64,000 bases of DNA, taken from NCBI GenBank assembly GCA_026712715.1, contig JAPOPW010000009.1:62001-126000 (forward strand), given 5' to 3'. Below the pieces are notes generated by a model. That model did no database searches. It was not told the origin of the DNA and saw only the letters and a program-made list of their open reading frames with translations. Positions 1 through 64,000 of this stretch are shown piece by piece. The DNA is from Immundisolibacterales bacterium (GTDB taxonomy: Bacteria; Pseudomonadota; Gammaproteobacteria; HK1). The translations under genes were made by a program, and so were the position numbers. Numbering within the stretch: position 1 is the stretch's first letter; every line of letters starts with the position of its first letter.

Positions 1-523
1 GCCGTTCCAGGCGGTCATCGCTCCAATCGCCCGGTGGCTTCGATTTCCCACCGAGGGCTTCGCCCCGGGCGCGGCGCAACAGCCCCCGCTGCGCGCAGGA
101 GGCCACGACATCGCGGTATCGATCTGTTACGAGATCACCTTTGGCGCCTCGATCGCGCGCGACCTCGGCAATGCCGCGTTGCTGGTGAACGTCAGCAACG
201 ATGCCTGGTTCGGCCGCACCGCCGGACCTCACCAACACTTCCAGATGGCGCGGATGAGGGCCCTCGAGCTGGGGCGGTGGCTCGTTCGATCGACCAATAC
301 CGGCATCTCGGCCATCGTTACCCCGGAAGGCCGGGTGGCCGCCTCCGTTCCGGCCTTCGAAGCAGGGGTGCTCGAGTTCGACGTTCCACCGCTCGAGGGG
401 CGTACGGGCTACGCGAGGTGGCGCGACGTTCCGGTGCTCGTTCTGATCGCGCTCCTGCTCCTCATCGCCTGGCGGGTGCGCGCGAGGGCCCGCCGGACGC
501 AGGCGGCTCTCCCTCGACCTTGA
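1..523 (+). CDS. lnt: Apolipoprotein N-acyltransferase, C-terminal part (cut by left edge)
   Basis: Lnt is the inner-membrane nitrilase-fold enzyme that adds the third acyl chain to lipoproteins. The gene enters from the left edge, so the transmembrane N-terminus and most of the nitrilase domain are outside; about 173 residues are visible in the frame starting at base 2. The catalytic-cysteine motif SICYEI is present (Cys codon 125-127), followed by NVSNDAWFG, typical of Lnt, and then STNTGISA. It ends with a hydrophobic stretch (VLVLIALLLLIAW) and a basic tail, fitting the C-terminal membrane helix of the family. Its last 62 bases overlap the convergent TerB-like gene. Confidence 0.93.
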   Translation, partial: PFQAVIAPIARWLRFPTEGFAPGAAQQPPLRAGGHDIAVSICYEITFGASIARDLGNAALLVNVSNDAWFGRTAGPHQHFQMARMRALELGRWLVRSTNTGISAIVTPEGRVAASVPAFEAGVLEFDVPPLEGRTGYARWRDVPVLVLIALLLLIAWRVRARARRTQAALPRP

Positions 524-932
524 GTTTCGCCCGAATGAACCGTCGGTGCGGAACGTGCAGGAGATCGGCCGCCTTGCGAACCAGGTGCTCCTCGTACTTG
601 TCGAGGCGTCCGTCCGCGAACGCCACCCGCCAGAGCATCTCGATGATCTCCACCTTTTCCTTCGGCGAGCTCTCCTCGTTCAGCCGCCGGGTGAACTCGT
701 AGAGAGAGACCGAATCCTCCACGTCGCGCTCCGCCGCCGCGACCAGCACTCCGGCAGCTTCGGCGTCGAGCCCGTACGCCGCCCCGAGCATCCGGCGAAT
801 CGCCGTCCGTTCGCTGGAGTCGACCTCGAAGTCCGCGCGCGCGACCTCGACGAGCAGCGTGGCTACCGCATTCCGGCTCGCGGGGACGGGTTCGGCCGGC
901 GCTGCGGCCCGTTTCCTGAATCGTTCGAGCAT
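462..932 (-). CDS. TerB-family (tellurite resistance B-like) protein
   Basis: A 156-residue, all-helical acidic protein of the TerB-like superfamily. Recognisable segments are VATLLVEVARADFEVDSSE near residues 24-42 and WRVAFADGRLDKYEEHLVRK near 101-120; the two acidic D/E-rich helices form the presumed metal-binding core. The N-terminus is basic (MLERFRKR) and the C-terminus proline/arginine-rich. TerB proteins bind divalent metals and are linked to stress responses, but this stand-alone form has no assigned reaction. It is convergent with lnt, overlapping it by 62 bases, and divergent from the SulP gene across an AT-rich gap, so it is probably monocistronic. Confidence 0.8.
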   Translation of the reverse strand: MLERFRKRAAAPAEPVPASRNAVATLLVEVARADFEVDSSERTAIRRMLGAAYGLDAEAAGVLVAAAERDVEDSVSLYEFTRRLNEESSPKEKVEIIEMLWRVAFADGRLDKYEEHLVRKAADLLHVPHRRFIRAKLKVEGEPPASGGPSRAPARR

Positions 933-1034
933 CGAGATGCAAGGAAGTCGTGCGAATGCGTTGAAAGATGATAAGATAATTTACTGATTCAATTCAATTA
1001 GCACCGGACCTAGGCGGGTTCGGCGGGAAGAGAC
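933..1034. promoter_or_regulatory. AT-rich divergent promoter region (TerB-like / SulP)
   Basis: A 102-base divergent gap. Bases 955-1002 are strikingly AT-rich against a very GC-rich background and contain ATTCAATTCAATTA, so promoters for both genes should lie here. TTGAAA at 961-966 resembles a -35 box, but I see no convincing -10 at the right spacing on either strand. A GGGAAGAG ribosome-binding site precedes the SulP start. Confidence 0.45.
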
Positions 1035-2855
1035 TTGCTTCGCTCGGTCAAGAGCCAGTTCACGCCGTTCCTGCAATGGTGGCCCGACGTCAACCGGGAC
1101 ACCCTGCGCGCCGACGCCCTGGCCTCGGTTACCGGCGTGCTCGTCGTGCTCCCGCAGGGTATCGCCTTCGCGTCAATCGCCGGCATGCCCCCCCAGTACG
1201 GCCTCTATGCCGCGATGGTCCCCGCCGTCGTCGCCGCCCTGTTCGGATCTTCGCGACTGCTGGTCTCCGGCCCCACCACCGCCGCGTCGATCGTGCTCTT
1301 CTCCTCGCTCAGCGCGCTCGCGGTTCCGGGCAGCGCCGAGTATGTCGCCTACGCGATCACCCTCACCCTGATGGTGGGCGTAATCCAGTTCGCGCTCGGC
1401 ATCGCGCGCCTCGGCGTGCTCGTGAACTTCGTCTCCCATCCGGTCATCGTGGGATTCACCGCGGGCGCGGCAATCCTCATCGCGGTCAACCAGCTCGAGC
1501 ACTTTCTCGGCGTGGACGTCCCGGCCGAGCTCGATGTGTTCGGCACGCTCGCGTTCCTTGCCGTGCATTCCGAATCGATCAACCCGCCGGCCGCGCTGGT
1601 CGGCCTCACGACCCTGGGGGCCGGGCTCGTCGCCCGGCGGTCGATGCCCCGTCTGCCGTACATGCTGCCCGCGATCCTCGCGGGCACCGCGATGGCGCTC
1701 CTCGTCAACGCGATCCTCGAGGCCGTCCGTTGGGACCACCCGGTCACCCTGGTCGGCACGGTCGCGGCCGCCCTGCCACCGCTCTCGGTACCGGAGTTCT
1801 CCCTCGCCACCTTCAAGCAGCTCGCCCCCGTCGCCTTCGCGGTCACCTTGTTCGCGCTTGCGGAGGCGGTGTCCATCGCCCGATCGCTCGCGGCGCGCTC
1901 CGGGCAGTTCATCGACGGGAACCAGGAGTTCATCGGCCAGGGGCTGTCGAACATCGTCGGCAGCTTCTTCTCATCCTACGTGGCGACCGGTTCGTTCAAC
2001 CGCAGCGCGGTGAACTACGAGGCGGGAGCGTGCACGCCGCTTGCCGCCATATTCGCCGGGGTGCTGCTGATGGCGGTGGTCGGGGTGAGCGCGCCCGCTC
2101 TCGCCTACCTGCCACGCTCGGCAATGGCCGGGATCCTGTTTCTCATCGCATGGAACCTGGTGGACCTTCGAAACATCCGCCGGATCGCGCGCACCGGCAC
2201 GTCGGAGGCGGTGGTCCTTTGGGTGACCTTCTCGGCGACCCTCCTCCTCGAGCTCGAGTTCGCGATCATCCTCGGCGTGATGCTCTCGCTGGTGATGTTC
2301 CTGCGCCGCGCGTCGCGGCCGAGCCTGCAGGCACGCCTCCCCGACCCGAATCTCGCGCGGCACCGTTTCGTGACCGATCCGGATCTCCCCGAATGCCCGC
2401 AATTCAAGATCATCCGGGTCAACGGCCCCATCTTCTTCGGGGCGGTCAACTACGTCGCGGAACGGCTGCGGGTAATCGCGCGGCGCAATCCGAGGCAGAA
2501 GCACCTCCTGATGCTCGCGCGGAGCATCAACTTCGTGGACGTCGCGGGGGCCGAGCTCCTGGCCCGGGAGGCCCGGCACCGGCGGGCGATCGGCGGCGGG
2601 CTGTACCTGCACCAGCTCAAGGAAGAAGCCCGCGAGCCCCTGGAACGAGGCGGCTACCTGGACGAAATCGGCCGCGAGAACATCTTCGAATCCAAGGGCG
2701 ACGCGATCGAGACGATCTTCCGCCGCCTCGATCGGAGCGTGTGCGTCGGATGTCCCCTGCGCGTGTTCCGGGAGTGCCACCAGGTGGAACGGGGCGAGAA
2801 GGTCGAGCGCATCGAGCCCCGCGAGCATCCGGCGGCGATCGCCGAGCCGGCCTGA
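1035..2855 (+). CDS. SulP family anion transporter with STAS domain
   Basis: Inner-membrane SLC26/SulP carrier of 606 residues, probably for sulfate, bicarbonate or another oxyanion; the substrate cannot be read from sequence. The SulP signature lies near residues 24-65 (LPQGIAFASIAGMPPQYGLYA), followed by hydrophobic helices to about residue 430. A STAS domain spans roughly 452-560 (PIFFGAVNYV and INFVDVAGAELL). The tail carries a CVGCPLRVFREC cysteine cluster at about 569-581, not standard for SulP. The start is TTG at 1035, chosen because GGGAAGAG lies just upstream and no in-frame ATG occurs before the signature. A strong hairpin follows the stop. Confidence 0.93.
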   Translation: MLRSVKSQFTPFLQWWPDVNRDTLRADALASVTGVLVVLPQGIAFASIAGMPPQYGLYAAMVPAVVAALFGSSRLLVSGPTTAASIVLFSSLSALAVPGSAEYVAYAITLTLMVGVIQFALGIARLGVLVNFVSHPVIVGFTAGAAILIAVNQLEHFLGVDVPAELDVFGTLAFLAVHSESINPPAALVGLTTLGAGLVARRSMPRLPYMLPAILAGTAMALLVNAILEAVRWDHPVTLVGTVAAALPPLSVPEFSLATFKQLAPVAFAVTLFALAEAVSIARSLAARSGQFIDGNQEFIGQGLSNIVGSFFSSYVATGSFNRSAVNYEAGACTPLAAIFAGVLLMAVVGVSAPALAYLPRSAMAGILFLIAWNLVDLRNIRRIARTGTSEAVVLWVTFSATLLLELEFAIILGVMLSLVMFLRRASRPSLQARLPDPNLARHRFVTDPDLPECPQFKIIRVNGPIFFGAVNYVAERLRVIARRNPRQKHLLMLARSINFVDVAGAELLAREARHRRAIGGGLYLHQLKEEAREPLERGGYLDEIGRENIFESKGDAIETIFRRLDRSVCVGCPLRVFRECHQVERGEKVERIEPREHPAAIAEPA

Positions 2856-2919
2856 TCGCCCGCTCGCCCGGCGGGCCGGCCGGCGATAGGCAGGGAGGGG
2901 CCGCCTCAGGCCGGCTGGC

Positions 2920-2944
2920 CCGGGAAAATCACCGATTTTCCCGG
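2920..2944. terminator. Bidirectional hairpin between convergent genes
   Basis: A perfect 11-bp inverted repeat (CCGGGAAAATC / GATTTTCCCGG) with a 3-base ACC loop, ending one base from the stop codon of the minus-strand dehydratase and 65 bases after the SulP stop. The A-run and T-run are inside the stem, so it can serve both strands. There is no separate long U-tract. Confidence 0.7.
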
Positions 2945-2945
2945 A

Positions 2946-3944
2946 CTAGAACCGGACTGCGTCGAGATCGACGTTGCCGCCGCTCAGCAACACCGCGATG
3001 CGGGAGCATCCGCGCGGAGGGCCGTGCTCGATGAGGGCGGCGAGCGGGACCGCCCCCGAAGGCTCCACCACGAGCTTCGTTCGCTCCCAGAGCAGTCGCA
3101 TGGCCGCACGGATCGAATCCTCGGAGACGGTCAGGATGTCTTCGACCCTGCGCCGAATGATCGCGAAGTTGCGCTCTCCGAGCGACGTTCGCAGTCCGTC
3201 GGCAATCGTGTCCGGCGCTTCGACCGGAATGATGCGGCCGGCGCGGAGCGAGCGCATCGCATCGTCCGCGCCGGCCGGCTCCGCGCCGTAGATCCGGCAG
3301 CCGCGCGTGGCCGCGACGAGGGCGCTTCCACCGAGCAATCCGCCGCCGCCCACCGGCACGACGATGGCATCCGGGGGCCCGGTCGGGGGCTCGCACCAGG
3401 GGGCCGGGGACGGTTCGTCGAGGAGCTCGAGGGCGACCGTGCCCTGACCCGAGATCACGTGGAAGTCGTCGTAGGGGTGGATGACCCGCCCCCCTCGCTC
3501 GCCGACCACCGCCGCAAGCGTGGCCTCGCGGGCGGCGAGGGTGGGCTCGCACTCGATGATCTCCGCTCCGAACGATTCGACGGCCCGGCGCTTGACCGTT
3601 GGCGCCCCGGCCGGCATGACCACGATGGCGGGAATGGAGCGAAGGCGGGCGGCGAGGGCGACGGCGGCACCGTGGTTTCCGGAGGAATGGGTACACACGC
3701 CACTCGCCGCACGGTTGTCCGGGAGCGAGAGCACCGCGTTCCAGGCGCCCCGGAACTTGAACGCTCCGGCGCGCTGGAGGTTCTCGCACTTGAACGCGAT
3801 CTCCGCCCCGACCCGCCGGTCGAGCCCGCGACTCGTCACCACCGGCGTGTGGCGGACGTGCGAAGCGATGCGCCGCGCCGCCGCCTCGACGTCGGCAACG
3901 GCCGGGACGTCGAGGACGGGTCCCTCGTCAGGCCGGCCGGTCAT
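2946..3944 (-). CDS. PLP-dependent threonine/serine dehydratase family protein
   Basis: Fold-type II PLP enzyme of 332 residues that probably deaminates L-threonine or L-serine to a 2-oxo acid; a serine racemase-like activity is possible. The Schiff-base lysine is in AFKFRGAW (Lys63), the substrate loop is SSGNHGAA (about 87-94), and the phosphate-binding glycine loop is VPVGGGGLLGG (about 197-207). There is no C-terminal ACT domain, so it is a catabolic, single-domain type, unlike the two-ACT ilvA at 6988. The ATG at 3944 overlaps the stop of the AI-2E gene by 4 bases (ATGA), so the two are co-translated. Confidence 0.88.
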   Translation of the reverse strand: MTGRPDEGPVLDVPAVADVEAAARRIASHVRHTPVVTSRGLDRRVGAEIAFKCENLQRAGAFKFRGAWNAVLSLPDNRAASGVCTHSSGNHGAAVALAARLRSIPAIVVMPAGAPTVKRRAVESFGAEIIECEPTLAAREATLAAVVGERGGRVIHPYDDFHVISGQGTVALELLDEPSPAPWCEPPTGPPDAIVVPVGGGGLLGGSALVAATRGCRIYGAEPAGADDAMRSLRAGRIIPVEAPDTIADGLRTSLGERNFAIIRRRVEDILTVSEDSIRAAMRLLWERTKLVVEPSGAVPLAALIEHGPPRGCSRIAVLLSGGNVDLDAVRF

Positions 3945-5008
3945 GTCGTGTCGTCGACGATCTGCTCGCGGCGAGGCCACGCGTGCAGCACGGCCTGGAT
4001 CAGGATGCCGAGGGGGATGGCGAAGAACACGCCCCAAAAACCCCACAGTCCTCCGAACACGAGGACCGAGGCGATGATCGCGATCGGGTGCATGTTCACC
4101 ACCTCCGAGAACAGGAGGGGAACGAGTACGTTTCCGTCGAGCACCTGGACCACGAGGTACGCAATCATCAGGTACGTGAACTCGGGACCTATCCCCCACT
4201 GCACGTACGCGACCGCCGCGACCGGAATCGTGACCGCGATGGCCCCGACATACGGAATCAGGACCGAGATCCCGACCAGGAAGGAAAGGAGGACGGCGAA
4301 GTCGAGGCCGAACACGGCGAAGGTGAAGTACGTTGCAACCCAGACGACCAGGATCTCGATGATCTTCCCGCGCACGTAGTTTCCGAGCTGGCGATGCACG
4401 TCCGTCCACACGTGAGCGAGAAGGCGATGATCGCGGGGAAGGAACTCCACCACCCACGCGGTGAGCCGGTCCTTGTCCTTGAGCATGAAGAACACGAGGA
4501 GCGGCATGAGCACCAGGTAGATGCCGAGGGTGATGACGCCGAACACCGACGACACCGACGCGGTGACCATGCGACGCCCGAGGCTCATGACCTCGAAGCC
4601 CACCGCGCCCGCGACCTGGTTGACCTGGGACTCGGAGATGAACTCCGGATAGCGATGGGGGAGACGCATCAGCACCCCCTGAAGCTCGGCAAGCATCCCC
4701 GGGATCTGGGAGACGAGCTGGGTGGCCTGCTGCGACATGAGCGGAACGATCGCAAACATGATGAAGGCGAGCAGGGTGAGAAAGCCCAGGAAGACGACCA
4801 GCACCGCGAGGATGCGCGGTACGCGGAGTCGAAATAGCGGAGTCGCGATGCCGTCGAGGAGGTACGCGATGATGACGCTCGCGAGGATGGGCGCGACCAG
4901 ATCGCCAATCCACAGCACCGCGCCGAGACCGAGCACGAGGGTGAGCACGAGGATGACGAGCTGGGCATTTCCCAGCAGAAGCCGGAACCAGTTGGTAATG
5001 AGGTCCAT
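3941..5008 (-). CDS. AI-2E family transporter (PerM-like permease)
   Basis: Inner-membrane protein of 355 residues of the AI-2E/UPF0118 family. Members export small molecules or act as Na+/H+ antiporters; the family name comes from a claimed autoinducer-2 export role that does not apply to all. Features are an N-terminal helix pair (VILVLTLVLGLGAVLWIGDL), a central amphipathic region, and the conserved C-terminal helices with LIPYVGAIAVTIPVA and the FGGLWGFWGVFFAIPLG block. It is the first gene of a two-gene unit with the PLP dehydratase (4-base overlap). The radical-SAM/rpiA pair lies 33 bases upstream on the same strand. Confidence 0.9.
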   Translation of the reverse strand: MDLITNWFRLLLGNAQLVILVLTLVLGLGAVLWIGDLVAPILASVIIAYLLDGIATPLFRLRVPRILAVLVVFLGFLTLLAFIMFAIVPLMSQQATQLVSQIPGMLAELQGVLMRLPHRYPEFISESQVNQVAGAVGFEVMSLGRRMVTASVSSVFGVITLGIYLVLMPLLVFFMLKDKDRLTAWVVEFLPRDHRLLAHVWTDVHRQLGNYVRGKIIEILVVWVATYFTFAVFGLDFAVLLSFLVGISVLIPYVGAIAVTIPVAAVAYVQWGIGPEFTYLMIAYLVVQVLDGNVLVPLLFSEVVNMHPIAIIASVLVFGGLWGFWGVFFAIPLGILIQAVLHAWPRREQIVDDTT

Positions 5009-5041
5009 GCGCTGGTGCTCGGTGCCCGGATCGGCGCCAGA

Positions 5042-6223
5042 TCAGATGGGCAGCCCGAGCTGCCCCGCCGCCTCTGCCGCCCGTTTGCGCGCGGCGGCCC
5101 GCGGGTCCGCGCTCGGCGCGGTGGCGGGCGGCCGGAACCGGCTGGAATCGAGCTCCGGGCGGCCGGCGAACCCCAGCCGCCGCCGGCACTTCTCGAATCG
5201 GTTCGCGATGAGTTCGGCAATCTGACCGGTGCCGCGCATCCGGGTTCCGAACCCGCCGCGGTAGTCACGCCCGCCGGCCGTCTGGCGGACGAGCGAACGC
5301 ACCCTTGCGGCGCGCAAGGGATACTGCGCATCCAGCCACTCGTGGAACAGGCCCGCAATCTCGAGCGGCAGCCGCAACATGACGTAGGCGGCGTCGCGAG
5401 CGCCCGCGGAGCGCGCGGCACGAAGGATGGATTCGATCTCGTGATCGGTGAGCCCGGGAATGATCGGAGCGACGAGGACGGAGACCGGGATGCCGCGGCG
5501 GCTCAGTCGCTCGACCGTCGCCAGGCGCTGGCGGGGGCCCGCGGCGCGCGGCTCCATGCGCCGCGAGAGCTCGTCGTCCAGGGTCGTCACGGAGACCGCG
5601 ACATTGACCAGCGCCTTGCTCGCCATGGCCTCGAGAAGCTCCGCGTCGCGGTCGATCAGTACCGACTTGGTCGCGATCATCGCGGGATGCGAGCACTCCC
5701 GCAGCAGCTCGAGGATCCCGCGAGTCAGCCGCAGGCGACGTTCGACCGGCTGATAGGGATCCGTGTTCGCCCCGAGGGCAATCGGGGACGGCCGGTAACC
5801 GCGCGCGCCGAGCTCGCGACGCAGCAATTCGACCGCGTCGGGCTTGTAGAAGAGCTTCGTCTCGAAGTCGCGGCCCGGGGACAGCCCGAGCCACGCGTGG
5901 GTCGGACGCGCATAGCAGTAGATGCAGCCGTGCTCGCACCCACGATAGGGGTTGATGGAACGATCGAAGGGCACGTCCGGCGACTCGTTGCGCGAAATGA
6001 CCCGCCGGCTCGAGTCCACCTGGAGGGTGGTCGCCGCGTTCTCGATCTCGTCGAGCGATGCATCGAGCGATCCCCAGCCGTCGTCGACGTCGCTCCGCGA
6101 CCAGGACTCGTAGCGACCGCTCCGGTTGGAGAGCGCCCCCCGGCCCCGGACGACGGCCGCCTGCGGGGCATCCTCGGCACCCGGTTCCGCGTGGAATCGC
6201 GCGTGCCGTCCCGGCCGGGTCAT
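5042..6223 (-). CDS. PA0069-family radical SAM protein
   Basis: A 393-residue radical SAM protein of the PA0069/Rv2578c type, related to spore photoproduct lyase-like proteins; its substrate is unknown. The [4Fe-4S]-binding motif is CEHGCIYC, embedded in the family hallmark [19 protein letters not shown]. Other conserved blocks are [13 protein letters not shown] and [18 protein letters not shown]. The ATG at 6223 overlaps the rpiA stop by 4 bases (ATGA), so translation is coupled to rpiA. The C-terminus is basic and low-complexity ([16 protein letters not shown]). Confidence 0.92.
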
Positions 6224-6888
6224 GAGAGGATCCGCACCTCGGAGCCGGTGCCGACGAGCACCACGTCCGCGCGCCGGCGCGCGAACAGCCCGTTGGCCAC
6301 CGTGCCCGTGATCTGATTCAGGATGCTCTCGGTTTCCGCGGGCGCGACGAGGTCGAGACCGTGCACGTCGAGAATCGCGTTGCCGTTGTCGGTCACCGCG
6401 CCCTCGCGCCAGAACGGGTTCCCGCCGAGCGACACGAGCTGCCGGGCCGCGTAGCCGCGCGCCATCGGAATGACCTCGACGGGCACCGGAGCGGTTGTGC
6501 CGAGGACGTCGACGAGCTTGGAGTCGTCGACGATGCAGACGAACCGCCGGGCGGCGGCGGCGATGATCTTCTCCCGGGCCAGCGCCCCGCCCCGACCCTT
6601 CACGAGCTGGCGATGGTGCGTGCACTCGTCCGCCCCGTCGACGTAGAGCGACACCTCGTCCACCGAGTTGAGATCGGATACCCGGATGCCGCGCTCGCGC
6701 AGGAGCGCCGCGGTCGCCTCGGAGCTCGCTACGGTCGCGTCGATCCGATGCCGTATCCGGGCGAGCGCATCGATGAAGTGGTTGGTCGTGGACCCGGTTC
6801 CGACCCCCACGACCGAGCCGATCTCGACATGCTCGAGCGCGCCTTCGGCCGCCTGTCGCTTCTTCGCCTCGACATCCACCTGCCTCAC
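6220..6888 (-). CDS. rpiA: Ribose-5-phosphate isomerase A
   Basis: Cytosolic enzyme interconverting ribose 5-phosphate and ribulose 5-phosphate in the non-oxidative pentose phosphate pathway. It has 222 residues, the usual RpiA length. Motifs are the phosphate-binding [12 protein letters not shown] (about 28-39), the active-site DGADE (84-88) and [11 protein letters not shown] (97-107), plus a C-terminal GTG turn. The start is GTG at 6888; a second GTG three codons later is a possible alternative. It is divergent from ilvA across a gap of about 100 bases, an rpiA-ilvA pairing also known in Pseudomonas. Confidence 0.97.
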
Positions 6889-6987
6889 CCCCCTACCGGA
6901 GCGATCCGGGCCGGCGCGGGTGCCGCCTCGCCGCCCCTGAGAAGTGACGTATCATGCGCGCCCCCTCCTTCGATACCAGCGCGAACC

Positions 6988-8499
6988 GTGTCCACGGGCT
7001 ACCTCGAACGCGTCCTCAAATCGCGAGTCTACGAGATCGTCGGGGAGACGCCGCTCTCGGAGATGCCCCTGCTGTCCGAACGTCTCGGGAGCCGGGTGCT
7101 GCTCAAGCGCGAGGACACCCAGCCCGTGTTCTCGTTCAAGGTGCGCGGAGCGTACAACCGGATGGTCCGGCTCGACGAGGCGGACGCGGCGCGCGGGGGG
7201 GTGGCCGCGTCCGCCGGCAACCACGCCCAAGGCGTGGCGCTCGCCGCGCGGCGGCTCGGAATCGGCGCCGTCATCGTCATGCCCGAGACGACGCCCGCGA
7301 TCAAGATGGACGCGGTGCGGCGGCTCGGCGCGGAGGTAGTCGCGCACGGCTTCTCCTTCGACGAGGCGAACACCCATGCGCACGCCGTCTCGAGCCGGAC
7401 CGGCCGGGTCTACGTCCATCCCTTCGACGACCCCGACGTCATCGCGGGCCAGGGCACGGTGGGGATGGAGATCCTGCGCCAGGTCCCGAAAACGCCGCGT
7501 GGGATCTTCGTCCCGGTCGGCGGCGGCGGTCTCATCGCGGGAGTCGCCGCGTACGTGAAACCGCTGTGGCCCGAAGTGAAGATCATCGGCGTGGAGCCGG
7601 AGGAATCGGCCTCGATGTTCGCGGCACTGCGGGCGGGACGTCCGGTGCGTCTCGACGAGGTGGGGCTGTTCGCGGACGGGGTGGCGGTACGGCAGGTGGG
7701 CGAGGAGTCCTTTCGCCTTGCGCGGCAGTACGTGGACGAGGTGGTCCTGGTGACCACCGACGAGACCTGCGCGGCGATCCGGGACATCTACCAGAACACC
7801 AGGACCATCGCCGAGCCGGCCGGTGCGCTCGGGGTCGCGGGCCTCAAGCGCTACGCGGAGCGCGAGCGGCTCGCCGGCGAGCTGCTGGTCGCCATCGACA
7901 GCGGGGCGAACGTCAACTTCGACCGGCTTCGCCACATCGCCGAACGGGCGGAGGTCGGGGAACAGCTCGAGATGCTCCTCGCGGTCACCATTCCGGAGCG
8001 GGCGGGGAGCCTCCTCGACTTCTGCCGCTGCATCGGCGAGCGCTCGGTCACCGAGTTCAACTACCGCTACGCCGGCAAGGCCGATGCCCAGATCTTCCTC
8101 GGGCTCGAGCTGCGCGAAGGCGCGGAGGAACGCGCGGCGACGATCTCGCGCCTCGTCGAACACGGCTATCCGGTCGTCGACCTGAGCGACGACGAGATGG
8201 CGAAGCTGCACATCCGCCACATGGTCGGCGGGCCGGCCGCGGCGCGGGACGAGCGCCTGTTCCGCTTCGAGTTTCCGGAACGCCCGGGCGCCCTGCTCGG
8301 CTTCCTCACTCATCTCGGCGGCCGCTGGAACATCAGCCTCTTCCACTACCGCAACCACGGATCGGCCTATGGGCGGGTGCTGATGGGCATCCAGGTTCCG
8401 GTCGTGGACTACGAAGCGTTCGATCGCTTCCTGGAGGACGTCGGTTACCGGTACCGGGAAGAGACCGAGAATCCGGCGTATCGCGTGTTCCTGCGTTGA
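6988..8499 (+). CDS. ilvA: Threonine ammonia-lyase, biosynthetic (two ACT domains)
   Basis: Converts L-threonine to 2-oxobutanoate and ammonia, the committed step of isoleucine synthesis. It has 503 residues, the full biosynthetic length. The PLP lysine is in SFKVRGAYNRM (Lys51), followed by SAGNHAQGVAL and the VPVGGGGLIAGVA phosphate loop. Two ACT-like regulatory domains follow (near 330-400, containing ERAGSLLDFCR, and 420-500, containing ERPGALLGFLTHLG), the site of isoleucine feedback in the family. The GTG at 6988 was chosen because family members begin a few residues before YLxRIL; the frame stays open upstream, but that part is the rpiA antisense. Confidence 0.96.
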   Translation: MSTGYLERVLKSRVYEIVGETPLSEMPLLSERLGSRVLLKREDTQPVFSFKVRGAYNRMVRLDEADAARGGVAASAGNHAQGVALAARRLGIGAVIVMPETTPAIKMDAVRRLGAEVVAHGFSFDEANTHAHAVSSRTGRVYVHPFDDPDVIAGQGTVGMEILRQVPKTPRGIFVPVGGGGLIAGVAAYVKPLWPEVKIIGVEPEESASMFAALRAGRPVRLDEVGLFADGVAVRQVGEESFRLARQYVDEVVLVTTDETCAAIRDIYQNTRTIAEPAGALGVAGLKRYAERERLAGELLVAIDSGANVNFDRLRHIAERAEVGEQLEMLLAVTIPERAGSLLDFCRCIGERSVTEFNYRYAGKADAQIFLGLELREGAEERAATISRLVEHGYPVVDLSDDEMAKLHIRHMVGGPAAARDERLFRFEFPERPGALLGFLTHLGGRWNISLFHYRNHGSAYGRVLMGIQVPVVDYEAFDRFLEDVGYRYREETENPAYRVFLR

Positions 8500-8515
8500 C
8501 CCGCACTTTACGCCG

Positions 8516-8968
8516 CTATTCGAGCGAGAGGATGAACTCCCACTCGGCTCTCGACACCGGCATCACGGAGAGGCGGTTTCCGCGCCGCACGAGGGGAAGC
8601 GCCCCGAGCTCGGGAAAGGTCTTGAGCTCCGCGAGCGTGATCGTGCGGGCGAGCTTGCGGCCGAAGCGCACGTCCACCAGGAACCAACGGGGATTGTCCG
8701 GGTCGCTGCGAGGGTCGTGGTGCTTGTCGGCAGGGTCGAAAGCGGTGGGGTCCGGGTACGCCGCGGTCGCGACCTCCATGATCCCGACGATACCGGGTGT
8801 CTCGCACCTGGAGTGATAGAAGAACGCCAGGTCGCCCGGCTGCATCTCGTCCCGGATCATGTTCCGGGCCTGGTAGTTGCGGATGCCGTCCCAGGGCTCG
8901 GTCCGGTTCTTCTCGAGGTCGTCGATACCGAACTCGGAAGGTTCGGACTTCATCAGCCAGTGCGCCAT
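8516..8968 (-). CDS. EVE domain-containing protein
   Basis: A 150-residue EVE-domain protein (PUA-like fold), homologous to thymocyte nuclear protein 1 and bacterial COG2947 proteins, thought to bind modified bases in RNA or DNA. The typical start MAHWLMKSEPSEFGIDDL is present, then WDGIRNYQARNMIRDEM, AFFYHS and WFLVDVRF. It lies downstream of the 6S RNA gene and zapA on the same strand, where ygfA is often found in gammaproteobacteria. It is convergent with ilvA, with only 16 bases between the stops. Confidence 0.93.
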   Translation of the reverse strand: MAHWLMKSEPSEFGIDDLEKNRTEPWDGIRNYQARNMIRDEMQPGDLAFFYHSRCETPGIVGIMEVATAAYPDPTAFDPADKHHDPRSDPDNPRWFLVDVRFGRKLARTITLAELKTFPELGALPLVRRGNRLSVMPVSRAEWEFILSLE

Positions 8969-8992
8969 GCTCGCCCCTTCGCATCGCGACGT

Positions 8993-9181
8993 GCGCCTTC
9001 CGCCGGTGCCGTGGCGGGTTCGTCGCGCTTGAACCCAACGGTTCAGACTGGGGCCGGGTTCGAAGCCTCAGGCGTCCCGCCCGAAGGCAGGCTTGCACAA
9101 CGGCTCCAAGAGCCTGCCCCGAAAGCGCCCACAATATCGGTTCAAGAGACTCAGGCCCGCTCACGGGCACCGCAGAAGGCG
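8993..9181 (-). ncRNA. ssrS: 6S RNA
   Basis: About 189 nt, read on the minus strand directly after zapA. 6S RNA mimics an open promoter and binds sigma70-RNA polymerase. The two ends form a long closing stem: a 5' part reading CGCCTTCTGCGGTGCC matches the complement of the 3' end (CGCCTTCCGCCGGTGCC). The conserved 5' segment GAGCGGGCCTGAG...GAACCGATAT and 3' segment GAACCGTTGGGTTCAAG correspond to the E. coli 6S counterparts (GAGCCGATATTT, GAACCAAGGGTTCAAG). The position next to zapA is the classical ssrS location. Exact ends are estimated from the stem. Confidence 0.88.
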
Positions 9182-9186
9182 GTTGC

Positions 9187-9507
9187 CTAGTCTACGCGCG
9201 ATGGCACGGATCGTCGAGCGGAGAAGGAAGCGAGCTTCGAGGCAATCCGGTGGATGTCCTCGGCGAGCGCCGTTTCGAGCGCTTCCTTCTCCTGCCGGAG
9301 CTTCAGGTACTCGGAGGCGATGTTGAGCGCGGTCATGATGGTGATCCGGTCATGGCTCAACGAACGGCCGCTCGACTTCGCCTCGGCCATCTTCTCGGTG
9401 AGGTACCGGGCCGACTCCTGGAGCGCGCTCTGCTCCCCGGGCCGGCAGCGAACCGCGTACTCCTTGTCGAGGATGCTGATCCTGGTCGCGACGGGTTCTT
9501 CGGCCAT
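9187..9507 (-). CDS. zapA: Cell division protein ZapA
   Basis: Small cytosolic FtsZ-ring stabiliser of 106 residues. The N-terminal beta region VATRISILDKEYAVRCRPGE matches ZapA, followed by ARYLTEKMAE and the helix DRITIMTALNIASEYL that leads into the C-terminal dimerising coiled coil (KLRQEKEALETALAEDIHR). The ATG at 9507 overlaps the TGA of the upstream TIGR02449 gene by one base (TGATG), so the two are translationally coupled. The 6S RNA gene begins within a few bases of its stop, so 6S may be processed from or transcribed alongside this operon. Confidence 0.93.
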   Translation of the reverse strand: MAEEPVATRISILDKEYAVRCRPGEQSALQESARYLTEKMAEAKSSGRSLSHDRITIMTALNIASEYLKLRQEKEALETALAEDIHRIASKLASFSARRSVPSRVD

Positions 9508-9800
9508 CACGAGCCCTCCATCGCCCTCAGCCGGGCAATCATCGTCTCCACGCGCGAGCGTACCGCCTCGGAGCGTTCGATCAGGCGGGCGCATTCGCTG
9601 GCAAGGGAAGCCTGCCGGTTTCGGAGTGCGATGTTCTCCTCCCGGAGCCGGTCGCACTCTTCGATCAGCTCGTCGACCTGGCTTTCCAGATCCCGCAGCA
9701 CGGGTCCGTTCCATCCGGACGGCGCCGTCGCTGCGTCGCCCGGGGGCGGAGCGGAGACATCCGCCCCCCCCCCAAGGGTCGGCTCAATAGAGGAGTCCAT
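9507..9800 (-). CDS. TIGR02449 family coiled-coil protein
   Basis: A 97-residue protein whose C-terminal two-thirds is a continuous coiled coil (LESQVDELIEECDRLREE onward, with ENIALRNRQASLASE and VETMIARLRAMEGS). Proteins of this family sit immediately upstream of zapA in many gammaproteobacteria; a ZapB-like partner role in division has been suggested by position but not established here. The N-terminus is a proline/alanine-rich disordered stretch. The start was taken as ATG at 9800; an in-frame upstream start at 9836 would add 12 residues. Confidence 0.82.
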   Translation of the reverse strand: MDSSIEPTLGGGADVSAPPPGDAATAPSGWNGPVLRDLESQVDELIEECDRLREENIALRNRQASLASECARLIERSEAVRSRVETMIARLRAMEGS

Positions 9801-9902
9801 GGTACGACTATAGAAGCGCTTCCGGCAATCGGTCAATGCCCGCCGTCCGGGCCCGCTCGAGCGAGATTTCGTCCGGTTCGGGAATCGTTCTAGGATCGCG
9901 CC

Positions 9903-11237
9903 ATGCGTCGCGATGCCTCATCCACGGACCGGTCGGGTCGAGGGCCGTCGATCGAGCGTCGCGAGTACGCCCGCCGGCGCCGGAGACTCATCGAAGAGGC
10001 AGGTGAAGACTGCGCGATCATCGTGCCCGCCGCTCCGATCGCGCGCCGCAATCGCGATATCGAATACCCCTACCGTCCCGACAGCGACTTCTTCTATCTC
10101 ACCGGGTTCCCGGAGCCCGACTCGGTGGCGCTGATGCTCCCCGGGCGCAGCGCGGGGGAATACCTCCTCTTCTGCCGCGAACACGAACCTTACGAGGAGC
10201 GCATGCACGGGCCGCGGGCGGGCCTCGACGGCGCATGCGACCGCTACGGCGCGGACGACGCCTTTCCGATCGACGACATCGACGAGATCCTGCCCCGTCT
10301 TCTCGAGGACCGGCCCCGGATCTGGTACTCGATGGGGGAGTACCCGGCCTTCGACGCAAGGATGCTCGGCTGGCTCGAACGGCTTCGGACCCGCCCGGCC
10401 GATCCCTCCGAGCTGGTGGACCTGCACTATCGCGTTCACGAGATGCGGCTTTACAAGAGTCAGGCGGAGGTGCGGATGATCCGCCGGGCCGTCGAGCTCA
10501 CCGCCGGCGCTCACCGCCGGGCGATGGCGGCCTGCCGTCCGGGTCTGGCCGAGTACGAAGTGGAGGCGGAGATCCTCTACGTGCTGCATCGGGCCGGCTG
10601 CCGGTCGCCCGCCTATCCGTGCATCGTCGCGGCCGGCGGCAACGCCTGCCGTCCACACTACACCGCGAACGCGGGCACGCTTCGCGACGGCGAGCTGGTG
10701 CTGGTGGACGCGGGGGCGGAGTACGGCTTCTACGCCGCGGACGTGACCCGGACGTGGCCCGTCGGCGGGCGGTTCAGCGAGGCGCAGCGTTCCCTCTACG
10801 AGCTGGTCCTCGACGCCCAGCGGGCCGCGATCGGCGAAGTTCGGCCCGGCCGCTCGTGGCAGGCGCCGCACGCGGCGGCGGCCGAGGTCCTCACCGAAGG
10901 GCTTTTCTCGCTCGGGGTGGTCCGCGCGGGCGGGAACGACGTGATGAACCGGCTGTGCGCATATCCGACCGGGCACTGGCTCGGACTCGACGTCCACGAC
11001 GTCGCGGACTACCGGGTGGGCGGCGAGCCGCGCGAGCTCGAGCCGGGGATGGTGATGACCGTCGAGCCGGGACTCTATATCGATCCCGAGGAATCGGGGG
11101 TCGCCTCGCGCTGGCGGGGCATCGGCATCCGGGTCGAAGACGTCGTCCTCGTCACCCGGGACGGGGTGGAGGTCCTTTCGTCCTCCATTCCGAAGTCGGC
11201 GGAGGACCTCGAGAAGGTCGTGGGATCGGGCGCATGA
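9903..11237 (+). CDS. pepP: Xaa-Pro aminopeptidase (aminopeptidase P)
   Basis: Dimanganese pita-bread-fold peptidase of 444 residues that removes N-terminal residues preceding proline. The AMP_N domain (ERREYARRRRRLIEEAGED, then YPYRPDSDFFYLTGFPEPD) is followed by the catalytic domain from about residue 175. Metal ligands are seen in VLVDAGAEYG, AADVTRTWPV, GHWLGLDVHD, TVEPGLYI and IRVEDVVLV. It is the first gene of pepP-ubiH-ubiI; its TGA overlaps the ubiH ATG (ATGA). It is divergent from the TIGR02449/zapA unit with about 100 bases between. Confidence 0.96.
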   Translation: MRRDASSTDRSGRGPSIERREYARRRRRLIEEAGEDCAIIVPAAPIARRNRDIEYPYRPDSDFFYLTGFPEPDSVALMLPGRSAGEYLLFCREHEPYEERMHGPRAGLDGACDRYGADDAFPIDDIDEILPRLLEDRPRIWYSMGEYPAFDARMLGWLERLRTRPADPSELVDLHYRVHEMRLYKSQAEVRMIRRAVELTAGAHRRAMAACRPGLAEYEVEAEILYVLHRAGCRSPAYPCIVAAGGNACRPHYTANAGTLRDGELVLVDAGAEYGFYAADVTRTWPVGGRFSEAQRSLYELVLDAQRAAIGEVRPGRSWQAPHAAAAEVLTEGLFSLGVVRAGGNDVMNRLCAYPTGHWLGLDVHDVADYRVGGEPRELEPGMVMTVEPGLYIDPEESGVASRWRGIGIRVEDVVLVTRDGVEVLSSSIPKSAEDLEKVVGSGA

Positions 11238-12496
11238 CCCGGCGCTTCGACGTCGCGATCGTGGGTGGCGGACCCGTCGGCGCCACCCTTGCGGCGGGGC
11301 TCCGGGGCTGGTCGTTCTCGGTCGTGCAGCTCGACCCGAAGCGGCACGGCGGGGAGGGCGCGGACGGACGAAGCTTCGCCCTCTCGTACGGCTCGGCCGG
11401 GCTCTACCGGACCCTCGGACTGTGGGAGGAGGTCGGATGTGGCGCGACACCCATCGAGGAGGTCCACGTGTCCCGGCGCGGTGGGTTGGGCTTTGTCCGG
11501 ATCCGCGCCGAGGAATGCGGGGTGGACGCGCTCGGTTACGTGGTTTCGGCCCGATCTCTGGAGCGGCGGCTCGACCGGGCCCTCGACACGGACGCCGGAA
11601 CCGCAGGCGCCCGGTTCGAGCGGATCTGCGCGGCGGCCGATGCGGTCGAGGTCCGCCGGCGCGATGCGCTCGTCTCGGGACGCGGCCCGGAGGGGAACGT
11701 CACCTTCGCCGCGCGACTCGTGATCGGTGCCGACGGCGCGGGCTCGGTGGTGCGCCGGGCGGCCGGGCTTGCGCTTCGCACCCACCGTTCGGGCCAGGTC
11801 GCGGTCGCGGGAGAGCTCGCTGCGGAACGACCGCCCCGCGGCCGCGCGTTCGAGCGCTTTACCGAACACGGCCCCCTCGCGCTGCTGCCGCTCGGGGAGG
11901 ACCGCTGCGGGTTCGTGTGGGCGGTGCGGGAATCGGAGACGACCGGCGCGGAATTCGAGCCTTCGCGGTTCGCAGCCGAGCTCGCGGAGGCGTTCGGCAG
12001 CCGGCTCGGAGAGCTGCGCGAGGTGAACGTGCGGGTACGCCATCCCCTGCGGGTGTGCCATGCGCCCCGCATCGCCGCGCCGCGCACCGTGCTCGTCGGC
12101 AACGCCGCAAACACGCTGCACCCGGTCGGCGCTCAGGGCCTCAACCTCGGGCTGCGCGACGTGGAGGCGCTCGTGCGCGGTCTCGGGGAGGCAAGCGCCG
12201 CCGGCGCGGACCCCGCGTCCGCGCTCGATCGTTACGTGGCCGCACGGCGTGCCGATCATGCGATGGCGAGATCGCTCACCACCGGCCTGCTCCGCATCTT
12301 CGGGTCGGGGTCGCGGATTCCCTTCGCGTCGGCCCTCGGCGCGGCCGGACTGTTCGCCTTCGACCGGCTCGGGCCGGTGAAGCGCGGGGTCGTGAGCCTC
12401 GCCATGGGCGCAAGCCGGCCGTGGCCCGGGGACGGGCACCGCACGCGGGCGCAAGTGCATCCCGGCGGGGACGGCAGCCGTGTCCGTGCCGACTGA
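11234..12496 (+). CDS. ubiH: 2-octaprenyl-6-methoxyphenyl hydroxylase (UbiH-type FAD monooxygenase)
   Basis: FAD-dependent ring hydroxylase of ubiquinone biosynthesis, 420 residues. The N-terminal dinucleotide-binding motif is VAIVGGGPVGATLAAGL, the DG motif VIGADGAGSVVRRAAGL, and the FAD-ribityl motif VGNAANTLHPVGAQGLNLG, whose GNAA form is typical of UbiH rather than UbiI. The start ATG lies in the pepP stop (4-base overlap), so it is co-translated. The 3' end overlaps ubiI by 17 bases. Assignment to UbiH versus another Ubi hydroxylase rests on gene order and the GNAANTLHP motif. Confidence 0.92.
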   Translation: MTRRFDVAIVGGGPVGATLAAGLRGWSFSVVQLDPKRHGGEGADGRSFALSYGSAGLYRTLGLWEEVGCGATPIEEVHVSRRGGLGFVRIRAEECGVDALGYVVSARSLERRLDRALDTDAGTAGARFERICAAADAVEVRRRDALVSGRGPEGNVTFAARLVIGADGAGSVVRRAAGLALRTHRSGQVAVAGELAAERPPRGRAFERFTEHGPLALLPLGEDRCGFVWAVRESETTGAEFEPSRFAAELAEAFGSRLGELREVNVRVRHPLRVCHAPRIAAPRTVLVGNAANTLHPVGAQGLNLGLRDVEALVRGLGEASAAGADPASALDRYVAARRADHAMARSLTTGLLRIFGSGSRIPFASALGAAGLFAFDRLGPVKRGVVSLAMGASRPWPGDGHRTRAQVHPGGDGSRVRAD

Positions 12497-13703
12497 GCGA
12501 TACGACGTTGCGGTGGCGGGCGGTGGTCTGACCGGCCTCGTCGCGGCCGCGAGCTTCGCCCGCGCCGGGTTCCGGGTGGTCGTCGTGGAAGGCCGGGAAC
12601 GAGGCGCCGAAGGTGACGGCCGGGTGAGCGCGTTCACGGTCGCATCCGAGCGGATCCTCGACCGGCTCGAAGTCTGGTCGCGGATTGCCGGGAAGGCTCC
12701 GTTCCGGCGGATGCGGGTCTGGGAGGCGGCGGGTGGAGCCGAAATCGGCTTCGAGGCGGAGTCGGTCGGGGCCGATTACCTGGGCCACATCGCCGAGAAC
12801 CGGGTGGTGCTCGAGACGCTGGAGGAGGCGGTCGACTCGCTCGGGGTTGCGTGGCGCCGGCCGTCGCGGGTAACCGGGCTCGAGCTCGCCGGACGCGACC
12901 TCACCGCCGATCTCGACGGGTCTCGGATCGCCGCGCGGCTGCTGGTCGGCGCCGACGGCGGGAATTCCCTCGTGCGGAGGCTCGCCGGCATCGCGTCCCG
13001 GGGTCGCGACTACGGACAGCTCGGCATCGTCTGCTCGGTGCGCCCCGAACGCCATCATGACGACACGGCCTGGCAGGTGGCCCGCCCGGAGGGGCCACTC
13101 GCGTTCCTCCCCCTTCCCGACGGCCTCTGCTCGATCGTCTGGTCGACCGAGAACGAACACGCGCAACACCTTCTCGCGCTCGACGACGCGGCGTTCCGGC
13201 GCGAGCTCGGAGCCGCGTTCGAGATGCGGCTCGGGGAAATCGAATGGACCGGGCCCCGGAGCGGCTTTCCGCTCCGCGCCGTTCACGCCGCGAGATACCG
13301 CGCTCCGCGCATCGCCCTCGCCGGCGACGCCGCCCATACGATCCATCCACTCGCCGGGCAGGGGGTGAACCTCGGGATCCTCGACGCGGCGGTGCTGGCC
13401 GAGGTGGCGGCGGAGGCGGCGGCGCGGGGCCGCGACCCGGGGGGGCGGGCCGCTCTCGCGCGCTACGAGCGCCGGCGAAAGGCGCACAACCTCGCCGTGA
13501 CCTGCGCCGTGGACGGCTTCGACCGCCTCTTCCGCGCAAGCTGGCCGGCGGTACGGACGATCCGCAACGCAGGACTCGCGGCCACCCACCGGCTGGCGCC
13601 GGTGAAGCGGCGCATCATCGCGCACGCTTCGGGCTTCGCGGGCGACCTCCCGGCGTCCGCGAAGCCCGAGCCGTCCGGCCGGCGGTCCGAGCCCCGACCC
13701 TGA
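12480..13703 (+). CDS. ubiI: UbiI/VisC-type ubiquinone biosynthesis FAD hydroxylase
   Basis: Second FAD monooxygenase of the pair, 407 residues, most likely the C5 hydroxylase. Motifs are VAVAGGGLTGLVAAASFA at the N-terminus, LVGADGGNSLVRRLAGI in the middle and LAGDAAHTIHPLAGQGVNLG toward the C-terminus, followed by the conserved KRRIIAHASGF. The GTG start at 12480 lies inside the ubiH 3' end (17-base overlap); a GTG two codons later is possible. It completes the pepP-ubiH-ubiI operon. Beyond it the gene order switches from conserved core to accessory genes. Confidence 0.9.
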   Translation: MSVPTERYDVAVAGGGLTGLVAAASFARAGFRVVVVEGRERGAEGDGRVSAFTVASERILDRLEVWSRIAGKAPFRRMRVWEAAGGAEIGFEAESVGADYLGHIAENRVVLETLEEAVDSLGVAWRRPSRVTGLELAGRDLTADLDGSRIAARLLVGADGGNSLVRRLAGIASRGRDYGQLGIVCSVRPERHHDDTAWQVARPEGPLAFLPLPDGLCSIVWSTENEHAQHLLALDDAAFRRELGAAFEMRLGEIEWTGPRSGFPLRAVHAARYRAPRIALAGDAAHTIHPLAGQGVNLGILDAAVLAEVAAEAAARGRDPGGRAALARYERRRKAHNLAVTCAVDGFDRLFRASWPAVRTIRNAGLAATHRLAPVKRRIIAHASGFAGDLPASAKPEPSGRRSEPRP

Positions 13704-13725
13704 AAGATCCGGGGAGGATCGGGGG

Positions 13726-14631
13726 CTAGGCGACGAGCTCGTAGCCGGCGGCGGTAACCGCCTCGGCGAGGGCCGCACGGCCCATCGCCGAGTACTCGAG
13801 CGGGTTGGCCTTGGCCGGGTCCTGCTCGGCCTCGACGAGGAACCAGCCCTCGTAGCCGATCGCGATCAGCTCGCGGGCGACCGCGCCGAAATCGATCATC
13901 CCGTCGCCGGGGACGGTGAACACGCCGGCGAGGACGGCGTCCAGGAACGAGTCCCGCTCCCAGTCGATGCCCGCGAGCACGTCGGCCCGCACGTCCTTGC
14001 AGTGGACGTGACGGATGCGCGAGCCCCAGCGGGCGATCGCCCCGATCGGATCCCCGCCCGAGAACTGGAGGTGCCCGGTGTCGAAGAGAAGACCCGTCTC
14101 GTCGGCGGTGCACGCGAGGAAGCGATCGACGTCGTCCTCGAACTGGACGACGGCACCCATGTGGTGGTGGTAGGCGAAGGGGGCGCCGCAGGTCTCGTTG
14201 ACCCAAGCCGCGAACTCGTCCATACGGCGGCCATAGTCCCGCATCTCGGCATCCGTCAGCGACGGACGGGCGGCGAGCGGCACGTCTCGCCGGCCCTGAA
14301 TCGTGTTCGAGGTCTCGCCGTACACGAACGCGAAGGCGCCAAGCTCCCGGAAGAGGTCGACCTGCGCCTTCGCGCGTCGCTTCTCCTCTTCGACCGAGTT
14401 CACGAGCAGCTCGCCCGAATACCACCCGGACACGAGCGCGAGCCCGTGCCCTTCGAGGATCGGCCCCAGCTCTTGCGCCGACAGCGGGTACTTTCCGCCC
14501 GTCTCCGTGCCCGAATAGCCCGCCTGCGCCATCTCCGAAAGGCAGGTGTCGAGCGGCGTATCGCCGCCGAGCTCCGGGAGATCGTCGTTCGACCACGCGA
14601 TGGGGGCGACGCCGAGTCGTGCTTTCTTCAT
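13726..14631 (-). CDS. iolE: Myo-inosose-2 dehydratase-like TIM-barrel protein
   Basis: 301-residue xylose isomerase-like TIM barrel. The N-terminal block IAWSNDDLPELGGDTPLDTC is diagnostic of IolE, which dehydrates 2-keto-myo-inositol in inositol catabolism. Metal-binding residues are suggested by the YHHHMGAVVQ, LLFDTGHLQF, HVHCKD and VEAEQDP segments. ATG at 14631. It is convergent with ubiI (22-base gap) and lies downstream of iolD on the same strand, separated by the 232-base fold-back element described separately. The rest of the inositol pathway (iolG, iolB, iolC, iolA) is not in this window. Confidence 0.87.
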   Translation of the reverse strand: MKKARLGVAPIAWSNDDLPELGGDTPLDTCLSEMAQAGYSGTETGGKYPLSAQELGPILEGHGLALVSGWYSGELLVNSVEEEKRRAKAQVDLFRELGAFAFVYGETSNTIQGRRDVPLAARPSLTDAEMRDYGRRMDEFAAWVNETCGAPFAYHHHMGAVVQFEDDVDRFLACTADETGLLFDTGHLQFSGGDPIGAIARWGSRIRHVHCKDVRADVLAGIDWERDSFLDAVLAGVFTVPGDGMIDFGAVARELIAIGYEGWFLVEAEQDPAKANPLEYSAMGRAALAEAVTAAGYELVA

Positions 14632-14639
14632 GTTTCTGG

Positions 14640-14871
14640 CCCGAGAATCTCACCAGCTTTCGTCGCTTACCCGAAAAATTCTGCGAATTTTTCGGGCTTG
14701 GGCGCCGAGACGCCGCTGTGGCGGGGCGCACGGACCGAAAGAGCGCTACGCGCTGGCTGAAGGCGTAGCCTACACTACCGCTTCGCGCTGTCGAAGCGGC
14801 TTGAGGGAGTACGCCCCGTCACAGCGAGTGGATCGGCGTCCGCTAGCCAAGAAGCTGGCGAGATTCTCGGG
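14640..14871. repeat. Fold-back (inverted-repeat) intergenic element
   Basis: This element fills the whole gap between iolE and iolD. Its outer 20 bases form a terminal inverted repeat matching at 19 of 20 positions (CCCGAGAATCTCACCAGCTT at 14640-14659 against 14852-14871). A second arm pair (14711-14731 with 14809-14827) matches at 16 of 19. Inside are smaller stems: a perfect 12-bp hairpin at 14670-14696 and CCGCTTCG/CGAAGCGG near 14778-14798. Three of the four mismatches in the two outer arms become G.U pairs on the minus strand, the strand that reads iolD-iolE. It may be a MITE/REP-like repeat or a structured RNA; no second full copy was seen in the window. Confidence 0.6.
14670..14696. 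terminator. Perfect 12-bp hairpin upstream of iolE
   Basis: CCCGAAAAATTC / GAATTTTTCGGG with a TGC loop, lying 39 bases upstream of the iolE start and within the fold-back element. It has the same design (A/T run inside a GC-closed stem, 3-base loop) as the hairpin at 2920-2944. A terminator this close to a start codon would be unusual, so attenuation, an operator or mRNA protection are also possible. Confidence 0.5.
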
Positions 14872-14872
14872 C

Positions 14873-16723
14873 TTAGACTCCGATCCGCTGGCGGGTCCGG
14901 CCCGCCTCGTGCTCCGCGCGCGCGTCGCGGACCTCTTCGCGAGCGCTGGTTTCCGGCACCCCGAGATCCCACCAGGCATCCCCGGGGGTCCACTCGTTCT
15001 CGGCGGTCTCGAGCGCGATCACGGTGGTCCGATCGGTCTCCCGCGCCCATTCGAGGGCGTCCTCGAGGTCCGCGATGCTCGCCACCCGCCGGGTCTCGGC
15101 GCCCATCGCACGGGCGTGGGCCGCGAAATCGACCGCGAACGGCTCCCTCGCGATGCGGCTGTCGCGGATGAAGTTGTTGAACGAAGCCCCGCCCTTGAAG
15201 TTCTGGAGACGATTGATGACCGCGAAGCCGCCGTTGTCGCACACGACGACGATCAGCTTGTGTCCGGTGAGAACCGAGGAGTAGATGTCCGAGTTCATCA
15301 TGAGGTACGAGCCGTCCCCGACCAGCGCGTAGACCGCCCGGGTCGGATCGGCCATCGCCGCCCCCCACGCGCCCGCGATCTCGTACCCCATGCAGGAGTA
15401 TCCGAACTCGAGATCGAACGTGCCGGGCGACTTTACCCTCCAGATTTTCATGAGCTCTCCGGGAAGCCCCCCCGCCGCGGTGAGGACGAGGTCGCGCTCG
15501 CCGGCCGCGCGGTTGACCGCACCGATGACCTGGGCGTAGCTCGGAATCGGGGCGTTGCTCGGACGGATGGCAGCCTCGACGGTGCGGTTCCACTGCGCAT
15601 ACTCGCGGCCCGCCCGCGCGGTCCACTCGGAATCGGCCGACCAGCCGCCGAGGGCCTCGTCGAGCTCGGCGATTCCCTCGCGGGCGTCTCCCACGACCGG
15701 GGCCGCCCGGTGCTTGACGGCATCGAAGCGGGCGGCGTTGACGGCGACGAAACGGGCGTCCGGAGAAAACACGCTCCAGGACCCGGTCGTGAAGTCCTGG
15801 AGGCGGGTGCCGATCGCAAGGACCACGTCCGCCTCCGCGGCGAGCGCGTTGGCCGAGGAGGAGCCGATGACCCCGACCGGACCCACGTTCACGGGATCGT
15901 CATGCACCAGCATCCCGCGGCCCGCCACGGTTTCCGCGACGGGGATCCCGCGTGCCGCGGCGAAGGCGGCGAGCTCCGCTTCGGCGAGCGAGTAGCGGAC
16001 TCCGCCGCCGGCGATTACGAGCGGGCGCCGCGCAGAGGTCAGGAGCGCGGCCGCGGCCGCAACCTGGTCGCGGTCCGGGCGCGGGCGCGCAATGACGTGG
16101 ACGGCCGGCGCGAAGAACTCTTCCGGGTAGTCGAAGGCGAGCTCCTGGGTATCCTGGCAGAGCCCGATGAAGGCCGGGCCGCAGTCGGCCGGATCGAGCA
16201 TGACCGCGGTCGCCTGCGGCAACGAGGAGACGATCTGCTCGGGGTGGGTGATGCGGTCCCAGTAGCGGGAGACGGAGCGGAACGCATCGTTGACCGAGGT
16301 GCCGGGGGAAGCGAAGTGCTCGACCTGCTGGAGGACCGGATCAGGCCGGCGATTGACGAACACGTCGCCCGACAGGATCAGGATCGGCAGGCGGTTCGCG
16401 TGTCCGGTGGCGGCGGCGGTCACCATGTTGGTGGCGCCGGGGCCGATGGACGACGTCGCGACCATGATCTGGCGGCGCCGGCGTGCCCGGGTGAAGCCGA
16501 GCGCGGCGAGGGCCATGGACTGCTCGTTCTGGCCGCGCCAGGTGGGCAGCTCGTCGCGAACCGCCTCGAGCGCCTCCGCAAGACAGGTCACGTTCCCGTG
16601 ACCGAAGATTCCGAACACGCCCGGGAACAGCCGCTCGCGTCCCGTCTCCGTCTTCACCCACTGATTGCAGAGGTAGCGCACGAGCGCCTGGGCCATCGTG
16701 AGTCGTATCGTCCTCGCTGCCAT
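14873..16723 (-). CDS. iolD: TPP enzyme, 3D-(3,5/4)-trihydroxycyclohexane-1,2-dione hydrolase (IolD)
   Basis: Thiamine-diphosphate enzyme of 616 residues that hydrolytically opens the inositol-derived ring; it acts directly after IolE. The N-terminal Pyr domain has GIFGHGNVTCLAEAL and the NEQSMALAALGF segment with the activating Glu. IGPGATNMVTAAATGHANRL follows, and the C-terminal PP domain has GDGSYLMMNSDIYS ending in the Asn/Gly of VVVCDNGGFAVI. The length and the PVLQQVEHFASPGTSVNDAF block favour IolD over acetolactate synthase. It lies 75 bases downstream of the MaoC-like gene on the same strand. Confidence 0.88.
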   Translation of the reverse strand: MAARTIRLTMAQALVRYLCNQWVKTETGRERLFPGVFGIFGHGNVTCLAEALEAVRDELPTWRGQNEQSMALAALGFTRARRRRQIMVATSSIGPGATNMVTAAATGHANRLPILILSGDVFVNRRPDPVLQQVEHFASPGTSVNDAFRSVSRYWDRITHPEQIVSSLPQATAVMLDPADCGPAFIGLCQDTQELAFDYPEEFFAPAVHVIARPRPDRDQVAAAAALLTSARRPLVIAGGGVRYSLAEAELAAFAAARGIPVAETVAGRGMLVHDDPVNVGPVGVIGSSSANALAAEADVVLAIGTRLQDFTTGSWSVFSPDARFVAVNAARFDAVKHRAAPVVGDAREGIAELDEALGGWSADSEWTARAGREYAQWNRTVEAAIRPSNAPIPSYAQVIGAVNRAAGERDLVLTAAGGLPGELMKIWRVKSPGTFDLEFGYSCMGYEIAGAWGAAMADPTRAVYALVGDGSYLMMNSDIYSSVLTGHKLIVVVCDNGGFAVINRLQNFKGGASFNNFIRDSRIAREPFAVDFAAHARAMGAETRRVASIADLEDALEWARETDRTTVIALETAENEWTPGDAWWDLGVPETSAREEVRDARAEHEAGRTRQRIGV

Positions 16724-16798
16724 CTCTCTCTCCTGTCTCGCGTTGGTCGGGCGAATCCCGACGCGCCTGCGCCCCCGACCCGATCCGGCCCCGCCGGG

Positions 16799-17284
16799 TC
16801 AATCCGAGCCGCTCTCTCCGGTGCGCCCATCGGCCGGGGGACACGGCCGGACGAAGATCGGCCCGCGCATCGAGAGGACCTCCTCGTCGCGCTGGTTCAG
16901 CATCACCCAGTCCAACCGGACGATGCCGCGACCCGGATCCGACTTCGACATCCGCCGATCGACCACCGTCGCCACCACGCGCACCGTATCGCCCGGCCGC
17001 ACCGGTGCCCGCCATCGTATCTCGTCGACCCCCGGCGAGCCGAGGCTCGCCTCCGGAGCGAACGGCCGAAGCGCCGTGAACAGACGAAACGCGATCGTCC
17101 CCAGTTGCCAGCCGCTCGCGATCAACCCGCCGTAGACCGAACGTTCGGCCGCGACCTTGTCCATGTGGAACGGTTGAGGGTCATAGGCGAACGCCCATTG
17201 CAGGATCTCTCCCTCGCTCAGCGTCTTTCCCGGCGTGCGAAAGACGGTTCCGATCGTGAAGTCCTCGTACCACCCGTTGTCCAT
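16799..17284 (-). CDS. MaoC family dehydratase
   Basis: 161-residue single hot-dog domain protein of the MaoC/R-hydratase type, probably hydrating a 2-enoyl-CoA. The hydratase motif is visible as FAYDPQPFHMD (Asp and His as expected catalytic residues), followed by YGGLIASGWQLGTIAFRL and the RWRAPVRPGDTVRV beta-hairpin. ATG at 17284 gives MDNGWYEDF, a normal N-terminus for the family; an upstream in-frame start would add 15 unusual Arg-rich residues. It is first in a probable minus-strand unit with iolD and iolE. Confidence 0.88.
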   Translation of the reverse strand: MDNGWYEDFTIGTVFRTPGKTLSEGEILQWAFAYDPQPFHMDKVAAERSVYGGLIASGWQLGTIAFRLFTALRPFAPEASLGSPGVDEIRWRAPVRPGDTVRVVATVVDRRMSKSDPGRGIVRLDWVMLNQRDEEVLSMRGPIFVRPCPPADGRTGESGSD

Positions 17285-17587
17285 TGGCCTCCACCGCTCC
17301 AGCCGGCGTCGTGCGGGCGAAGCGTCCATCCCGGCACGCGGGGAATCCTAACCTCCCGCGCGGGAATGATCAGTCGCTCTCCGAGGCGCCGGGCGCGGAA
17401 CAGCGGCGAAGGAAACACCCGGGGCGCGGCGGGACGAACATGCCGCGGGTCCCGTCCGGATCCGACCGAGCAGGGGGCAAGCCCGGGGAGAGTCGTCGCA
17501 TCCTGTCGCGCGGGCCGGGCCGGGCGGCGCAGCCGTGTTCCGGAGCCGAACCGCCGGATTGGTGGACGCGGTGAAGGATCGGCGAAC
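17285..17587. other. Divergent intergenic region, MaoC unit / Gfo-Idh gene
   Basis: About 300 bases of GC-rich non-coding sequence that should contain both divergent promoters. The only clear feature is a perfect 12-base palindrome, TCCCGCGCGGGA at 17354-17365, which could be an operator. GAAGGA at 17571-17576 is a ribosome-binding site for the rightward gene. No coding sequence recognised. Confidence 0.4.
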
Positions 17588-18916
17588 ATGCGCATCGTTT
17601 CGCATCGGCGACCATCCGGCATGCACACCCTTCTGTTCCTCGATCCCGGACATTTTCACGCCGCCCTCACCTTGCGGGCCCGAAACCGCCGCGTTGACCC
17701 CGTCGTGCACCTCTACGCAAGGCCGGGACCGGAGCGCGACGCGTTCACCGCCCTCGTTCGTTCATTCAATTCGCGCGCCGACGCTCCGACGAGCTGGGAG
17801 CTCCACGTCCACGAGTCGAATGCGCCGGAACGGGCGCTCGTCGACGAGCGGCGCGGCACGATCGCAGTCCTCGCCGGGCGCAACCGGCCGAAGCTCGGGA
17901 CCATCGCGAACCTGCACGCGGCGGGTCTTCACGTGCTGGCCGACAAGCCGTGGCTGACCGATCCCGCCGCGCTTCCCGACCTGGAGCACGCAACCGCAGC
18001 GCGGCCGCTCGCGATTGACATCATGACCCTTCGCCATGACGTTGCCGCTCGGCTCGCCCACCGGATCGCCACTTCGCGCGAGCTGTTCGGGGGACTCGTC
18101 CGGAACTCCACCGAGCCGGCAATCGATCTGTTCTCGAAGCATCATCTGCTCAAGGTGGTGAACGGCGCGCCGCTCGAGCGCCCCCCCTGGTACTACGACA
18201 CCCGTATCCAGGGAAACGGACTCGTCGACATCCAGTCCCACATGACCGACCAGGCCCAGTGGCTCGTGGGGGACGGGCCGGGATTCGACTACGGGCGCGA
18301 CTTCGACCTCGAGGACGTCCGGCTCTGGAGCACGCCGGTGCCCCTCGACCTCTTCCGCGCCAGCACCGGGGTCGAGGAATTCCCCGAGACGCTCGCAGGC
18401 ACCGTGGAGGACGGGGTGCTCGACCTCGCGTGCAACGGAGAGATCCGGTACCGCCTGCGGGGAATCTCCGTCCGCCAGCGGGCCGAGTGGGGACAGCGTG
18501 AACCGGAGGGGGGAGGTGATGTCCAACGCACGACGGTGCACGGGGAACGGGCCACGATCGTCGCCCGCCGCGCTCCGGAAACCGCGTTCCGGGCCGAGCT
18601 GCACGTCACCCCGCGGGTCCCGGACCGGAGCTTCGGCATGCGGCTCGACGAGGCGTTCGCAAGGTGGGCGCGGGAGCTCCCCGGACTCGCGCGTCGGGAT
18701 TCGAGCCACGGACACGAGATCGTCATCCCGGACCGGTTGCAGACCCCGCACGAGTCGCATTTCGCCATGGCGCTCGACGATTTTCTCGACGTGCTCGACT
18801 CGAACGAATGGCCACGCAACCTTTCCGCCCGCATCCGGTCGCGGTACACGCTCCTTGCGAACGCGCACGAACGCTGTCCCCACCCGGTCGCTGCACCCTC
18901 GCCGGCCGGTCCGTGA
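17588..18916 (+). CDS. Gfo/Idh/MocA-like oxidoreductase with C-terminal Oxidoreduct_C domain
   Basis: 442-residue protein related to putative oxidoreductases that begin LLFLDPGHFHAALTLR; the family joins a Gfo/Idh-like NAD(P) fold to a distinct C-terminal domain. Visible blocks are AVLAGRNRPKLGTIANLHAAG, HVLADKPWL (the conserved EKP/DKP position of Gfo/Idh enzymes), GGLVRNSTEPAI and GLVDIQSHMTDQAQWL. The substrate is unknown; proximity to iolD/iolE suggests a polyol or sugar derivative. Start at 17588 because GAAGGA lies 11 bases upstream; ATG at 17621 matches the family N-terminus better and is equally possible. Confidence 0.8.
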   Translation: MRIVSHRRPSGMHTLLFLDPGHFHAALTLRARNRRVDPVVHLYARPGPERDAFTALVRSFNSRADAPTSWELHVHESNAPERALVDERRGTIAVLAGRNRPKLGTIANLHAAGLHVLADKPWLTDPAALPDLEHATAARPLAIDIMTLRHDVAARLAHRIATSRELFGGLVRNSTEPAIDLFSKHHLLKVVNGAPLERPPWYYDTRIQGNGLVDIQSHMTDQAQWLVGDGPGFDYGRDFDLEDVRLWSTPVPLDLFRASTGVEEFPETLAGTVEDGVLDLACNGEIRYRLRGISVRQRAEWGQREPEGGGDVQRTTVHGERATIVARRAPETAFRAELHVTPRVPDRSFGMRLDEAFARWARELPGLARRDSSHGHEIVIPDRLQTPHESHFAMALDDFLDVLDSNEWPRNLSARIRSRYTLLANAHERCPHPVAAPSPAGP

Positions 18917-19311
18917 CCGTGATGGAAGCCCGGCACGCCCCGGGGCCGCCATCGCGATTCGGACCGGAGCGGAGCGGTTCGCTCCATCGCCGGGAGACCG
19001 GTCCGTCCGGTCGTAGAATGGCGTCTGGACGGACGCGAAGCGCGCGTTGCCCCGGGGAGGACTCCGGGCTGCGAGAACGGCCTCGCCGGCGCTTCCGCCG
19101 GCGCGTCGTGCGAGATCAGGAATGCCGGGGGAATTTCGGGCCGGTTCCATGGCCGGCCGCGATGGCCACCCGACCCGGAAGCATGCGGCCGCGGAAGCCA
19201 TCCGCGAGCGATTCGTGCGGCGGGGGACCGGTCGGACCGAACCCGCCCGCGGTCGGACGCGGCCGGTGGACCCCCATCGACGCGGGCGCAACCGAAACGA
19301 AGGAGAGCGAG
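18917..19311. other. Intergenic region without recognised gene
   Basis: About 395 bases, very GC-rich. It contains a hairpin at 19084-19103 (CGCCGGCG, loop CTTC, CGCCGGCG), which may end transcription of the upstream oxidoreductase although no T-tract follows. A good AAGGAG ribosome-binding site for the VOC gene lies at 19300-19305. Frames open through the region show no recognisable protein. Confidence 0.4.
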
Positions 19312-19704
19312 ATGCCGGAGACGAGGCACGGACACTTCCACTGGAACGAGCTGAACACCTGGAACGTGGAGGAAGCGAGCGGGTTCTACGCCACGACGCT
19401 CGGCTGGGACTACGAACGGTTTCCCATGGCCGACGGCGGCGACTACGTGGTCTGCATGTCGGCCGGAGAGCCTGTCGCCGGCATCTTTCAGATTCGCGCG
19501 GGCATGGGTCTCGACGACGTGCCCGACCATTGGTTCGCCTATATCGCCGTCGACGACGTGGATGCCCGCCTCGAGGGAGTCGAAGCCGGCGGGGGGGCAA
19601 TCCTGCGCGAACCGTTCGACGTGCCCGGTGTCGGCCGGTTCTCCATCGTGCGAGACCGGGTAGGCGCGGTCGTCGGCTGGATCACGCCAGCCCCGTCGGA
19701 ATGA
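19312..19704 (+). CDS. VOC family (glyoxalase/bleomycin resistance-like) protein
   Basis: 130-residue vicinal-oxygen-chelate fold protein. The N-terminal strand GHFHWNELNTWNVEEASGFY provides the usual first metal-ligand position, followed by TTLGWDYERF; the second half has WFAYIAVDDVDARLEGVEAGG and GRFSIVRDRVGAVVGW. It belongs to the enzyme/antioxidant subgroup often annotated as glyoxalase-like; the substrate is unknown. Strong AAGGAG site 6 bases before the ATG. It lies between two catabolic oxidoreductases, all on the plus strand but with wide spacing. Confidence 0.87.
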   Translation: MPETRHGHFHWNELNTWNVEEASGFYATTLGWDYERFPMADGGDYVVCMSAGEPVAGIFQIRAGMGLDDVPDHWFAYIAVDDVDARLEGVEAGGGAILREPFDVPGVGRFSIVRDRVGAVVGWITPAPSE

Positions 19705-19911
19705 TGCGGCTGCACCGCCCCCGGGGCGGGCATCGGCTTCGAATCGACACTGCCCGCGCCCGGATCGGGCTTGCCGCGGGCCGATGGCGGCGGCCGTTTC
19801 GCGCCGGCGGCGACCGAACCCTCGACCCCGGCTAAGATCCTGCCGTCCGGCAACGTGGCGGGGTGCGGGGCCCGAGCCGCTGGCGGAAGGAACCAGAGGA
19901 GGATGACGCAA

Positions 19912-20997
19912 ATGAAGGCGGTGTTGGCAACCGAGCGCGACAACCTGGCCGTCGTCGACGTGGAGCTCGACCCGCCGCGCCGCGGCGAGGTGCGGGTGCG
20001 GATGATGGCGACCGGAGTGTGTCACTCCGACCTCTCCATCCTCAACGGGACGATTCCGAGCGCGTATCCCGTCGTTCTCGGACATGAGGGAGCGGGTATC
20101 GTCGAGGAGGTCGGCGAATCGGTGAGCCACGTCCGACCCGGCGACCACGTGGTGCTCTCGTTCGTCCCCCAGTGCGGAGAGTGTTTCCACTGCGTCCACG
20201 ACGAGCCCTATCTCTGCTCGGTCGCTCCGAACGAGGGCTTCCAGCTCGACGGCACCACCCGGGTCCACCGCAACGGGGAGGACGTGCGGGTGATGTCGTT
20301 CCTCGGCAACATGGCCGAGCAGGCAATCGTCCCCGCCATCTGCGTCGTGCCCATCGAGAAGGACATTCCCTTCCAGGTGGCGGCGCTCGTCGGATGCGGC
20401 ATCACCACCGGCGTGGGAGCGGCGATCAAGACGGCGGCGATGCGCCCGGGCTCGACCGCGGCGGTGTTCGGCTGCGGCGGCGTCGGTCTCTCCGTCATCC
20501 AGGGCTGCCGCATCGCCGGGGCGAAGCAGATCATCGCGGTGGACCTCTCGTCCGACAAGATGGAGATGGCGCGCACCTTCGGCGCCACGGACACGATCAC
20601 CCCGGGAGGACACGCGCTTCGCGAGATCATGGCGATGACCGGAGGCGTGGGCGTCGACTACGCGTTCGAAGTGATTGGCCTCCCCGCCACCATCGAGACC
20701 TGCGTCAAGGCCGCCCGCCGCGGCGGCACCGCGGTGCTGGTCGGGGTCGGACGGGCGCAAGAGCGTTTCTCCGTCAACTCCCTCATCCTTCCGCTCACCT
20801 CCAAGACGATCCGCGGCTGCATGTATGGAAGCGTCAACTTCAAGGTGGACTTCCCGATGTATCTCGATCTCTACCGCCGGGGTCTGCTCGATCTCGACCG
20901 CATGGTGACCAGCACCTACACGCTCGACGAGGCGCCACGGGCATTCGAGGACCTAGAGCGCGGGGTGAACGCCCGCGGGGTCATCCTGCACGGCTGA
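19912..20997 (+). CDS. Zn-dependent alcohol dehydrogenase (MDR, class III-like)
   Basis: Medium-chain dehydrogenase of 361 residues. Catalytic zinc ligands are in TGVCHSDLSI and GHEGAGIVEEVG; the structural zinc cysteines are in QCGECFHCVHDEPYLC. The NAD-binding Rossmann motif is VFGCGGVGLSVIQG, and VDLSSDKME has the Asp typical of NAD preference. It resembles class III/aryl-alcohol type enzymes. Start at ATG 19912, 9 bases after an AGGAGG; an ATG at 19903 overlaps that site and is unlikely. The EH gene downstream is convergent. Confidence 0.92.
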   Translation: MKAVLATERDNLAVVDVELDPPRRGEVRVRMMATGVCHSDLSILNGTIPSAYPVVLGHEGAGIVEEVGESVSHVRPGDHVVLSFVPQCGECFHCVHDEPYLCSVAPNEGFQLDGTTRVHRNGEDVRVMSFLGNMAEQAIVPAICVVPIEKDIPFQVAALVGCGITTGVGAAIKTAAMRPGSTAAVFGCGGVGLSVIQGCRIAGAKQIIAVDLSSDKMEMARTFGATDTITPGGHALREIMAMTGGVGVDYAFEVIGLPATIETCVKAARRGGTAVLVGVGRAQERFSVNSLILPLTSKTIRGCMYGSVNFKVDFPMYLDLYRRGLLDLDRMVTSTYTLDEAPRAFEDLERGVNARGVILHG

Positions 20998-21063
20998 CGC
21001 CACGGAATCCGCGCCGGGCCGCATCTCTTTGGCGGCGCCGGGACGGCGGGCATGCGCCGCCGG

Positions 21064-22227
21064 TCAGCGCATGCAGCCCCGGAAGAAGGCTCGCATGTCG
21101 GCCGCGAGGAGCTCCGGCTGCTCGAGCGCGGCAAAGTGTCCGCCCCGCGGCATCTCCGTCCAGCGCACGATGTCGTACGCCCGCTCCACCCATTGCCGCG
21201 GGCCGACCAGGATCTCCCGCGGGAAGACCGCCATCGCGGTCGGAACCTCGACTCGCTCCCCGGCCGCGAGGGTTCCGCGGCCCCCGGTGTGGATGTGCTC
21301 GTAGTAGATGCGGGCGGCCGACGCGATGCGGCCGGTCGTCCAGTAGAGCATCAGGTTGGTCAGGAACTCGTCGCGGGTCACCGCGTTCTCGAGGTCGCCG
21401 TCGCAGTCGGTCCACGCGGTGAACTTCTCGAGGAACCAGCCGAGGAGTCCGGCCGGGGAATCGTGCAGGCCGTACGCGAGCGATGTGGGGCGGGTGCCCT
21501 GGATCGCGAAGTAGGCCATGTCCTCCGCGAACGCCGAGCGCGCCCTGGCGAGCCAGCCCTTCTCCTCGTCGTCGAGGGGCCGCGCTCCGTCCCCCGTCTT
21601 CGCCCGGTACCCCTGCATGTTGAGGTGCAGGCCGACCACGGACTCGCGATGGCGCAGCGCCATCGCCGAAGTCACCAGCGCGCCCCAGTCGCCGCCCTGT
21701 GCCCCGTAGCGTTCGTACCCGAGCACGTCGTGCATGAGCGAGTGCATGAGCTCGCCGATCGCGCCGGGGTGCATTCCGGGCTCGCGCGGCGCCTCGGAGA
21801 ACGCAAAACCCGGGAGGGATGGAGCAACGACGTGAAACGCATCTTGCGGGTCGCCGCCATGGCGCTCCGGGTGCGTCAGCATCTCGATGATCCGATGGAA
21901 CTCGAAGAACGAGCCCGGCCAGCCGTGCTGGATGAGGAGCGGAGTGGCCCCGTGGTGCGGGGAGCGCTCGTGCACGAAGTGCATGCGCAGTCCGCCGACA
22001 GGCGCGGTGAAGTGATGGAACCGGTTCAACTCCGCTTCCGACGCCCGCCAGTCGTAGCCGTCCGCCCAATAGGCTGCATGGCGCCGGACCGCGCCGAGCT
22101 CCGCGCCCTGCCGCCAGCCGTACCCGTCGATCTGGTCCGGCCATCGGGTACGCACCAGCCGATCCCTGAGGTCCGCGAGGACTCCGTCCGGAACCTCGAT
22201 GCGAAACGGTACGGGGTTCACGGACAC
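21064..22227 (-). CDS. Epoxide hydrolase family protein (EHN, alpha/beta hydrolase)
   Basis: 387-residue alpha/beta hydrolase with an N-terminal epoxide hydrolase (EHN) domain, FRIEVPDGVLADLRDRLVRT to about residue 110. The oxyanion-hole region is LLIQHGWPGSFFEFHRI, the nucleophile is Asp in AQGGDWGALVTSA, and the catalytic His is in MPRGGHFAALEQPEL near the C-terminus. It probably opens epoxides to diols; the real substrate is unknown. The start is GTG at 22227. It is divergent from a LysR regulator across an AT-rich palindrome-containing gap, suggesting control by that regulator. Confidence 0.92.
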   Translation of the reverse strand: MSVNPVPFRIEVPDGVLADLRDRLVRTRWPDQIDGYGWRQGAELGAVRRHAAYWADGYDWRASEAELNRFHHFTAPVGGLRMHFVHERSPHHGATPLLIQHGWPGSFFEFHRIIEMLTHPERHGGDPQDAFHVVAPSLPGFAFSEAPREPGMHPGAIGELMHSLMHDVLGYERYGAQGGDWGALVTSAMALRHRESVVGLHLNMQGYRAKTGDGARPLDDEEKGWLARARSAFAEDMAYFAIQGTRPTSLAYGLHDSPAGLLGWFLEKFTAWTDCDGDLENAVTRDEFLTNLMLYWTTGRIASAARIYYEHIHTGGRGTLAAGERVEVPTAMAVFPREILVGPRQWVERAYDIVRWTEMPRGGHFAALEQPELLAADMRAFFRGCMR

Positions 22228-22395
22228 TCACGGACTCCTGAGCATTGTCTTCGAACGCTTCCATTCCAGGCGTGGCCGATACGACCGGGGTGGAAGCGGC
22301 ATCATTATCGCAAGGATTCCCCGTTTCCGACCCTGAATTCGGATCTTCGGTGCGAATAAATTCACAATTATAGAAATCTCTGACCCCAATGATTA

Positions 22396-22455
22396 CAAAA
22401 TTTGTTTTATTTATAGTGATCACTTGGCAACATCATGTTGATTAGGCATACTAAT
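22396..22455. promoter_or_regulatory. AT-rich palindrome cluster between epoxide hydrolase and LysR genes
   Basis: Four adjacent short dyads in a sharply AT-rich stretch: ACAAAATTTGT (22396-22406), AGTGATCACT (22415-22424), CAACATCATGTTG (22428-22440) and ATTAGGCATACTAAT (22441-22455). LysR-type regulators usually bind such T-N11-A-like dyads in the gap to their divergent target. The cluster ends 15 bases before the LysR start and lies about 170 bases from the hydrolase start, so autoregulation is the simplest reading. Confidence 0.55.
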
Positions 22456-22470
22456 TATTGGCTCGCTTGA

Positions 22471-23343
22471 TTGAACGACGCGTCACCCTTGAACATCGAG
22501 CACCTCAAGACCTTCCTCGACGTCGCCCGCACGGGAAGCTTTCACCGGTCGGCTCAACGCCTCCACGTGAGTCAGTCGACCGTGAGCGCGCGCATCCGGA
22601 CCCTGGAAGAGCAGATCGGCCAGATTCTCTTTCAGCGGCTGAAGAACGGTGCGGTACTGACCGGACCGGGCCGGCGCATGGCCCCCTATGCGGACACCGC
22701 GGTCCGTGCCTGGGAGCGCGGCCGCCAGTACCTTTCGCTCGTGGACACGCATCGAATCGAGTGTGCGCTGGGAGTCCAGTCGGCCCTGGCGGAGTGGATG
22801 GCGACCGCGTGGATCGCATGGGTGAACGAACGTCATCCGGAGATCGCTCTCCGGGTGGAGGCCGGCGACTCGGAACGACTCATGCGCGGACTCGACGACG
22901 CGTTCATAGATATTGCGGTGGCATTCCGGCCCCGGACCCAGCCCGGGCTCAAGATCGAAACTCTCTATACCGACGACCTCATCCTGGTATCGAGCGACGA
23001 ACGCTCCCTCGATCCGAACTGGCGTGACGACTACGTATTCGTGGACTGGGGCGAGACCTTCCGCGCCGCCTATGCCGATGCCTTTCCCGAACAGGGGATG
23101 CCTTCGATCCGAACCCCCCTTCCGGGCGTCGCACTCAGCCACATTCTGCTCCAGGGGGGCGCGGCCTATCTGACGCGTTCGATCGCGGGGCCGTGGATCG
23201 AGGACGGCAAGCTCCACGAGGTGCGTGACGCGCCATTCTTTCCGATACCGACCTTCGTCGTCTATCCCGCTGAACCGGTGGACCGGGAGATGCAGAGCGT
23301 CGCCCTCGAAGGGTTGATGCAGATCGTCCGCAACCACCGCTGA
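22471..23343 (+). CDS. LysR family transcriptional regulator
   Basis: 290-residue LTTR. The winged helix-turn-helix is at the N-terminus (NIEHLKTFLDVARTGSFHRS, then AQRLHVSQSTVSARIRTLEEQ), followed by a type-2 periplasmic-fold effector domain from about residue 95. Two in-frame TTG starts are possible, 22471 and 22489; the second gives MNIEHLKTF, the usual LysR N-terminus, but neither has a clear ribosome-binding site. Divergent from the epoxide hydrolase gene; the MFS carrier gene follows 75 bases downstream on the same strand. Confidence 0.94.
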   Translation: MNDASPLNIEHLKTFLDVARTGSFHRSAQRLHVSQSTVSARIRTLEEQIGQILFQRLKNGAVLTGPGRRMAPYADTAVRAWERGRQYLSLVDTHRIECALGVQSALAEWMATAWIAWVNERHPEIALRVEAGDSERLMRGLDDAFIDIAVAFRPRTQPGLKIETLYTDDLILVSSDERSLDPNWRDDYVFVDWGETFRAAYADAFPEQGMPSIRTPLPGVALSHILLQGGAAYLTRSIAGPWIEDGKLHEVRDAPFFPIPTFVVYPAEPVDREMQSVALEGLMQIVRNHR

Positions 23344-23418
23344 CCCTGCCGCCGCATCCCGTCGATCCGGGCCCGGACGGGCCCGTCTGCGCCGACCCGG
23401 CACGGTAGACTACCGCGG

Positions 23419-24642
23419 GTGAGCACCCGCCCGAATCCCCGGGACGAGCGCATCGATTCCGCCTACGCCTGGGTACGGGTCTTTGCCTCCGTCGCCATCA
23501 TGGCAATCGGGTTCTCCGGGCTCTATTCCATCGTCGTCGCCCTGAAGCCCGTCGCGGCCGACCTCGGCGCGACGCGCGGCGGGGTTTCCTTCGCCTACGC
23601 GGTATTGTTTGCCGGATTCGGCTTCGGCGGAATCCTGATGGGCTGGTGGTCGGACCGGGTCGGCATCATGTGGCCCACCCTCACCGGAAGCGTCGCCATC
23701 GCAGCCGGACTGTTCCTTGCCGGTCAGGCCACCGCGCTGTGGCAGATAGTGCTCGCGTTCGGATTCCTGGTCGGCTTCCTCGGCATGTCCTGCATGATGG
23801 TCCCGCTGGTCGCGAACATCACCCACTGGTTCGACCGCCGACGCGGTATCGCGACCTCCGTCGTAATCAGCGGCTCCTATCTGGCGGGCACGATGTGGCC
23901 TCCGTTGCTGCAGATCGGAATCGACGAGGTGGGCTGGCGCGAGACGTGGATGCGGGTCGGAATTCTCTGCCTGGTGGTGATGACGCCGCTCTCTTTGCTG
24001 CTGCGCCCGAGACTGAACATATCGTCGGATTCCGCTCGGGAGGACAGTCGCCGCCGCCGGGCGCTCGGTTTCACCCCCACGACCATGCAAGTCCTCCTAT
24101 GCATGGCCGGGCTCGGCTGCTGCGTCGCGATGGCGACCCCGCAGGCGCACATCGTCGCGCACGCGACCGACCTCGGACATCCCGCGGCGCGCGGCGCGGA
24201 GATGCTCTCCCTCGTATTCTTCGGCGGCTTCGTGAGCCGAATCATCTACGGCTGGGCCTCGGATCGAATCGGGGGGCTCCGGACCCTCGTCCTCGGGTCG
24301 GTGGGGCAGGCGGTGACCATCGCGTGCTTCATCCCCGTCGAGGGGCTGATCGAGCTCTACGTCGTGTGCGCCCTCTTCGGACTCAGCCAGGGCGGCATCG
24401 TTCCCTCTTACGCGCTCATCATCCGGCGTTACTATCTCGCCGGCGAGGCCGGCCTTCGGCTCGGCTGGATCATGCTGTTCACCATGCTCGGCATGGCTTT
24501 CGGGGGGGGGCTGGCCGGCGTGCTCTTCGACCTCACGGGCACCTACGCCACCGCGTTCACCGCGGCAATCGCGTTCAACGTGCTGAACCTTCTCATTGCC
24601 GCGCTGTTCCTGCTGAGATCGCGAATTCCGGTTTTTGCGTGA
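23419..24642 (+). CDS. MFS transporter
   Basis: Major facilitator of 407 residues with twelve predicted membrane helices, resembling the oxalate/formate and monocarboxylate group. The cytoplasmic loop 2-3 motif is GWWSDRVG, with its repeat GWASDRIGG after helix 8. The middle loop (RPRLNISSDSAREDSRRR) is hydrophilic. The start is GTG at 23419. The LysR gene lies 75 bases upstream, so carrier, regulator and epoxide hydrolase may serve one compound. The stop codon is part of a strong hairpin. Confidence 0.92.
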   Translation: MSTRPNPRDERIDSAYAWVRVFASVAIMAIGFSGLYSIVVALKPVAADLGATRGGVSFAYAVLFAGFGFGGILMGWWSDRVGIMWPTLTGSVAIAAGLFLAGQATALWQIVLAFGFLVGFLGMSCMMVPLVANITHWFDRRRGIATSVVISGSYLAGTMWPPLLQIGIDEVGWRETWMRVGILCLVVMTPLSLLLRPRLNISSDSAREDSRRRRALGFTPTTMQVLLCMAGLGCCVAMATPQAHIVAHATDLGHPAARGAEMLSLVFFGGFVSRIIYGWASDRIGGLRTLVLGSVGQAVTIACFIPVEGLIELYVVCALFGLSQGGIVPSYALIIRRYYLAGEAGLRLGWIMLFTMLGMAFGGGLAGVLFDLTGTYATAFTAAIAFNVLNLLIAALFLLRSRIPVFA

Positions 24643-24662
24643 TGCGCCGCGACGGCGCATCA
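24640..24662 (+). terminator. Hairpin overlapping MFS stop codon
   Basis: Perfect 10-bp stem, TGATGCGCCG / CGGCGCATCA, with a 3-base CGA loop; its first three bases are the MFS stop codon. No T-run follows, so it may stabilise the mRNA end or be a weak terminator. Confidence 0.45.
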
Positions 24663-24856
24663 TCACGAACGAACGGCGAGACCGCCCTTCGCGGCACGAC
24701 CGGACCGGGTCCGACCGCCGGTTGCCGGCCCGGGGCCGCGGCGGCGGGCTGCGGGCGAACGGCGGCACGCCAGGGTGCCTCCGGCATTTCGACCGGGGGA
24801 CGGACCCGCTACCATTCCCCGCTCGAACCGGGCGGAACACGAGGAAACCCGACCCC

Positions 24857-25513
24857 ATGAGCGACAAACCCGAAATGGTCCGGCTGGCGCCGCCGGACAC
24901 TCTGGACATGCCCATCGGCGAGGCGATGTTCACCCAGCGCGCCATCCGCCGCCTGGACCCCGGGCGGCCGATCTCGGACGAGCAGCTCCGCACCATTCTC
25001 GACGCCGGCTCCAAGGCCCCGAACGGGGCCAACCTGCAGCCCGGCCGCTTCCTCGTCGTACGCGACCGGGAACGAATCCGGAAATTCGGCGCGCTCTACC
25101 ACGAGGCGTGGTGGGCAAAGCGCCGTGACGAATACGGCTGGTCCTCCAAGGCGGACATTCCGGAGGGATCGCCGTACCGGATGCCCGCCCTGCTCGCCGA
25201 CGAGATGGTCGATGCGCCGGCCGTCATCCTCGCCTTTTCTCTGCCCTCCGGTGTGGCCGCTTCGTCGACCTTCCCGGCCGTGCAGAACATCCTGCTCGCG
25301 GCGCGTGCGCTCGGGATCGGCTCGGTGCTCACCACCTTGCATCCGGACGTCATGGATCGGGTTTACGCGATGTTCGGCGTCCCGCCGGAGATGGTGTTCC
25401 ACTGCTGCATCCCGCTCGGCCATCCGCGCGGGCGGTTCGGGCCGACCGCCCGTTACCCCACCTCGCACACCACCTCATGGGACGATTGGGGCAGCCGTCC
25501 GCCGTGGGAGTGA
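24857..25513 (+). CDS. Nitroreductase family protein
   Basis: 218-residue FMN-dependent nitroreductase-fold protein. The N-terminal FMN-binding region is FTQRAIRRLDPGRPISDEQL, followed by SKAPNGANLQPGRFLVV; the C-terminal part has FPAVQNILLAARALGIGSVLTT and PLGHPRGRFG, both family hallmarks. Reduces nitro compounds, quinones or similar with NAD(P)H; the true substrate is not evident. Start at ATG 24857. It lies between the MFS gene and the PhyH gene on the same strand but is separated from both by about 100-200 bases. Confidence 0.9.
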   Translation: MSDKPEMVRLAPPDTLDMPIGEAMFTQRAIRRLDPGRPISDEQLRTILDAGSKAPNGANLQPGRFLVVRDRERIRKFGALYHEAWWAKRRDEYGWSSKADIPEGSPYRMPALLADEMVDAPAVILAFSLPSGVAASSTFPAVQNILLAARALGIGSVLTTLHPDVMDRVYAMFGVPPEMVFHCCIPLGHPRGRFGPTARYPTSHTTSWDDWGSRPPWE

Positions 25514-25609
25514 CGCGACGCGCCATTTCCGGATAATGGACCGGCGGCCCGCGGTCGACGGCGCGGGCGGCCGGTGCCGGACAGAACCGATTGAGGGAGC
25601 GCGCAGACG

Positions 25610-26371
25610 ATGCTCACGAATTCCCAGTTGGAGCAGTACCACGAAGACGGCTACGTCATCCCCGACTACCGATTGCCGCAGGAGAACATCGAAGAGATCC
25701 GCGAGGCCCATGACCGGCTCCTCGCGAGACATCCGCAGTTCCTGAACTACTGTCCCAACGTGCTCGCCTTCGACCTTGCGTTCCTCAACCACGCCCGGGT
25801 TCCGGAGGTGCTGGACATGGTCGAGCAGGTACTCGGACCGGACTTCGCGCTCTGGAACTCGAGCTTCTTCGCCAAGCCGGCCCTGAACGGCCAGGCCACT
25901 CCGTGGCACCAGGACGGGGAATACTGGCCGATTCGTCCCCTCGCGACCTGCACGGTCTGGATCGCGGTGGACGACGCTACCTGCGAGAACGGCTGCCTTC
26001 GCTTCATCCGCGGCTCTCACAAGGCCAGGCGGCTGCTCGCCCACCAGACGAACTCAAGTCCCGACCTCACCCTGAACCAGGAGCTCGAGGACCGCGAGTA
26101 CGACGAGTCCCGGGCGGTGGACCTGGTGCTGGAGGCGGGGCAGATCTCGCTCCACGACGTGTACCTCGCGCACGGCTCCGAAGCGAACCGCTCGCCGCGC
26201 CCCCGCCGCGGGATGACCCTTCGCTACATGCCGACCACGTCGTTCTTCGACCGCGAGATCGCCGGGCAGCTCCATCGGGAGAAGGGCATCATGGACCACA
26301 CCCACCGAACCCTGTTCCTGATGCGCGGCGGCGACCCTTCCGGCCGGAACGACTTCCGCCTTCGCTGGTGA
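25610..26371 (+). CDS. Phytanoyl-CoA dioxygenase (PhyH) family protein
   Basis: 253-residue Fe(II)/2-oxoglutarate dioxygenase. The metal-binding HxD is in PWHQDGEYWPI, the distal His is in LAHGSEANRS, and the 2-oxoglutarate-binding Arg follows in RRGMTLRYMP; CENGCLRFIRGSHK is the usual conserved core. The reaction is hydroxylation of an unknown small molecule or lipid. Start at ATG 25610 with a GGGAG site upstream. Convergent with the LLM gene. Confidence 0.92.
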   Translation: MLTNSQLEQYHEDGYVIPDYRLPQENIEEIREAHDRLLARHPQFLNYCPNVLAFDLAFLNHARVPEVLDMVEQVLGPDFALWNSSFFAKPALNGQATPWHQDGEYWPIRPLATCTVWIAVDDATCENGCLRFIRGSHKARRLLAHQTNSSPDLTLNQELEDREYDESRAVDLVLEAGQISLHDVYLAHGSEANRSPRPRRGMTLRYMPTTSFFDREIAGQLHREKGIMDHTHRTLFLMRGGDPSGRNDFRLRW

Positions 26372-26480
26372 GAATGAACACGGATGCACGGTGTCTGCAC
26401 GTCAAGACGCAGCCGTCGATCGAGAGAGCCTCATTCGCATCGTGACGGCCGAAACCTGAGCGACCCGTGACACATGCCGG

Positions 26481-27392
26481 TTACCGGAACGCGGGGATCA
26501 CCTCTTCGGCGACGAGGCGGATGTTCTCGTCGATGTGTTCGTCCGGGCAGGCGGAGGACAGCATGACCAGGCTCGCGCCCGCGTCGATATATTCCCCGAG
26601 CCGTCCCCGCACCTCTTCGGGGGTTCCGGCGAGCGCGTACTTTCCGACCAGACCGGAGAAATCCTGGGCATATTGGCGGCTGAGGCGGGAAATCGCCATC
26701 TCGCGCGCCCGGTCCCCGTCCTCGTGGACCGCGGTAAAGATGTAGAGCCCGAAGCGGAATCCGTCGAGATCGCGGCCGGCATCCTCGCCGAACCCCCGGA
26801 TCTTCGCGATGCTCGCGGCGAGCTGCTCCGGGGTATACATGTAAGGCAGCCATCCGTCGCCGTAGCGGGCGGCCCGCCGCATGGCCACGTCGCGCCGCCC
26901 CGCCACCCAGATGGGGGGCGGCGACTGCACGGGCGGCGGATCGATCGATACCCCGTTCAGGGTGTTGAACCGGCCCGCGTACGACACGTCCCGTTCGGTC
27001 CACAGGCGCCGGATGACGTCGAGCGCCTCGTTGGTGCGCGCGCCCCGCTCACCGACCGGCACCCCGCACGCCTCGAACTCCTTCGGGTACTCGCCTCCGA
27101 CCCCGACTCCGAACAGGTACCGCCCGTTCGACGCGACGTCGAGGGCCGCCCCCATCTTGGCCGCGAGCGCGGCGGGATAAAGCGGCAGCAGCACGATGGC
27201 GCTGAGCAGGCGGATCCGGGAGGTCGCGCCGGCCGCCACGGCGAGCGAGATGTACGTGTTTGCGGTCGGAACATGGAACATCACGTGCTCGCCGCACCCG
27301 AGCACATCGAATCCGAGGTCCTCCGCCCGGCGGGCGAACTGGGCGATGCCGTCGGGGCTGCGAAGCCCCGTCCCGAACATGATCCCGCTCAA
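26481..27392 (-). CDS. LLM class F420-/flavin-dependent oxidoreductase
   Basis: 303-residue luciferase-like TIM-barrel protein. It has the typical N-terminus (GIMFGTGLRSPDGIAQFARR), GCGEHVMFHVPTANTYISL, LPLYPAALAAKMGAALDVAS and GRYLFGVGVGGEYPKEF, which fit TIGR03619-type F420-linked enzymes. The cofactor (FMN or F420) cannot be proved from sequence. The start was taken as TTG at 27392 because GAGGGAG lies 9 bases upstream; ATG at 27380 is the alternative. Divergent from the molybdenum hydroxylase. Confidence 0.87.
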   Translation of the reverse strand: MSGIMFGTGLRSPDGIAQFARRAEDLGFDVLGCGEHVMFHVPTANTYISLAVAAGATSRIRLLSAIVLLPLYPAALAAKMGAALDVASNGRYLFGVGVGGEYPKEFEACGVPVGERGARTNEALDVIRRLWTERDVSYAGRFNTLNGVSIDPPPVQSPPPIWVAGRRDVAMRRAARYGDGWLPYMYTPEQLAASIAKIRGFGEDAGRDLDGFRFGLYIFTAVHEDGDRAREMAISRLSRQYAQDFSGLVGKYALAGTPEEVRGRLGEYIDAGASLVMLSSACPDEHIDENIRLVAEEVIPAFR

Positions 27393-27499
27393 CTGTCGTG
27401 CTCCCTCGGTTCGAATCGCGACGCGCCGGACGGTTTCGCCGTCCCTCGCCGGCGCCGGGCGCGCGGCGCGCGGGCGGGGGCCGCAGCGGACCGTGCATG

Positions 27500-27520
27500 C
27501 CATAATACCTTTCTTAGTCT
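27500..27520. promoter_or_regulatory. Possible promoter elements in LLM / molybdenum hydroxylase gap
   Basis: A short AT-rich patch in a GC-rich 192-base divergent gap. On the plus strand it contains TGCCATAAT, an extended -10-like sequence; on the minus strand TATTAT. No good -35 partner was found on either strand. A short hairpin (GCGCGGC GA GCCGCGC, 27543-27558) lies between it and the hydroxylase start. Confidence 0.3.
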
Positions 27521-27584
27521 TCATCTGACCCGGCGCGAAATGCGCGGCGAGCCGCGCGCGCCACCACGACAAGGAGCCAGACGG

Positions 27585-29876
27585 ATGTCGAGCAACGGCA
27601 AGACTCTCAAGTGGGTAGGCACCCGGCCGGTACGACCGGACGGGGTGGACAAGGTCACCGGACGGGCGCGCTTCGGCGCGGACTTCACCCTGCCGAACAT
27701 GCTGGTCGGGAGCGTGCTGCGAAGCCCGCATGCCCACGCCCGGATCCGCTCCCTCGACACCTCGAAGGCGGAAGCCCTCCCGGGGGTCAAGGCGGTGCTG
27801 ACGAGCGCCGATCTGCCGCGCCTTCCCTTCGGCTTCGAGCCGGCCGGAGAGGCGATGGTCAACTACCGCGACATGTCCGAGAACATCCTCGCCTACAAGA
27901 AGGTGCTCTACGACGGGCATGCGGTGGCCGCCGTCGCCGCCGTCGACCTCGCCACCGCGGAAGCGGCCGTCGAGCTCATCGAGGTGGACTACGAGGTGCT
28001 GCCGCACGTCATCGACCCCGTCGAGGCAATGGAGCCGGACGCCCCGATCCTCCACGACGATCTCATCACCGAGGGGGTCGACCCGAAGCCGGACAAGGCT
28101 TCCAACGTGGTCAAGCGGGTCGAGATCGGACAGGGCGACGTCGAGGCCGGATTCGCCGAGGCCGACATCGTGATCGAGCGCGAGTTCGACACCAAGGCGG
28201 TCCACCAGGGCTACATCGAGCCCCACGCCTGCGTCGGAAGCGTGTCGGAGGACGGCCAGGCGGAGCTCTGGTGCACCACCCAGGGCCAGTACACGGTCCG
28301 CGGTTACTGCGCGAAGCTGCTCGGCATGGACATCTCGCGGATCCGGGTCACCCCGTCGGAGATCGGCGGTGGCTTCGGTGGCAAGACGGTCGTGTACCTC
28401 GAGCCGCTCGCCCTCGGCCTCTCCCGCAAGACGTGCCAGCCGGTCAAGATGACCATGAGCCGCACGGAGGTGTTTCGCGCCACCGGCCCGACCTCGGGGG
28501 GCAACGTCCGGGTCAAGATGGGGGTCACCAGGGACGGTCGTATCACCGCCGCCCAGGCGGTCCTCACCTACCAGGCGGGCGCGTTCGGCGGCTCGCCGGT
28601 CCAGCCCGGCTGCATGTGCGCGTTCGCGCCCTATGACTGCGCGAACGTCGACGTGGTCGGCTACGACGTCGTCACCAACCGGCCGAAGGTCGCCGCCTAC
28701 CGGGCTCCCGGGGCGCCCATTTCCGAGTACGCGGTCGAGGCGGTGGTCGACGAGCTTGCCGAGGCCACCGGCACGGACCCCATCGAGTTCCGGCTGAAGA
28801 ACGGCGCCCGCGAGGGGACCAAGGCCGCGTACGGACCGAAGTTCGGTCCCGTCGGGCTCGTCAAGACCCTGGAAACGGCGAAGGATTCAGAGCACTACCG
28901 TACGCCGCTCGGGCCGAACCAGGGGCGCGGGGTCGCCTCGGGCTTCTGGTTCAACATCGGCGGGGAGACCTGCGCGACCCTCAACGTCGGCGAGGACGGC
29001 ACCGTCGCTCTCATCGCCGGCACCCCGGACATCGGCGGCTCGCGCGCGTCGCTGTGCATGATGGCGGCGGAGGAACTCGGCATCGAGCTCGAGAGCGTCC
29101 GGCCGATGATTGCCGACACCGCCTCGCTCGGCTACACCTTCCTCACCGGAGGGAGCCGGGTCACGTTCGCGAGCGGCATGGCGGTCGTCGAGGCGGCGCG
29201 TTCCCTCATCCAGGATCTGCGTGAGCGGGCCGCGAAGATCTGGGACATTCCCGTCGAAGCGGTGGTCTGGGAGGATGGCGCGGCCCGGCCGAGCAGCAGC
29301 AACGCGGGCGACTTCGAGCCGCTCGACCTCGCGAGCCTCGCGGCCACCGCCGGCAAGACGGGCGGCCCGATCAGCGCCGGCGCCTCGCTCAACGCGCAAG
29401 GAGCCGGGCCCACCTTCGCCACCCACGTGGTGGACGTGGAGGTGGACCGCGAGACCGGCCTCGTCCAGGTGGTGCGCTACACCGCGGTCCAGGACGCCGG
29501 GCGGGCGGTCCACCCGAGCTACGTCGAAGGCCAGATCCAGGGCGGGGCGGTGCAGGGCATCGGCTGGGCGCTCAACGAGGAGTACATCTACAACGACCGG
29601 GGACAACTCGAGAACCCGGGGTTCCTCGACTACCGGGTGCCGGTCTGCTCCGATGTGCCCATGATCGACGCGGTCATCATCGAGGAGCCGAACCCGCGCC
29701 ATCCCTACGGCGTGCGCGGGGTGGGCGAGACTCCCATCGTCCCGCCGATGGGCGCGATCACGAACGCGGTGGCGAACGCGATCGGCATTCGCATGACGAG
29801 CCTCCCGATGTCGCCGCCCCGGGTGCTCGAGGCGCTCGACGAGGCGGCCGCGGCGATGCCCCAGGCGGCCGACTGA
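27585..29876 (+). CDS. Xanthine dehydrogenase family molybdopterin-binding (large) subunit
   Basis: 763-residue molybdenum hydroxylase large subunit. The a/b-hammerhead domain is at the N-terminus (VDKVTGRARFGADFTLPNML, residues about 20-130), followed by two molybdopterin-binding regions with GGGFGGKT, AAYRAPGAPISEYAVEA and the catalytic-Glu motif GVRGVGETPIVPP near the C-terminus. The active-site loop AYRAPGAP is not the AYRCSFR of form I CO dehydrogenase, so it is another hydroxylase. The FAD (CoxM) and 2Fe-2S (CoxS) subunits are not adjacent or elsewhere in the window. AAGGAG lies 8 bases before the ATG. Confidence 0.93.
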   Translation: MSSNGKTLKWVGTRPVRPDGVDKVTGRARFGADFTLPNMLVGSVLRSPHAHARIRSLDTSKAEALPGVKAVLTSADLPRLPFGFEPAGEAMVNYRDMSENILAYKKVLYDGHAVAAVAAVDLATAEAAVELIEVDYEVLPHVIDPVEAMEPDAPILHDDLITEGVDPKPDKASNVVKRVEIGQGDVEAGFAEADIVIEREFDTKAVHQGYIEPHACVGSVSEDGQAELWCTTQGQYTVRGYCAKLLGMDISRIRVTPSEIGGGFGGKTVVYLEPLALGLSRKTCQPVKMTMSRTEVFRATGPTSGGNVRVKMGVTRDGRITAAQAVLTYQAGAFGGSPVQPGCMCAFAPYDCANVDVVGYDVVTNRPKVAAYRAPGAPISEYAVEAVVDELAEATGTDPIEFRLKNGAREGTKAAYGPKFGPVGLVKTLETAKDSEHYRTPLGPNQGRGVASGFWFNIGGETCATLNVGEDGTVALIAGTPDIGGSRASLCMMAAEELGIELESVRPMIADTASLGYTFLTGGSRVTFASGMAVVEAARSLIQDLRERAAKIWDIPVEAVVWEDGAARPSSSNAGDFEPLDLASLAATAGKTGGPISAGASLNAQGAGPTFATHVVDVEVDRETGLVQVVRYTAVQDAGRAVHPSYVEGQIQGGAVQGIGWALNEEYIYNDRGQLENPGFLDYRVPVCSDVPMIDAVIIEEPNPRHPYGVRGVGETPIVPPMGAITNAVANAIGIRMTSLPMSPPRVLEALDEAAAAMPQAAD

Positions 29877-29887
29877 CTTGCGATGAT

Positions 29888-29916
29888 CGGGACGCTCCGG
29901 ACCCCGGAGCGTCCCG
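29888..29916 (+). terminator. Strong hairpin after molybdenum hydroxylase gene
   Basis: Perfect 13-bp stem (CGGGACGCTCCGG / CCGGAGCGTCCCG) with ACC loop, 11 bases after the stop codon. It is followed by AAACCCT rather than a T-run; factor-independent termination is plausible but not certain. Confidence 0.6.
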
Positions 29917-29978
29917 AAACCCTGTCCTCTGCCGCCGTGACGGCCGGCCCCGGGCCGCGCTTCAACTGAGGTAATTGC

Positions 29979-31160
29979 GTGGAGGGTCGCTACGACGTCA
30001 TCGTGATCGGGGGTGGGGTGAGCGGTTGCTCCACCGCCTTCTTCCTCGCTTCCGATCCGGGGTTCGACGGTCGGATCCTGGTGGTGGAACGGGACCCTAC
30101 CTACCAGGACGCTCCGTCCGCGCGGGCCACGGGGGGCATCCGCCAGCAGTTCTCCACCCCGGAGAACGTCCGTATCGGCCTCTTCGGCTCGCACTTCGTG
30201 AAGAATGCCGGCGACTACCTCGCCATCGACGGCGAGTCGCCGGACCTCGCGTGGCGCGAGGGCGGCTACCTGCTGCTCGCGACGCCGGAGACCCTCCCGA
30301 TCATGCGGGAGAACAACGCGGTGCAGCGCTCGGAGGGCGCGGACATCGCGCTCCTCACCGCGCCGGAGCTCGAGCGCAAGTTCGGCTGGCTGAACACCGA
30401 GGGCATCGCGGGCGGCTGCAACGGCCTGAGCGGCGAGGGCTGGGTGGACCCCTACTCGCTGCTGCAGGCGTTCCGCCGCAAGGCCCGATCCCTCGGAGTC
30501 GAGTTCGTGCACGACGAGGCCCTCGGGGCGACACGCTCGGGGTCGCGGGTGCAGTCGGTCACCCTGCGGCAAGGCGGGGAGATCGTGGCCGGGGCGGTGG
30601 TGAACGCCGCGGGCGCGAGCGGGGTGAAGGAGATTGCGGATTCCGTCGGCATCGATCTGCCGATCGAGTCACGCAAGCGCTTCACGTTCGTGTTCGAGTG
30701 CCGCGAGCGGGTCGAGCCCGTCCCCCTCACGATCCTGCCCGAGGGGATCGGCTTTCGCCCCGAGGGAAGGACCTTCCTCGTCAACCGGGCTCCGCCGCCC
30801 GAGGCGGATCCGCCCACCCGGGACACCGACATCGACTACGACCAGTTCGAGGAGCACATCTGGCCGGACCTCGCGGCCCGCGTGCCGGCGTTCGAGGCGA
30901 TCCGGCTCGCGAGCGCGTGGTGCTGCCACTACGATCTCAACACCCTCGACGAGAACGCGATCGTCGGGAGCCCCCCGGGGCTCGAGAACTTCTACGTGCT
31001 CACCGGGTTCTCCGGCCACGGCCTGCAGCAGTCCCCGGCAATGGGGCGCGCGGTGAGCGAGCTCATCGTCCACGGCGAGTACCGCACCCTCGATCTCCGG
31101 CGCCTCGGGTACGAGCGGGTCCTCGCCGGCGAGCCGCTCGTCGAATCCAACTGCTTCTGA
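29979..31160 (+). CDS. FAD-dependent oxidoreductase (DAO family, FOXRED1/sarcosine oxidase-like)
   Basis: 393-residue DAO-fold flavoprotein. The FAD motif is VIVIGGGVSGCSTAFFLAS at the N-terminus, followed by the ATGGIRQQFSTPENVRIG block typical of the dimethylglycine/sarcosine-oxidase-like group; the C-terminal FAD region is FYVLTGFSGHGLQQSPAMG. Probably oxidises a secondary or tertiary amine or an N-methyl amino acid; the substrate is unknown. GTG start at 29979. The upstream hydroxylase is separated by a strong hairpin, so joint transcription is doubtful. Confidence 0.9.
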   Translation: MEGRYDVIVIGGGVSGCSTAFFLASDPGFDGRILVVERDPTYQDAPSARATGGIRQQFSTPENVRIGLFGSHFVKNAGDYLAIDGESPDLAWREGGYLLLATPETLPIMRENNAVQRSEGADIALLTAPELERKFGWLNTEGIAGGCNGLSGEGWVDPYSLLQAFRRKARSLGVEFVHDEALGATRSGSRVQSVTLRQGGEIVAGAVVNAAGASGVKEIADSVGIDLPIESRKRFTFVFECRERVEPVPLTILPEGIGFRPEGRTFLVNRAPPPEADPPTRDTDIDYDQFEEHIWPDLAARVPAFEAIRLASAWCCHYDLNTLDENAIVGSPPGLENFYVLTGFSGHGLQQSPAMGRAVSELIVHGEYRTLDLRRLGYERVLAGEPLVESNCF

Positions 31161-31169
31161 CCGGCCGAC

Positions 31170-31187
31170 TTCGCGCCAAGGCGCGAA
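31170..31187. terminator. Short hairpin between convergent FAD oxidase and SDR genes
   Basis: TTCGCGCC AA GGCGCGAA, an 8-bp perfect dyad in the 28-base convergent gap, usable by both strands. The loop of two bases is tight, so only the outer part may pair in RNA. Confidence 0.5.
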
Positions 31188-31188
31188 C

Positions 31189-31956
31189 TCAGGGAACGAA
31201 CTTGTATCCGCCGTCGGCGACGTGGGTCTGTCCGGTGGTGAAGCTCGACCGCTCGCTCAGCAGGAAGTGCACCAGCTCGGCGATCTCTTCGGAACGGCCG
31301 AAACGCTTGAGGGCCGCCGCCGCGGTCAGCCGGGCGTGCGCTTCGTCGCTCACGTCCGCCGTCATGTCGGTCGCCACGTAGCCGGGAGCGACTCCATTGA
31401 CCCGGACCTCGGGTCCGAGCCCGGCCGCGCACTGGCGGACGAACCCGATGATGGCCGCCTTCGAGGTGCCGTAGGCGATCATGCGCTCGGCCGCGATGGG
31501 ATTCGGGACGAGGCCGAGCACCGACGAAATGCACACGATGCGGCCGTAGCCGCGCTCGACCATCCCGTCCTTGGCCCGCCAGACGGCATGGAAGGTGCCG
31601 TCGAGGTTGACCCGCATGATCTCGTGCCAGGTCTCCGCGGTCATGGTGAGGGCATCGGCCGAACGGGCGATGCCGGCATTGGTCACGAGGAGGTCGACCG
31701 GGCCGAGGTCGCGTTCGACGGCATCGAACATCGCGCCCGTCTCGTCGCGATCGCCGACGTCGGCACGGTAGACCTCGGCACGGCCGCCCGCGGCCGTCAT
31801 GCGGTCGCGCGTCTCCTCGGCCGCCCGGCGATTGGCGGCGTAGTTCACGGCGACCCGCGCGCCGCTCGATGCGAGACGGAGGCAGATCGCGCGGCCGATA
31901 CCCCGCGAACCGCCGGTGACGAGCGCGGTGCGGCCGTCGAATTCCCTCTCCTCCAT
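31189..31956 (-). CDS. SDR family oxidoreductase (3-oxoacyl-ACP/acetoacetyl-CoA reductase-like)
   Basis: 255-residue classical short-chain dehydrogenase. The cofactor motif is TGGSRGIGRAI, the NAG motif LLVTNAGIARS, the catalytic Ser in CISSVLG and the YxxxK in AYGTSKAAI, followed by VNGVAPGYVATDM. The Asn-rich VAVNYAANRRAAEE after strand 2 suggests NADPH use, as in FabG/PhaB. Start ATG at 31956, with AGGAGG about 11 bases upstream; a longer start at 31995 would add a non-conserved peptide. Confidence 0.9.
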   Translation of the reverse strand: MEEREFDGRTALVTGGSRGIGRAICLRLASSGARVAVNYAANRRAAEETRDRMTAAGGRAEVYRADVGDRDETGAMFDAVERDLGPVDLLVTNAGIARSADALTMTAETWHEIMRVNLDGTFHAVWRAKDGMVERGYGRIVCISSVLGLVPNPIAAERMIAYGTSKAAIIGFVRQCAAGLGPEVRVNGVAPGYVATDMTADVSDEAHARLTAAAALKRFGRSEEIAELVHFLLSERSSFTTGQTHVADGGYKFVP

Positions 31957-32125
31957 GAGACCGGCGCCCTCCTGTTCGCCCGCCGGATCAGGCATCGAGG
32001 GAGAGCTTCGACTCGAACCCCCGGGGCGGCGAGGAGTCCGTGCCGGCGCCGGAATGCGCCTGCCGCGTTGCCGCCACCCCCGCCCCCGTCGGCTCTCGGA
32101 GCCCCGTCCGAACGCCGCCCGTGGC

Positions 32126-32761
32126 TCAGGCCAGGCCGAGCAGCGGCGCGACGTCGGTGCTCTTCCAGCTCGGCAGGGCCTCCACCCTCCCCATCCAGGC
32201 GCGAAGGTTCGGATGAGGGTCGAGGGGAAGCTTCTGATACTGGTGCAGGTGCATGGGCGCGGCCACCGCGATGTCGGCGATGGTCGGCGCGTCCGTGCCG
32301 CAGAGCCAGCGCTGACCGTCGAGCCGGGAATCGAGGATTGCGGCGTGGTGGTGGAAGTTCGGACCCTCCGCCTCGAGGACCGCGGGGTCCGGCTCCGATT
32401 CGAGCAGCGGCTTCACCACGTTCTCCACGAGATGGACGTAGCAGGTCGCGAACCAGGCGCTCGCTTCCCACAGGAGCCATCGGTTGACGTCGGCACGCGC
32501 CGCGAGATCCTTCGGATAGGCCGACTCGGCCCCGGCCTTGTCGGCCGCGTACTGAAGGATCGCGTTGGATTCCCAGAGGGTGAGCGCGCCGTCGGTGAGG
32601 GCCGGCAGCGCGCCGTTCGGATTGATCGCGAGGTACTCGGGCTCCTTCTGCCCCTGCGCGAAGTAGTCGACGTTCTCGGATTCGAAGTCCACGTCCATGA
32701 GCTTGAACCCGGCCACGACCTTGCGGCAGTTGACCGTGCGCGGATCGTAGTAGAGCTTCAT
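32126..32761 (-). CDS. Glutathione S-transferase family protein
   Basis: 211-residue GST. The thioredoxin-like N-domain has MKLYYDPRTVNCRKVVAGF, with the Asn-Cys at the active-site position of the beta/theta-like classes, and the INPNGALPALTDGALTLWES cis-Pro and glutathione-binding block. The all-helical C-domain has APTIADIAVAAPMHL. It could conjugate or isomerise electrophiles, fitting the epoxide hydrolase and dehydrogenase neighbourhood. ATG at 32761 gives the expected MKLYYDP N-terminus. Confidence 0.92.
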   Translation of the reverse strand: MKLYYDPRTVNCRKVVAGFKLMDVDFESENVDYFAQGQKEPEYLAINPNGALPALTDGALTLWESNAILQYAADKAGAESAYPKDLAARADVNRWLLWEASAWFATCYVHLVENVVKPLLESEPDPAVLEAEGPNFHHHAAILDSRLDGQRWLCGTDAPTIADIAVAAPMHLHQYQKLPLDPHPNLRAWMGRVEALPSWKSTDVAPLLGLA

Positions 32762-33061
32762 TCGGTTCTCCCGTTTCGGACAGGGCGGCCCACCTCCCGG
32801 ACACCGCCGGGACAATGCCGGGTAGCCGGGCGTGAAGGGGCTCTGGAGCGTACCGCGCGGCAGCGGCCGGCTGCAAGGAAACGTCCCGGCCGGGGGACGC
32901 GAGCGACGAGTGCGGAACCGGCGCGGGGACGCGCCCGGAGCGGGTTGGAGTGAGTCGAGCCCCGGCCGTCGGCGCGGTGTGCCGATCGCGATGGATCGAT
33001 GATTTCACCGCTCCCGCCTCGAGGGTTGTGCCGGAGTCGGAGCGGAGCGGACAATGGGCAC
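32762..33061. other. Divergent intergenic region, GST / hypothetical protein
   Basis: 300 bases of GC-rich sequence that must contain two divergent promoters. I see no clear -35/-10 pair, hairpin or operator and no convincing coding frame. Confidence 0.35.
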
Positions 33062-33607
33062 ATGACGGATGGCGGGACAGCGGCGAGGGCGGGAGGTTCC
33101 GTGACCCCGCCGCGTGAGGAAAGCGAGGCGGATCCCCGAGCCGCGTCGCAGTCGAAGACCTCGGCGAAGTCGGAGCGGCAACCCTCGCCGACTCCCGACG
33201 AGCCCGTTGCCCGGGTCCGGGCGAAGGAGCAGCTTCTCGCTCGCTGGCGCTCGTTCCCGCCCCACTCGATGGAAGCGCTCGACCGCCTGCTCGACGAAGC
33301 TCTCGAGCGCGCCGGTCGATCCGAGCCGGAAGTGCTGACGGTGATGAACCCGGTGAGCCGGCCGATGCGCCTTCGCCTCGCACCGATCGCGGCGGACGCG
33401 GACCTCGACCGGATGTACCACCGGGCCTCGGCGGAGCTCTCGGTGGGCGCGGACGGACGCTGCTTCCTGGTCTATCGACAGCTCGACGGCGGCGACTACG
33501 CGGTACTCTGGTCCGGCGCGACCTCGCTGCCGGAAGCGCTTCTGTCGCGGCTGCCGGAGCCGCTTGCGGAGGCCCTCCTCGACTCCGACCTCGACGATGC
33601 TCAGTGA
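33062..33607 (+). CDS. Hypothetical protein
   Basis: 181 residues, family not recognised. The first 50 residues are low-complexity (Ser/Pro/Glu/Arg-rich, probably disordered). The remainder looks folded and alternates helix and strand: EALDRLLDEALERAG, then VLTVMNPVSRPMRLRLAPIA and CFLVYRQLDGGDYAVLWSG. It ends with an acidic tail (LLDSDLDDAQ). No signal peptide or membrane helix is apparent. It precedes the NfeD gene by 108 bases on the same strand; no functional link is evident. Confidence 0.6.
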   Translation: MTDGGTAARAGGSVTPPREESEADPRAASQSKTSAKSERQPSPTPDEPVARVRAKEQLLARWRSFPPHSMEALDRLLDEALERAGRSEPEVLTVMNPVSRPMRLRLAPIAADADLDRMYHRASAELSVGADGRCFLVYRQLDGGDYAVLWSGATSLPEALLSRLPEPLAEALLDSDLDDAQ

Positions 33608-33715
33608 GGCGAGGTTCGTTCCGCAATTCGCCGCACGGGAAAGCGGCGCCCCGCTCGCGCCCCGCCGGGACCCCCTGGCCGGGGTCCGCAGGTAGCTGAA
33701 ACCCGCGCCGGCACG

Positions 33716-35407
33716 ATGCCGAACGAATTGCGACAGACCGCCCGCGCCGGCATGGGCCCACGAAACCCGGGCCGCACGATCGGACCACTCGCGGTGTCGA
33801 CAGTCGCAGTCCCGTTCGGCGGCATCATCGCGTTCCTGCTCGCGCTCGCCTTCGCCACGGCCGACACCGGACGCGCCGCCGACACCCTGGAGGACAGGTC
33901 CTCCCTCGGCGCGGTCGGATACGTGCGGATCGAGGGCGTCATCGATCGGCTCCAGGCGCGCTACCTCGCCCGCGCGCTCCGCGACGCCCGGGACGGCGGG
34001 TTCGAGACCATCGTCGTGCACCTCGACACCGACGGCGGGCAGGTCCCGTACGCACGCGAGATGTTCAAGGCGATCCTCGACTTCCGCATCGACCGCACGG
34101 GCGGCGAGAGCGACGCGGCGGCAAAGCCGGCCACCGCGACCGGGGACCCGGAGGGAAGGTCCGAGTCCACGCATGCCCCCCGAATGATTGCGTTCGTCGA
34201 TTTCCGGGCGCTCTCCGCGGGAGCCATGATCGCCTACGCCCACCACGAGATCCACGTCACCGAAGGGGCGAGCATCGGCGACATCGGGGTCATCTACCGG
34301 GGGTCCGACGGAACCATCGAATACGCCCCGGAGAAGATCGAGACGGTGGTGCGCACCCTCCTCGCCCAGGCCGCCGAGCGGCGGGGCTGGCCGCGCGGGC
34401 CGCTCCTCAAGATGACCGCCCGCAACCAGAACCTCTACCGGGTGACACGGCCCGGGGTTGACGCGGTCTACGTGATCGAGGACGACTTCGCGGCCTGGCT
34501 GGCCGACCATCCGGAGGTGGACCGCGAGGACTCGAGTCAGGTGATCGTCTACCGCGGACACGATCGACTCCTCACCCTGACCGGACGCGAAGCGGTGTCG
34601 ATCGGGATGGCGACCGCTCTCACCGAGGACCTGGCCTCGCTCTACGCGCACCTCGGCATCGACCCCGACGCGGTCGTCGATCTCCGGCCCGGCGCGGCGG
34701 AGCGCACGGCCACCTGGCTCGCAGGCATCGCGCCGTTCCTCATGGGACTCGCCCTCATCCTCCTCTACTTCGAGATCTCCTCCCCCGGGGTGGGAATCTG
34801 GGCCCTTCTCGCAGCCGTGTCCGGCGGCCTCTTCCTGTTCTCCCACTACTATCTCGACCTCGTCGAACACTCCGAGGTCGCGTTGATGGTCCTCGGGCTC
34901 GCCCTCGTCGCGGTCGAGATGCTGCTCCTTCCCGCGGGCGGCATCATCGCGATCGCCGGGGGGCTCTGCCTGCTCGCGGGCGTGGTGCTCGCCTTCCTCC
35001 CGAACGAGCTCGATCTGGCTCCGGGCGATCCGAACTTCCAGGAGGCGTTGATCGACGCGGCCCTGAGCGGCGGTCTTTCCCTCGCGGTAGTGGTGGCCGG
35101 GCTCCTGTTCTTCGTCAAGGTCGTGCCGCACGCAGCGAGGCTGCGGCAGCGGCTGGCCGTCGAGGCCGAGATTTCCGGCACGAGCGACACGGGGGGCGAG
35201 TCCCTGGTCGGCCGGACGGGTCTCGCGGAAGGAATGCTGCGGCCGGCCGGAACGGTCGTGATCGGTCGAACCCACCATAGCGCGCGGGCCGAGCACGGCG
35301 CCTGGATCGCGGCCGGCGACCCGGTGGAAGTGGTGGGAGCCGAGCTGGGCGAACTGGTGGTGCGGGGTCTGCCGCGGAACGGCGGCGGGAAACGGCGGGC
35401 CGACTGA
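33716..35407 (+). CDS. NfeD family membrane-bound serine protease (long form)
   Basis: 563-residue NfeD1b-type protein. An N-terminal membrane anchor (VAVPFGGIIAFLLALAFA) is followed by a ClpP-class protease domain (residues about 65-320): IVVHLDTDGGQ, and the ALSAGAMIAYAHHEIHVTEG segment with the nucleophilic Ser near residue 166. Four to six hydrophobic helices follow (about 335-475), then a C-terminal OB-fold NfeD domain (GRTGLAEGMLRPAGTVVI, to GLPRNGGG). Such proteases cleave stomatin-like partners; the flotillin at 47978 is a conceivable but distant partner. A low-complexity insertion sits near residues 124-160. Confidence 0.92.
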   Translation: MPNELRQTARAGMGPRNPGRTIGPLAVSTVAVPFGGIIAFLLALAFATADTGRAADTLEDRSSLGAVGYVRIEGVIDRLQARYLARALRDARDGGFETIVVHLDTDGGQVPYAREMFKAILDFRIDRTGGESDAAAKPATATGDPEGRSESTHAPRMIAFVDFRALSAGAMIAYAHHEIHVTEGASIGDIGVIYRGSDGTIEYAPEKIETVVRTLLAQAAERRGWPRGPLLKMTARNQNLYRVTRPGVDAVYVIEDDFAAWLADHPEVDREDSSQVIVYRGHDRLLTLTGREAVSIGMATALTEDLASLYAHLGIDPDAVVDLRPGAAERTATWLAGIAPFLMGLALILLYFEISSPGVGIWALLAAVSGGLFLFSHYYLDLVEHSEVALMVLGLALVAVEMLLLPAGGIIAIAGGLCLLAGVVLAFLPNELDLAPGDPNFQEALIDAALSGGLSLAVVVAGLLFFVKVVPHAARLRQRLAVEAEISGTSDTGGESLVGRTGLAEGMLRPAGTVVIGRTHHSARAEHGAWIAAGDPVEVVGAELGELVVRGLPRNGGGKRRAD

Positions 35408-35456
35408 TTCGCAGACGGCGCCGCCCGGTTCCGCGCAGCCGGGGCCCCGGGTCCGC

Positions 35457-36779
35457 TCAGTACCGGTAGTACTCGGGCTTGTAGGGTCCTTCGGAGGGAA
35501 CTCCGATATACGCCGACTGCTCCTCGGAAAGCTCGGTCAGCCGCACGCCGAGCTTGGCGAGATGCAGCCGCGCGACCTTCTCGTCGAGCTTCTTGGGCAG
35601 CACGTACACACGATTCTCGTACTTTCCGGGGTTCCCCCAGAGCTCGATCTGCGCCACCACCTGGTTCGTGAACGAGCTCGACATCACGAAGCTCGGATGT
35701 CCGGTCGCGCACCCCAGGTTCACGAGCCGCCCCTCCGCGAGCAGGATGATGCGCTTCCCGTCCGGGAAGATGATGTGGTCGACCTGCGGCTTGATGTTCT
35801 CCCACGTGTGGTTGCGGAGCGCCTCCACGTCGATCTCCGCATCGAAGTGTCCGATGTTGGCGAGTATCGAATCGTGCTTCATGGTCCGCATGTGCTCGAT
35901 GCCGATGACCCGCATGTTGCCGGTCGCGGTCACGAAGATGTCGCCGAGCGGCGCCGCCTCTTCCATGGTCACCACCCGGAAGCCCTCCATCGCGGCCTGG
36001 AGCGCGCAGATGGGGTCGATCTCGGTCACCCAGACGATCGCGCCAAGCGAACGAAGGGCCTGGGCACAGCCCTTGCCGACGTCGCCGTAACCCGCGACGA
36101 CCGCGATCTTGCCGGCCACCATCACGTCCGTCGCCCGCTTGATGCCATCCACGAGCGATTCCCGGCAGCCGTACAGGTTGTCGAACTTGCTCTTGGTCAC
36201 CGAGTCGTTCACGTTGAAGGCCGGCACCCGAAGCGCGCCGCTCGCCGCCATGTCGTGGAGGCGACTGACCCCGGTGGTGGTCTCCTCGGTGAGGCCCCTC
36301 ACCCCTTCGAGCAGGTCCGCGTGCCGCTCGTGCATCACAAGGGTCAGGTCCCCGCCGTCGTCCAGCAGCATGTTCGGCCGCCAGCCGCCGGGGCCGAGGA
36401 TGCTCCGATCGACGCACCACCAGTACTCTTCCTCGGTCTCGCCCTTCCACGCGAAGACGGGGACCCCGGCTGCCGCCATCGCGGCGGCGGCGTGGTCCTG
36501 GGTGGAAAAGACGTTGCAGGACGACCATCTCACCTCCGCACCGAGCTCGATGAGAGTCTCGATCAGCACGGCGGTCTGAATCGTCATGTGCAGGCACCCC
36601 GCGATGCGCGCGCCGGTGAGCGGCTTCGTTCCGCCGTACTCCGCGCGCATCGCCATGAGGCCCGGCATCTCGTTCTCGGCGATGCCGATCTCCTTGCGCC
36701 CCCAGGCGGCGAGGTCGAGGTCCGCGACCCGGTAGTCGGCCTCGGCGCTCGCACCGCAGGCGTCCGGATGACTGTTCAA
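35457..36779 (-). CDS. ahcY: Adenosylhomocysteinase
   Basis: Hydrolyses S-adenosylhomocysteine to adenosine and homocysteine, the recycling step of methylation. It is 440 residues in this reading, normal for the family. Signature blocks are [16 protein letters not shown] and the NAD-binding [16 protein letters not shown], with the conserved C-terminus KPEYYRY. The start was taken as TTG at 36779 because GAGGAGG lies 8 bases upstream; an in-frame upstream start at 36818 would place that site inside the gene. It lies 187 bases downstream of metK on the same strand. Confidence 0.97.
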
Positions 36780-36966
36780 TTCCTTATCCTCCTCTTGCGG
36801 GTCGGCCCCGCGAATCAACTTCGGCCTCTCGACCGGGGCCGGGGCGGGCGCCGCGCGGCTCGATTCATTCCGGGCAGGTCCGCGACGGAGCCGCCTTCAC
36901 CGACCGCACCGCTCCCGGCCCGTCCCGGGCGCATATGCATCCATCAGGTCCGGCGCGCGGAGCGGA

Positions 36967-38136
36967 TCAGGAGAGCGGCCGGCCCGCCGCGTCGGCGAGC
37001 GCGGCGGCCCGGTCGGTCCGCTCCCAGGTGAATTCGGGCTCGTCGCGCCCGAAATGCCCGAACGCCGCGGTAGCACGATAGATCGGGCGCGCGAGGTCCA
37101 GCATTTCGATGATCCCTCCCGGCCGAAGGTCGAACTGCTCGCGAATCAGGACCGCGAGCCGGGCTTCGTCCACCCGGGCGGTGCCGAACGTCTCGACATC
37201 CACCGAGACCGGCTCCGGCACCCCGATGGCGTAGGCGACCTGCACCTCGCAGCGATCCGCGAGCCCCGCCGCGACCACGTTCTTCGCAACGTACCGGCAG
37301 GCGTAAGCGGCCGAGCGGTCCACCTTGGATGGGTCCTTGCCCGAGAACGCGCCGCCCCCGTGGCGCGCGAGGCCGCCGTAGGTGTCGACGATGATCTTGC
37401 GGCCGGTCAGCCCGCAGTCGCCGACCGGTCCCCCGACCACGAACCGCCCGGTCGGGTTGATGTGATAACGGGTGGAGGGGGCGAGCCATTCTCGCGGCAG
37501 CACCGGGCGGATGATCTCCTCCATCACCGCCGCCTCGAGCTCCCGCCCGCCGATGTCCTCGCGATGCTGGGCGGATAGCACCACCGTGTCGATCCCGGCC
37601 GGCACGCCGTCCTCGTACCGCACCGTGACCTGGCTCTTGGCGTCCGGTCGGAGCCAGTCGAGGGTGCCGGAGCGGCGCACCTCGGCATGGCGGCGCATGA
37701 GGCGATGGGCGAGCGTGATGGGAGCGGGGAGAAAGGCGTCCGTCTCCCGGGTCGCGTAGCCGAACATCATCCCCTGGTCGCCCGCGCCCAGCCCCTTGTT
37801 CCCGGATTCGTCCACCCCGAGCGCGATGTCGGCGGACTGCTGGCCGAGCGCGACGAGGACCGCACAGGTCTCTCCGTCGAAGCCGTAGCGCGGATCGTCG
37901 TAGCCGATCGCGCACACCCGATCACGCACCAGACGCTCGTACTCGATATGGGCGTTCGTGCGGATCTCCCCGGCCAGAACCACCATCCCGGTCTTGACCA
38001 GCGTCTCGCAGGCTACCCGGCTCGTGGGATCCCTGGCGAGCGCGGCATCCACCACCGAATCCGAGATCTGGTCGGCGATCTTGTCGGGGTGTCCCTCGGC
38101 CACGGACTCCGAGGTCAGGATCTGGGTGCGGGGCAT
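36967..38136 (-). CDS. metK: S-adenosylmethionine synthetase
   Basis: Makes S-adenosylmethionine from methionine and ATP. 389 residues, full length. Conserved segments are [18 protein letters not shown] at the N-terminus, [12 protein letters not shown] (about 120-131) and [19 protein letters not shown] (about 265-283). Its position directly upstream of ahcY gives a methyl-cycle pair (SAM synthesis, then SAH removal). Divergent from purC. The upstream gap carries a short dyad on the minus strand but no recognised SAM or SAH riboswitch. Confidence 0.98.
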
Positions 38137-38369
38137 GAATTACTCCGAATCTCGGGACCGCAATGGCGAAGGGCGGAATTCTACGCCCTTTGCCTCCCGC
38201 GTTTTCCTGCACGACCGGACCTGGACCGAAGCCGTCTCTCGCTACGAACAGCCTGCCGTCGCCCGCCTGGTCCGGGACGCCGTCCGGCACGGTACCGCCG
38301 TGCCAGCCGATGAAATAGCATGGAGGAGGACGCAACCGATCGCCCCGCGAACAAAGGAGAAGACGAGCG
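38137..38369. promoter_or_regulatory. Divergent metK / purC control region
   Basis: 233 bases. Near the metK side is a dyad AAGGGCG-N8-CGCCCTT (about 38168-38189), and near the purC side GGCACGG-N5-CCGTGCC (about 38287-38305); both could be regulatory hairpins or operators. AAAGGAG precedes the purC TTG. I compared the sequence by eye with SAM and SAH riboswitch consensus and found no match. Confidence 0.35.
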
Positions 38370-39260
38370 TTGAACGACACATCCCTCTACCAGAGCTCCA
38401 TTGACAGCCTCGAGCTCATCGGCCGCGGCAAGGTCCGCGATCTCTACGCGATTGACGACGACTGGCTGCTCATCGTCGCAACCGACCGCCTTTCGGCGTT
38501 CGACGTCGTGCTGCCCGATCCGATCCCCGGAAAGGGTGCCGTGCTCACCGGGATCTCGGAGTACTGGTTCCGCCGCACGACGACGATTTCCCGCAATCAC
38601 CGCACCGGCGCGCCGGCACTCGAGGCCGTGCTCTCCGACCCCGCCGGGCGCGCGCAGGCGGCGGGTCGGGCGATGGTGGTGCGGCGCCTGCAGCCCCTTC
38701 CCATCGAGGCGATCGTCCGCGGCTACCTCATCGGTTCGGGATGGCGGGAATACCGGGCATCCGGCTCGGTCTGCGGGATCGCGCTCCCGGACGGCCTCCG
38801 CGAAGCAGAGCGCCTGCCGGAGCAGCTCTTCACCCCTTCGACGAAGGCGGAAGCGGGAGAGCACGACGAGAACATCGACTTCGACACGGCGTGCCGACTC
38901 GTCGGCGCGGACGTGGCCCGCCGGGTCCGCACCGCCTCTCTCGATCTCTACCGCTTCGCGGCCGAGCATGCGCGCACGCGCGGGATCATCATCGCGGACA
39001 CCAAGTTCGAGTTCGCGCTGGACGCCGACGGAGAGCTGGTTCTCATCGACGAGGCGCTGACCCCGGACTCCTCCCGGTTCTGGCCGGCCGACGAGTACGC
39101 CCCGGGAATGAGCCCGCCGAGCTTCGACAAGCAGTTCGTCCGCGACTATCTCGATGCCCTCGGCTGGGACAAGCGCCCGCCCGCCCCCTCCCTGCCGCCC
39201 GACGTCATCCGTCGAACCACGGAAAAGTACCGGGAAGCCGAGCGCCGCCTCGTCGCCTGA
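38370..39260 (+). CDS. purC: Phosphoribosylaminoimidazole-succinocarboxamide synthase
   Basis: SAICAR synthase of purine biosynthesis; joins CAIR and aspartate. 296 residues, the longer proteobacterial/yeast-like form. Motifs are [23 protein letters not shown] at the N-terminus (read as GRGKVRDLY then [13 protein letters not shown]), [16 protein letters not shown], and [18 protein letters not shown] (the conserved ATP/Mg region), then DSSRFWP. Start is TTG at 38370 with AAAGGAG about 11 bases upstream; no in-frame ATG precedes the conserved region. Confidence 0.97.
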
Positions 39261-39460
39261 CCTCACACCCCGGGGTGCAGCCGGTGGCCGAACTCCCAGA
39301 TCGTGCGTTGCGAATTCCGCAGATCCGGAGCACACCTTCCAGTCGTGCAAGTATCGACGAGCTGGCGAGCTTCAACGCATGGGCCGAGACATGGTGGAGG
39401 ACGGGCCGGGGCGACGGTCGCCCGCCGGCCACCGCAACGCTTCGGCGGGGCGGGGATCGG

Positions 39461-41176
39461 TCAGGGGGAGGGGCGGAGGCCAAGCTCCTCTATCATCCGT
39501 TCGCGCATCCTGAATTTCTGGGGCTTTCCGGTGGCGGTCACCGGCATCTCGGCGACGAAGCGGAGGTGCCGGGGGACCTTGTAGTGGGCGATCCTCCCGC
39601 GGCAGAACTCGCGGAGCCCTTCCTCGGTGAGACCGCGCCCCGGCCGGGGTATCACGAAGGCGCAGACCTCCTCTCCGTACCGCTCGTCGGGGACGCCGAA
39701 GACCTCGGCCGCCGCGACGTCGGGGTGCGTCAGCAGGAAATCCTCGATCTCCGCGGGGTACACGTTCTCGCCGCCCCGGATGACCATGTCCTTGGCTCGA
39801 CCGACGATGCGGCAGTAGCCCTGCGCATCGATGGTCGCGAGGTCGCCCGTCCGCATCCAGCCGTCCACGATTGCCTCGCGGGTCGCCTCCCGGTCGCCCC
39901 AGTAGCCCTGCATCACCGAGTAGCCTCGGGTGAGCAGCTCGCCCGGGACCCCGACCGGTGTCGTGCGGCCCGCCTCGTCGACGACCTTCACCTCGACGTG
40001 GGGCTGGATCCGCCCGACGGTCGAGACGCGGCGCTCCAGGTCTTCGCCCACGCTCGACTGGAAGGAGATGGGGCTCGTCTCGGTCATGCCGTAGGCGATG
40101 GTGATCTCGCGGCAGCCCATGTCCCGCACCACCCGGCGCATCAGGGTGACCGGACACGGAGCCCCCGCCATGATCCCGGTCCGCATGGCGGAGAGATCGA
40201 AGCGCGGGAACTCTGGGTGGTCCAGCATCGCCGCGAACATCGTCGGCACCCCGTGCACCGCGTTGCAACGCTCCGCATTGAGGGCCGCGAGGGTCTCGCC
40301 GGCGTCGAACGCCTCTCCCGGGAACACCATGGTCACCCCGTAGGAGGCCGCCGCGAGATTTCCGAGCACCATGCCGAAGCAGTGGTAGAGGGGGACCGGG
40401 ATGCAGAGCGCCTCCCCGGGCTGAAGGCGCATGGTTCGCGCGCAGGAGATGGCGTTGTTGACGATGTTGCGGTGGGTGAGGGTCGCGCCCTTGGGCGCCC
40501 CCGTCGTGCCGGAGGTGAACTGGATGTTGATCGGGTCGTTCGGTCGGAGCCCGGCGGAGATCGCGTCGAGCCGCCAGCGCTGGCCGCCGCCCCCCCGGTC
40601 CATCACCTCGTCGAAGCCGAGGCAGCCGGGAGCCGGATCCGGGCCGAGCCGGATCACGGTGCGAAGCGCGGGCAGGCGTTCGGCCCGAAGATGTCCGGGC
40701 GGGCAACCGTCGAGCTCCGGCGCGCCCTCCCGCAGCATCTCGAGATAGGCGGAGCTCTTGAGCTGCCGCGCGATGATGAGCGCCTTGGCGCCGACCCGGT
40801 CGAGAGCGTACTCGAGCTCCGAAGAACGGTAGGCGGGATTGATGTTGACGAGGACGAGCCCGATCCGGGCGGTCGCGAACTGCGCGATCAGCCACTCGGG
40901 CCGGTTGGGGGCCCAGATCCCGATCCGGTCACCCTTGTAGAGACCGAGGGCGAGGAGCCCGGCCGCAAACCGGTCCACCCGGCGGGCAAGCTGCGCGTAG
41001 GTCCAGCGTTCGCCGGCGGCGCGGAAGACGGCCGCGGTCCGCCCGCCGTGGCGGCGGACGACCTCCGCCAGGAAGGCGGGGATGGTCGCGTCGAGGAGCG
41101 GCCGGTCGGACGACCCCGCGACGTGCGAGAGGCCGTCTGCCGGGACGATGCCCCGGCCGCCACGACGGGAGGCCAT
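39461..41176 (-). CDS. AMP-binding acyl-CoA synthetase
   Basis: 571-residue adenylate-forming enzyme, most like medium/long-chain fatty acyl-CoA ligases. The P-loop motif is QFTSGTTGAPKGATLTH, then GMTETSP, GWMRTGDLATID, the hinge RAKDMVIRGGENVYPAEIE and the C-terminal catalytic Lys in TATGKPQKFR. The substrate is probably a fatty or aromatic acid. The start lies 26 bases from the end of the upstream ATPase-amidase gene, so it may be the last gene of the amide transporter operon. Confidence 0.9.
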   Translation of the reverse strand: MASRRGGRGIVPADGLSHVAGSSDRPLLDATIPAFLAEVVRRHGGRTAAVFRAAGERWTYAQLARRVDRFAAGLLALGLYKGDRIGIWAPNRPEWLIAQFATARIGLVLVNINPAYRSSELEYALDRVGAKALIIARQLKSSAYLEMLREGAPELDGCPPGHLRAERLPALRTVIRLGPDPAPGCLGFDEVMDRGGGGQRWRLDAISAGLRPNDPINIQFTSGTTGAPKGATLTHRNIVNNAISCARTMRLQPGEALCIPVPLYHCFGMVLGNLAAASYGVTMVFPGEAFDAGETLAALNAERCNAVHGVPTMFAAMLDHPEFPRFDLSAMRTGIMAGAPCPVTLMRRVVRDMGCREITIAYGMTETSPISFQSSVGEDLERRVSTVGRIQPHVEVKVVDEAGRTTPVGVPGELLTRGYSVMQGYWGDREATREAIVDGWMRTGDLATIDAQGYCRIVGRAKDMVIRGGENVYPAEIEDFLLTHPDVAAAEVFGVPDERYGEEVCAFVIPRPGRGLTEEGLREFCRGRIAHYKVPRHLRFVAEMPVTATGKPQKFRMRERMIEELGLRPSP

Positions 41177-41202
41177 CTCAGCCGCGTCCCGCCGCCATCA
41201 CC

Positions 41203-43656
41203 TCACATCCGCTGCCAGTCGTCGGCCTGCTCGAAGGCGGCTGCGGCGCGATAGATGGTGGCCTCGCGCCACTTCGCGGCCACCAGCATCAACCCCACCG
41301 GGAGCCCGTCGCTCATCGCGCAGGGGATGGACATCGCGGGATGCCCCGTCACGTCGAAGGGGGAGGTGTTTGCAAGCATCTCGAACGCGCGCTGGCAATA
41401 GAGGGCGAGCGAGGCGTCGGGAGGCGGGAGGGGCGTCGCCTTGATCGGTAGGGTGGGCATCAGGAGGAGGTCGTAGGCGCCGAACATCTTGTCGTACTCC
41501 TCGCGGAGCTGGCGTGCGAGGTTCTGCGCCTTCGCGTAGTAGTGGCCGCGGTGGTGCTTGAGATAGTACTGGCCCATGAACATGCAGATCTTGAGGGTGT
41601 CGGAAAGCTCGTCCGCGCGGGTTCGCCAGTTGGCGTGGAAGTCGAGCAGGGACGTGGTGTACATGCCCTTCCAGCCGGTGCCCATGCCGTTGCCGTGCAT
41701 CATCTGGTTGGTGAGGCCCTCGACCGCGATCGGGGTCCAGATCGCCGGTCCGTTCAAGTGCGCGGGGATCGAGACCTCGTCCACCGTCGCGCCGAGCCGC
41801 CGGAAGAGCTCCGCCCCCGCCCGCACCCTGGCGTCCACGTCGGCTTCGGAGTTCGCGTGTCCGAAGCCCTCCTTGACCACCCCGATGCGAAGACCGCCGG
41901 CGCCGCGCCCGATGGCGCCGGTGTAGTCGTCCACCTGCGGGTCGTACTGGCGCGGGTCGAGGCCGTCCGCCCCCGCGATGGCCTGGAGCATCGCCGCGTT
42001 GTCGCGCACGTTCTGCGTCATCGGACCCGTGTGATCGATCGTGGTCTCGATGGGCATGACCCCGGTATAGGGAACGAGCCCATGGGTCGGCTTCATCCCG
42101 TAGCAGCCGCAGTAGGCCGACGGCATGCGGATCGACCCGCCCTGGTCCCCCCCGATCGCCATGTCCACGTCCCCGTTGGCGACGAGGGCGCCGGAGCCCG
42201 ACGAAGACCCGCCCGCCGAATAGCCCGGCTTGCGGGGGTTCACCACCGGCCCGGTCGCGTTGGTGTGGCTCCCCCCCGAGAGGCAGAAGTACTCGCAGTG
42301 CGCCTTGCCGGCGATCGTCGCCCCCGCGTCGAGCAGCCGGGTCACGATGGTCGCGTCGACGTCCGGCGTATAGCCCTTCAGGGTGGAGGCGCCGTTCATC
42401 ATCGGCACCCCGGCGAGGCAGACGTTGTCCTTGAGGGCGACCGTCCGGCCGTGGAGCGGCCCGCGGGGCGCCCCCCGCACCTCGGTCTTGACGAACCACG
42501 CGTTGAGGGGATTCTCCTCGGGCGAGGGGCGATACCCGGCCGTCCGCGGATAGACGACCGGCGGCAGATGGTCCGGCATCGCGTCGACGACGTCGTAGGC
42601 GTCGAGGGTGCCCTGCATGACGTCGAGGAACTCCTGGACGCGAGCGTCGGACATGCTCATGCCGAGCTCCCCGACGATCTCCTTGAGCTGGGCGTGGGTG
42701 GGTCGCTGGACGGTCATGTAGGTAATCCTCTCGTTGAGGGCCGGGCCAGACCGGCTCGAGGCGGCGGCGGACGTCCCGGAGGACGGCGCGCGCCCCATCG
42801 GCGAAGTGCGGACGGCAGCGGGCGGAGGGGCCGGGCGCGCTCGAGCGGAGCCGGACTTCGCGTCTCGTGCGGGCGCGGCCCGCCCCGCCGGGGCCGCCGC
42901 ATCTGCAACGGCCACGGCAGAGGCCCGGGACGGGGCGCCACCACCGCCGCCGAAGCCCGTGAACTCCTCGATGAGGGCGGGGTCCGCAACGTCCATTCCC
43001 TTGACCTCGCCGCTGATGACCCCCTTCTGGAGCAACAGCACCCGGTCGGAGAGCTCGGTGATGAAATCGAGGTTCTGCTCCACCATCACGATGGTGACGC
43101 CCTGCTCGCGGTTGAGCTCCCGGAGCAGCTCGATGATCGCGTCGACGATGGAGGGCTGGATGCCTTCGGTCGGCTCGTCGAGGAGGATGAGCTCGGGCTC
43201 GGAGATGAGACACCGGGCGATCGCGAGAAGCTGCTGCTCGCCGCCCGAGAGCGCCCCGCCCTCCCGGTCCAGCAGGGGCTCGAGGCGCGGGAATCCGGCG
43301 AGGATCCGCCGGACCGCCTCCTCCTCGTCCCCGCCGTGGGCCGCGATGCCCATGCGGATGTTGTCGTGCACGGTCAGGTTCGGAAAGATCCCGCGCCCCT
43401 GCGGCACGTAGCCGAGCCCGAGCCGCGCCCGCTCGCTCGCCCGCTCCCGGGTGAGGTCGAGGCCCGCGTAGCCGATGACCCCACCGGTGGCGGGGACGAT
43501 CCCCATGATGGTCTTGAGGAGCGTGGTCTTGCCCATGCCGTTGTGTCCGAGGACGCCCACGATCTCCCCGTCGTCGACCGTGAAGTCCACCCCGTGCAGC
43601 ACGGGCACCCGTCCGTACCCCGCGCTCAGCGCCTTGACCTCGAGAAGCGCGCTCAT
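41203..43656 (-). CDS. Fused ABC transporter ATPase (UrtE-like) and amidase
   Basis: One uninterrupted 817-residue frame with two complete enzymes. Residues 1-235 are a branched-chain/urea-type ABC ATPase: Walker [12 protein letters not shown], signature [15 protein letters not shown], Walker [15 protein letters not shown]. Residues 236-313 are a Gly/Ala/Pro/Ser linker. Residues 314-817 are an amidase-signature hydrolase: catalytic Lys in [12 protein letters not shown], the [12 protein letters not shown] serine loop and [12 protein letters not shown]. No stop codon separates them. An internal ATG at 42717 with GAGAGG 9 bases upstream could also give the 504-residue amidase alone. The set imports an amide and could hydrolyse it. 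Confidence 0.82.
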
Positions 43657-43678
43657 GGTCCCGACTCCGACCCCGGTC

Positions 43679-44401
43679 TCATGCCCGGTGCCCCAGGTAG
43701 ACCTCGCGGGCGCGCGAATCGGCGGAGATCGCCTCCATCGTGTCCTCCATCAGGATCCGCCCTTCGTGGAACACCGTCACCAGGTGCGAGATCATCCGGA
43801 TGAACTGCATGTCGTGCTCGACGACGATGAGGGTGGCGGTCCGGTTGATCTCCCGGATGAGCTCCGCGGTGCGCACCGTCTCCTCGTGGGTCATCCCGGC
43901 CGCGGGCTCGTCGAGGAGCACGAGCCAGGGCTCCGCCGCGACCACCATGCCGAGCTCCACCCACTGCCGCTGCCCGTGCGCGAGCCGGCCCACGGGGCTC
44001 GTTCTGATGTCGCCGAGGCGCAGGCGCTCGAGCGTCTCGGCGGTGAGGCTTCGCGCGCGCGCCGGGACATGCCAGCGGCGCGCGGAGAGCCAGATGTTCT
44101 CCTCGACGGCGAGCCCTTCGAAGACGTTCGGCACCTGCGTCTTGATGCCGACCCCGAGGGCCGCCACCTCGAACGGCTCGCGCTCCGTCACGTGGATGTC
44201 CCGGATCACCACGCTTCCTGCGGTCGGGCGAAGCTGGCCGGTGAGGCACTTGAAGAAGGTGGACTTGCCGGCTCCGTTCGGGCCGATGAGGCAGCGGAGC
44301 TCGTTCTCGTAGAGCGCGAAGTCGACCCGGTCCACCGCTCGCACGCCCCCGAAGTGCATCGAGAGCCCGCGCGTTTCGAGCACGACCTCGCCCTGCCTCA
44401 C
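43679..44401 (-). CDS. ABC transporter ATP-binding protein, urea/amide type (UrtD-like)
   Basis: 240-residue LivG/UrtD-type ATPase. Walker A is [15 protein letters not shown], the signature [14 protein letters not shown] is the degenerate form typical of UrtD, and Walker B is [16 protein letters not shown], with the His-switch in [12 protein letters not shown] start at 44401, overlapping the upstream permease stop by 4 bases. It pairs with the fused ATPase gene downstream (22-base gap) as the second nucleotide-binding subunit. Confidence 0.92.
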
Positions 44402-45507
44402 TCCGAGGCCCTCGCCGCCGCGCCCGTCCCGTCGGGGGAACCCCGCCCGGCCCCGACCCCGGCCCCGGACCCGCCCCGCGTCCGGCGCATGCGCATCCGC
44501 CGCTCGCGGACCCGGAGCGCCCGCCGGCTCCGGCGCGCGGCAATCCAGTCGGCGACGGTCGGGATCACGCCCTTCGGCACCCCGAGCACGAACACGACAA
44601 GGATGATGCCGAGCACCAGGTTGTTGTTGACGGTCGACTGCGTCCCGAGCGCGGAGGTGAGATAGAAGAGCCCGAACGCGCCGAGAATCGGTCCGATGAG
44701 CGTCCCCCGCCCGCCGACGATCACCCAGATGATCGTGAGCGCGGAGGTGTAGAGGTTGAAGACGTCCGGGGTGACCCGACCGACCCCGTTGCAGAAAAGG
44801 ACGCCGGCGAGCCCCGCGATTCCCGCCCCGACGGCGAAGATCGCGAGTTTGTAGAACCGCACGTCGTAGCCGAGAAGCTCCGCGCGAAGCTCGTTCTCCC
44901 GGATGGACACGCAAACCCGGCCGAAGTGGGTGCGCGTCAGCCAGCTCGTGAAGAGGTACGCGAGGATGAGCCCCCCCATCGCGACGTAGAACACGTGCTC
45001 GGGGAACAGGACGAACGAAGAGTCCCACGGCAGGTTGATTGGTGGCGACGTGATGCCGTTGAACCCCCCGAGAAGTGACTTCCCGATCTTGTAGTCGGGG
45101 CCCGAGGTCCGCCGGATGAGGCTGTAGAGGATGAGCGAGACGGTGAGGGTGATGACCGCGAGATAGACGTCGCTCACCCGGCCGTAGAACATCACGTAGC
45201 CGATGATGACGGCGAAGGCGACGGCGACCAGGATCGCGACCAGGATCGCCCAGCTCGAACCCCCGAAGTTGATGGCCGCGATCGTGTAGGCGTAGGCGCC
45301 GATGCCGAAGAAGGCGTTCTGCCCGAAGCAGAGGATCCCGCCGTACCCCCAGATGAGCGCGAGGCTCAAGGCCAGCACCGCGAGGGCGATCGCCGTCGTC
45401 AGGTTGATGATGGTGAAGAGCTCGAGCACCGACGGCGCGACGAGCATGAAGAGCACGCCGACCGCTGCGACGGCCAGCATGCCCCGCACGTCCCGGGCGA
45501 GGGTCAC
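44398..45507 (-). CDS. Branched-chain/urea-type ABC transporter permease (UrtC-like)
   Basis: 369-residue LivM/UrtC family membrane protein. Family blocks are SLALIWGYGGILCFGQNAFFG in shorter pieces: LIWGYGGILCFGQNAF near residue 60, then RVCVSIRENELRAELLGYDV and VGGRGTLIGPILGAF. About nine hydrophobic helices; the last 45 residues form a basic and Gly-rich cytoplasmic tail. GTG start at 45507 overlaps the UrtB-like stop by 4 bases. Confidence 0.93.
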   Translation of the reverse strand: MTLARDVRGMLAVAAVGVLFMLVAPSVLELFTIINLTTAIALAVLALSLALIWGYGGILCFGQNAFFGIGAYAYTIAAINFGGSSWAILVAILVAVAFAVIIGYVMFYGRVSDVYLAVITLTVSLILYSLIRRTSGPDYKIGKSLLGGFNGITSPPINLPWDSSFVLFPEHVFYVAMGGLILAYLFTSWLTRTHFGRVCVSIRENELRAELLGYDVRFYKLAIFAVGAGIAGLAGVLFCNGVGRVTPDVFNLYTSALTIIWVIVGGRGTLIGPILGAFGLFYLTSALGTQSTVNNNLVLGIILVVFVLGVPKGVIPTVADWIAARRSRRALRVRERRMRMRRTRGGSGAGVGAGRGSPDGTGAAARASE

Positions 45508-46373
45508 AGGCTCTTGCGGAAGATGCCGCCGGTGATCCCGCGCGGCATCAGGCGCAGGAGCACGATGGCGGTGAGGAGCAGGGCCACCTCGCCGATGGTC
45601 GGGCCGGTCAGGAACGCGGCGATGCCGTTGACCCCGCCGAGCAGCACCGACGCCGACGCGGTGCCGGCAAGGATCGCGGCCCCGCCGGAGATGACGGTGA
45701 TGAACGCCTTCGCGATGTAGACCGAGCCGATGGTCGGGAGCACCCCGGTGACCGGGGCGAGGAGCCCGCCCGCGAGTCCGGTGACGGCGGCGCCGACCCC
45801 GAAGGTGATCATGTAGATGCGCGAGGTGGACACGCCGAGCGCGGAGGCCATCTCCGCGTTCTGCATGGTGCCCCGGGCGACCAGTCCCAGGTTCGTCATC
45901 TTGAGCGCGAGGAAGACCGCGATGCCGAGCGCGGCGGTGATCCCGATGAGCAGCAGCTCGTAGGCGGACGACGTGTACTCGCCGATGGAGATCACCCCGA
46001 GCGGCGGAGAGATGGTAGTGGCGGTGGAGGCGCCGAAGATCGAGGTCACGAGCCCGATGAAGAGGAGGCTCAGTCCCCAGGTCGCGAGCAGGGTGTCGAT
46101 CATCCGGCCGTAGAGCCACCGGATGAGGAGCCGCTCGACCACCACCCCGATGACGCCCACCACGAGGGGCGCGAGGATCAGCATCGCGATCCAGATGTTG
46201 ACCCCCGCGTTCGCCGCCACCACCACCGTGTAGCCGCCGAGCATCAGGAACTCGCCGTGGGCGAGGTTGATGACCCGCATCATCCCGAAGATGATCGCCA
46301 ACCCGAGGCTGATGAGCGCCAGGTTGGCGATCCCGTAGAGGATCTGCAGCCCGACGGCCGCGACGAGATCCAT
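45504..46373 (-). CDS. Branched-chain/urea-type ABC transporter permease (UrtB-like)
   Basis: 289-residue LivH/UrtB family permease with about eight membrane helices. Family blocks: LISLGLAIIFGMMRVINLAH (residues about 20-39), GEFLMLGGYTVV, then VARGTMQNAEMASALGV and the C-terminal VLLRLMPRGITGG. It lies 48 bases downstream of the substrate-binding gene and overlaps the next permease by 4 bases, so the transporter subunits are made from one mRNA. Confidence 0.94.
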   Translation of the reverse strand: MDLVAAVGLQILYGIANLALISLGLAIIFGMMRVINLAHGEFLMLGGYTVVVAANAGVNIWIAMLILAPLVVGVIGVVVERLLIRWLYGRMIDTLLATWGLSLLFIGLVTSIFGASTATTISPPLGVISIGEYTSSAYELLLIGITAALGIAVFLALKMTNLGLVARGTMQNAEMASALGVSTSRIYMITFGVGAAVTGLAGGLLAPVTGVLPTIGSVYIAKAFITVISGGAAILAGTASASVLLGGVNGIAAFLTGPTIGEVALLLTAIVLLRLMPRGITGGIFRKSL

Positions 46374-46421
46374 CGAATACGCCCGTGCTCGGACTTTCTG
46401 CCGTCTCGTTCGCCCCCTGGA

Positions 46422-47678
46422 TCAGATCTTGATGCCGGCCGCCTCGAGGCCGTTCTCGAACTTGAAGACGGACTGGTTCGGATCGGCCACCAGGTCGCAG
46501 ACCAGCAGGGTGTCCGTGGGCGGCTGGTCCTCGTAGACCTCCAGGATGTTGAACGCCTGATCCTTGAGCTCCGCGAGGTACACGTTCTGGAGGGCGTGGT
46601 TGGTCTTGGGCTCGATCGTGACCCGTCCCGAGGGGCCATCGTAGGAGATTCCGGTGCGCAGGGCCTCGATGACCGGCATCCGCTCCACCGTCCCGGCCTG
46701 CTTGACCCCCTCCGCCCAGAGGTAGGCGCCCTCGTAGGCGCGTGCCGCGAGCTCGTTCAGGGCCGGAGCGTCCTCGCCCCTATGCGCCTTGAAGCGGGCC
46801 ACGAAGTCCTGGTTCGCCGGGGTGTCGATCTCCTCGAAGTAGGAGTAGGAGCAGATCATCCCGTCGCCTTCCTCGGCGGAAATGAGCTTGTGCTCGTTGC
46901 CGACCCCGAACGTGGTGGACGCGATCGGCACGCTCTTGTTCATGCCGGCCGCGGCGTACTGGCGGTAGAACGAGACGTGCGCGCCGCCCACCAGCGCGGA
47001 CATCACCATGTCCGGCTTCGCGGCCTGGATCTTCTTGATCGTCGGGCCGAAGTTGGTGACGTCGAGGGGGAAGAACTCGGTCTCCACCGCCTCCCCGCCG
47101 TTGTCGGCGACGTACTTCTGCACCCACTGGGCGGTGATCTGGCCGTAGTTGTAGTCCGCGGCCACGATGTACACCTTCTTGCCCCACTTGTTCATCGTGT
47201 AGGGGACGAGCTTCTCCACGGTCTGGGCCGGGGTGGAGCCGGTGCAGAAGTTGTTGAGGTCGCAGACCCCGCCCTCGTACAGCACGTTGTAGAAGTAGAG
47301 GGTCTGGAAGCGCGCGAAGGTCGGACGGATCGCCTCGCGCGAGGCCGAGGTGATCCCGGCGTGGACGACGTCCGCCTTGTCGCCCGCCGCGGCCTGCGTC
47401 GCGTACTGGGTGTAGAACTGGATGGTCGACTGCGGGTCGTAGACCTTGAGCTCGATCTGCTTGCCGAGGAGCCCACCCGCCGCGTTCATCTCGTCGATGG
47501 CCATGCGGGTGGTGTCCACCATCGGCTTGCCGTAGATGTCGAGGCCGCCCGACTGGTCGAGGATGCTCACGAACTTGATTGTGTCGGCGGCTTGCGCGCG
47601 GCCGATGATCGCCGGGGCGGCGAGCGCCGCCGCGGAGGCGGACGCGCCGGCAAGGAAGCTCCTGCGGGTTACGGTCAT
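46422..47678 (-). CDS. ABC transporter substrate-binding protein, short-chain amide/urea type
   Basis: 418-residue type-1 periplasmic binding protein. A twin-arginine-like signal peptide (TRRSFLAGASASAAALAAP) precedes the mature part beginning near ADTIKFVSILDQSG. The blocks ADVVHAGITSASREAIRP, YNYGQITAQWVQKYVADN and ALVGGAHVSFYRQYAAAG match the FmdD/UrtA-like amide-binding group rather than LivK amino-acid binders. This supports short-chain amides or urea as ligand. Its ATG overlaps the stop of a 67-codon upstream ORF (ATGA), so its translation is probably coupled to that ORF. Confidence 0.92.
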   Translation of the reverse strand: MTVTRRSFLAGASASAAALAAPAIIGRAQAADTIKFVSILDQSGGLDIYGKPMVDTTRMAIDEMNAAGGLLGKQIELKVYDPQSTIQFYTQYATQAAAGDKADVVHAGITSASREAIRPTFARFQTLYFYNVLYEGGVCDLNNFCTGSTPAQTVEKLVPYTMNKWGKKVYIVAADYNYGQITAQWVQKYVADNGGEAVETEFFPLDVTNFGPTIKKIQAAKPDMVMSALVGGAHVSFYRQYAAAGMNKSVPIASTTFGVGNEHKLISAEEGDGMICSYSYFEEIDTPANQDFVARFKAHRGEDAPALNELAARAYEGAYLWAEGVKQAGTVERMPVIEALRTGISYDGPSGRVTIEPKTNHALQNVYLAELKDQAFNILEVYEDQPPTDTLLVCDLVADPNQSVFKFENGLEAAGIKI

Positions 47679-47878
47679 GTTTGTCTCCTCATTATTTGCT
47701 CGGGATTCGAGGCGGTTTTCGCCCCCTTGGCGCGGGTCGCTTCCCCGTTCTCTTCGTCTCCGGACTTGCACTCGCGGACGCTGGCGATTCGCCGATCGAG
47801 ATACGTCCGGAGCAGGTCAAGGTCCTCCTGTCTTCCGGACGACGAGGCGGCAGCTCGCAGAAAGTGGCCAAGTGTCAT
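47675..47878 (-). CDS. Small ORF translationally coupled to amide-binding protein gene
   Basis: 67 codons, no family recognised. It starts at ATG 47878 behind a strong site (AGGAGG, 7 bases upstream) and ends in the four-base overlap ATGA with the binding-protein gene. The product begins MTLGHFLRAAASSS, has a helical charged centre (RQEDLDLLRTYLDRRIAS) and ends basic. No signal peptide is convincing. It may be a regulatory leader peptide, a small protein of the transporter operon, or a chance ORF used for coupling. The strong ribosome-binding site argues that it is translated. Confidence 0.55.
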   Translation of the reverse strand: MTLGHFLRAAASSSGRQEDLDLLRTYLDRRIASVRECKSGDEENGEATRAKGAKTASNPEQIMRRQT

Positions 47879-47977
47879 GTTTCTTCCTCCTGCCGGATGG
47901 ATGTGGAGGTGTTCGAATGCGCGCCGCGTGGAGGACCGGCGCCATCCAGTATCCGGCATTCGTCACGAGTCGTCTCT

Positions 47978-49684
47978 TCAATCCCCGTGTCCGGACGCCT
48001 CCTTGCCTCCATCGCCGCGGTCGCGGTCGCGGTCGCGGCCATCGTCATCGCTTCCAGCTCCGTCGAGGGGGGCGCTCAAGCCCCGGACCCCGCCCGCGAC
48101 GTTGATCCCGACCTCCTCGCCGAGCTTCTTCACCGCGGGGAGCTGGAGGGCGAGCCGCATCACCGCGTCGACGACCTGGTTGACGGCGCTGCCGTCGCCC
48201 CCCTGCGCTCCACCGCCCGCGCCTGCGTCGCCGCCGCCCGCCGCACCGCCGACGCCGGAGATCTGGTTGATGCGGATCGTCTCGATCTTCTCCGCCGGCT
48301 TCAGCATCTTCTCGACGATGCCGGGCAGCGCGTCGATGCGCGCCTGGTCGAGCTTGAGTCCGATGAGCTCGGAGCTCTGCGCATTCTCGGCCTCGATGAG
48401 GGCCGCGGTCCCCTCCGCCCGGGCGAGGAGCTCGTCCTTCTCCGCCACGGCGCGCTCGAGGGTCGCGCGGGCCTGGGCCTCGGCCATGGAGACCATGGTG
48501 CCGGCCTCGCTCCGCACCCGGGTGTCGTCCACCTCCGCCTGCTCGGCGGCGCGGATGAGGGCGAGCGCCCGGTCGCGATCGGCGGCCGCGGTCTCGCGCG
48601 CCGTCCGCACCCGTTCCACGGCCTCGGCCTCGCGCGCCCGGGCATCGTGGACCTCGACCTCGGCGGCGACCTGCTCGATGTGCTTCGCGGCGAGGGTGAC
48701 CGCGTTGTCGGCCCGCGCCGTCTCGGTCGAGAGCTCGGCGTCGATCTGCTGGCGGCGAAGCTCCCGGTCGCGGGCGATCTCGGACATCCGCACCTCGCGC
48801 TCGCGCGCGATCCGGGCCGCCTCCCGGCGCCGCTCCGAGGCCGACTGCTCCTCCGCGATGTCGGCCTGGCTCGCGGCGCGCGCGGTCTCGATCTCGCGCT
48901 GCTGGGCGATGGTCGCCTCCTCCTCCTGCTGCGAGAGGAGAAGCTTCTGCTTGGTGGTGTTGAGCTGGCTCTGGCGGACCGAGACCTCGGCGTCCGATTC
49001 GATCTCCGCGCGCTCCTTCCGGTTGACGGCAATGATCTCGGCAAGACGCCGCATGCCAAGCGCGTTGAAGGCGTTGTTCTCGTCGAGGGCGTGGAAGGGG
49101 GTCTGGTCGAGCCGGGTGAGGGACACCGACTCGAGGAGGAGGCCGTTCTGGGCGAGGTCCTCGCCGAGCCCCTCGCTCACCGCGTCGGTGTACTTCCCGC
49201 GCTCGTCCTGAAGGCTCTCCATGGTGTAGCCGGCCGCGACGGAGAGCACCGCGTCGACGAGCTTGCCCTCGAGGGTCTCGGCGAGCTCGGAGGCGCGGAA
49301 GGTCTTGCCGGCGAGGGCCTGGGCCGCCGTCGCCACCCCGTCCTCGGTGGCCCGTACCCGGACGTAGAACTCCGCGCCGACGTCGACCCGCAGGCGGTCC
49401 GCGGTGATGACGGAAGCCGGTCCGATGCGTTCGATCTCGAGCTTCGAGGTCCGCATGTTGACCTCGGCCACCTTGTGCAGGAAGGGCAGCGCGAGGCAGC
49501 CCCCGTCGAGCACGACCTTCTGCCCGCCAAGACCGGTACGCACCAGGGCAATCTCGCGATTGGCCTTTGCATAGAAACGGTGGAGGAACCAGATCCCGAC
49601 CACCAGGACGATGATCAGAACGACGGCGAGAACGAACCAGAACACTGCGCCCCTCCCCCTGCCCCCGCGCCGGCGCGCGGTCAT
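47978..49684 (-). CDS. Flotillin / SPFH-domain membrane protein (YqiK-like)
   Basis: 568-residue flotillin. An N-terminal membrane helix (VFWFVLAVVLIIVLVVGIWF) precedes the SPFH/band-7 domain (about residues 50-220, NREIALVRTGLGGQKVVLDGG), then a long Ala/Glu/Arg-rich coiled coil (about 230-480) with the flotillin-type ADIAEEQSASERRREAARIA repeats, and a glycine-rich then Asp/Arg-rich tail. Flotillins organise membrane microdomains and scaffold transporters and proteases. It lies between the amino-acid and amide transporter operons, 99 bases before the small ORF. ATG at 49684; a longer in-frame start at 49777 is less likely. Confidence 0.9.
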   Translation of the reverse strand: MTARRRGGRGRGAVFWFVLAVVLIIVLVVGIWFLHRFYAKANREIALVRTGLGGQKVVLDGGCLALPFLHKVAEVNMRTSKLEIERIGPASVITADRLRVDVGAEFYVRVRATEDGVATAAQALAGKTFRASELAETLEGKLVDAVLSVAAGYTMESLQDERGKYTDAVSEGLGEDLAQNGLLLESVSLTRLDQTPFHALDENNAFNALGMRRLAEIIAVNRKERAEIESDAEVSVRQSQLNTTKQKLLLSQQEEEATIAQQREIETARAASQADIAEEQSASERRREAARIAREREVRMSEIARDRELRRQQIDAELSTETARADNAVTLAAKHIEQVAAEVEVHDARAREAEAVERVRTARETAAADRDRALALIRAAEQAEVDDTRVRSEAGTMVSMAEAQARATLERAVAEKDELLARAEGTAALIEAENAQSSELIGLKLDQARIDALPGIVEKMLKPAEKIETIRINQISGVGGAAGGGDAGAGGGAQGGDGSAVNQVVDAVMRLALQLPAVKKLGEEVGINVAGGVRGLSAPLDGAGSDDDGRDRDRDRGDGGKEASGHGD

Positions 49685-49837
49685 CGAGCGACTCCGGGCC
49701 AGAGTAGGGAAGACCCATCCCCGTTTCAAGCAGCCGTTTGGATGGCGCCCGAGCGCCGCCGACGTCCCCGGACTCACGAATCCGGCGCGGAATCCCGAAG
49801 CGGGACGATGCCACCTTCGGCGGCGACTCTCCGAAGT

Positions 49838-49855
49838 GCGCCCGTTGCCGGGCGC
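49838..49855 (-). terminator. GC-rich hairpin after amino-acid transporter operon
   Basis: GCGCCCG TTGC CGGGCGC, 7-bp perfect stem 13 bases downstream of the minus-strand ATPase stop. No U-tract follows on that strand, so it is only a possible terminator. Confidence 0.35.
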
Positions 49856-49868
49856 GACGATGCATTGA

Positions 49869-50645
49869 TCAGAGGATCTGGCTCAGGAATTCCCGGGTCC
49901 GGGGGTCCTTCGCCTCGGTGAAGAAAGTCGCGGGCGGCCCGTGCTCCACGATGACCCCGCGGTCGGTGAAGTAGATGTGGTTCGCGAGCTCGCGCGCGAA
50001 CCCCATCTCGTGGGTCACGAGGATGCAGGTCATGCCTTCCTCCGCGAGCTCGCGGATGGTGACCAGCACCTCCTTCACCGTCTCCGGATCGAGGGCCGCC
50101 GTGATCTCGTCGAAGAGCATGATGTCGGGGCGCATCGCGAGGGAGCGCGCGATCGCGACCCGCTGCTGCTGCCCGCCGGAGAGCTCGCCCGGGAAGCTGT
50201 CCTCCTTGCCCTCCAGGCGCACCTTGCGGATGAGCGCGCGCGCGCGCGCCTCCACCTCCCCCTTCGGCTCCTTCAGCACGAGCACCGGGGCCATCATCAC
50301 GTTCTCGATCGCGGTCTTGTGCGGGAACAGGTTGTACTGCTGAAAGACCATTCCGACCTTGCGGCGAAGCTCCAGCTTGTCGAGATCCGGATCGTGGACT
50401 TCCTGGCCCTCCACCCGGATGGAGCCGCTATCGATCGAATTGAGCGCGTTCACGCACCGGATGAGGGTGGACTTGCCCGAACCCGAAGGGCCGATGATGC
50501 ACACCACCTCGCCCTTCATGACCTCGAAGCTCACCCCTCGCAGCACCTCGAGCTCGCCGAAGGACTTGTACACGTCGCGGATGGACACGATCGGCTGGCT
50601 CGGGTCCCAGTCCGGTCCGTTCATGGTGGCCTCCCGGCTACTCAT
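49869..50645 (-). CDS. Polar amino-acid ABC transporter ATP-binding protein
   Basis: 258-residue GlnQ/HisP-type ATPase. Walker A is GPSGSGKSTLIRCVNAL, the Q-loop FQQYNLFPHKTAIENV, the signature LSGGQQQRVAIARSLA, Walker B IMLFDEITAALDPE (Ile where most relatives have Pro/Val after the DE) and the His switch VTHEMGFARE. There are two in-frame ATG starts, 50645 and 50624, each behind its own GGGAGGCCAC site; the shorter gives a 251-residue protein. Last gene of the SBP-permease-permease-ATPase unit. Confidence 0.93.
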   Translation of the reverse strand: MSSREATMNGPDWDPSQPIVSIRDVYKSFGELEVLRGVSFEVMKGEVVCIIGPSGSGKSTLIRCVNALNSIDSGSIRVEGQEVHDPDLDKLELRRKVGMVFQQYNLFPHKTAIENVMMAPVLVLKEPKGEVEARARALIRKVRLEGKEDSFPGELSGGQQQRVAIARSLAMRPDIMLFDEITAALDPETVKEVLVTIRELAEEGMTCILVTHEMGFARELANHIYFTDRGVIVEHGPPATFFTEAKDPRTREFLSQIL

Positions 50646-50680
50646 CGTGGCCTCCCCGGCCGATCATCGCGGCCATCGGG

Positions 50681-51580
50681 TTACAGCTTCACCGCGAAAC
50701 GCCGCTCGAGCGCGATTGTCCAGCGGGCGATGGGGTAGCAGTACGCGAAGAAAATGACGAGCGCGAACCCGAAGAACGGGACCAGCAGCTCCGGGTGGTT
50801 GTCCTCCGCCTCCATCGCCTGGCGCGAGAGGGTGACGAGCTCCTCGACCCCGAGCAGGGACACGAGCGGCGTCGCCATGGTCAGGATCGCGTACCAGTTC
50901 ATCCACGGCGGGACCATCCGCTTGAAGCACTGCGGCAGCACGATCCGCCACAGGATCTGGCGGCGCGAGAAGGCGAGCGACTCCGCCGCCTCCCACTGCC
51001 CGGTCGGCACCGACTGGACCGCGCCGCGCACCACTTCGGAGAGGTTGGCCATGACCGGAAGCGACAGCCCGAACACCGCCTTCGTCCAGTCGGGGATGAA
51101 GATCACCGTCGAGCCGACCTCGACCTGGAACGGGAAGGTCAGCATCACGATGAAGAGCAGCACGAGCCACGGCGAGTTGCGGAACGCCTGGGTGAGCGCC
51201 CAGGCGACCCGCCGCGCGGCGGCCGACGGCGAGACCTGCCAGAGGCCGAGCACCACCCCGCCCGCCGTCCCGATCGCCATGGTGAGGAAGCTGATGACGA
51301 CGTTCATCGCGAAGCCCTTCGTCACCAGGAACGGCAGCCACCGCCACAGGGCCTCGAAAGCGTGCCCCATCGTGAAGCCCGACTGGGCCGCGGCGGCGAA
51401 GGGCCACGCGGCGACGAGGGCCACGACGAGCACCAGCCTCCACGGCGCCGTGGACCCGAGCCAGCGGCTGAAGGCGAGGTCGCCCGGGCGCCCCGGGGCT
51501 CGATCGCGGGCCCGGGACGGGAGGAGCACCGCGAGATCGCTCCGCGCCGCCGCGTCCACCCCCGGGATGCGGGCGCGCAT
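50681..51580 (-). CDS. Amino-acid ABC transporter permease (second)
   Basis: 299-residue HisM/GlnP-type permease of the His/Glu/Gln/Arg/opine family. About five or six membrane helices; the N-terminal 40 residues are a charged cytoplasmic extension. The EAA-loop region reads WEAAESLAFSRRQILWRIVL, with LPQCFKRMVPPWMNW following. It starts 3 bases after the stop of the first permease and is followed by the ATPase after a short gap. Confidence 0.92.
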   Translation of the reverse strand: MRARIPGVDAAARSDLAVLLPSRARDRAPGRPGDLAFSRWLGSTAPWRLVLVVALVAAWPFAAAAQSGFTMGHAFEALWRWLPFLVTKGFAMNVVISFLTMAIGTAGGVVLGLWQVSPSAAARRVAWALTQAFRNSPWLVLLFIVMLTFPFQVEVGSTVIFIPDWTKAVFGLSLPVMANLSEVVRGAVQSVPTGQWEAAESLAFSRRQILWRIVLPQCFKRMVPPWMNWYAILTMATPLVSLLGVEELVTLSRQAMEAEDNHPELLVPFFGFALVIFFAYCYPIARWTIALERRFAVKL

Positions 51581-51583
51581 CGA

Positions 51584-52339
51584 TCAGCCTCCGTACCCCG
51601 GGATGCGAAGCGCGCGCTCCCAGCGGTTCATGCCGAGCACCAGCACCCCCACGAGGGTGATGTACACGACGAACATCAGCAGCATGCAGGCGTTCTGCGC
51701 GGTCGAGTAGTCGTTGTAGATGCTGACGAGCTGGTAGAGCAGCTCCGGGACCGCGATGACGATCGCCTGGGTGGTCGTCTTCACGAGGTTCACGAGGTTG
51801 TTGTTGAGCGCGGGCAGGCTCACCCGGAACGCGAGCGGCAGCACGACATAGACGTAGATCTGGAGCCGCGACATCCCGAGCGAGTCCGCCGCCTCGCGGG
51901 TCGACTCCGGGATCGCCTCGATCCCGGCCCGGAAGATCTCGACGTTGAAGGCCCCGGCGAAGAAGGAGAGCGAGATGATCGCCCACCCGACATTCGAGAT
52001 GATCGGGACCTCGAGCCAGCCGTCCGGCGAGTAGGTCGGGGTGAACTGGCCGAGCGCGAAGTAGAAGAAGAGGAGCTGGATGAGGGGCGGGGTGTTGCGG
52101 AAGAACTGGATGTACCCCTGGACGAACGCCCGGACCGCCGCGTGCTGCGAGCCCTGGAGCCACGCGCCCGTCACCCCGATCAGCACGCTGAAGACGACGC
52201 AAGCCACCGAGAGCTGGAGGGTCATCCAGAGCCCCTCCCCGATGCGCGCCGTCTGCACCGGGTCGTAGAGATAGATGAAGTTCCACTTGGGGTGGGTGTC
52301 CGCGAGGGTGCGGAACCAGGCCTGGACGGACTCGATCAC
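51584..52339 (-). CDS. Amino-acid ABC transporter permease (first)
   Basis: 251-residue HisQ/GlnP-type permease. Helices at about 30-50 and 65-130 surround FRNTPPLIQLLFFYFALGQ, a hallmark of the family; the EAA loop reads STREAADSLGMSRLQIYVYVV, giving the ATPase contact. The start is GTG at 52339 (codons read Met-Ile-Glu-Ser). It lies downstream of the binding-protein gene across a gap with a strong hairpin and just upstream of the second permease. Confidence 0.92.
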   Translation of the reverse strand: MIESVQAWFRTLADTHPKWNFIYLYDPVQTARIGEGLWMTLQLSVACVVFSVLIGVTGAWLQGSQHAAVRAFVQGYIQFFRNTPPLIQLLFFYFALGQFTPTYSPDGWLEVPIISNVGWAIISLSFFAGAFNVEIFRAGIEAIPESTREAADSLGMSRLQIYVYVVLPLAFRVSLPALNNNLVNLVKTTTQAIVIAVPELLYQLVSIYNDYSTAQNACMLLMFVVYITLVGVLVLGMNRWERALRIPGYGG

Positions 52340-52443
52340 CGCGGTGCGCCCCGGTCTGCAATCGCCCGGGCGGGCGCGGGGGATCGGTACTTCACCGGCC
52401 AGCTCTTCGACGGGTCAGCGCCCGCCCGCGACCGTCGGGCAAA

Positions 52444-52471
52444 CGACGGGGCGTCGGGCGACGCCCCGTCG
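52444..52471 (-). terminator. Intra-operon hairpin downstream of binding-protein gene
   Basis: Perfect 12-bp stem (CGACGGGGCGTC / GACGCCCCGTCG) with a GGGC loop, 51 bases after the binding-protein stop and about 100 bases before the first permease start. A second perfect 14-base palindrome (CCGGCGCGCGCCGG) lies at 52479-52492. Such stems after a binding-protein gene commonly stabilise that mRNA segment and reduce expression of the permeases. No U-run, so not a full terminator. Confidence 0.6.
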
Positions 52472-52522
52472 CGGAATTCCGGCGCGCGCCGGCGGCTCTT
52501 GCCTCGAACTCGACGTTGCCCG

Positions 52523-53377
52523 CTATTGCCCGGCCAGCCAGTCGACGAACCGATCGTGCTGGTCCGCAAGGTACTTCGTGGCCTGGATGCCCCACTTCTT
52601 CTCGAGCTCGATGAGCCGACCGGACTGGTGCCAGTTGTAGGTCATACCGGACATGAAGTTGCCGAAGACGCAATGGCGCTCCGCGAGCGGAACGGCGAGC
52701 CCCCACGGGTTGTCGTCCTCGGAGGCGAGAGGCATCTCGAACTCGCCGTAGTTGCCCGAAGACAGATCGGACATGATGGACGAGTCGTCGTACACCCAGG
52801 CAATGCACTTCTTGTCGCGAAGCGCCTGCTTTGCCTCCGCGTTCCCGGTGAACGCGACGATTTTCGCGCCATAGCGCTCGGAAACGATCTTGTTGTAGAA
52901 CGCGCCCTGCTTCCCGCACACCGGCTTGTCGCGGAGGTTCTCCCACTCGGTGAGCGCGAGCGCCTTCGGCGACATCACGTTGGTGCCCGAGGTGTAGTAG
53001 TTGGGCTGGGTGATGCCGACGATCTTGCGCCGGTCCGGGCGGTCCGACATGGTCGCGATCATCATGTCGATCTTGCCCTGCTCGAGGAACTGCATGCGGT
53101 TGGACGACTGCACGGGCACCAGTTCGAGGTCGACCCCCATCGCGTCCGCGACGTCCTTCGCCATGTCGGCCTCCATGCCGATGAGCGACCCGTCCTCGCC
53201 GCGGTATCCCCACGGCTTGTAGTCGGCCTTGATCCCGACGACCACCTTGCCGCGCTTCATCACCTGGTTCCAAACGTCGTTCGTGCACTCGGCGGCGGCA
53301 ACGCCGGAGAAGGACCCCGCGAGGAGTCCCGCGAGGGCCGCGCCGGAAAGGCCGCGGCTGACGATGTTCTTGCGCAT
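52523..53377 (-). CDS. Amino-acid ABC transporter substrate-binding protein
   Basis: 284-residue type-2 periplasmic binding protein. A Sec signal peptide (MRKNIVSRGLSGAALAGLLA, cleavage after AAA near residue 29) precedes RGKVVVGIKADYKPWGYRGEDG, the usual SBP_bac_3 opening, then LVPVQSSNRMQFLEQGKIDMM in shorter parts and VYDDSSIMSDLSSG. Probably binds a polar amino acid; the exact ligand is not evident. ATG at 53377 and first gene of the four-gene unit. Confidence 0.92.
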   Translation of the reverse strand: MRKNIVSRGLSGAALAGLLAGSFSGVAAAECTNDVWNQVMKRGKVVVGIKADYKPWGYRGEDGSLIGMEADMAKDVADAMGVDLELVPVQSSNRMQFLEQGKIDMMIATMSDRPDRRKIVGITQPNYYTSGTNVMSPKALALTEWENLRDKPVCGKQGAFYNKIVSERYGAKIVAFTGNAEAKQALRDKKCIAWVYDDSSIMSDLSSGNYGEFEMPLASEDDNPWGLAVPLAERHCVFGNFMSGMTYNWHQSGRLIELEKKWGIQATKYLADQHDRFVDWLAGQ

Positions 53378-53689
53378 TGTCGTTCTCCCTGGTTCTTCGT
53401 GGTGGTATCCGAAGGGCACCGGACGGCTGCACCGCTCGCGGCGCCCGCGGAGTCCGGAACATGGCACCGGAGACGGGCGCGAAGGCGCACCGGCCAGCAT
53501 GCCCGTCGGAATCAACCGCGACTGTACCACCGCGTCCCATGCGCGGCGACGCGCCCGGGGTACCCTCCCCGGCACGTCAATCGCGATGGCCGCCTCGGCC
53601 GCCGTCCCGGATCGAGAACGGGCCCCGCGTCGTCGTCCCGGCGTCCGGGCCGTTGGCTCGCAACCCGAGCGGTCGGTTGCGGCTCCTTG
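53378..53689. other. Intergenic region upstream of amino-acid transporter operon
   Basis: About 310 bases, GC-rich, between the second amidase stop and the binding-protein start. It should contain the operon promoter, but no clear -35/-10 pair or operator could be identified. A weak GGGAG precedes the binding-protein ATG. No coding frame recognised. Confidence 0.35.
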
Positions 53690-55135
53690 TCAACCGCTCG
53701 TCCCGCGAACCATCTCCGGCTTGCGGTCGAACCACGGGCGCGCGGACTCGAGCTGGGCCGCGAACCTGAAAAGGCTCGCCTCGTCGCCGTAGGGCGCGAT
53801 GGCCTGCACCGCGACGGGGAGGCCGCCGTCGCTCTCGCCGATCGGAAGCATCATGGCGGGCTGGCCGGTGAGGTTGAACCACACCGTGAACGGCGAGAAA
53901 TGGAACACGCGGCGCCAGTACTCGTCCGCGTCCTCCATCATCATGTCGAGCCAGCCGAGCTTCACCGCCGAGCCGGTCGCGAGCCCCGGGGTCAGCACGA
54001 TGTCGTGGTCGCGATGGAAGGCCGCCATCTGCCGGCCGAGGCGATGCATGGTCTGGGTCGCCCGGACGTAGTCGGCGCCGCTGACGGCTTCGCCCGCTTT
54101 CGCCATGAGCCAGGTGACACGCTCGACCTCGTCTTCACGCGCGGCGCGACCGGCGCTCGGGTGGCTCGACAGGTTGACCACCGTGTTGGCGGCCATCAGG
54201 GTGAGGAACGTCGGCACGACCGCTCCGCCGTCGATGGCGGGATCGGCCTCTTCCACCCGGTGCCCGAGATCCGCGGCCAGGGCCGCGGTTTCCTCGAGCC
54301 CCCGCCGGGCGTCCGCTCCGACCGCGGCGCCGTTCGGGGTCCGGGAAGTAAACGCGATGCGCAACCGGCCCGGATCGGTTCCGATCTCATCGAGGAAAGG
54401 GCGAGCCGGCGGTGCCGCACTGTAGGGATCACCGGCGCCGGGCCCCCGCGTGGCATCGAGGACTGCGGCACTGTCGCGCACGCTCAAGGTAACGGCGTGC
54501 TCGGCGGAAAGTCCGCCGCTCCCTTCGCCCAGGTAGGGCGCCTGGGTGTTGCGGGCGCGGGTCGGCTTGAGGCCAACGAGGCCGCAACAGGCGGCCGGCG
54601 CCCGAATCGAGCCGAATCCGTCCGAGGCGTGCGCGGCCGGCAGCATGCGCGCGCCCACCGCGGCGGCCGCGCCGCCGCTCGAGCCGCCGGATATGCGCGT
54701 CTGGTCCCAGGGGTTCTTCGTCGCACCGTGCAACTGCGGCTCGCAGGTGAGACTCAGGCCCAGCTCGCAGGTGTTGGTCCGCCCGAAGATCACCATGCCG
54801 GCGCGTTTCAGGCGCTTGACGAGCTCGCTGTCTTCGGCCGGCACCACGTCCTCGAAGAACTTGCAGCCCCGGGTCGTCGGGCAGCCGGCGAGGGAGGCGC
54901 CGAGGTCCTTCAGGAGATACGGAACCCCCTTGAGCGGCCCGTCGGGAAGCCCGTCGGCGATGGCCTGACGGCCCTCGTCGTAGAGCTTGTTGGTGACCGC
55001 GTTGACGGCCCCGTTTCGCGATTCGACCCGCTCGATCGCCGCTTCGAGCAGTGCCTCCGGGGTGGTGTCGCCCCGTGCGACCAGCGCGGCCAGTCCGACC
55101 GCATCATGATCTTCGTAGTCCGTGAAGGCTGCCAT
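53690..55135 (-). CDS. Amidase signature family hydrolase
   Basis: 481-residue amidase. Catalytic Lys is in [12 protein letters not shown], the Gly/Ser loop in [19 protein letters not shown], and the nucleophile in [13 protein letters not shown] (the Ser in GSIR). The C-terminal half has [19 protein letters not shown] and [21 protein letters not shown], common in aryl/acyl amidases. It hydrolyses an amide bond in an unknown substrate. Start at ATG 55135, 6 bases after GGGGGAT; an in-frame ATG at 55147 is an alternative. Directly upstream of the amino-acid transporter operon on the same strand. Confidence 0.92.
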
Positions 55136-55348
55136 CCCATCCCCCATTCGACACGGTGTTCCGGACCCCGGCCGTCTCGGAAAACCGCCCCGTCCGACCC
55201 TTGGGCGCGTGTCAGGGTGCCATACGACTCAAGACATCTCCAGACCAGGTGGACGGGCCGCTGCCGACCTCGAACCGGGCACGATGCGGCCGCGGGGCCA
55301 ACGCAGTTTCGATGCCTCGAGCGAATCGTGCCTTCCGACGCGCTGCGC

Positions 55349-56614
55349 CTATGCCGGGTTCTCGTAGAACAGTCCGTCATACACGAACGCGCGCCGAATC
55401 GCTTCGCAATCGCGCTCGTTCACCCCGGCGCGGCGCATTCGGGTACGCCATTGCTCATGCACGGTCCTCGCAATCCGCTCGAATATTTCCGTGGCCTCTG
55501 CCTCTTCAAGCAGGAAACGCCCGGGCTCGGACAGCAAGTTGTTCTTGTTCGCGTACCGTCCAAAACGGCCGCAGGCCATCGCGAGATCGCGCCGTTCAAG
55601 CGCCACCACGGGTGAAGGCGTAAGGTCGAAGGCCGGGCTCAGGCGCCAGTCCCGTCCCTTCGCCACGACCGCGTGATTTCGTGGGTGATCGTCGAGATTG
55701 GAGACCGCCGCATTGAAGCAGATCCGGCCGAACAGCTCGCGGAGATCCTCTGCCGGGGTTGTGCTCACGCGGCGGACTTCATCGGCGAACAGAAGATAGG
55801 ACCAGTCACTGCGCTCACCGGGACTGTCGCCGGTACGAAGCAACGTGAGGGCGCTGACCATCCGGTGGCGCCGGTAGCCGGCATCCGCCCGGTCGCGGTC
55901 GAAGCGGCGTACCAGCAACACATCGCGTCCCCCGACTGCTTCCATGCGACTGTCGGCAGCATTCAGCCCGCATGCTCGGGCAAGGCTGAGCATGCCGTGC
56001 TCGACGCGCGGATGGTTCCAGCGGTCGTCGTTCCGGCCAAATTTCGCAAGCCAGATAGCGCGAGCGTCCTCCACCACCGCCTTGGGGCGGGCGCCGCCCA
56101 TTGATGTACCGAGCAGCATCAGCTCTTCGGCCTGGTGACCGGCCGAACCGGCAAGCTGCGGATCGTCAGCGACGACCGCATCGGCCGCTTTCTGGAGCCT
56201 TCCAAGATCCAGCGTGCGGTTGAACCGCCGCCTCGGGGAAGGGGGATTGACGTTGAGGCCGAAGCCGAGCGCCCCGGCGCGGTCGTCCGGTCCCTGCAGC
56301 AGGTAGTCGAATTCGGCGAGCTCGGTGAAACCGGCATTGCACTCGATCACGCGCCGTCCCCAGAAGTCCGGCATGGAATCCCGGATGGCGCCGAAGTAGC
56401 CCTCCATCCGCGCCGTCTCGTAGACCTGGCTGGAGAGACGCAGCTCGACCGGATCGAGCTCGACCGCGTCGGACCGCTCGCGGTATGAGCGACCGTACAC
56501 GAACCGGCCGACCTCCCCGGCTCCATCTTCGGTCCATCGGAAGCGGCCCGCGGTCACGAATTCGGTCGCGCCCGGCGGCACGATGTAGACGAAGCACTCG
56601 CGCTCAGAACTCAT
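55349..56614 (-). CDS. hipA: HipA-family serine/threonine kinase toxin
   Basis: 421-residue HipA-like kinase, the toxin of a type II toxin-antitoxin pair; E. coli HipA phosphorylates GltX and induces persistence. The N-subdomain 1 (VGRFVYGRSYRER, VYETARMEGYFGAIRDSMPD) is followed by the kinase: glycine-rich loop LGTSMGGARPKAVV (about 168-181), catalytic NLDDHPRNHAVV (about 306-317) and metal-binding SPAFDLTPSP (Asp at about 330). Residues 355-421 form the C-terminal lobe. It overlaps the hipB stop by 11 bases. All kinase motifs look intact. Confidence 0.92.
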   Translation of the reverse strand: MSSERECFVYIVPPGATEFVTAGRFRWTEDGAGEVGRFVYGRSYRERSDAVELDPVELRLSSQVYETARMEGYFGAIRDSMPDFWGRRVIECNAGFTELAEFDYLLQGPDDRAGALGFGLNVNPPSPRRRFNRTLDLGRLQKAADAVVADDPQLAGSAGHQAEELMLLGTSMGGARPKAVVEDARAIWLAKFGRNDDRWNHPRVEHGMLSLARACGLNAADSRMEAVGGRDVLLVRRFDRDRADAGYRRHRMVSALTLLRTGDSPGERSDWSYLLFADEVRRVSTTPAEDLRELFGRICFNAAVSNLDDHPRNHAVVAKGRDWRLSPAFDLTPSPVVALERRDLAMACGRFGRYANKNNLLSEPGRFLLEEAEATEIFERIARTVHEQWRTRMRRAGVNERDCEAIRRAFVYDGLFYENPA

Positions 56615-56945
56615 CGCTCAGCGATCTCGGGCGCCGGGCGGTCCCGGAGCTGCGCGCGCGCTCCAGAGTCTTGCCTTCCTCGTCGTGGTCCGGGTCGGCG
56701 ACGTCGCGCATGTGGGAGAGGAGGCCAAGCACCCACAGCGCGCCGATGTAGGCGGCGACTCCGGTTGTCGGCTTGCCTCGTTCGATGTCGGCCACCACGA
56801 ACCGGGACACGCCCATGCGCTGCGCCAGATCGGCCTGCGGCAGCTTGCGGCGCAGGCGCGCCGTGCGGATGTTCCGTCCCAGCCGTTCCAGGGTCTCCGC
56901 GACCGCGGCCGGGGGTGACTCCGAGATCTTCGTCGGCCTTGGCAT
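56604..56945 (-). CDS. hipB: HipB-like XRE antitoxin
   Basis: 113-residue helix-turn-helix protein, antitoxin and repressor for the HipA gene. The HTH is at about residues 25-75: NIRTARLRRKLPQADLAQRM, then GVSRFVVADIERGKPTTGVA. The C-terminal part has HDEEGKTLERARSSGTARR and the DEF end common to this subfamily. Start ATG at 56945, matching relatives that open MPRP; an in-frame ATG at 56963 is possible. Gene order antitoxin-toxin with 11-base overlap is standard for hipBA. Confidence 0.92.
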   Translation of the reverse strand: MPRPTKISESPPAAVAETLERLGRNIRTARLRRKLPQADLAQRMGVSRFVVADIERGKPTTGVAAYIGALWVLGLLSHMRDVADPDHDEEGKTLERARSSGTARRPRSLSDEF

Positions 56946-56955
56946 GTTTATTACC

Positions 56956-57014
56956 GTATACATCTAACCGATTAATGTTTCTTATAAGTATCACATCCTC
57001 CCCGAAGCTGCCAA
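56956..57014 (-). promoter_or_regulatory. Candidate hipBA promoter and operator region
   Basis: On the minus strand TTGGCA (57009-57014) and GATACT (56987-56992) are separated by 16 bases, a reasonable sigma70 pair. Just downstream are CTTATAAG (56981-56988), overlapping the -10, and GTATAC (56956-56961), both perfect short palindromes that HipB could bind. The whole 56946-57110 stretch is much more AT-rich than its surroundings. Confidence 0.5.
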
Positions 57015-57190
57015 ACAACCACATCCAGTCATGTTGCTTTCGACTATCAGATAACCGCCATCTGTTGTCTTCTGGCCACAGGCAGACAATGTCTCCCGGA
57101 GCCAGAATCCGTGTCGCGTAAAGAACGCCGAAGCGGAGCCAGTCGCTACGGTGATCCCTCAACATCGGGCGCAGGAGGATCGACCGAAAT

Positions 57191-60100
57191 TCAGGATGGG
57201 CTGCTGGATTCGGGCTTCAGACGCGCTTCGATGAGCTGGTCGACCTTGGTGCGGACGTCATCCGGGGCGTCGTCCAGGACAACCTGGACGCGGAACTTGA
57301 GCTGGTAGCCGGCGCTGACCTCGATGAGATCCGGCACCAGATCGGCGAGGTCCTGGATCTGATGGCCTTCGATGTTCGTCGCGGGCTGGGTTTGCGTCGC
57401 CAGGTCCGGTGCCGGCCCCGGGCCGGGCTCCTGCGAAGGACGCTCCAGCACGAGCCGGCCGGCGTCGCGGTAGGCGCGATGCAGGATCTCCGCATCGCCA
57501 TCCCTGGTCCGCAGCCAGCGACTGTCTACACCGGAAGCTATGCTCTCCCGCACCAGGCCCCAGGGCATCGCCTCGCCCCGGACGTGAGACAGGGCTCGGG
57601 TGAGGTCGGCACCGTTGGTACTTCCCTCCTGCCATGCGCCGGGGAGTTGGTCTTCCGCCAGCGAACTCGCCGGCACTCGCTCCGGCCTGGCCCGCAACTG
57701 CGCGGCGTCGGTCAGGACGTCCTCCGGGACGGGTTCATTCCAGAGGGAAGTGGGGCCATTGGTGAGCCAGAACAGACCCTGCTCCACCGCTGCGCCCGCC
57801 GCTTCACGCACGACGATCGCGTCGCATCGCGGAATCGTCTCCACCTCATCGTAGCCTTCTCGCGGCACGGTCACGGTGTGCCCGCCCTGGAAATAGGCAA
57901 CCAAGTCGCCCAGCGTCACGCTGCCCGATTCCCAGAGGCCGGGGAGAGCGTTGTCTCCGGGCGCGAATAACCGGCCAGGAAGCTCGGTCAGCGCCGCCTT
58001 CCCGGGGAGCACCACCTGCAACTGGTCATCCTCCATGGTTTCCCGCGGCGGCTCCTCGCGCCACCAGGTTCGGCGGCTGCCGTCGGGCCTCGACAGCTCG
58101 GCGACGAACAGCCCTCTCTTGATGCCTTGGGCGATGGTGTCGGCGACGATGTTCGCCTTGATGAACTTCGGCAGACGGGGATTTCGGGCGAACGCGCGGG
58201 TCAGCTCCCTGACGAAACGAGCCTCATCGTTCTCCTGCCAGAGGTCGTATGGTCCGTCGGGAAGGAGCGCCTCCGCATCCACTGCCGTTTCCTTGATGCG
58301 CGAACGCTCGTCGCCCTTGATCTGTGCGAACAGCGGTCCACCGTCGGCCGGGAGCCTGAACGCCTGGGTCTCGCCCGCCTCATTCAAGGTCACCACGATG
58401 CACCAGGCGGCGCGAATGGTGTCCGGTACGCGCCGCCGGGCTTCTTCGAGGCGCTTCCTCAACCGCTCGCCCTGAAGCGGATCCACCGTGTGCTCGGCGA
58501 GCTGCCGCTGCACGTCCTCCCAGCCGAGCAGCGCGCGAATCGCATCGCGCGCCGCGGCGATGCCGTCCCGGGAAGGAACCGCCAACACCACCACATTGCG
58601 GTGTACCCGGGGCCTGTCAGACCCAGTGGTCTCGGCGAGATACCGGCTCGCTACGCCACTCGGCCGCCCGGATTCCGATGCGGCCTCCGGACCAAGCACC
58701 GCGTAGCGGAACTCGCCGTTGTCGCCGAGGTCCCGAGGAGACTCCGGCAACGTGTGCACCTGCGCACCGGCGGCCCGGGCCCCTTCGCTGAGGCGTCGGG
58801 TGCGCCGAGCTTCGTCCTTCAGGCGCTGCTCCACCGCGTCGTCGGTTACGCGCTGGGTACACGCCTCGTCATGCATCTGCTTGAGGTTCGGGCGATTGCC
58901 GAGGCGCCAGGACCTGGGAAGCGCTCCCGCGGCACCGTCGTCGTCCAAATCCGCATCGTCGAGGAACCAGGAGAGCTCTCGCCAGCCTCCCAATGCCTTG
59001 TCGAGGTCAATCGTGTCGGGTGCTCCGGCACCGATCATCCGCACGAGCTCCGGGGTATTCGCCTTGTGTCCGACGGGCTGGGAGTGAAGGAACACGGCCA
59101 ACACCGCCTGCTCCGCCTCGCGCCGACCGAGCGCCGGGACCTCCCCCTGAACCCGGCGGGCGATCTGGAGCTCCTTCTCGAGCAGCGTCCGCCAATCCGT
59201 CCGGGACCCCTCCGATTTCTCCGAGCTCGAGATGCCGGCAAGATCGGCCACGGCATCGGACACCTCGTCCGTTCCGGGCGCGGCCAGCAGGGCGGACGGT
59301 CCAATCACGGGACACTCGTCCCAACTCTCGGCGTCTCGGAGCGCCGTTGCCAAGGTGCGCAGAATTCCTCGCGTCCGCTGAAACGCCGTCAACTGCGTCC
59401 AGCGGGTGTAGAACACGTCGCCGAGATCGGGGTGAAACGGATAGCTCTTGCGGAACCGTTCTTCCTCCTCACTTCTTCTTCTCTTGGTGGCGGGGTCCAG
59501 GCTTGCCAAGGCACCGACGACGCCGATGACATGGGCATTGTGCGCCCCGGAATCACGCAAGCTCTCCGGTTCGAACAGGCGGCGGCGCAGCACCTCCGCG
59601 ACATCTTCCTTGGCGACGGGCTGGACGCCCTCCTCCTTCTGCCGACGGATGACCCCGAACAGATCGTTTTGCAGGGCCAGCCCGAGATCGTCGTACTTGT
59701 TCTGGTCGGAGGCGAGCAGCGACGCGACGAGGGCCGACCGGTCCACCTTGGTGACGGCCTGCACGAGATGCTGGAAGAAGTCCACGATCCGCTCTCGCCA
59801 GACCTGGCCCATGCCCGCCTTCCCGCGCGCATACATCAGCGCCTCGTCGACCAGGATCAGCGTACCGCGACCCTGCTCCTGCGGGATGGCCAGCAGCCTT
59901 GCGAGGAGCGGATCGGCGGGCGGGGTCTCGCGTTCCTCGTCCTCGCCGTCGGCATGGATCGCGCGGAGCCCTTCCGCGCCAGCAAGCTGAAACGCGAGCA
60001 CGCTCCACGGATGCTTCAGCGACCGCGTCTCGCCGTCCGGTGCGCGGACGCCGTCGATTCCCCGCTCGACGTCGATCTTGTCGAAGCAGAGCGACACCGG

Positions 60101-60490
60101 GAACGCCTGCGGCAGCTCCGCCCCCACGTGCTGCCGGAACTCCTGCACGGTCTTCACGCCGGACAACGCGGCCGGGTCGCGAAACAGGTGGTAGAGCGTG
60201 ATGAGGGTGTGGGTCTTGCCACCGCCGTAGGTCAGCTCGAGCTGCCGCACCGCCTTGGTGCTCTTCCCGTCAAGTCGTTCCGCCACGTCCTTGACCAGTT
60301 CGCGCAAGGCGGGCGTTGCAAATGTCAGGGCGAAGAATCGCTCGGGGTCCTCATAGATGGGCCGCCGCCCCTCGCCGAGGGTGACCTCGTGCAGGTCGGC
60401 CGCGAACTCCGCCAAGGTCAGCTCACCGGTCCGCAACTCGTCCTTGAGGCGGACGACCTGATGCCAGGGCGGTGGTCTGGTGGTGCTCAT
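57191..60490 (-). CDS. DUF499 (COG1483) AAA+-like ATPase
   Basis: 1,099-residue large ATPase of the DUF499 family, usually found beside COG1743 methyltransferases in defence islands. Walker A is LELTYGGGKTHTLITL (about 84-99) and Walker B TLILVDEALMYARG (about 210-223), followed by SALVASLLASDQNKYDD as likely sensor region. The C-terminal half has no recognised catalytic motif and may be a binding platform; it ends QLIEARLKPESSSPS. No membrane helix. ATG at 60490, 25 bases after the PIN gene stop. The role in the locus is inferred: NTP-driven scanning or remodelling. Confidence 0.88.
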   Translation of the reverse strand: MSTTRPPPWHQVVRLKDELRTGELTLAEFAADLHEVTLGEGRRPIYEDPERFFALTFATPALRELVKDVAERLDGKSTKAVRQLELTYGGGKTHTLITLYHLFRDPAALSGVKTVQEFRQHVGAELPQAFPVSLCFDKIDVERGIDGVRAPDGETRSLKHPWSVLAFQLAGAEGLRAIHADGEDEERETPPADPLLARLLAIPQEQGRGTLILVDEALMYARGKAGMGQVWRERIVDFFQHLVQAVTKVDRSALVASLLASDQNKYDDLGLALQNDLFGVIRRQKEEGVQPVAKEDVAEVLRRRLFEPESLRDSGAHNAHVIGVVGALASLDPATKRRRSEEEERFRKSYPFHPDLGDVFYTRWTQLTAFQRTRGILRTLATALRDAESWDECPVIGPSALLAAPGTDEVSDAVADLAGISSSEKSEGSRTDWRTLLEKELQIARRVQGEVPALGRREAEQAVLAVFLHSQPVGHKANTPELVRMIGAGAPDTIDLDKALGGWRELSWFLDDADLDDDGAAGALPRSWRLGNRPNLKQMHDEACTQRVTDDAVEQRLKDEARRTRRLSEGARAAGAQVHTLPESPRDLGDNGEFRYAVLGPEAASESGRPSGVASRYLAETTGSDRPRVHRNVVVLAVPSRDGIAAARDAIRALLGWEDVQRQLAEHTVDPLQGERLRKRLEEARRRVPDTIRAAWCIVVTLNEAGETQAFRLPADGGPLFAQIKGDERSRIKETAVDAEALLPDGPYDLWQENDEARFVRELTRAFARNPRLPKFIKANIVADTIAQGIKRGLFVAELSRPDGSRRTWWREEPPRETMEDDQLQVVLPGKAALTELPGRLFAPGDNALPGLWESGSVTLGDLVAYFQGGHTVTVPREGYDEVETIPRCDAIVVREAAGAAVEQGLFWLTNGPTSLWNEPVPEDVLTDAAQLRARPERVPASSLAEDQLPGAWQEGSTNGADLTRALSHVRGEAMPWGLVRESIASGVDSRWLRTRDGDAEILHRAYRDAGRLVLERPSQEPGPGPAPDLATQTQPATNIEGHQIQDLADLVPDLIEVSAGYQLKFRVQVVLDDAPDDVRTKVDQLIEARLKPESSSPS

Positions 60491-60515
60491 GTCCGGTTCA
60501 CGCCCGCATCATCCT

Positions 60516-60974
60516 TCACCAGCCCCGCCAGTGGTTGAAATTGATCGCTGCTTCATCCCCGCTTGCCAATGCCGCAACATAGAGGTCAAGGTCCACGGTC
60601 AACAGTGGGGCGTCGGCTGATACGACCGTCAGAAGCCCCGCATCGGTCAGACCCAGGCGCGGGAACACGTGGTGCCGAGCCGCGTCCACGCTGGCGACGA
60701 CGGTTTCCGGGCTCTGCTCGATGAGAGCACGAAGCGTCAGAAGGAGCCGCGAACGCTGGGGCTCCCCATGCTGTGCGAGCAGATTGGACGCTTCCGTCAA
60801 CGTATTGGGCGTTACGCGTACCTTGCCGACGCGGGATATTGCGCGGCTCAGACGGTCGTAGTCCTCGACGGCGAATGTCCTCGTTCTACGGTGCTTGGCA
60901 ATCAAATCGCGGCCAACCAGGCCGACGACGAGCAGGACGATGAGGTTCGCATCGATGAACAGGGCGCTCGGCAC
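60516..60974 (-). CDS. PIN-domain protein (putative nuclease)
   Basis: 152-residue PIN-fold protein. The acidic quartet is visible as Asp8 (ALFIDANLIV), Glu61 (TLTEASNLL), Asp111 (GLTDAGLLT) and Asp128/Asp130 (LLTVDLDLYVAAL); the last block and the INFNHWRGW end match VapC-like and other PIN RNases. It probably cleaves RNA, or less often DNA. GTG start at 60974, three bases after the stop of the small acidic protein gene, so the two are co-expressed like a toxin-antitoxin or effector-regulator pair. The DUF499 gene begins 25 bases after its stop. Confidence 0.82.
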   Translation of the reverse strand: MPSALFIDANLIVLLVVGLVGRDLIAKHRRTRTFAVEDYDRLSRAISRVGKVRVTPNTLTEASNLLAQHGEPQRSRLLLTLRALIEQSPETVVASVDAARHHVFPRLGLTDAGLLTVVSADAPLLTVDLDLYVAALASGDEAAINFNHWRGW

Positions 60975-60977
60975 GTG

Positions 60978-61256
60978 CTATCGGTCTCCCGTAACGATGC
61001 GATGCTTGACGGACAGGACACGACCGCCCTCGTCCTCGATGCGGACGATCTTGAAGTCGCGCGAGGTCGCGATCGCACGGACGAAGTCGTCCCTCAAGGG
61101 ACCGCCCCAATAGCGGGCGAAGCCGATGGTGACCGCCCAGACTTGGTTCGATTCGTCGAATTCGACTTCTTCGAGCCCGACGTTCTCAATGGGTTCGTCG
61201 GCGAATAGCTCGACGACGTGCTCCTTTGCCACCTGCACTGCTTGCTTGACGTCCAT
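60978..61256 (-). CDS. Small acidic protein, partner of PIN protein
   Basis: 92 residues, no family recognised. Composition alternates charged and hydrophobic: MDVKQAVQVAKEHVVELFAD, then VGLEEVEFDESNQVWAVTIG and DFVRAIATSRDFKIVRIEDE. Predicted as a helix followed by beta strands, not a helix-turn-helix or AbrB fold. ATG at 61256; longer in-frame starts exist, but this one begins the well-formed sequence. It lies 91 bases downstream of the methyltransferase stop and 3 bases before the PIN start. It could be the PIN antitoxin, a targeting subunit or an adaptor for the ATPase. Confidence 0.68.
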   Translation of the reverse strand: MDVKQAVQVAKEHVVELFADEPIENVGLEEVEFDESNQVWAVTIGFARYWGGPLRDDFVRAIATSRDFKIVRIEDEGGRVLSVKHRIVTGDR

Positions 61257-61347
61257 GACGCTCTCCTGCATGCGAGGCAAGGAAATTGCCCCGAATTGCA
61301 CCACCAGCCACCCCCCGCGGCCATTCGTTCGTTGATGTTCGCCCTGG

Positions 61348-64000
61348 TCATTTTGTGGAATGTACATCGAGGTGGAAAGTGCGTTGCCGGGACGGGCCAA
61401 CGTCCGGAACCCGCAGGTGGTTCTGGATGGACTCGAGGATCGCGCGTTCCTCGGAGCCACCCTCCGCCAGCTCGAGCACCGCTTGCGTCAGCCGGGAGAA
61501 GAGCTCGTGGCGCCACAGTCCGCGTTCTTCAAGGTAGCCGTCCACCCGTCTCCGATCACCGGCCTTCCAGAGCTGCATCAGCTTGTGCAGGCAATCGATC
61601 AGCGAGGGCGGGGTGCCGTCGGAGGATGCCTGACCAAGACTCTGACCTCGGCGGCGGTCCCATGCCTTGAGGCGCACTTCGCCGCCGCCCGTCGCCGCCG
61701 TCTCCTCTCCGTCGTCATCGTCCTGCACCGACCGACGCTTGCCACCGCGGGCCAGAATATCGAGGCGCGCCGCAAGGTCCGAGTCCGATAGATTGCAGGA
61801 GAGGGCGTAGAGGATGCTGGCCCCGCCCGCAGCCGGCTTGAGGCCAAAGTCGTTGCGGTGCAGGAGGTAGTAGCTCGTCACGTCGTCCAGCTCGTCGGCC
61901 GGCGCGCCATCCGGATTCAGCAGGCGGCTCACCACGAAGCCCACCACCATGCGCCGCACCTGCCGCAGGAACTCGGCGACTGCGAGCTGCCGGCCGGGAG
62001 CGTCTGTAATTTTCACCACCGGATGTCGGCTGTACGCTTCCAACGCCGGGCCCGTCGCCGCCCAGACGAAGTCCGGCCCTCGAATACCCGCGTCCCAGAA
62101 GTCCCGAAGCTGATCGGTGATGTTCTTCCGCATTTCATCGAGCACCCGCCTGTCCCAACCGGCGCGGGCGGACGCCGGTCGCTTCCTGCAAACGATCCAG
62201 ATGGAGGAGGCGAGCGCGGCGGACGATAGCGAACGCTGTCGGTTGTGCCTCTCGGTCTGAACGGGCCAGGACCCGGTAACGACGAACCCGGCCCGGATCA
62301 GCGCGGATACCAGGGTCTCCCAAGCGTCAGGGTTCTTGTTCGCAAAGACGACGACCAGCCGGCCGTCGTCGCGAAGCGCAGCATGGAATCCGCCGAAGGC
62401 CCGCGCCATGCCGTCTTCGTAGCTCTGCTTCGACGCGGAACGGTCACCGCCGAAGCGGCTCGCATCGTCGATCAGCTCGCCGTCGTTCTCGTCCGCGTCC
62501 CACTTGGGTCCGAGCGGCGAGGCGAATGCGGCGTCGGTCTCGGTCGTGAGCCCGTGCAACACCCGGCGCAACCAGACATGGAAGAAGTCCATGAGGTCCG
62601 AGTAAGGGATGGCATCGTAGTAAGGCGGGTCGGTGCAGATCAGGTCGAATTCATCCAAATGGAGATCGATAGCGGATTGGCGCATCAGCGTGGCGGGCGG
62701 AGCTGACACCGTAGCCTCTTGCGCGTGTTCAGAGACCCGGGCGATCCACTCCACGGCCTGGACGAATCCGCCCGTCGTATCGGTCAGCGGACAGGATTCC
62801 GCGAAGTCCCAGACCATGGGCAACGCAAATCGCGCGAAGGTATTACGTAGCTGGTCGCGGTTGTTCGTCCAAGTCACGAGAGCGCTGCAACGATCGGCAA
62901 GCCGGCTGATCGACGGCGCCAGGCACCCGACAAGCGCTTCGCGCCAATCGTCCGGGTAACCGCAGGTCTCCATCTCCTTCTGAACGCTCCTGATGTTCCG
63001 AACAATGGCCCCCAGCGCCAGGAGTTGCCGGCTGCTGAACAGCGTGTCCCAAGTGTTGAAGCCGTAGCGTGGCATGCGCATCCCAAGGGCCTGCTCGCTG
63101 GGCGTCGGTTCTCCCGGAAGCCCGAACGGAATCTCCGCGTAGAAGGCTTCAAGTTCCTCCTGCGAGACTTCCGCCGCCTCAATCTCCTCCTCGCGCGCTA
63201 GCCGGTACTCTTTCCCCTCCTGCCCATCCGCCACAACCCCCGTCATGCGTGCCCCCAGCCTGCCCGCGCGCCCTTGCGCCCGCAGGTCCTGCATGGTCGC
63301 GATGGCACCGCAGCACGGGCATTCGGCACCGCTTTGACTCATGGTTCCGGCACCAAGTTCGTTGTCGTCACCACCCGTCGGAACGTCCTGTTCCAAGTCG
63401 AATTCCACCCCGCTCCGGTCTTCGCGAGGCGTCATCTCCAGCAGCACCCGCTTGTCGCGGCGTCTACAGAGCCAGCGCGTTTTGAGGAGCGGAATCTCGG
63501 CCCGGCAATCCCCGCATTCGGCGGTGCGCGCCCAGAGATACGCCACCGTCGGCTTGGCCACCCAGCGCGGGTTGCGTGGATCCTCCAGATAGAGGGAATC
63601 CAACTCCGCATTGAGCACCTCGACGGACACCTGACCGCCCGCGTCCGGTTCCAGAAGCATTGACGGACGCCGCCTGAAGCGCTTCGGCGGCAATGACGGT
63701 TTTCCACGGCGGCCTTTGCGTTTAACCGGCTCGAACTCCGCATAAGTCGGGTATCGCGAGGCAAGCTCCCGGCGCCCCCCCGCCAACACCCGGCGCCCCC
63801 AAGCGCGGAGGTGCCAGGGAAAGTCGGCGCCCGCCTCCGGCGGATCGACGTCGAAGGAGGTCTGTTGCTCGGGCGCCCCATCCCCGTGCCCGAGGCGAGC
63901 AAGGTGCGCCCGCACGGCGCTCTTACGCTTGATTCCCCGCGCCTTGAGAAACGCTTCGACGAACCCGCGGTCCCGCAGGGCGAAGTCCGGCAGCGGGCGG
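61348..64000 (-). CDS. DUF1156/COG1743 Zn-ribbon DNA methyltransferase (N-terminus beyond right edge)
   Basis: The frame stays open to base 64000 on the minus strand, so the start and probable DUF1156 N-terminal domain lie outside; over 880 residues are visible. Zn-ribbon cysteines occur as CGDC (nt about 63500-63515) and CPCCG (about 63300-63320). The catalytic motif IV is TDPPYYDAIPYSD (DPPY at about 62620-62631), characteristic of N6-adenine or N4-cytosine methyltransferases, followed by GRLVVVFANKNPDAW. Resembles COG1743 adenine-specific methylases. First gene of a probable unit with the small protein, PIN and DUF499 genes. Confidence 0.88.
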   Translation of the reverse strand, partial: RPLPDFALRDRGFVEAFLKARGIKRKSAVRAHLARLGHGDGAPEQQTSFDVDPPEAGADFPWHLRAWGRRVLAGGRRELASRYPTYAEFEPVKRKGRRGKPSLPPKRFRRRPSMLLEPDAGGQVSVEVLNAELDSLYLEDPRNPRWVAKPTVAYLWARTAECGDCRAEIPLLKTRWLCRRRDKRVLLEMTPREDRSGVEFDLEQDVPTGGDDNELGAGTMSQSGAECPCCGAIATMQDLRAQGRAGRLGARMTGVVADGQEGKEYRLAREEEIEAAEVSQEELEAFYAEIPFGLPGEPTPSEQALGMRMPRYGFNTWDTLFSSRQLLALGAIVRNIRSVQKEMETCGYPDDWREALVGCLAPSISRLADRCSALVTWTNNRDQLRNTFARFALPMVWDFAESCPLTDTTGGFVQAVEWIARVSEHAQEATVSAPPATLMRQSAIDLHLDEFDLICTDPPYYDAIPYSDLMDFFHVWLRRVLHGLTTETDAAFASPLGPKWDADENDGELIDDASRFGGDRSASKQSYEDGMARAFGGFHAALRDDGRLVVVFANKNPDAWETLVSALIRAGFVVTGSWPVQTERHNRQRSLSSAALASSIWIVCRKRPASARAGWDRRVLDEMRKNITDQLRDFWDAGIRGPDFVWAATGPALEAYSRHPVVKITDAPGRQLAVAEFLRQVRRMVVGFVVSRLLNPDGAPADELDDVTSYYLLHRNDFGLKPAAGGASILYALSCNLSDSDLAARLDILARGGKRRSVQDDDDGEETAATGGGEVRLKAWDRRRGQSLGQASSDGTPPSLIDCLHKLMQLWKAGDRRRVDGYLEERGLWRHELFSRLTQAVLELAEGGSEERAILESIQNHLRVPDVGPSRQRTFHLDVHSTK

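Follow-up and report, generated by a model that had tools for sequence, protein, structure and literature searches.

The analyzed DNA stretch (the window) spans 64 kb with a G+C content of 68.6%. A 232-base fold-back element is located at positions 14640-14871, in the gap between the minus-strand genes iolE and iolD, and the coordinates proposed in an earlier note on this DNA were confirmed. The features of the locus, with the basis of each assignment, are as follows:

14640..14871, plus strand (the orientation of the family): whole fold-back element, delimited by its arms, the family copies, and the empty site in genomes G001 and G002; 14639-14872 including one further G-C pair.
14640..14659, plus strand: left terminal inverted repeat, the 5' arm of helix P1, CCCGAGAATCTCACCAGCTT; arm matching.
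14852..14871, plus strand: right terminal inverted repeat, the 3' arm of helix P1; arm matching.
14636..14639, no strand: left flanking tetranucleotide CTGG (family consensus CTAG); sequence and family flanks.
14872..14875, no strand: right flanking tetranucleotide CTTA, containing the iolD stop codon (TAA on the minus strand); sequence, family flanks, and empty-site comparison.
14670..14696, plus strand: optional extra hairpin CCCGAAAAATTC-TGC-GAATTTTTCGGG, missing from the short form of the family; perfect arms and family copies.
14700..14710, plus strand: 5' arm of helix P3 (partner at about 14832-14841); predicted plus-strand fold, helix 3 of the family alignment.
14714..14731, plus strand: 5' arm of helix P4; arm matching, covarying helix in the family.
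14809..14826, plus strand: 3' arm of helix P4; arm matching, covarying helix in the family.
14790..14813, plus strand: the most conserved motif, GTCGAAGCGGCTTGAGGGAGTACG, exact in Gammaproteobacteria and Acidobacteriota; motif scan of the genome collection.
14691..14847, plus strand: match to covariance model R1 of the family core (82.9 bits, E = 8.5e-15; G000, contig C77, 76691-76847).
13726..14631, minus strand: iolE-like gene with ATG at 14631; ORF, orthologues of 86-87% identity.
14873..16723, minus strand: iolD-like gene with the stop codon at 14873-14875; ORF, orthologous gene ends in the congeners.

The element tightly fills the gap, as had been described, leaving 8 nt to the iolE start and adjoining the iolD stop codon. 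Its outer arms (14640-14659 and 14852-14871) match at 19 of 20 positions, or at 95% over 21 nt when the next G-C pair is counted. The inner arms (14714-14731 and 14809-14826) are 89% complementary, and the inner hairpin (14670-14681 and 14685-14696) is a perfect 12 bp helix; the arms and the hairpin reported earlier were all reproduced. When up to three mismatches were allowed, the outer 20-mer was found in the 64 kb at these two arms only, with 0.01 matches expected. RNA folding of the element yielded -141.2 kcal/mol (z -9.4) for the minus strand and -152.0 kcal/mol (z -9.5) for the plus strand, values not equaled by any shuffled sequence. Chance complementarity, for which the GC-rich composition of the window could be cited, is opposed by these z values, by the low expectation for arm matches, and by the related dispersed copies and empty sites found in this study; it can be considered negligible.

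Empty sites were read directly from the fetched loci of the two congeners. In both G001 and G002, iolD terminates in TAG and is followed four bases later by the iolE start, with no element between them; because of this empty site, the element of the window is an insertion. Sites L003 and L011 are also empty in both congeners, which have a single stop-codon TAG versus the CTAG-element-CTAG arrangement in the window's genome. A single-TAG empty site was observed at L010, most clearly in G002, and at L002 the genome G002 has a single TAG with the sequence diverging beyond. At site L017 (1434-1755; L319), G001 is empty and the stop codon is occupied in G002 by a copy belonging to another subfamily, so this site was hit twice by independent insertions. 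Many neighboring genes end exactly three bases inside CTAG, and the element often supplies their TAG stop. The family is mobile, and its targets are CTAG-like tetranucleotides at stop codons.

Of 110 copies, 29 had identical flanking 4-mers, against an expectation of 13.3 and a maximum of 25 over 2000 shuffles; the identical flanks include the non-palindromic pairs CCAG/CCAG, CTGG/CTGG, and TTAG/TTAG as well as TTAA/TTAA and CTAA/CTAA. In many copies the two flanks differ, often with CTAG on one side and a variant on the other, and identical flanks are confined to 26% of all copies. Target-site duplication, a check suggested in the earlier note, was hence recovered at the level of the family, where identical flanks exceed chance, but not in the window copy with its unequal CTGG and CTTA. 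One may speculate that unequal flanks arise when donor overhangs are transferred in a piggyBac-like manner.

The basic family form is about 180 nt long and consists of CTAG, a terminal repeat of about 20 nt starting with CCCG, a core, the complementary repeat, and a second CTAG, with ends of the type CTAG-CCCGCATTTCTCACCAG. The size ranges from about 180 to 300 nt; longer copies, including that of the window, have extra hairpins at fixed places, and copies cut down to little beyond the terminal repeats also exist. Sequence searches of the window's genome and its relatives recovered numerous copies, some partial and some full. The exact 24-base core motif matched 76 stretches of the species-level genome collection, carried by MAGs of Gammaproteobacteria and Vicinamibacteria/Acidobacteria and by the isolate Pseudothauera nasutitermitis. 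With the core covariance model, at least 21 copies were detected in the window's genome, at least 38, 15, and 40 in relatives, at least 12 in a genome of another family in the same class, and at least 26, 15, and 34 in three Acidobacteriota genomes, all counts being lower bounds from 150 candidates scored per genome. No copy was detected by the model in 397 other Pseudomonadota genomes. Plasmids, phages, and IMG/VR viral contigs gave no match to the element, and no Rfam 15 family scored above its gathering threshold for the window or for 13 diverse copies. Single-copy finds in MAGs of Gemmatimonadota and Alphaproteobacteria may be binning errors and were given no weight. The distribution is patchy yet crosses phyla, at least two. 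In G025, from another family of the class, a divergent subtype was observed (L109-L113, L415-L418), in which nearly all stem letters are changed and the architecture is kept.

Being short, non-coding, bounded by terminal inverted repeats, and dispersed in multiple copies, the elements have the defining characters of MITEs. The earlier designation as a MITE-type insert is borne out by the dispersed copies, empty sites, and flanking direct repeats; small REPs of the classical kind do not fit the element. The 232-base palindrome belongs to a family of small mobile elements that had not been recorded before; the literature searched contained no description of this family.

The consensus fold derived from 33 diverse copies comprised 52 pairs, 40 of which showed compensatory changes (23 of 32 in the interior without the terminal repeats), and 92.2% of its cells were paired. 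The double-change cells numbered 251, compared with 77.8 in shuffled alignments and no more than 43 in slid controls; for the interior, the values were 135 versus 41.8 shuffled. A conserved secondary structure with compensatory changes, as expected of a structured RNA, is present. Of 80 copies, 76 folded better as the plus strand, with a mean difference of 17.6 kcal/mol, and the same held for almost every copy within each genome sampled; RNAalifold gave -51.4 versus -23.0 for the reverse complement. The ratio of G.T to A.C was 227:53 across all pairs and 186:37 among interior pairs, or about 5:1 on one strand, and conservation was 0.82 in unpaired versus 0.75 in paired columns. The fold on one strand of the element is conserved, covaries, and is closed by the terminal repeats; the interior is not filler. 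The earlier proposal that mismatches become G.U pairs on the minus strand holds for a few arm mismatches, but the whole element and the family fold better as the plus strand of the window. Of the checks suggested earlier for the minus-strand RNA, folding gave a strong minus-strand z value and covariation was encountered across the family, but the conserved fold lies on the plus strand.

These data bear on the view that the element is an ordinary MITE with an incidental interior, in which a palindromic ancestor, common descent, and arm-to-arm palindrome correction mimic covariation. Palindrome correction can yield paired double changes, and internally deleted copies do persist. According to a review, MITEs commonly fold strongly (PMC10969869). 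Such processes are strand-symmetric, yet G.T exceeds A.C about fivefold in the interior and the plus strand is the better one in every genome sampled. Moreover, conservation is highest in the unpaired motifs, also when Gammaproteobacteria are compared with Acidobacteriota, and the G025 subtype retains the architecture with different stem letters. We regard an incidental interior as improbable.

To locate selection, private changes (found in one copy only) and shared changes (found in several) were compared within clusters of similar copies. Private changes comprised 21 G.T, 25 A.C, and 35 others, and their rates were alike at paired (0.0081) and unpaired (0.0101) sites; shared changes comprised 174 G.T, 23 A.C, and 301 compensatory. 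As shared cells count inherited changes repeatedly, the changes were recounted as distinct events, giving ratios of kept to broken pairs of 55:27 for shared and 39:69 for private changes (p = 3.6e-5). This contrast held at all four clustering thresholds (0.0014 to 0.026 at the other three), and the shared-versus-private contrast in G.T:A.C, taken as distinct events, was significant at one of the four. The counts support private changes that look neutral and shared changes that keep the fold. They also support, short of proof, neutral decay of resident copies and maintenance of the fold in spreading lineages, and the fold seems to matter for propagation rather than for the resident copy. MITEs are usually viewed as hollow relics with constraint on their ends only; in this family, conservation is strongest in the interior, in a strand-specific fold, and constraint appears in the copies that spread, not in those that sit.

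A host-beneficial cis element would act as a structured 5' region, terminator, or processing site for the iolE or iolDE mRNA. The exact position in the iolD-iolE gap, so close to the iolE start, would suit this, and Correia and ERIC elements are known to alter mRNA processing (PMC10969869). On the other side, two congeners have the same gene pair without the element, the conserved strand is antisense to iolD and iolE, the resident copies appear to decay neutrally, and the family has no orientation preference relative to neighboring genes (++ 11, -- 12, +- 13, and -+ 8, with crude ORF-based gene calls). A cis-acting role is very improbable. The structured RNA controlling iolE translation, offered as an alternative in the earlier note, is unsupported because of the antisense strand and the lack of orientation preference; the element-free congeners and the neutral appearance of private changes in resident copies also speak against it. 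The element is most likely a passive insert separating formerly adjacent genes, and by separating iolE from iolD it may weaken their translational coupling.

The mobilizing enzyme was sought among known transposase families. The genome G002 contains a multicopy IS1380-family element of 1631 bp (L277, L284, L289, L304, and L294) with ends CCCGGATATTGCATGAA and flanks CTAG/CTAG, CTAA/CTAA, and CTAC/CTAC. The fold-back elements have in common with it the flanks and the repeat start CCCG[G/C]A.AT.T (CCCG-ATnT). Because the agreement of the terminal repeats is limited to the outer 10 bp or so and the flanks, the fold-back family is filed as IS1380-like and not as a member. IS1380 is a prokaryotic relative of piggyBac, whose relatives use TTAA, with the variants CTAA and TTAG, and have CCC-type ends (PMC10813416). 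Among the carriers, IS1380 genes were present in G000, G001 (weak), G002, G004 (fragment), G013, G015, and G055, and none was found in G025, G056, and G057, all to be read with regard to the frequent loss of multicopy IS contigs from MAGs. Terminal-repeat patterns in six genomes matched only elements, deletion derivatives, or unrelated neighbors, and no autonomous element with exactly the same ends was among them. In G013 (L266, 2144-3275), an AbiEi-like antitoxin gene with a truncated partner lies beside a stray terminal-repeat match. The contig ends of G055 (L240-L247) carry a contig-breaking repeat, CTAGCCCGGATATTTCACCGG, which is intermediate in sequence and whose body is missing from the assembly; it is possibly the autonomous element or another MITE. 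Two other candidates were rejected: the IS701 transposase (PF13546) had no match over the cut-off in nine carriers, and the DDE_Tnp_1 candidates checked had no matching ends.

Judging by sequence, an IS1380/piggyBac-type MITE mobilized by an IS1380-type enzyme is the most likely assignment. The reading we favor, and consider rather probable, is a non-autonomous MITE, probably of the IS1380/piggyBac type, with a strand-specific structured RNA-like core and passive at iolD-iolE. An IS1380-type transposase acting in trans would move the element into CTAG-like tetranucleotides at stop codons, and the folded strand, more likely RNA than ssDNA, would be needed by the copies that spread. If so, a small transposon otherwise resembling an IS1380/piggyBac relative is moved with the participation of folded RNA or ssDNA. 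Several findings stand against this reading: no autonomous element was found whose inner terminal repeat agrees; G056 and G057 carry at least 15-34 copies, yet no IS1380 gene was found in them; the terminal repeats covary freely between subfamilies, which is odd for a transposase reading their sequence; only 26% of the flank pairs are identical, although the copy bodies have few private changes; and the G.T:A.C contrast by distinct events reaches significance at one clustering threshold only. More tentatively, the family may represent a selfish structured nucleic acid that crosses phyla and decays once inserted, a mobile element relying for its spread on a folded single strand, RNA or ssDNA, that is conserved and closed by the element's terminal repeats. 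Such dependence on the fold for spread, with decay after insertion, would be comparable in logic to SINE-type master copies.

The fold may also be a substrate in ssDNA form, as in a giant REP-like element, where a Y1 (RAYT/IS200-like) transposase would recognize folded ssDNA and cleave at CTAG at the hairpin foot. Selection on one folded strand during propagation, terminal repeats conserved in pairing rather than in sequence, and often unequal flanks would fit such an element. GTAG REPs likewise supply TAG stops and contain G.T pairs, and GTAG is where RAYT cuts the single-stranded DNA of REPs (PMC3733652). The five identical non-CTAG flank pairs listed above point instead to target duplication, the IS1380 elements of the congener have common ends and flanks with the family, and 16 copies in the complete genome G002 showed no leading/lagging-strand bias (7 versus 9, a small sample). 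We consider a Y1-type substrate rather unlikely. RNA is slightly preferred over ssDNA because of this absence of replication-strand bias and the flank duplications.

Among known systems, IS1380-family insertion sequences and MITEs resemble the fold-back family in the 4 bp CTAG-type flanks, the CCCG-ATnT repeat start, the short non-coding body, the dispersed copies, and the empty sites. They differ in that no autonomous partner sharing the inner repeat was found for the fold-back elements, whose terminal repeats vary by paired double changes and whose interior has a conserved strand-specific fold; the literature searched described no such fold in a MITE, nor a MITE with a covarying strand-specific fold selected during propagation. 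GTAG REP/RAYT systems are likewise palindromic and intergenic, with G.T stem pairs and a tetranucleotide ending in TAG that supplies stops. However, REPs are 20-40 nt long versus about 180-300 nt and have one-sided GTAG versus CTAG on both sides, and the fold-back elements possess a multi-helix core and evidence of target duplication. Prokaryotic MITEs are known whose transcripts fold, and some give sRNAs; among such small inverted-repeat elements, Correia elements and Coxiella QMITEs (a source of sRNAs) can alter or become RNAs (PMC10969869, PMC5896051), but their ends are unrelated and the present family spans at least two phyla. The available parts of the sources on these elements report no covarying strand-specific fold (PMC10969869, PMC5896051). 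Rfam-curated RNAs of mobile elements are similar as structured RNA-like sequences spread by mobile DNA and different in that the fold-back element matches no Rfam 15 family.

Contig-breaking repeats in several environmental MAGs are accounted for by this family, which also extends many gene ends with RNA-like sequence. Inside the copies L003, L004, L017, and L018, a few fixed positions hold inserted perfect hairpins of 20-40 nt, giving the impression of smaller palindromes nesting in the loops or expanding there.
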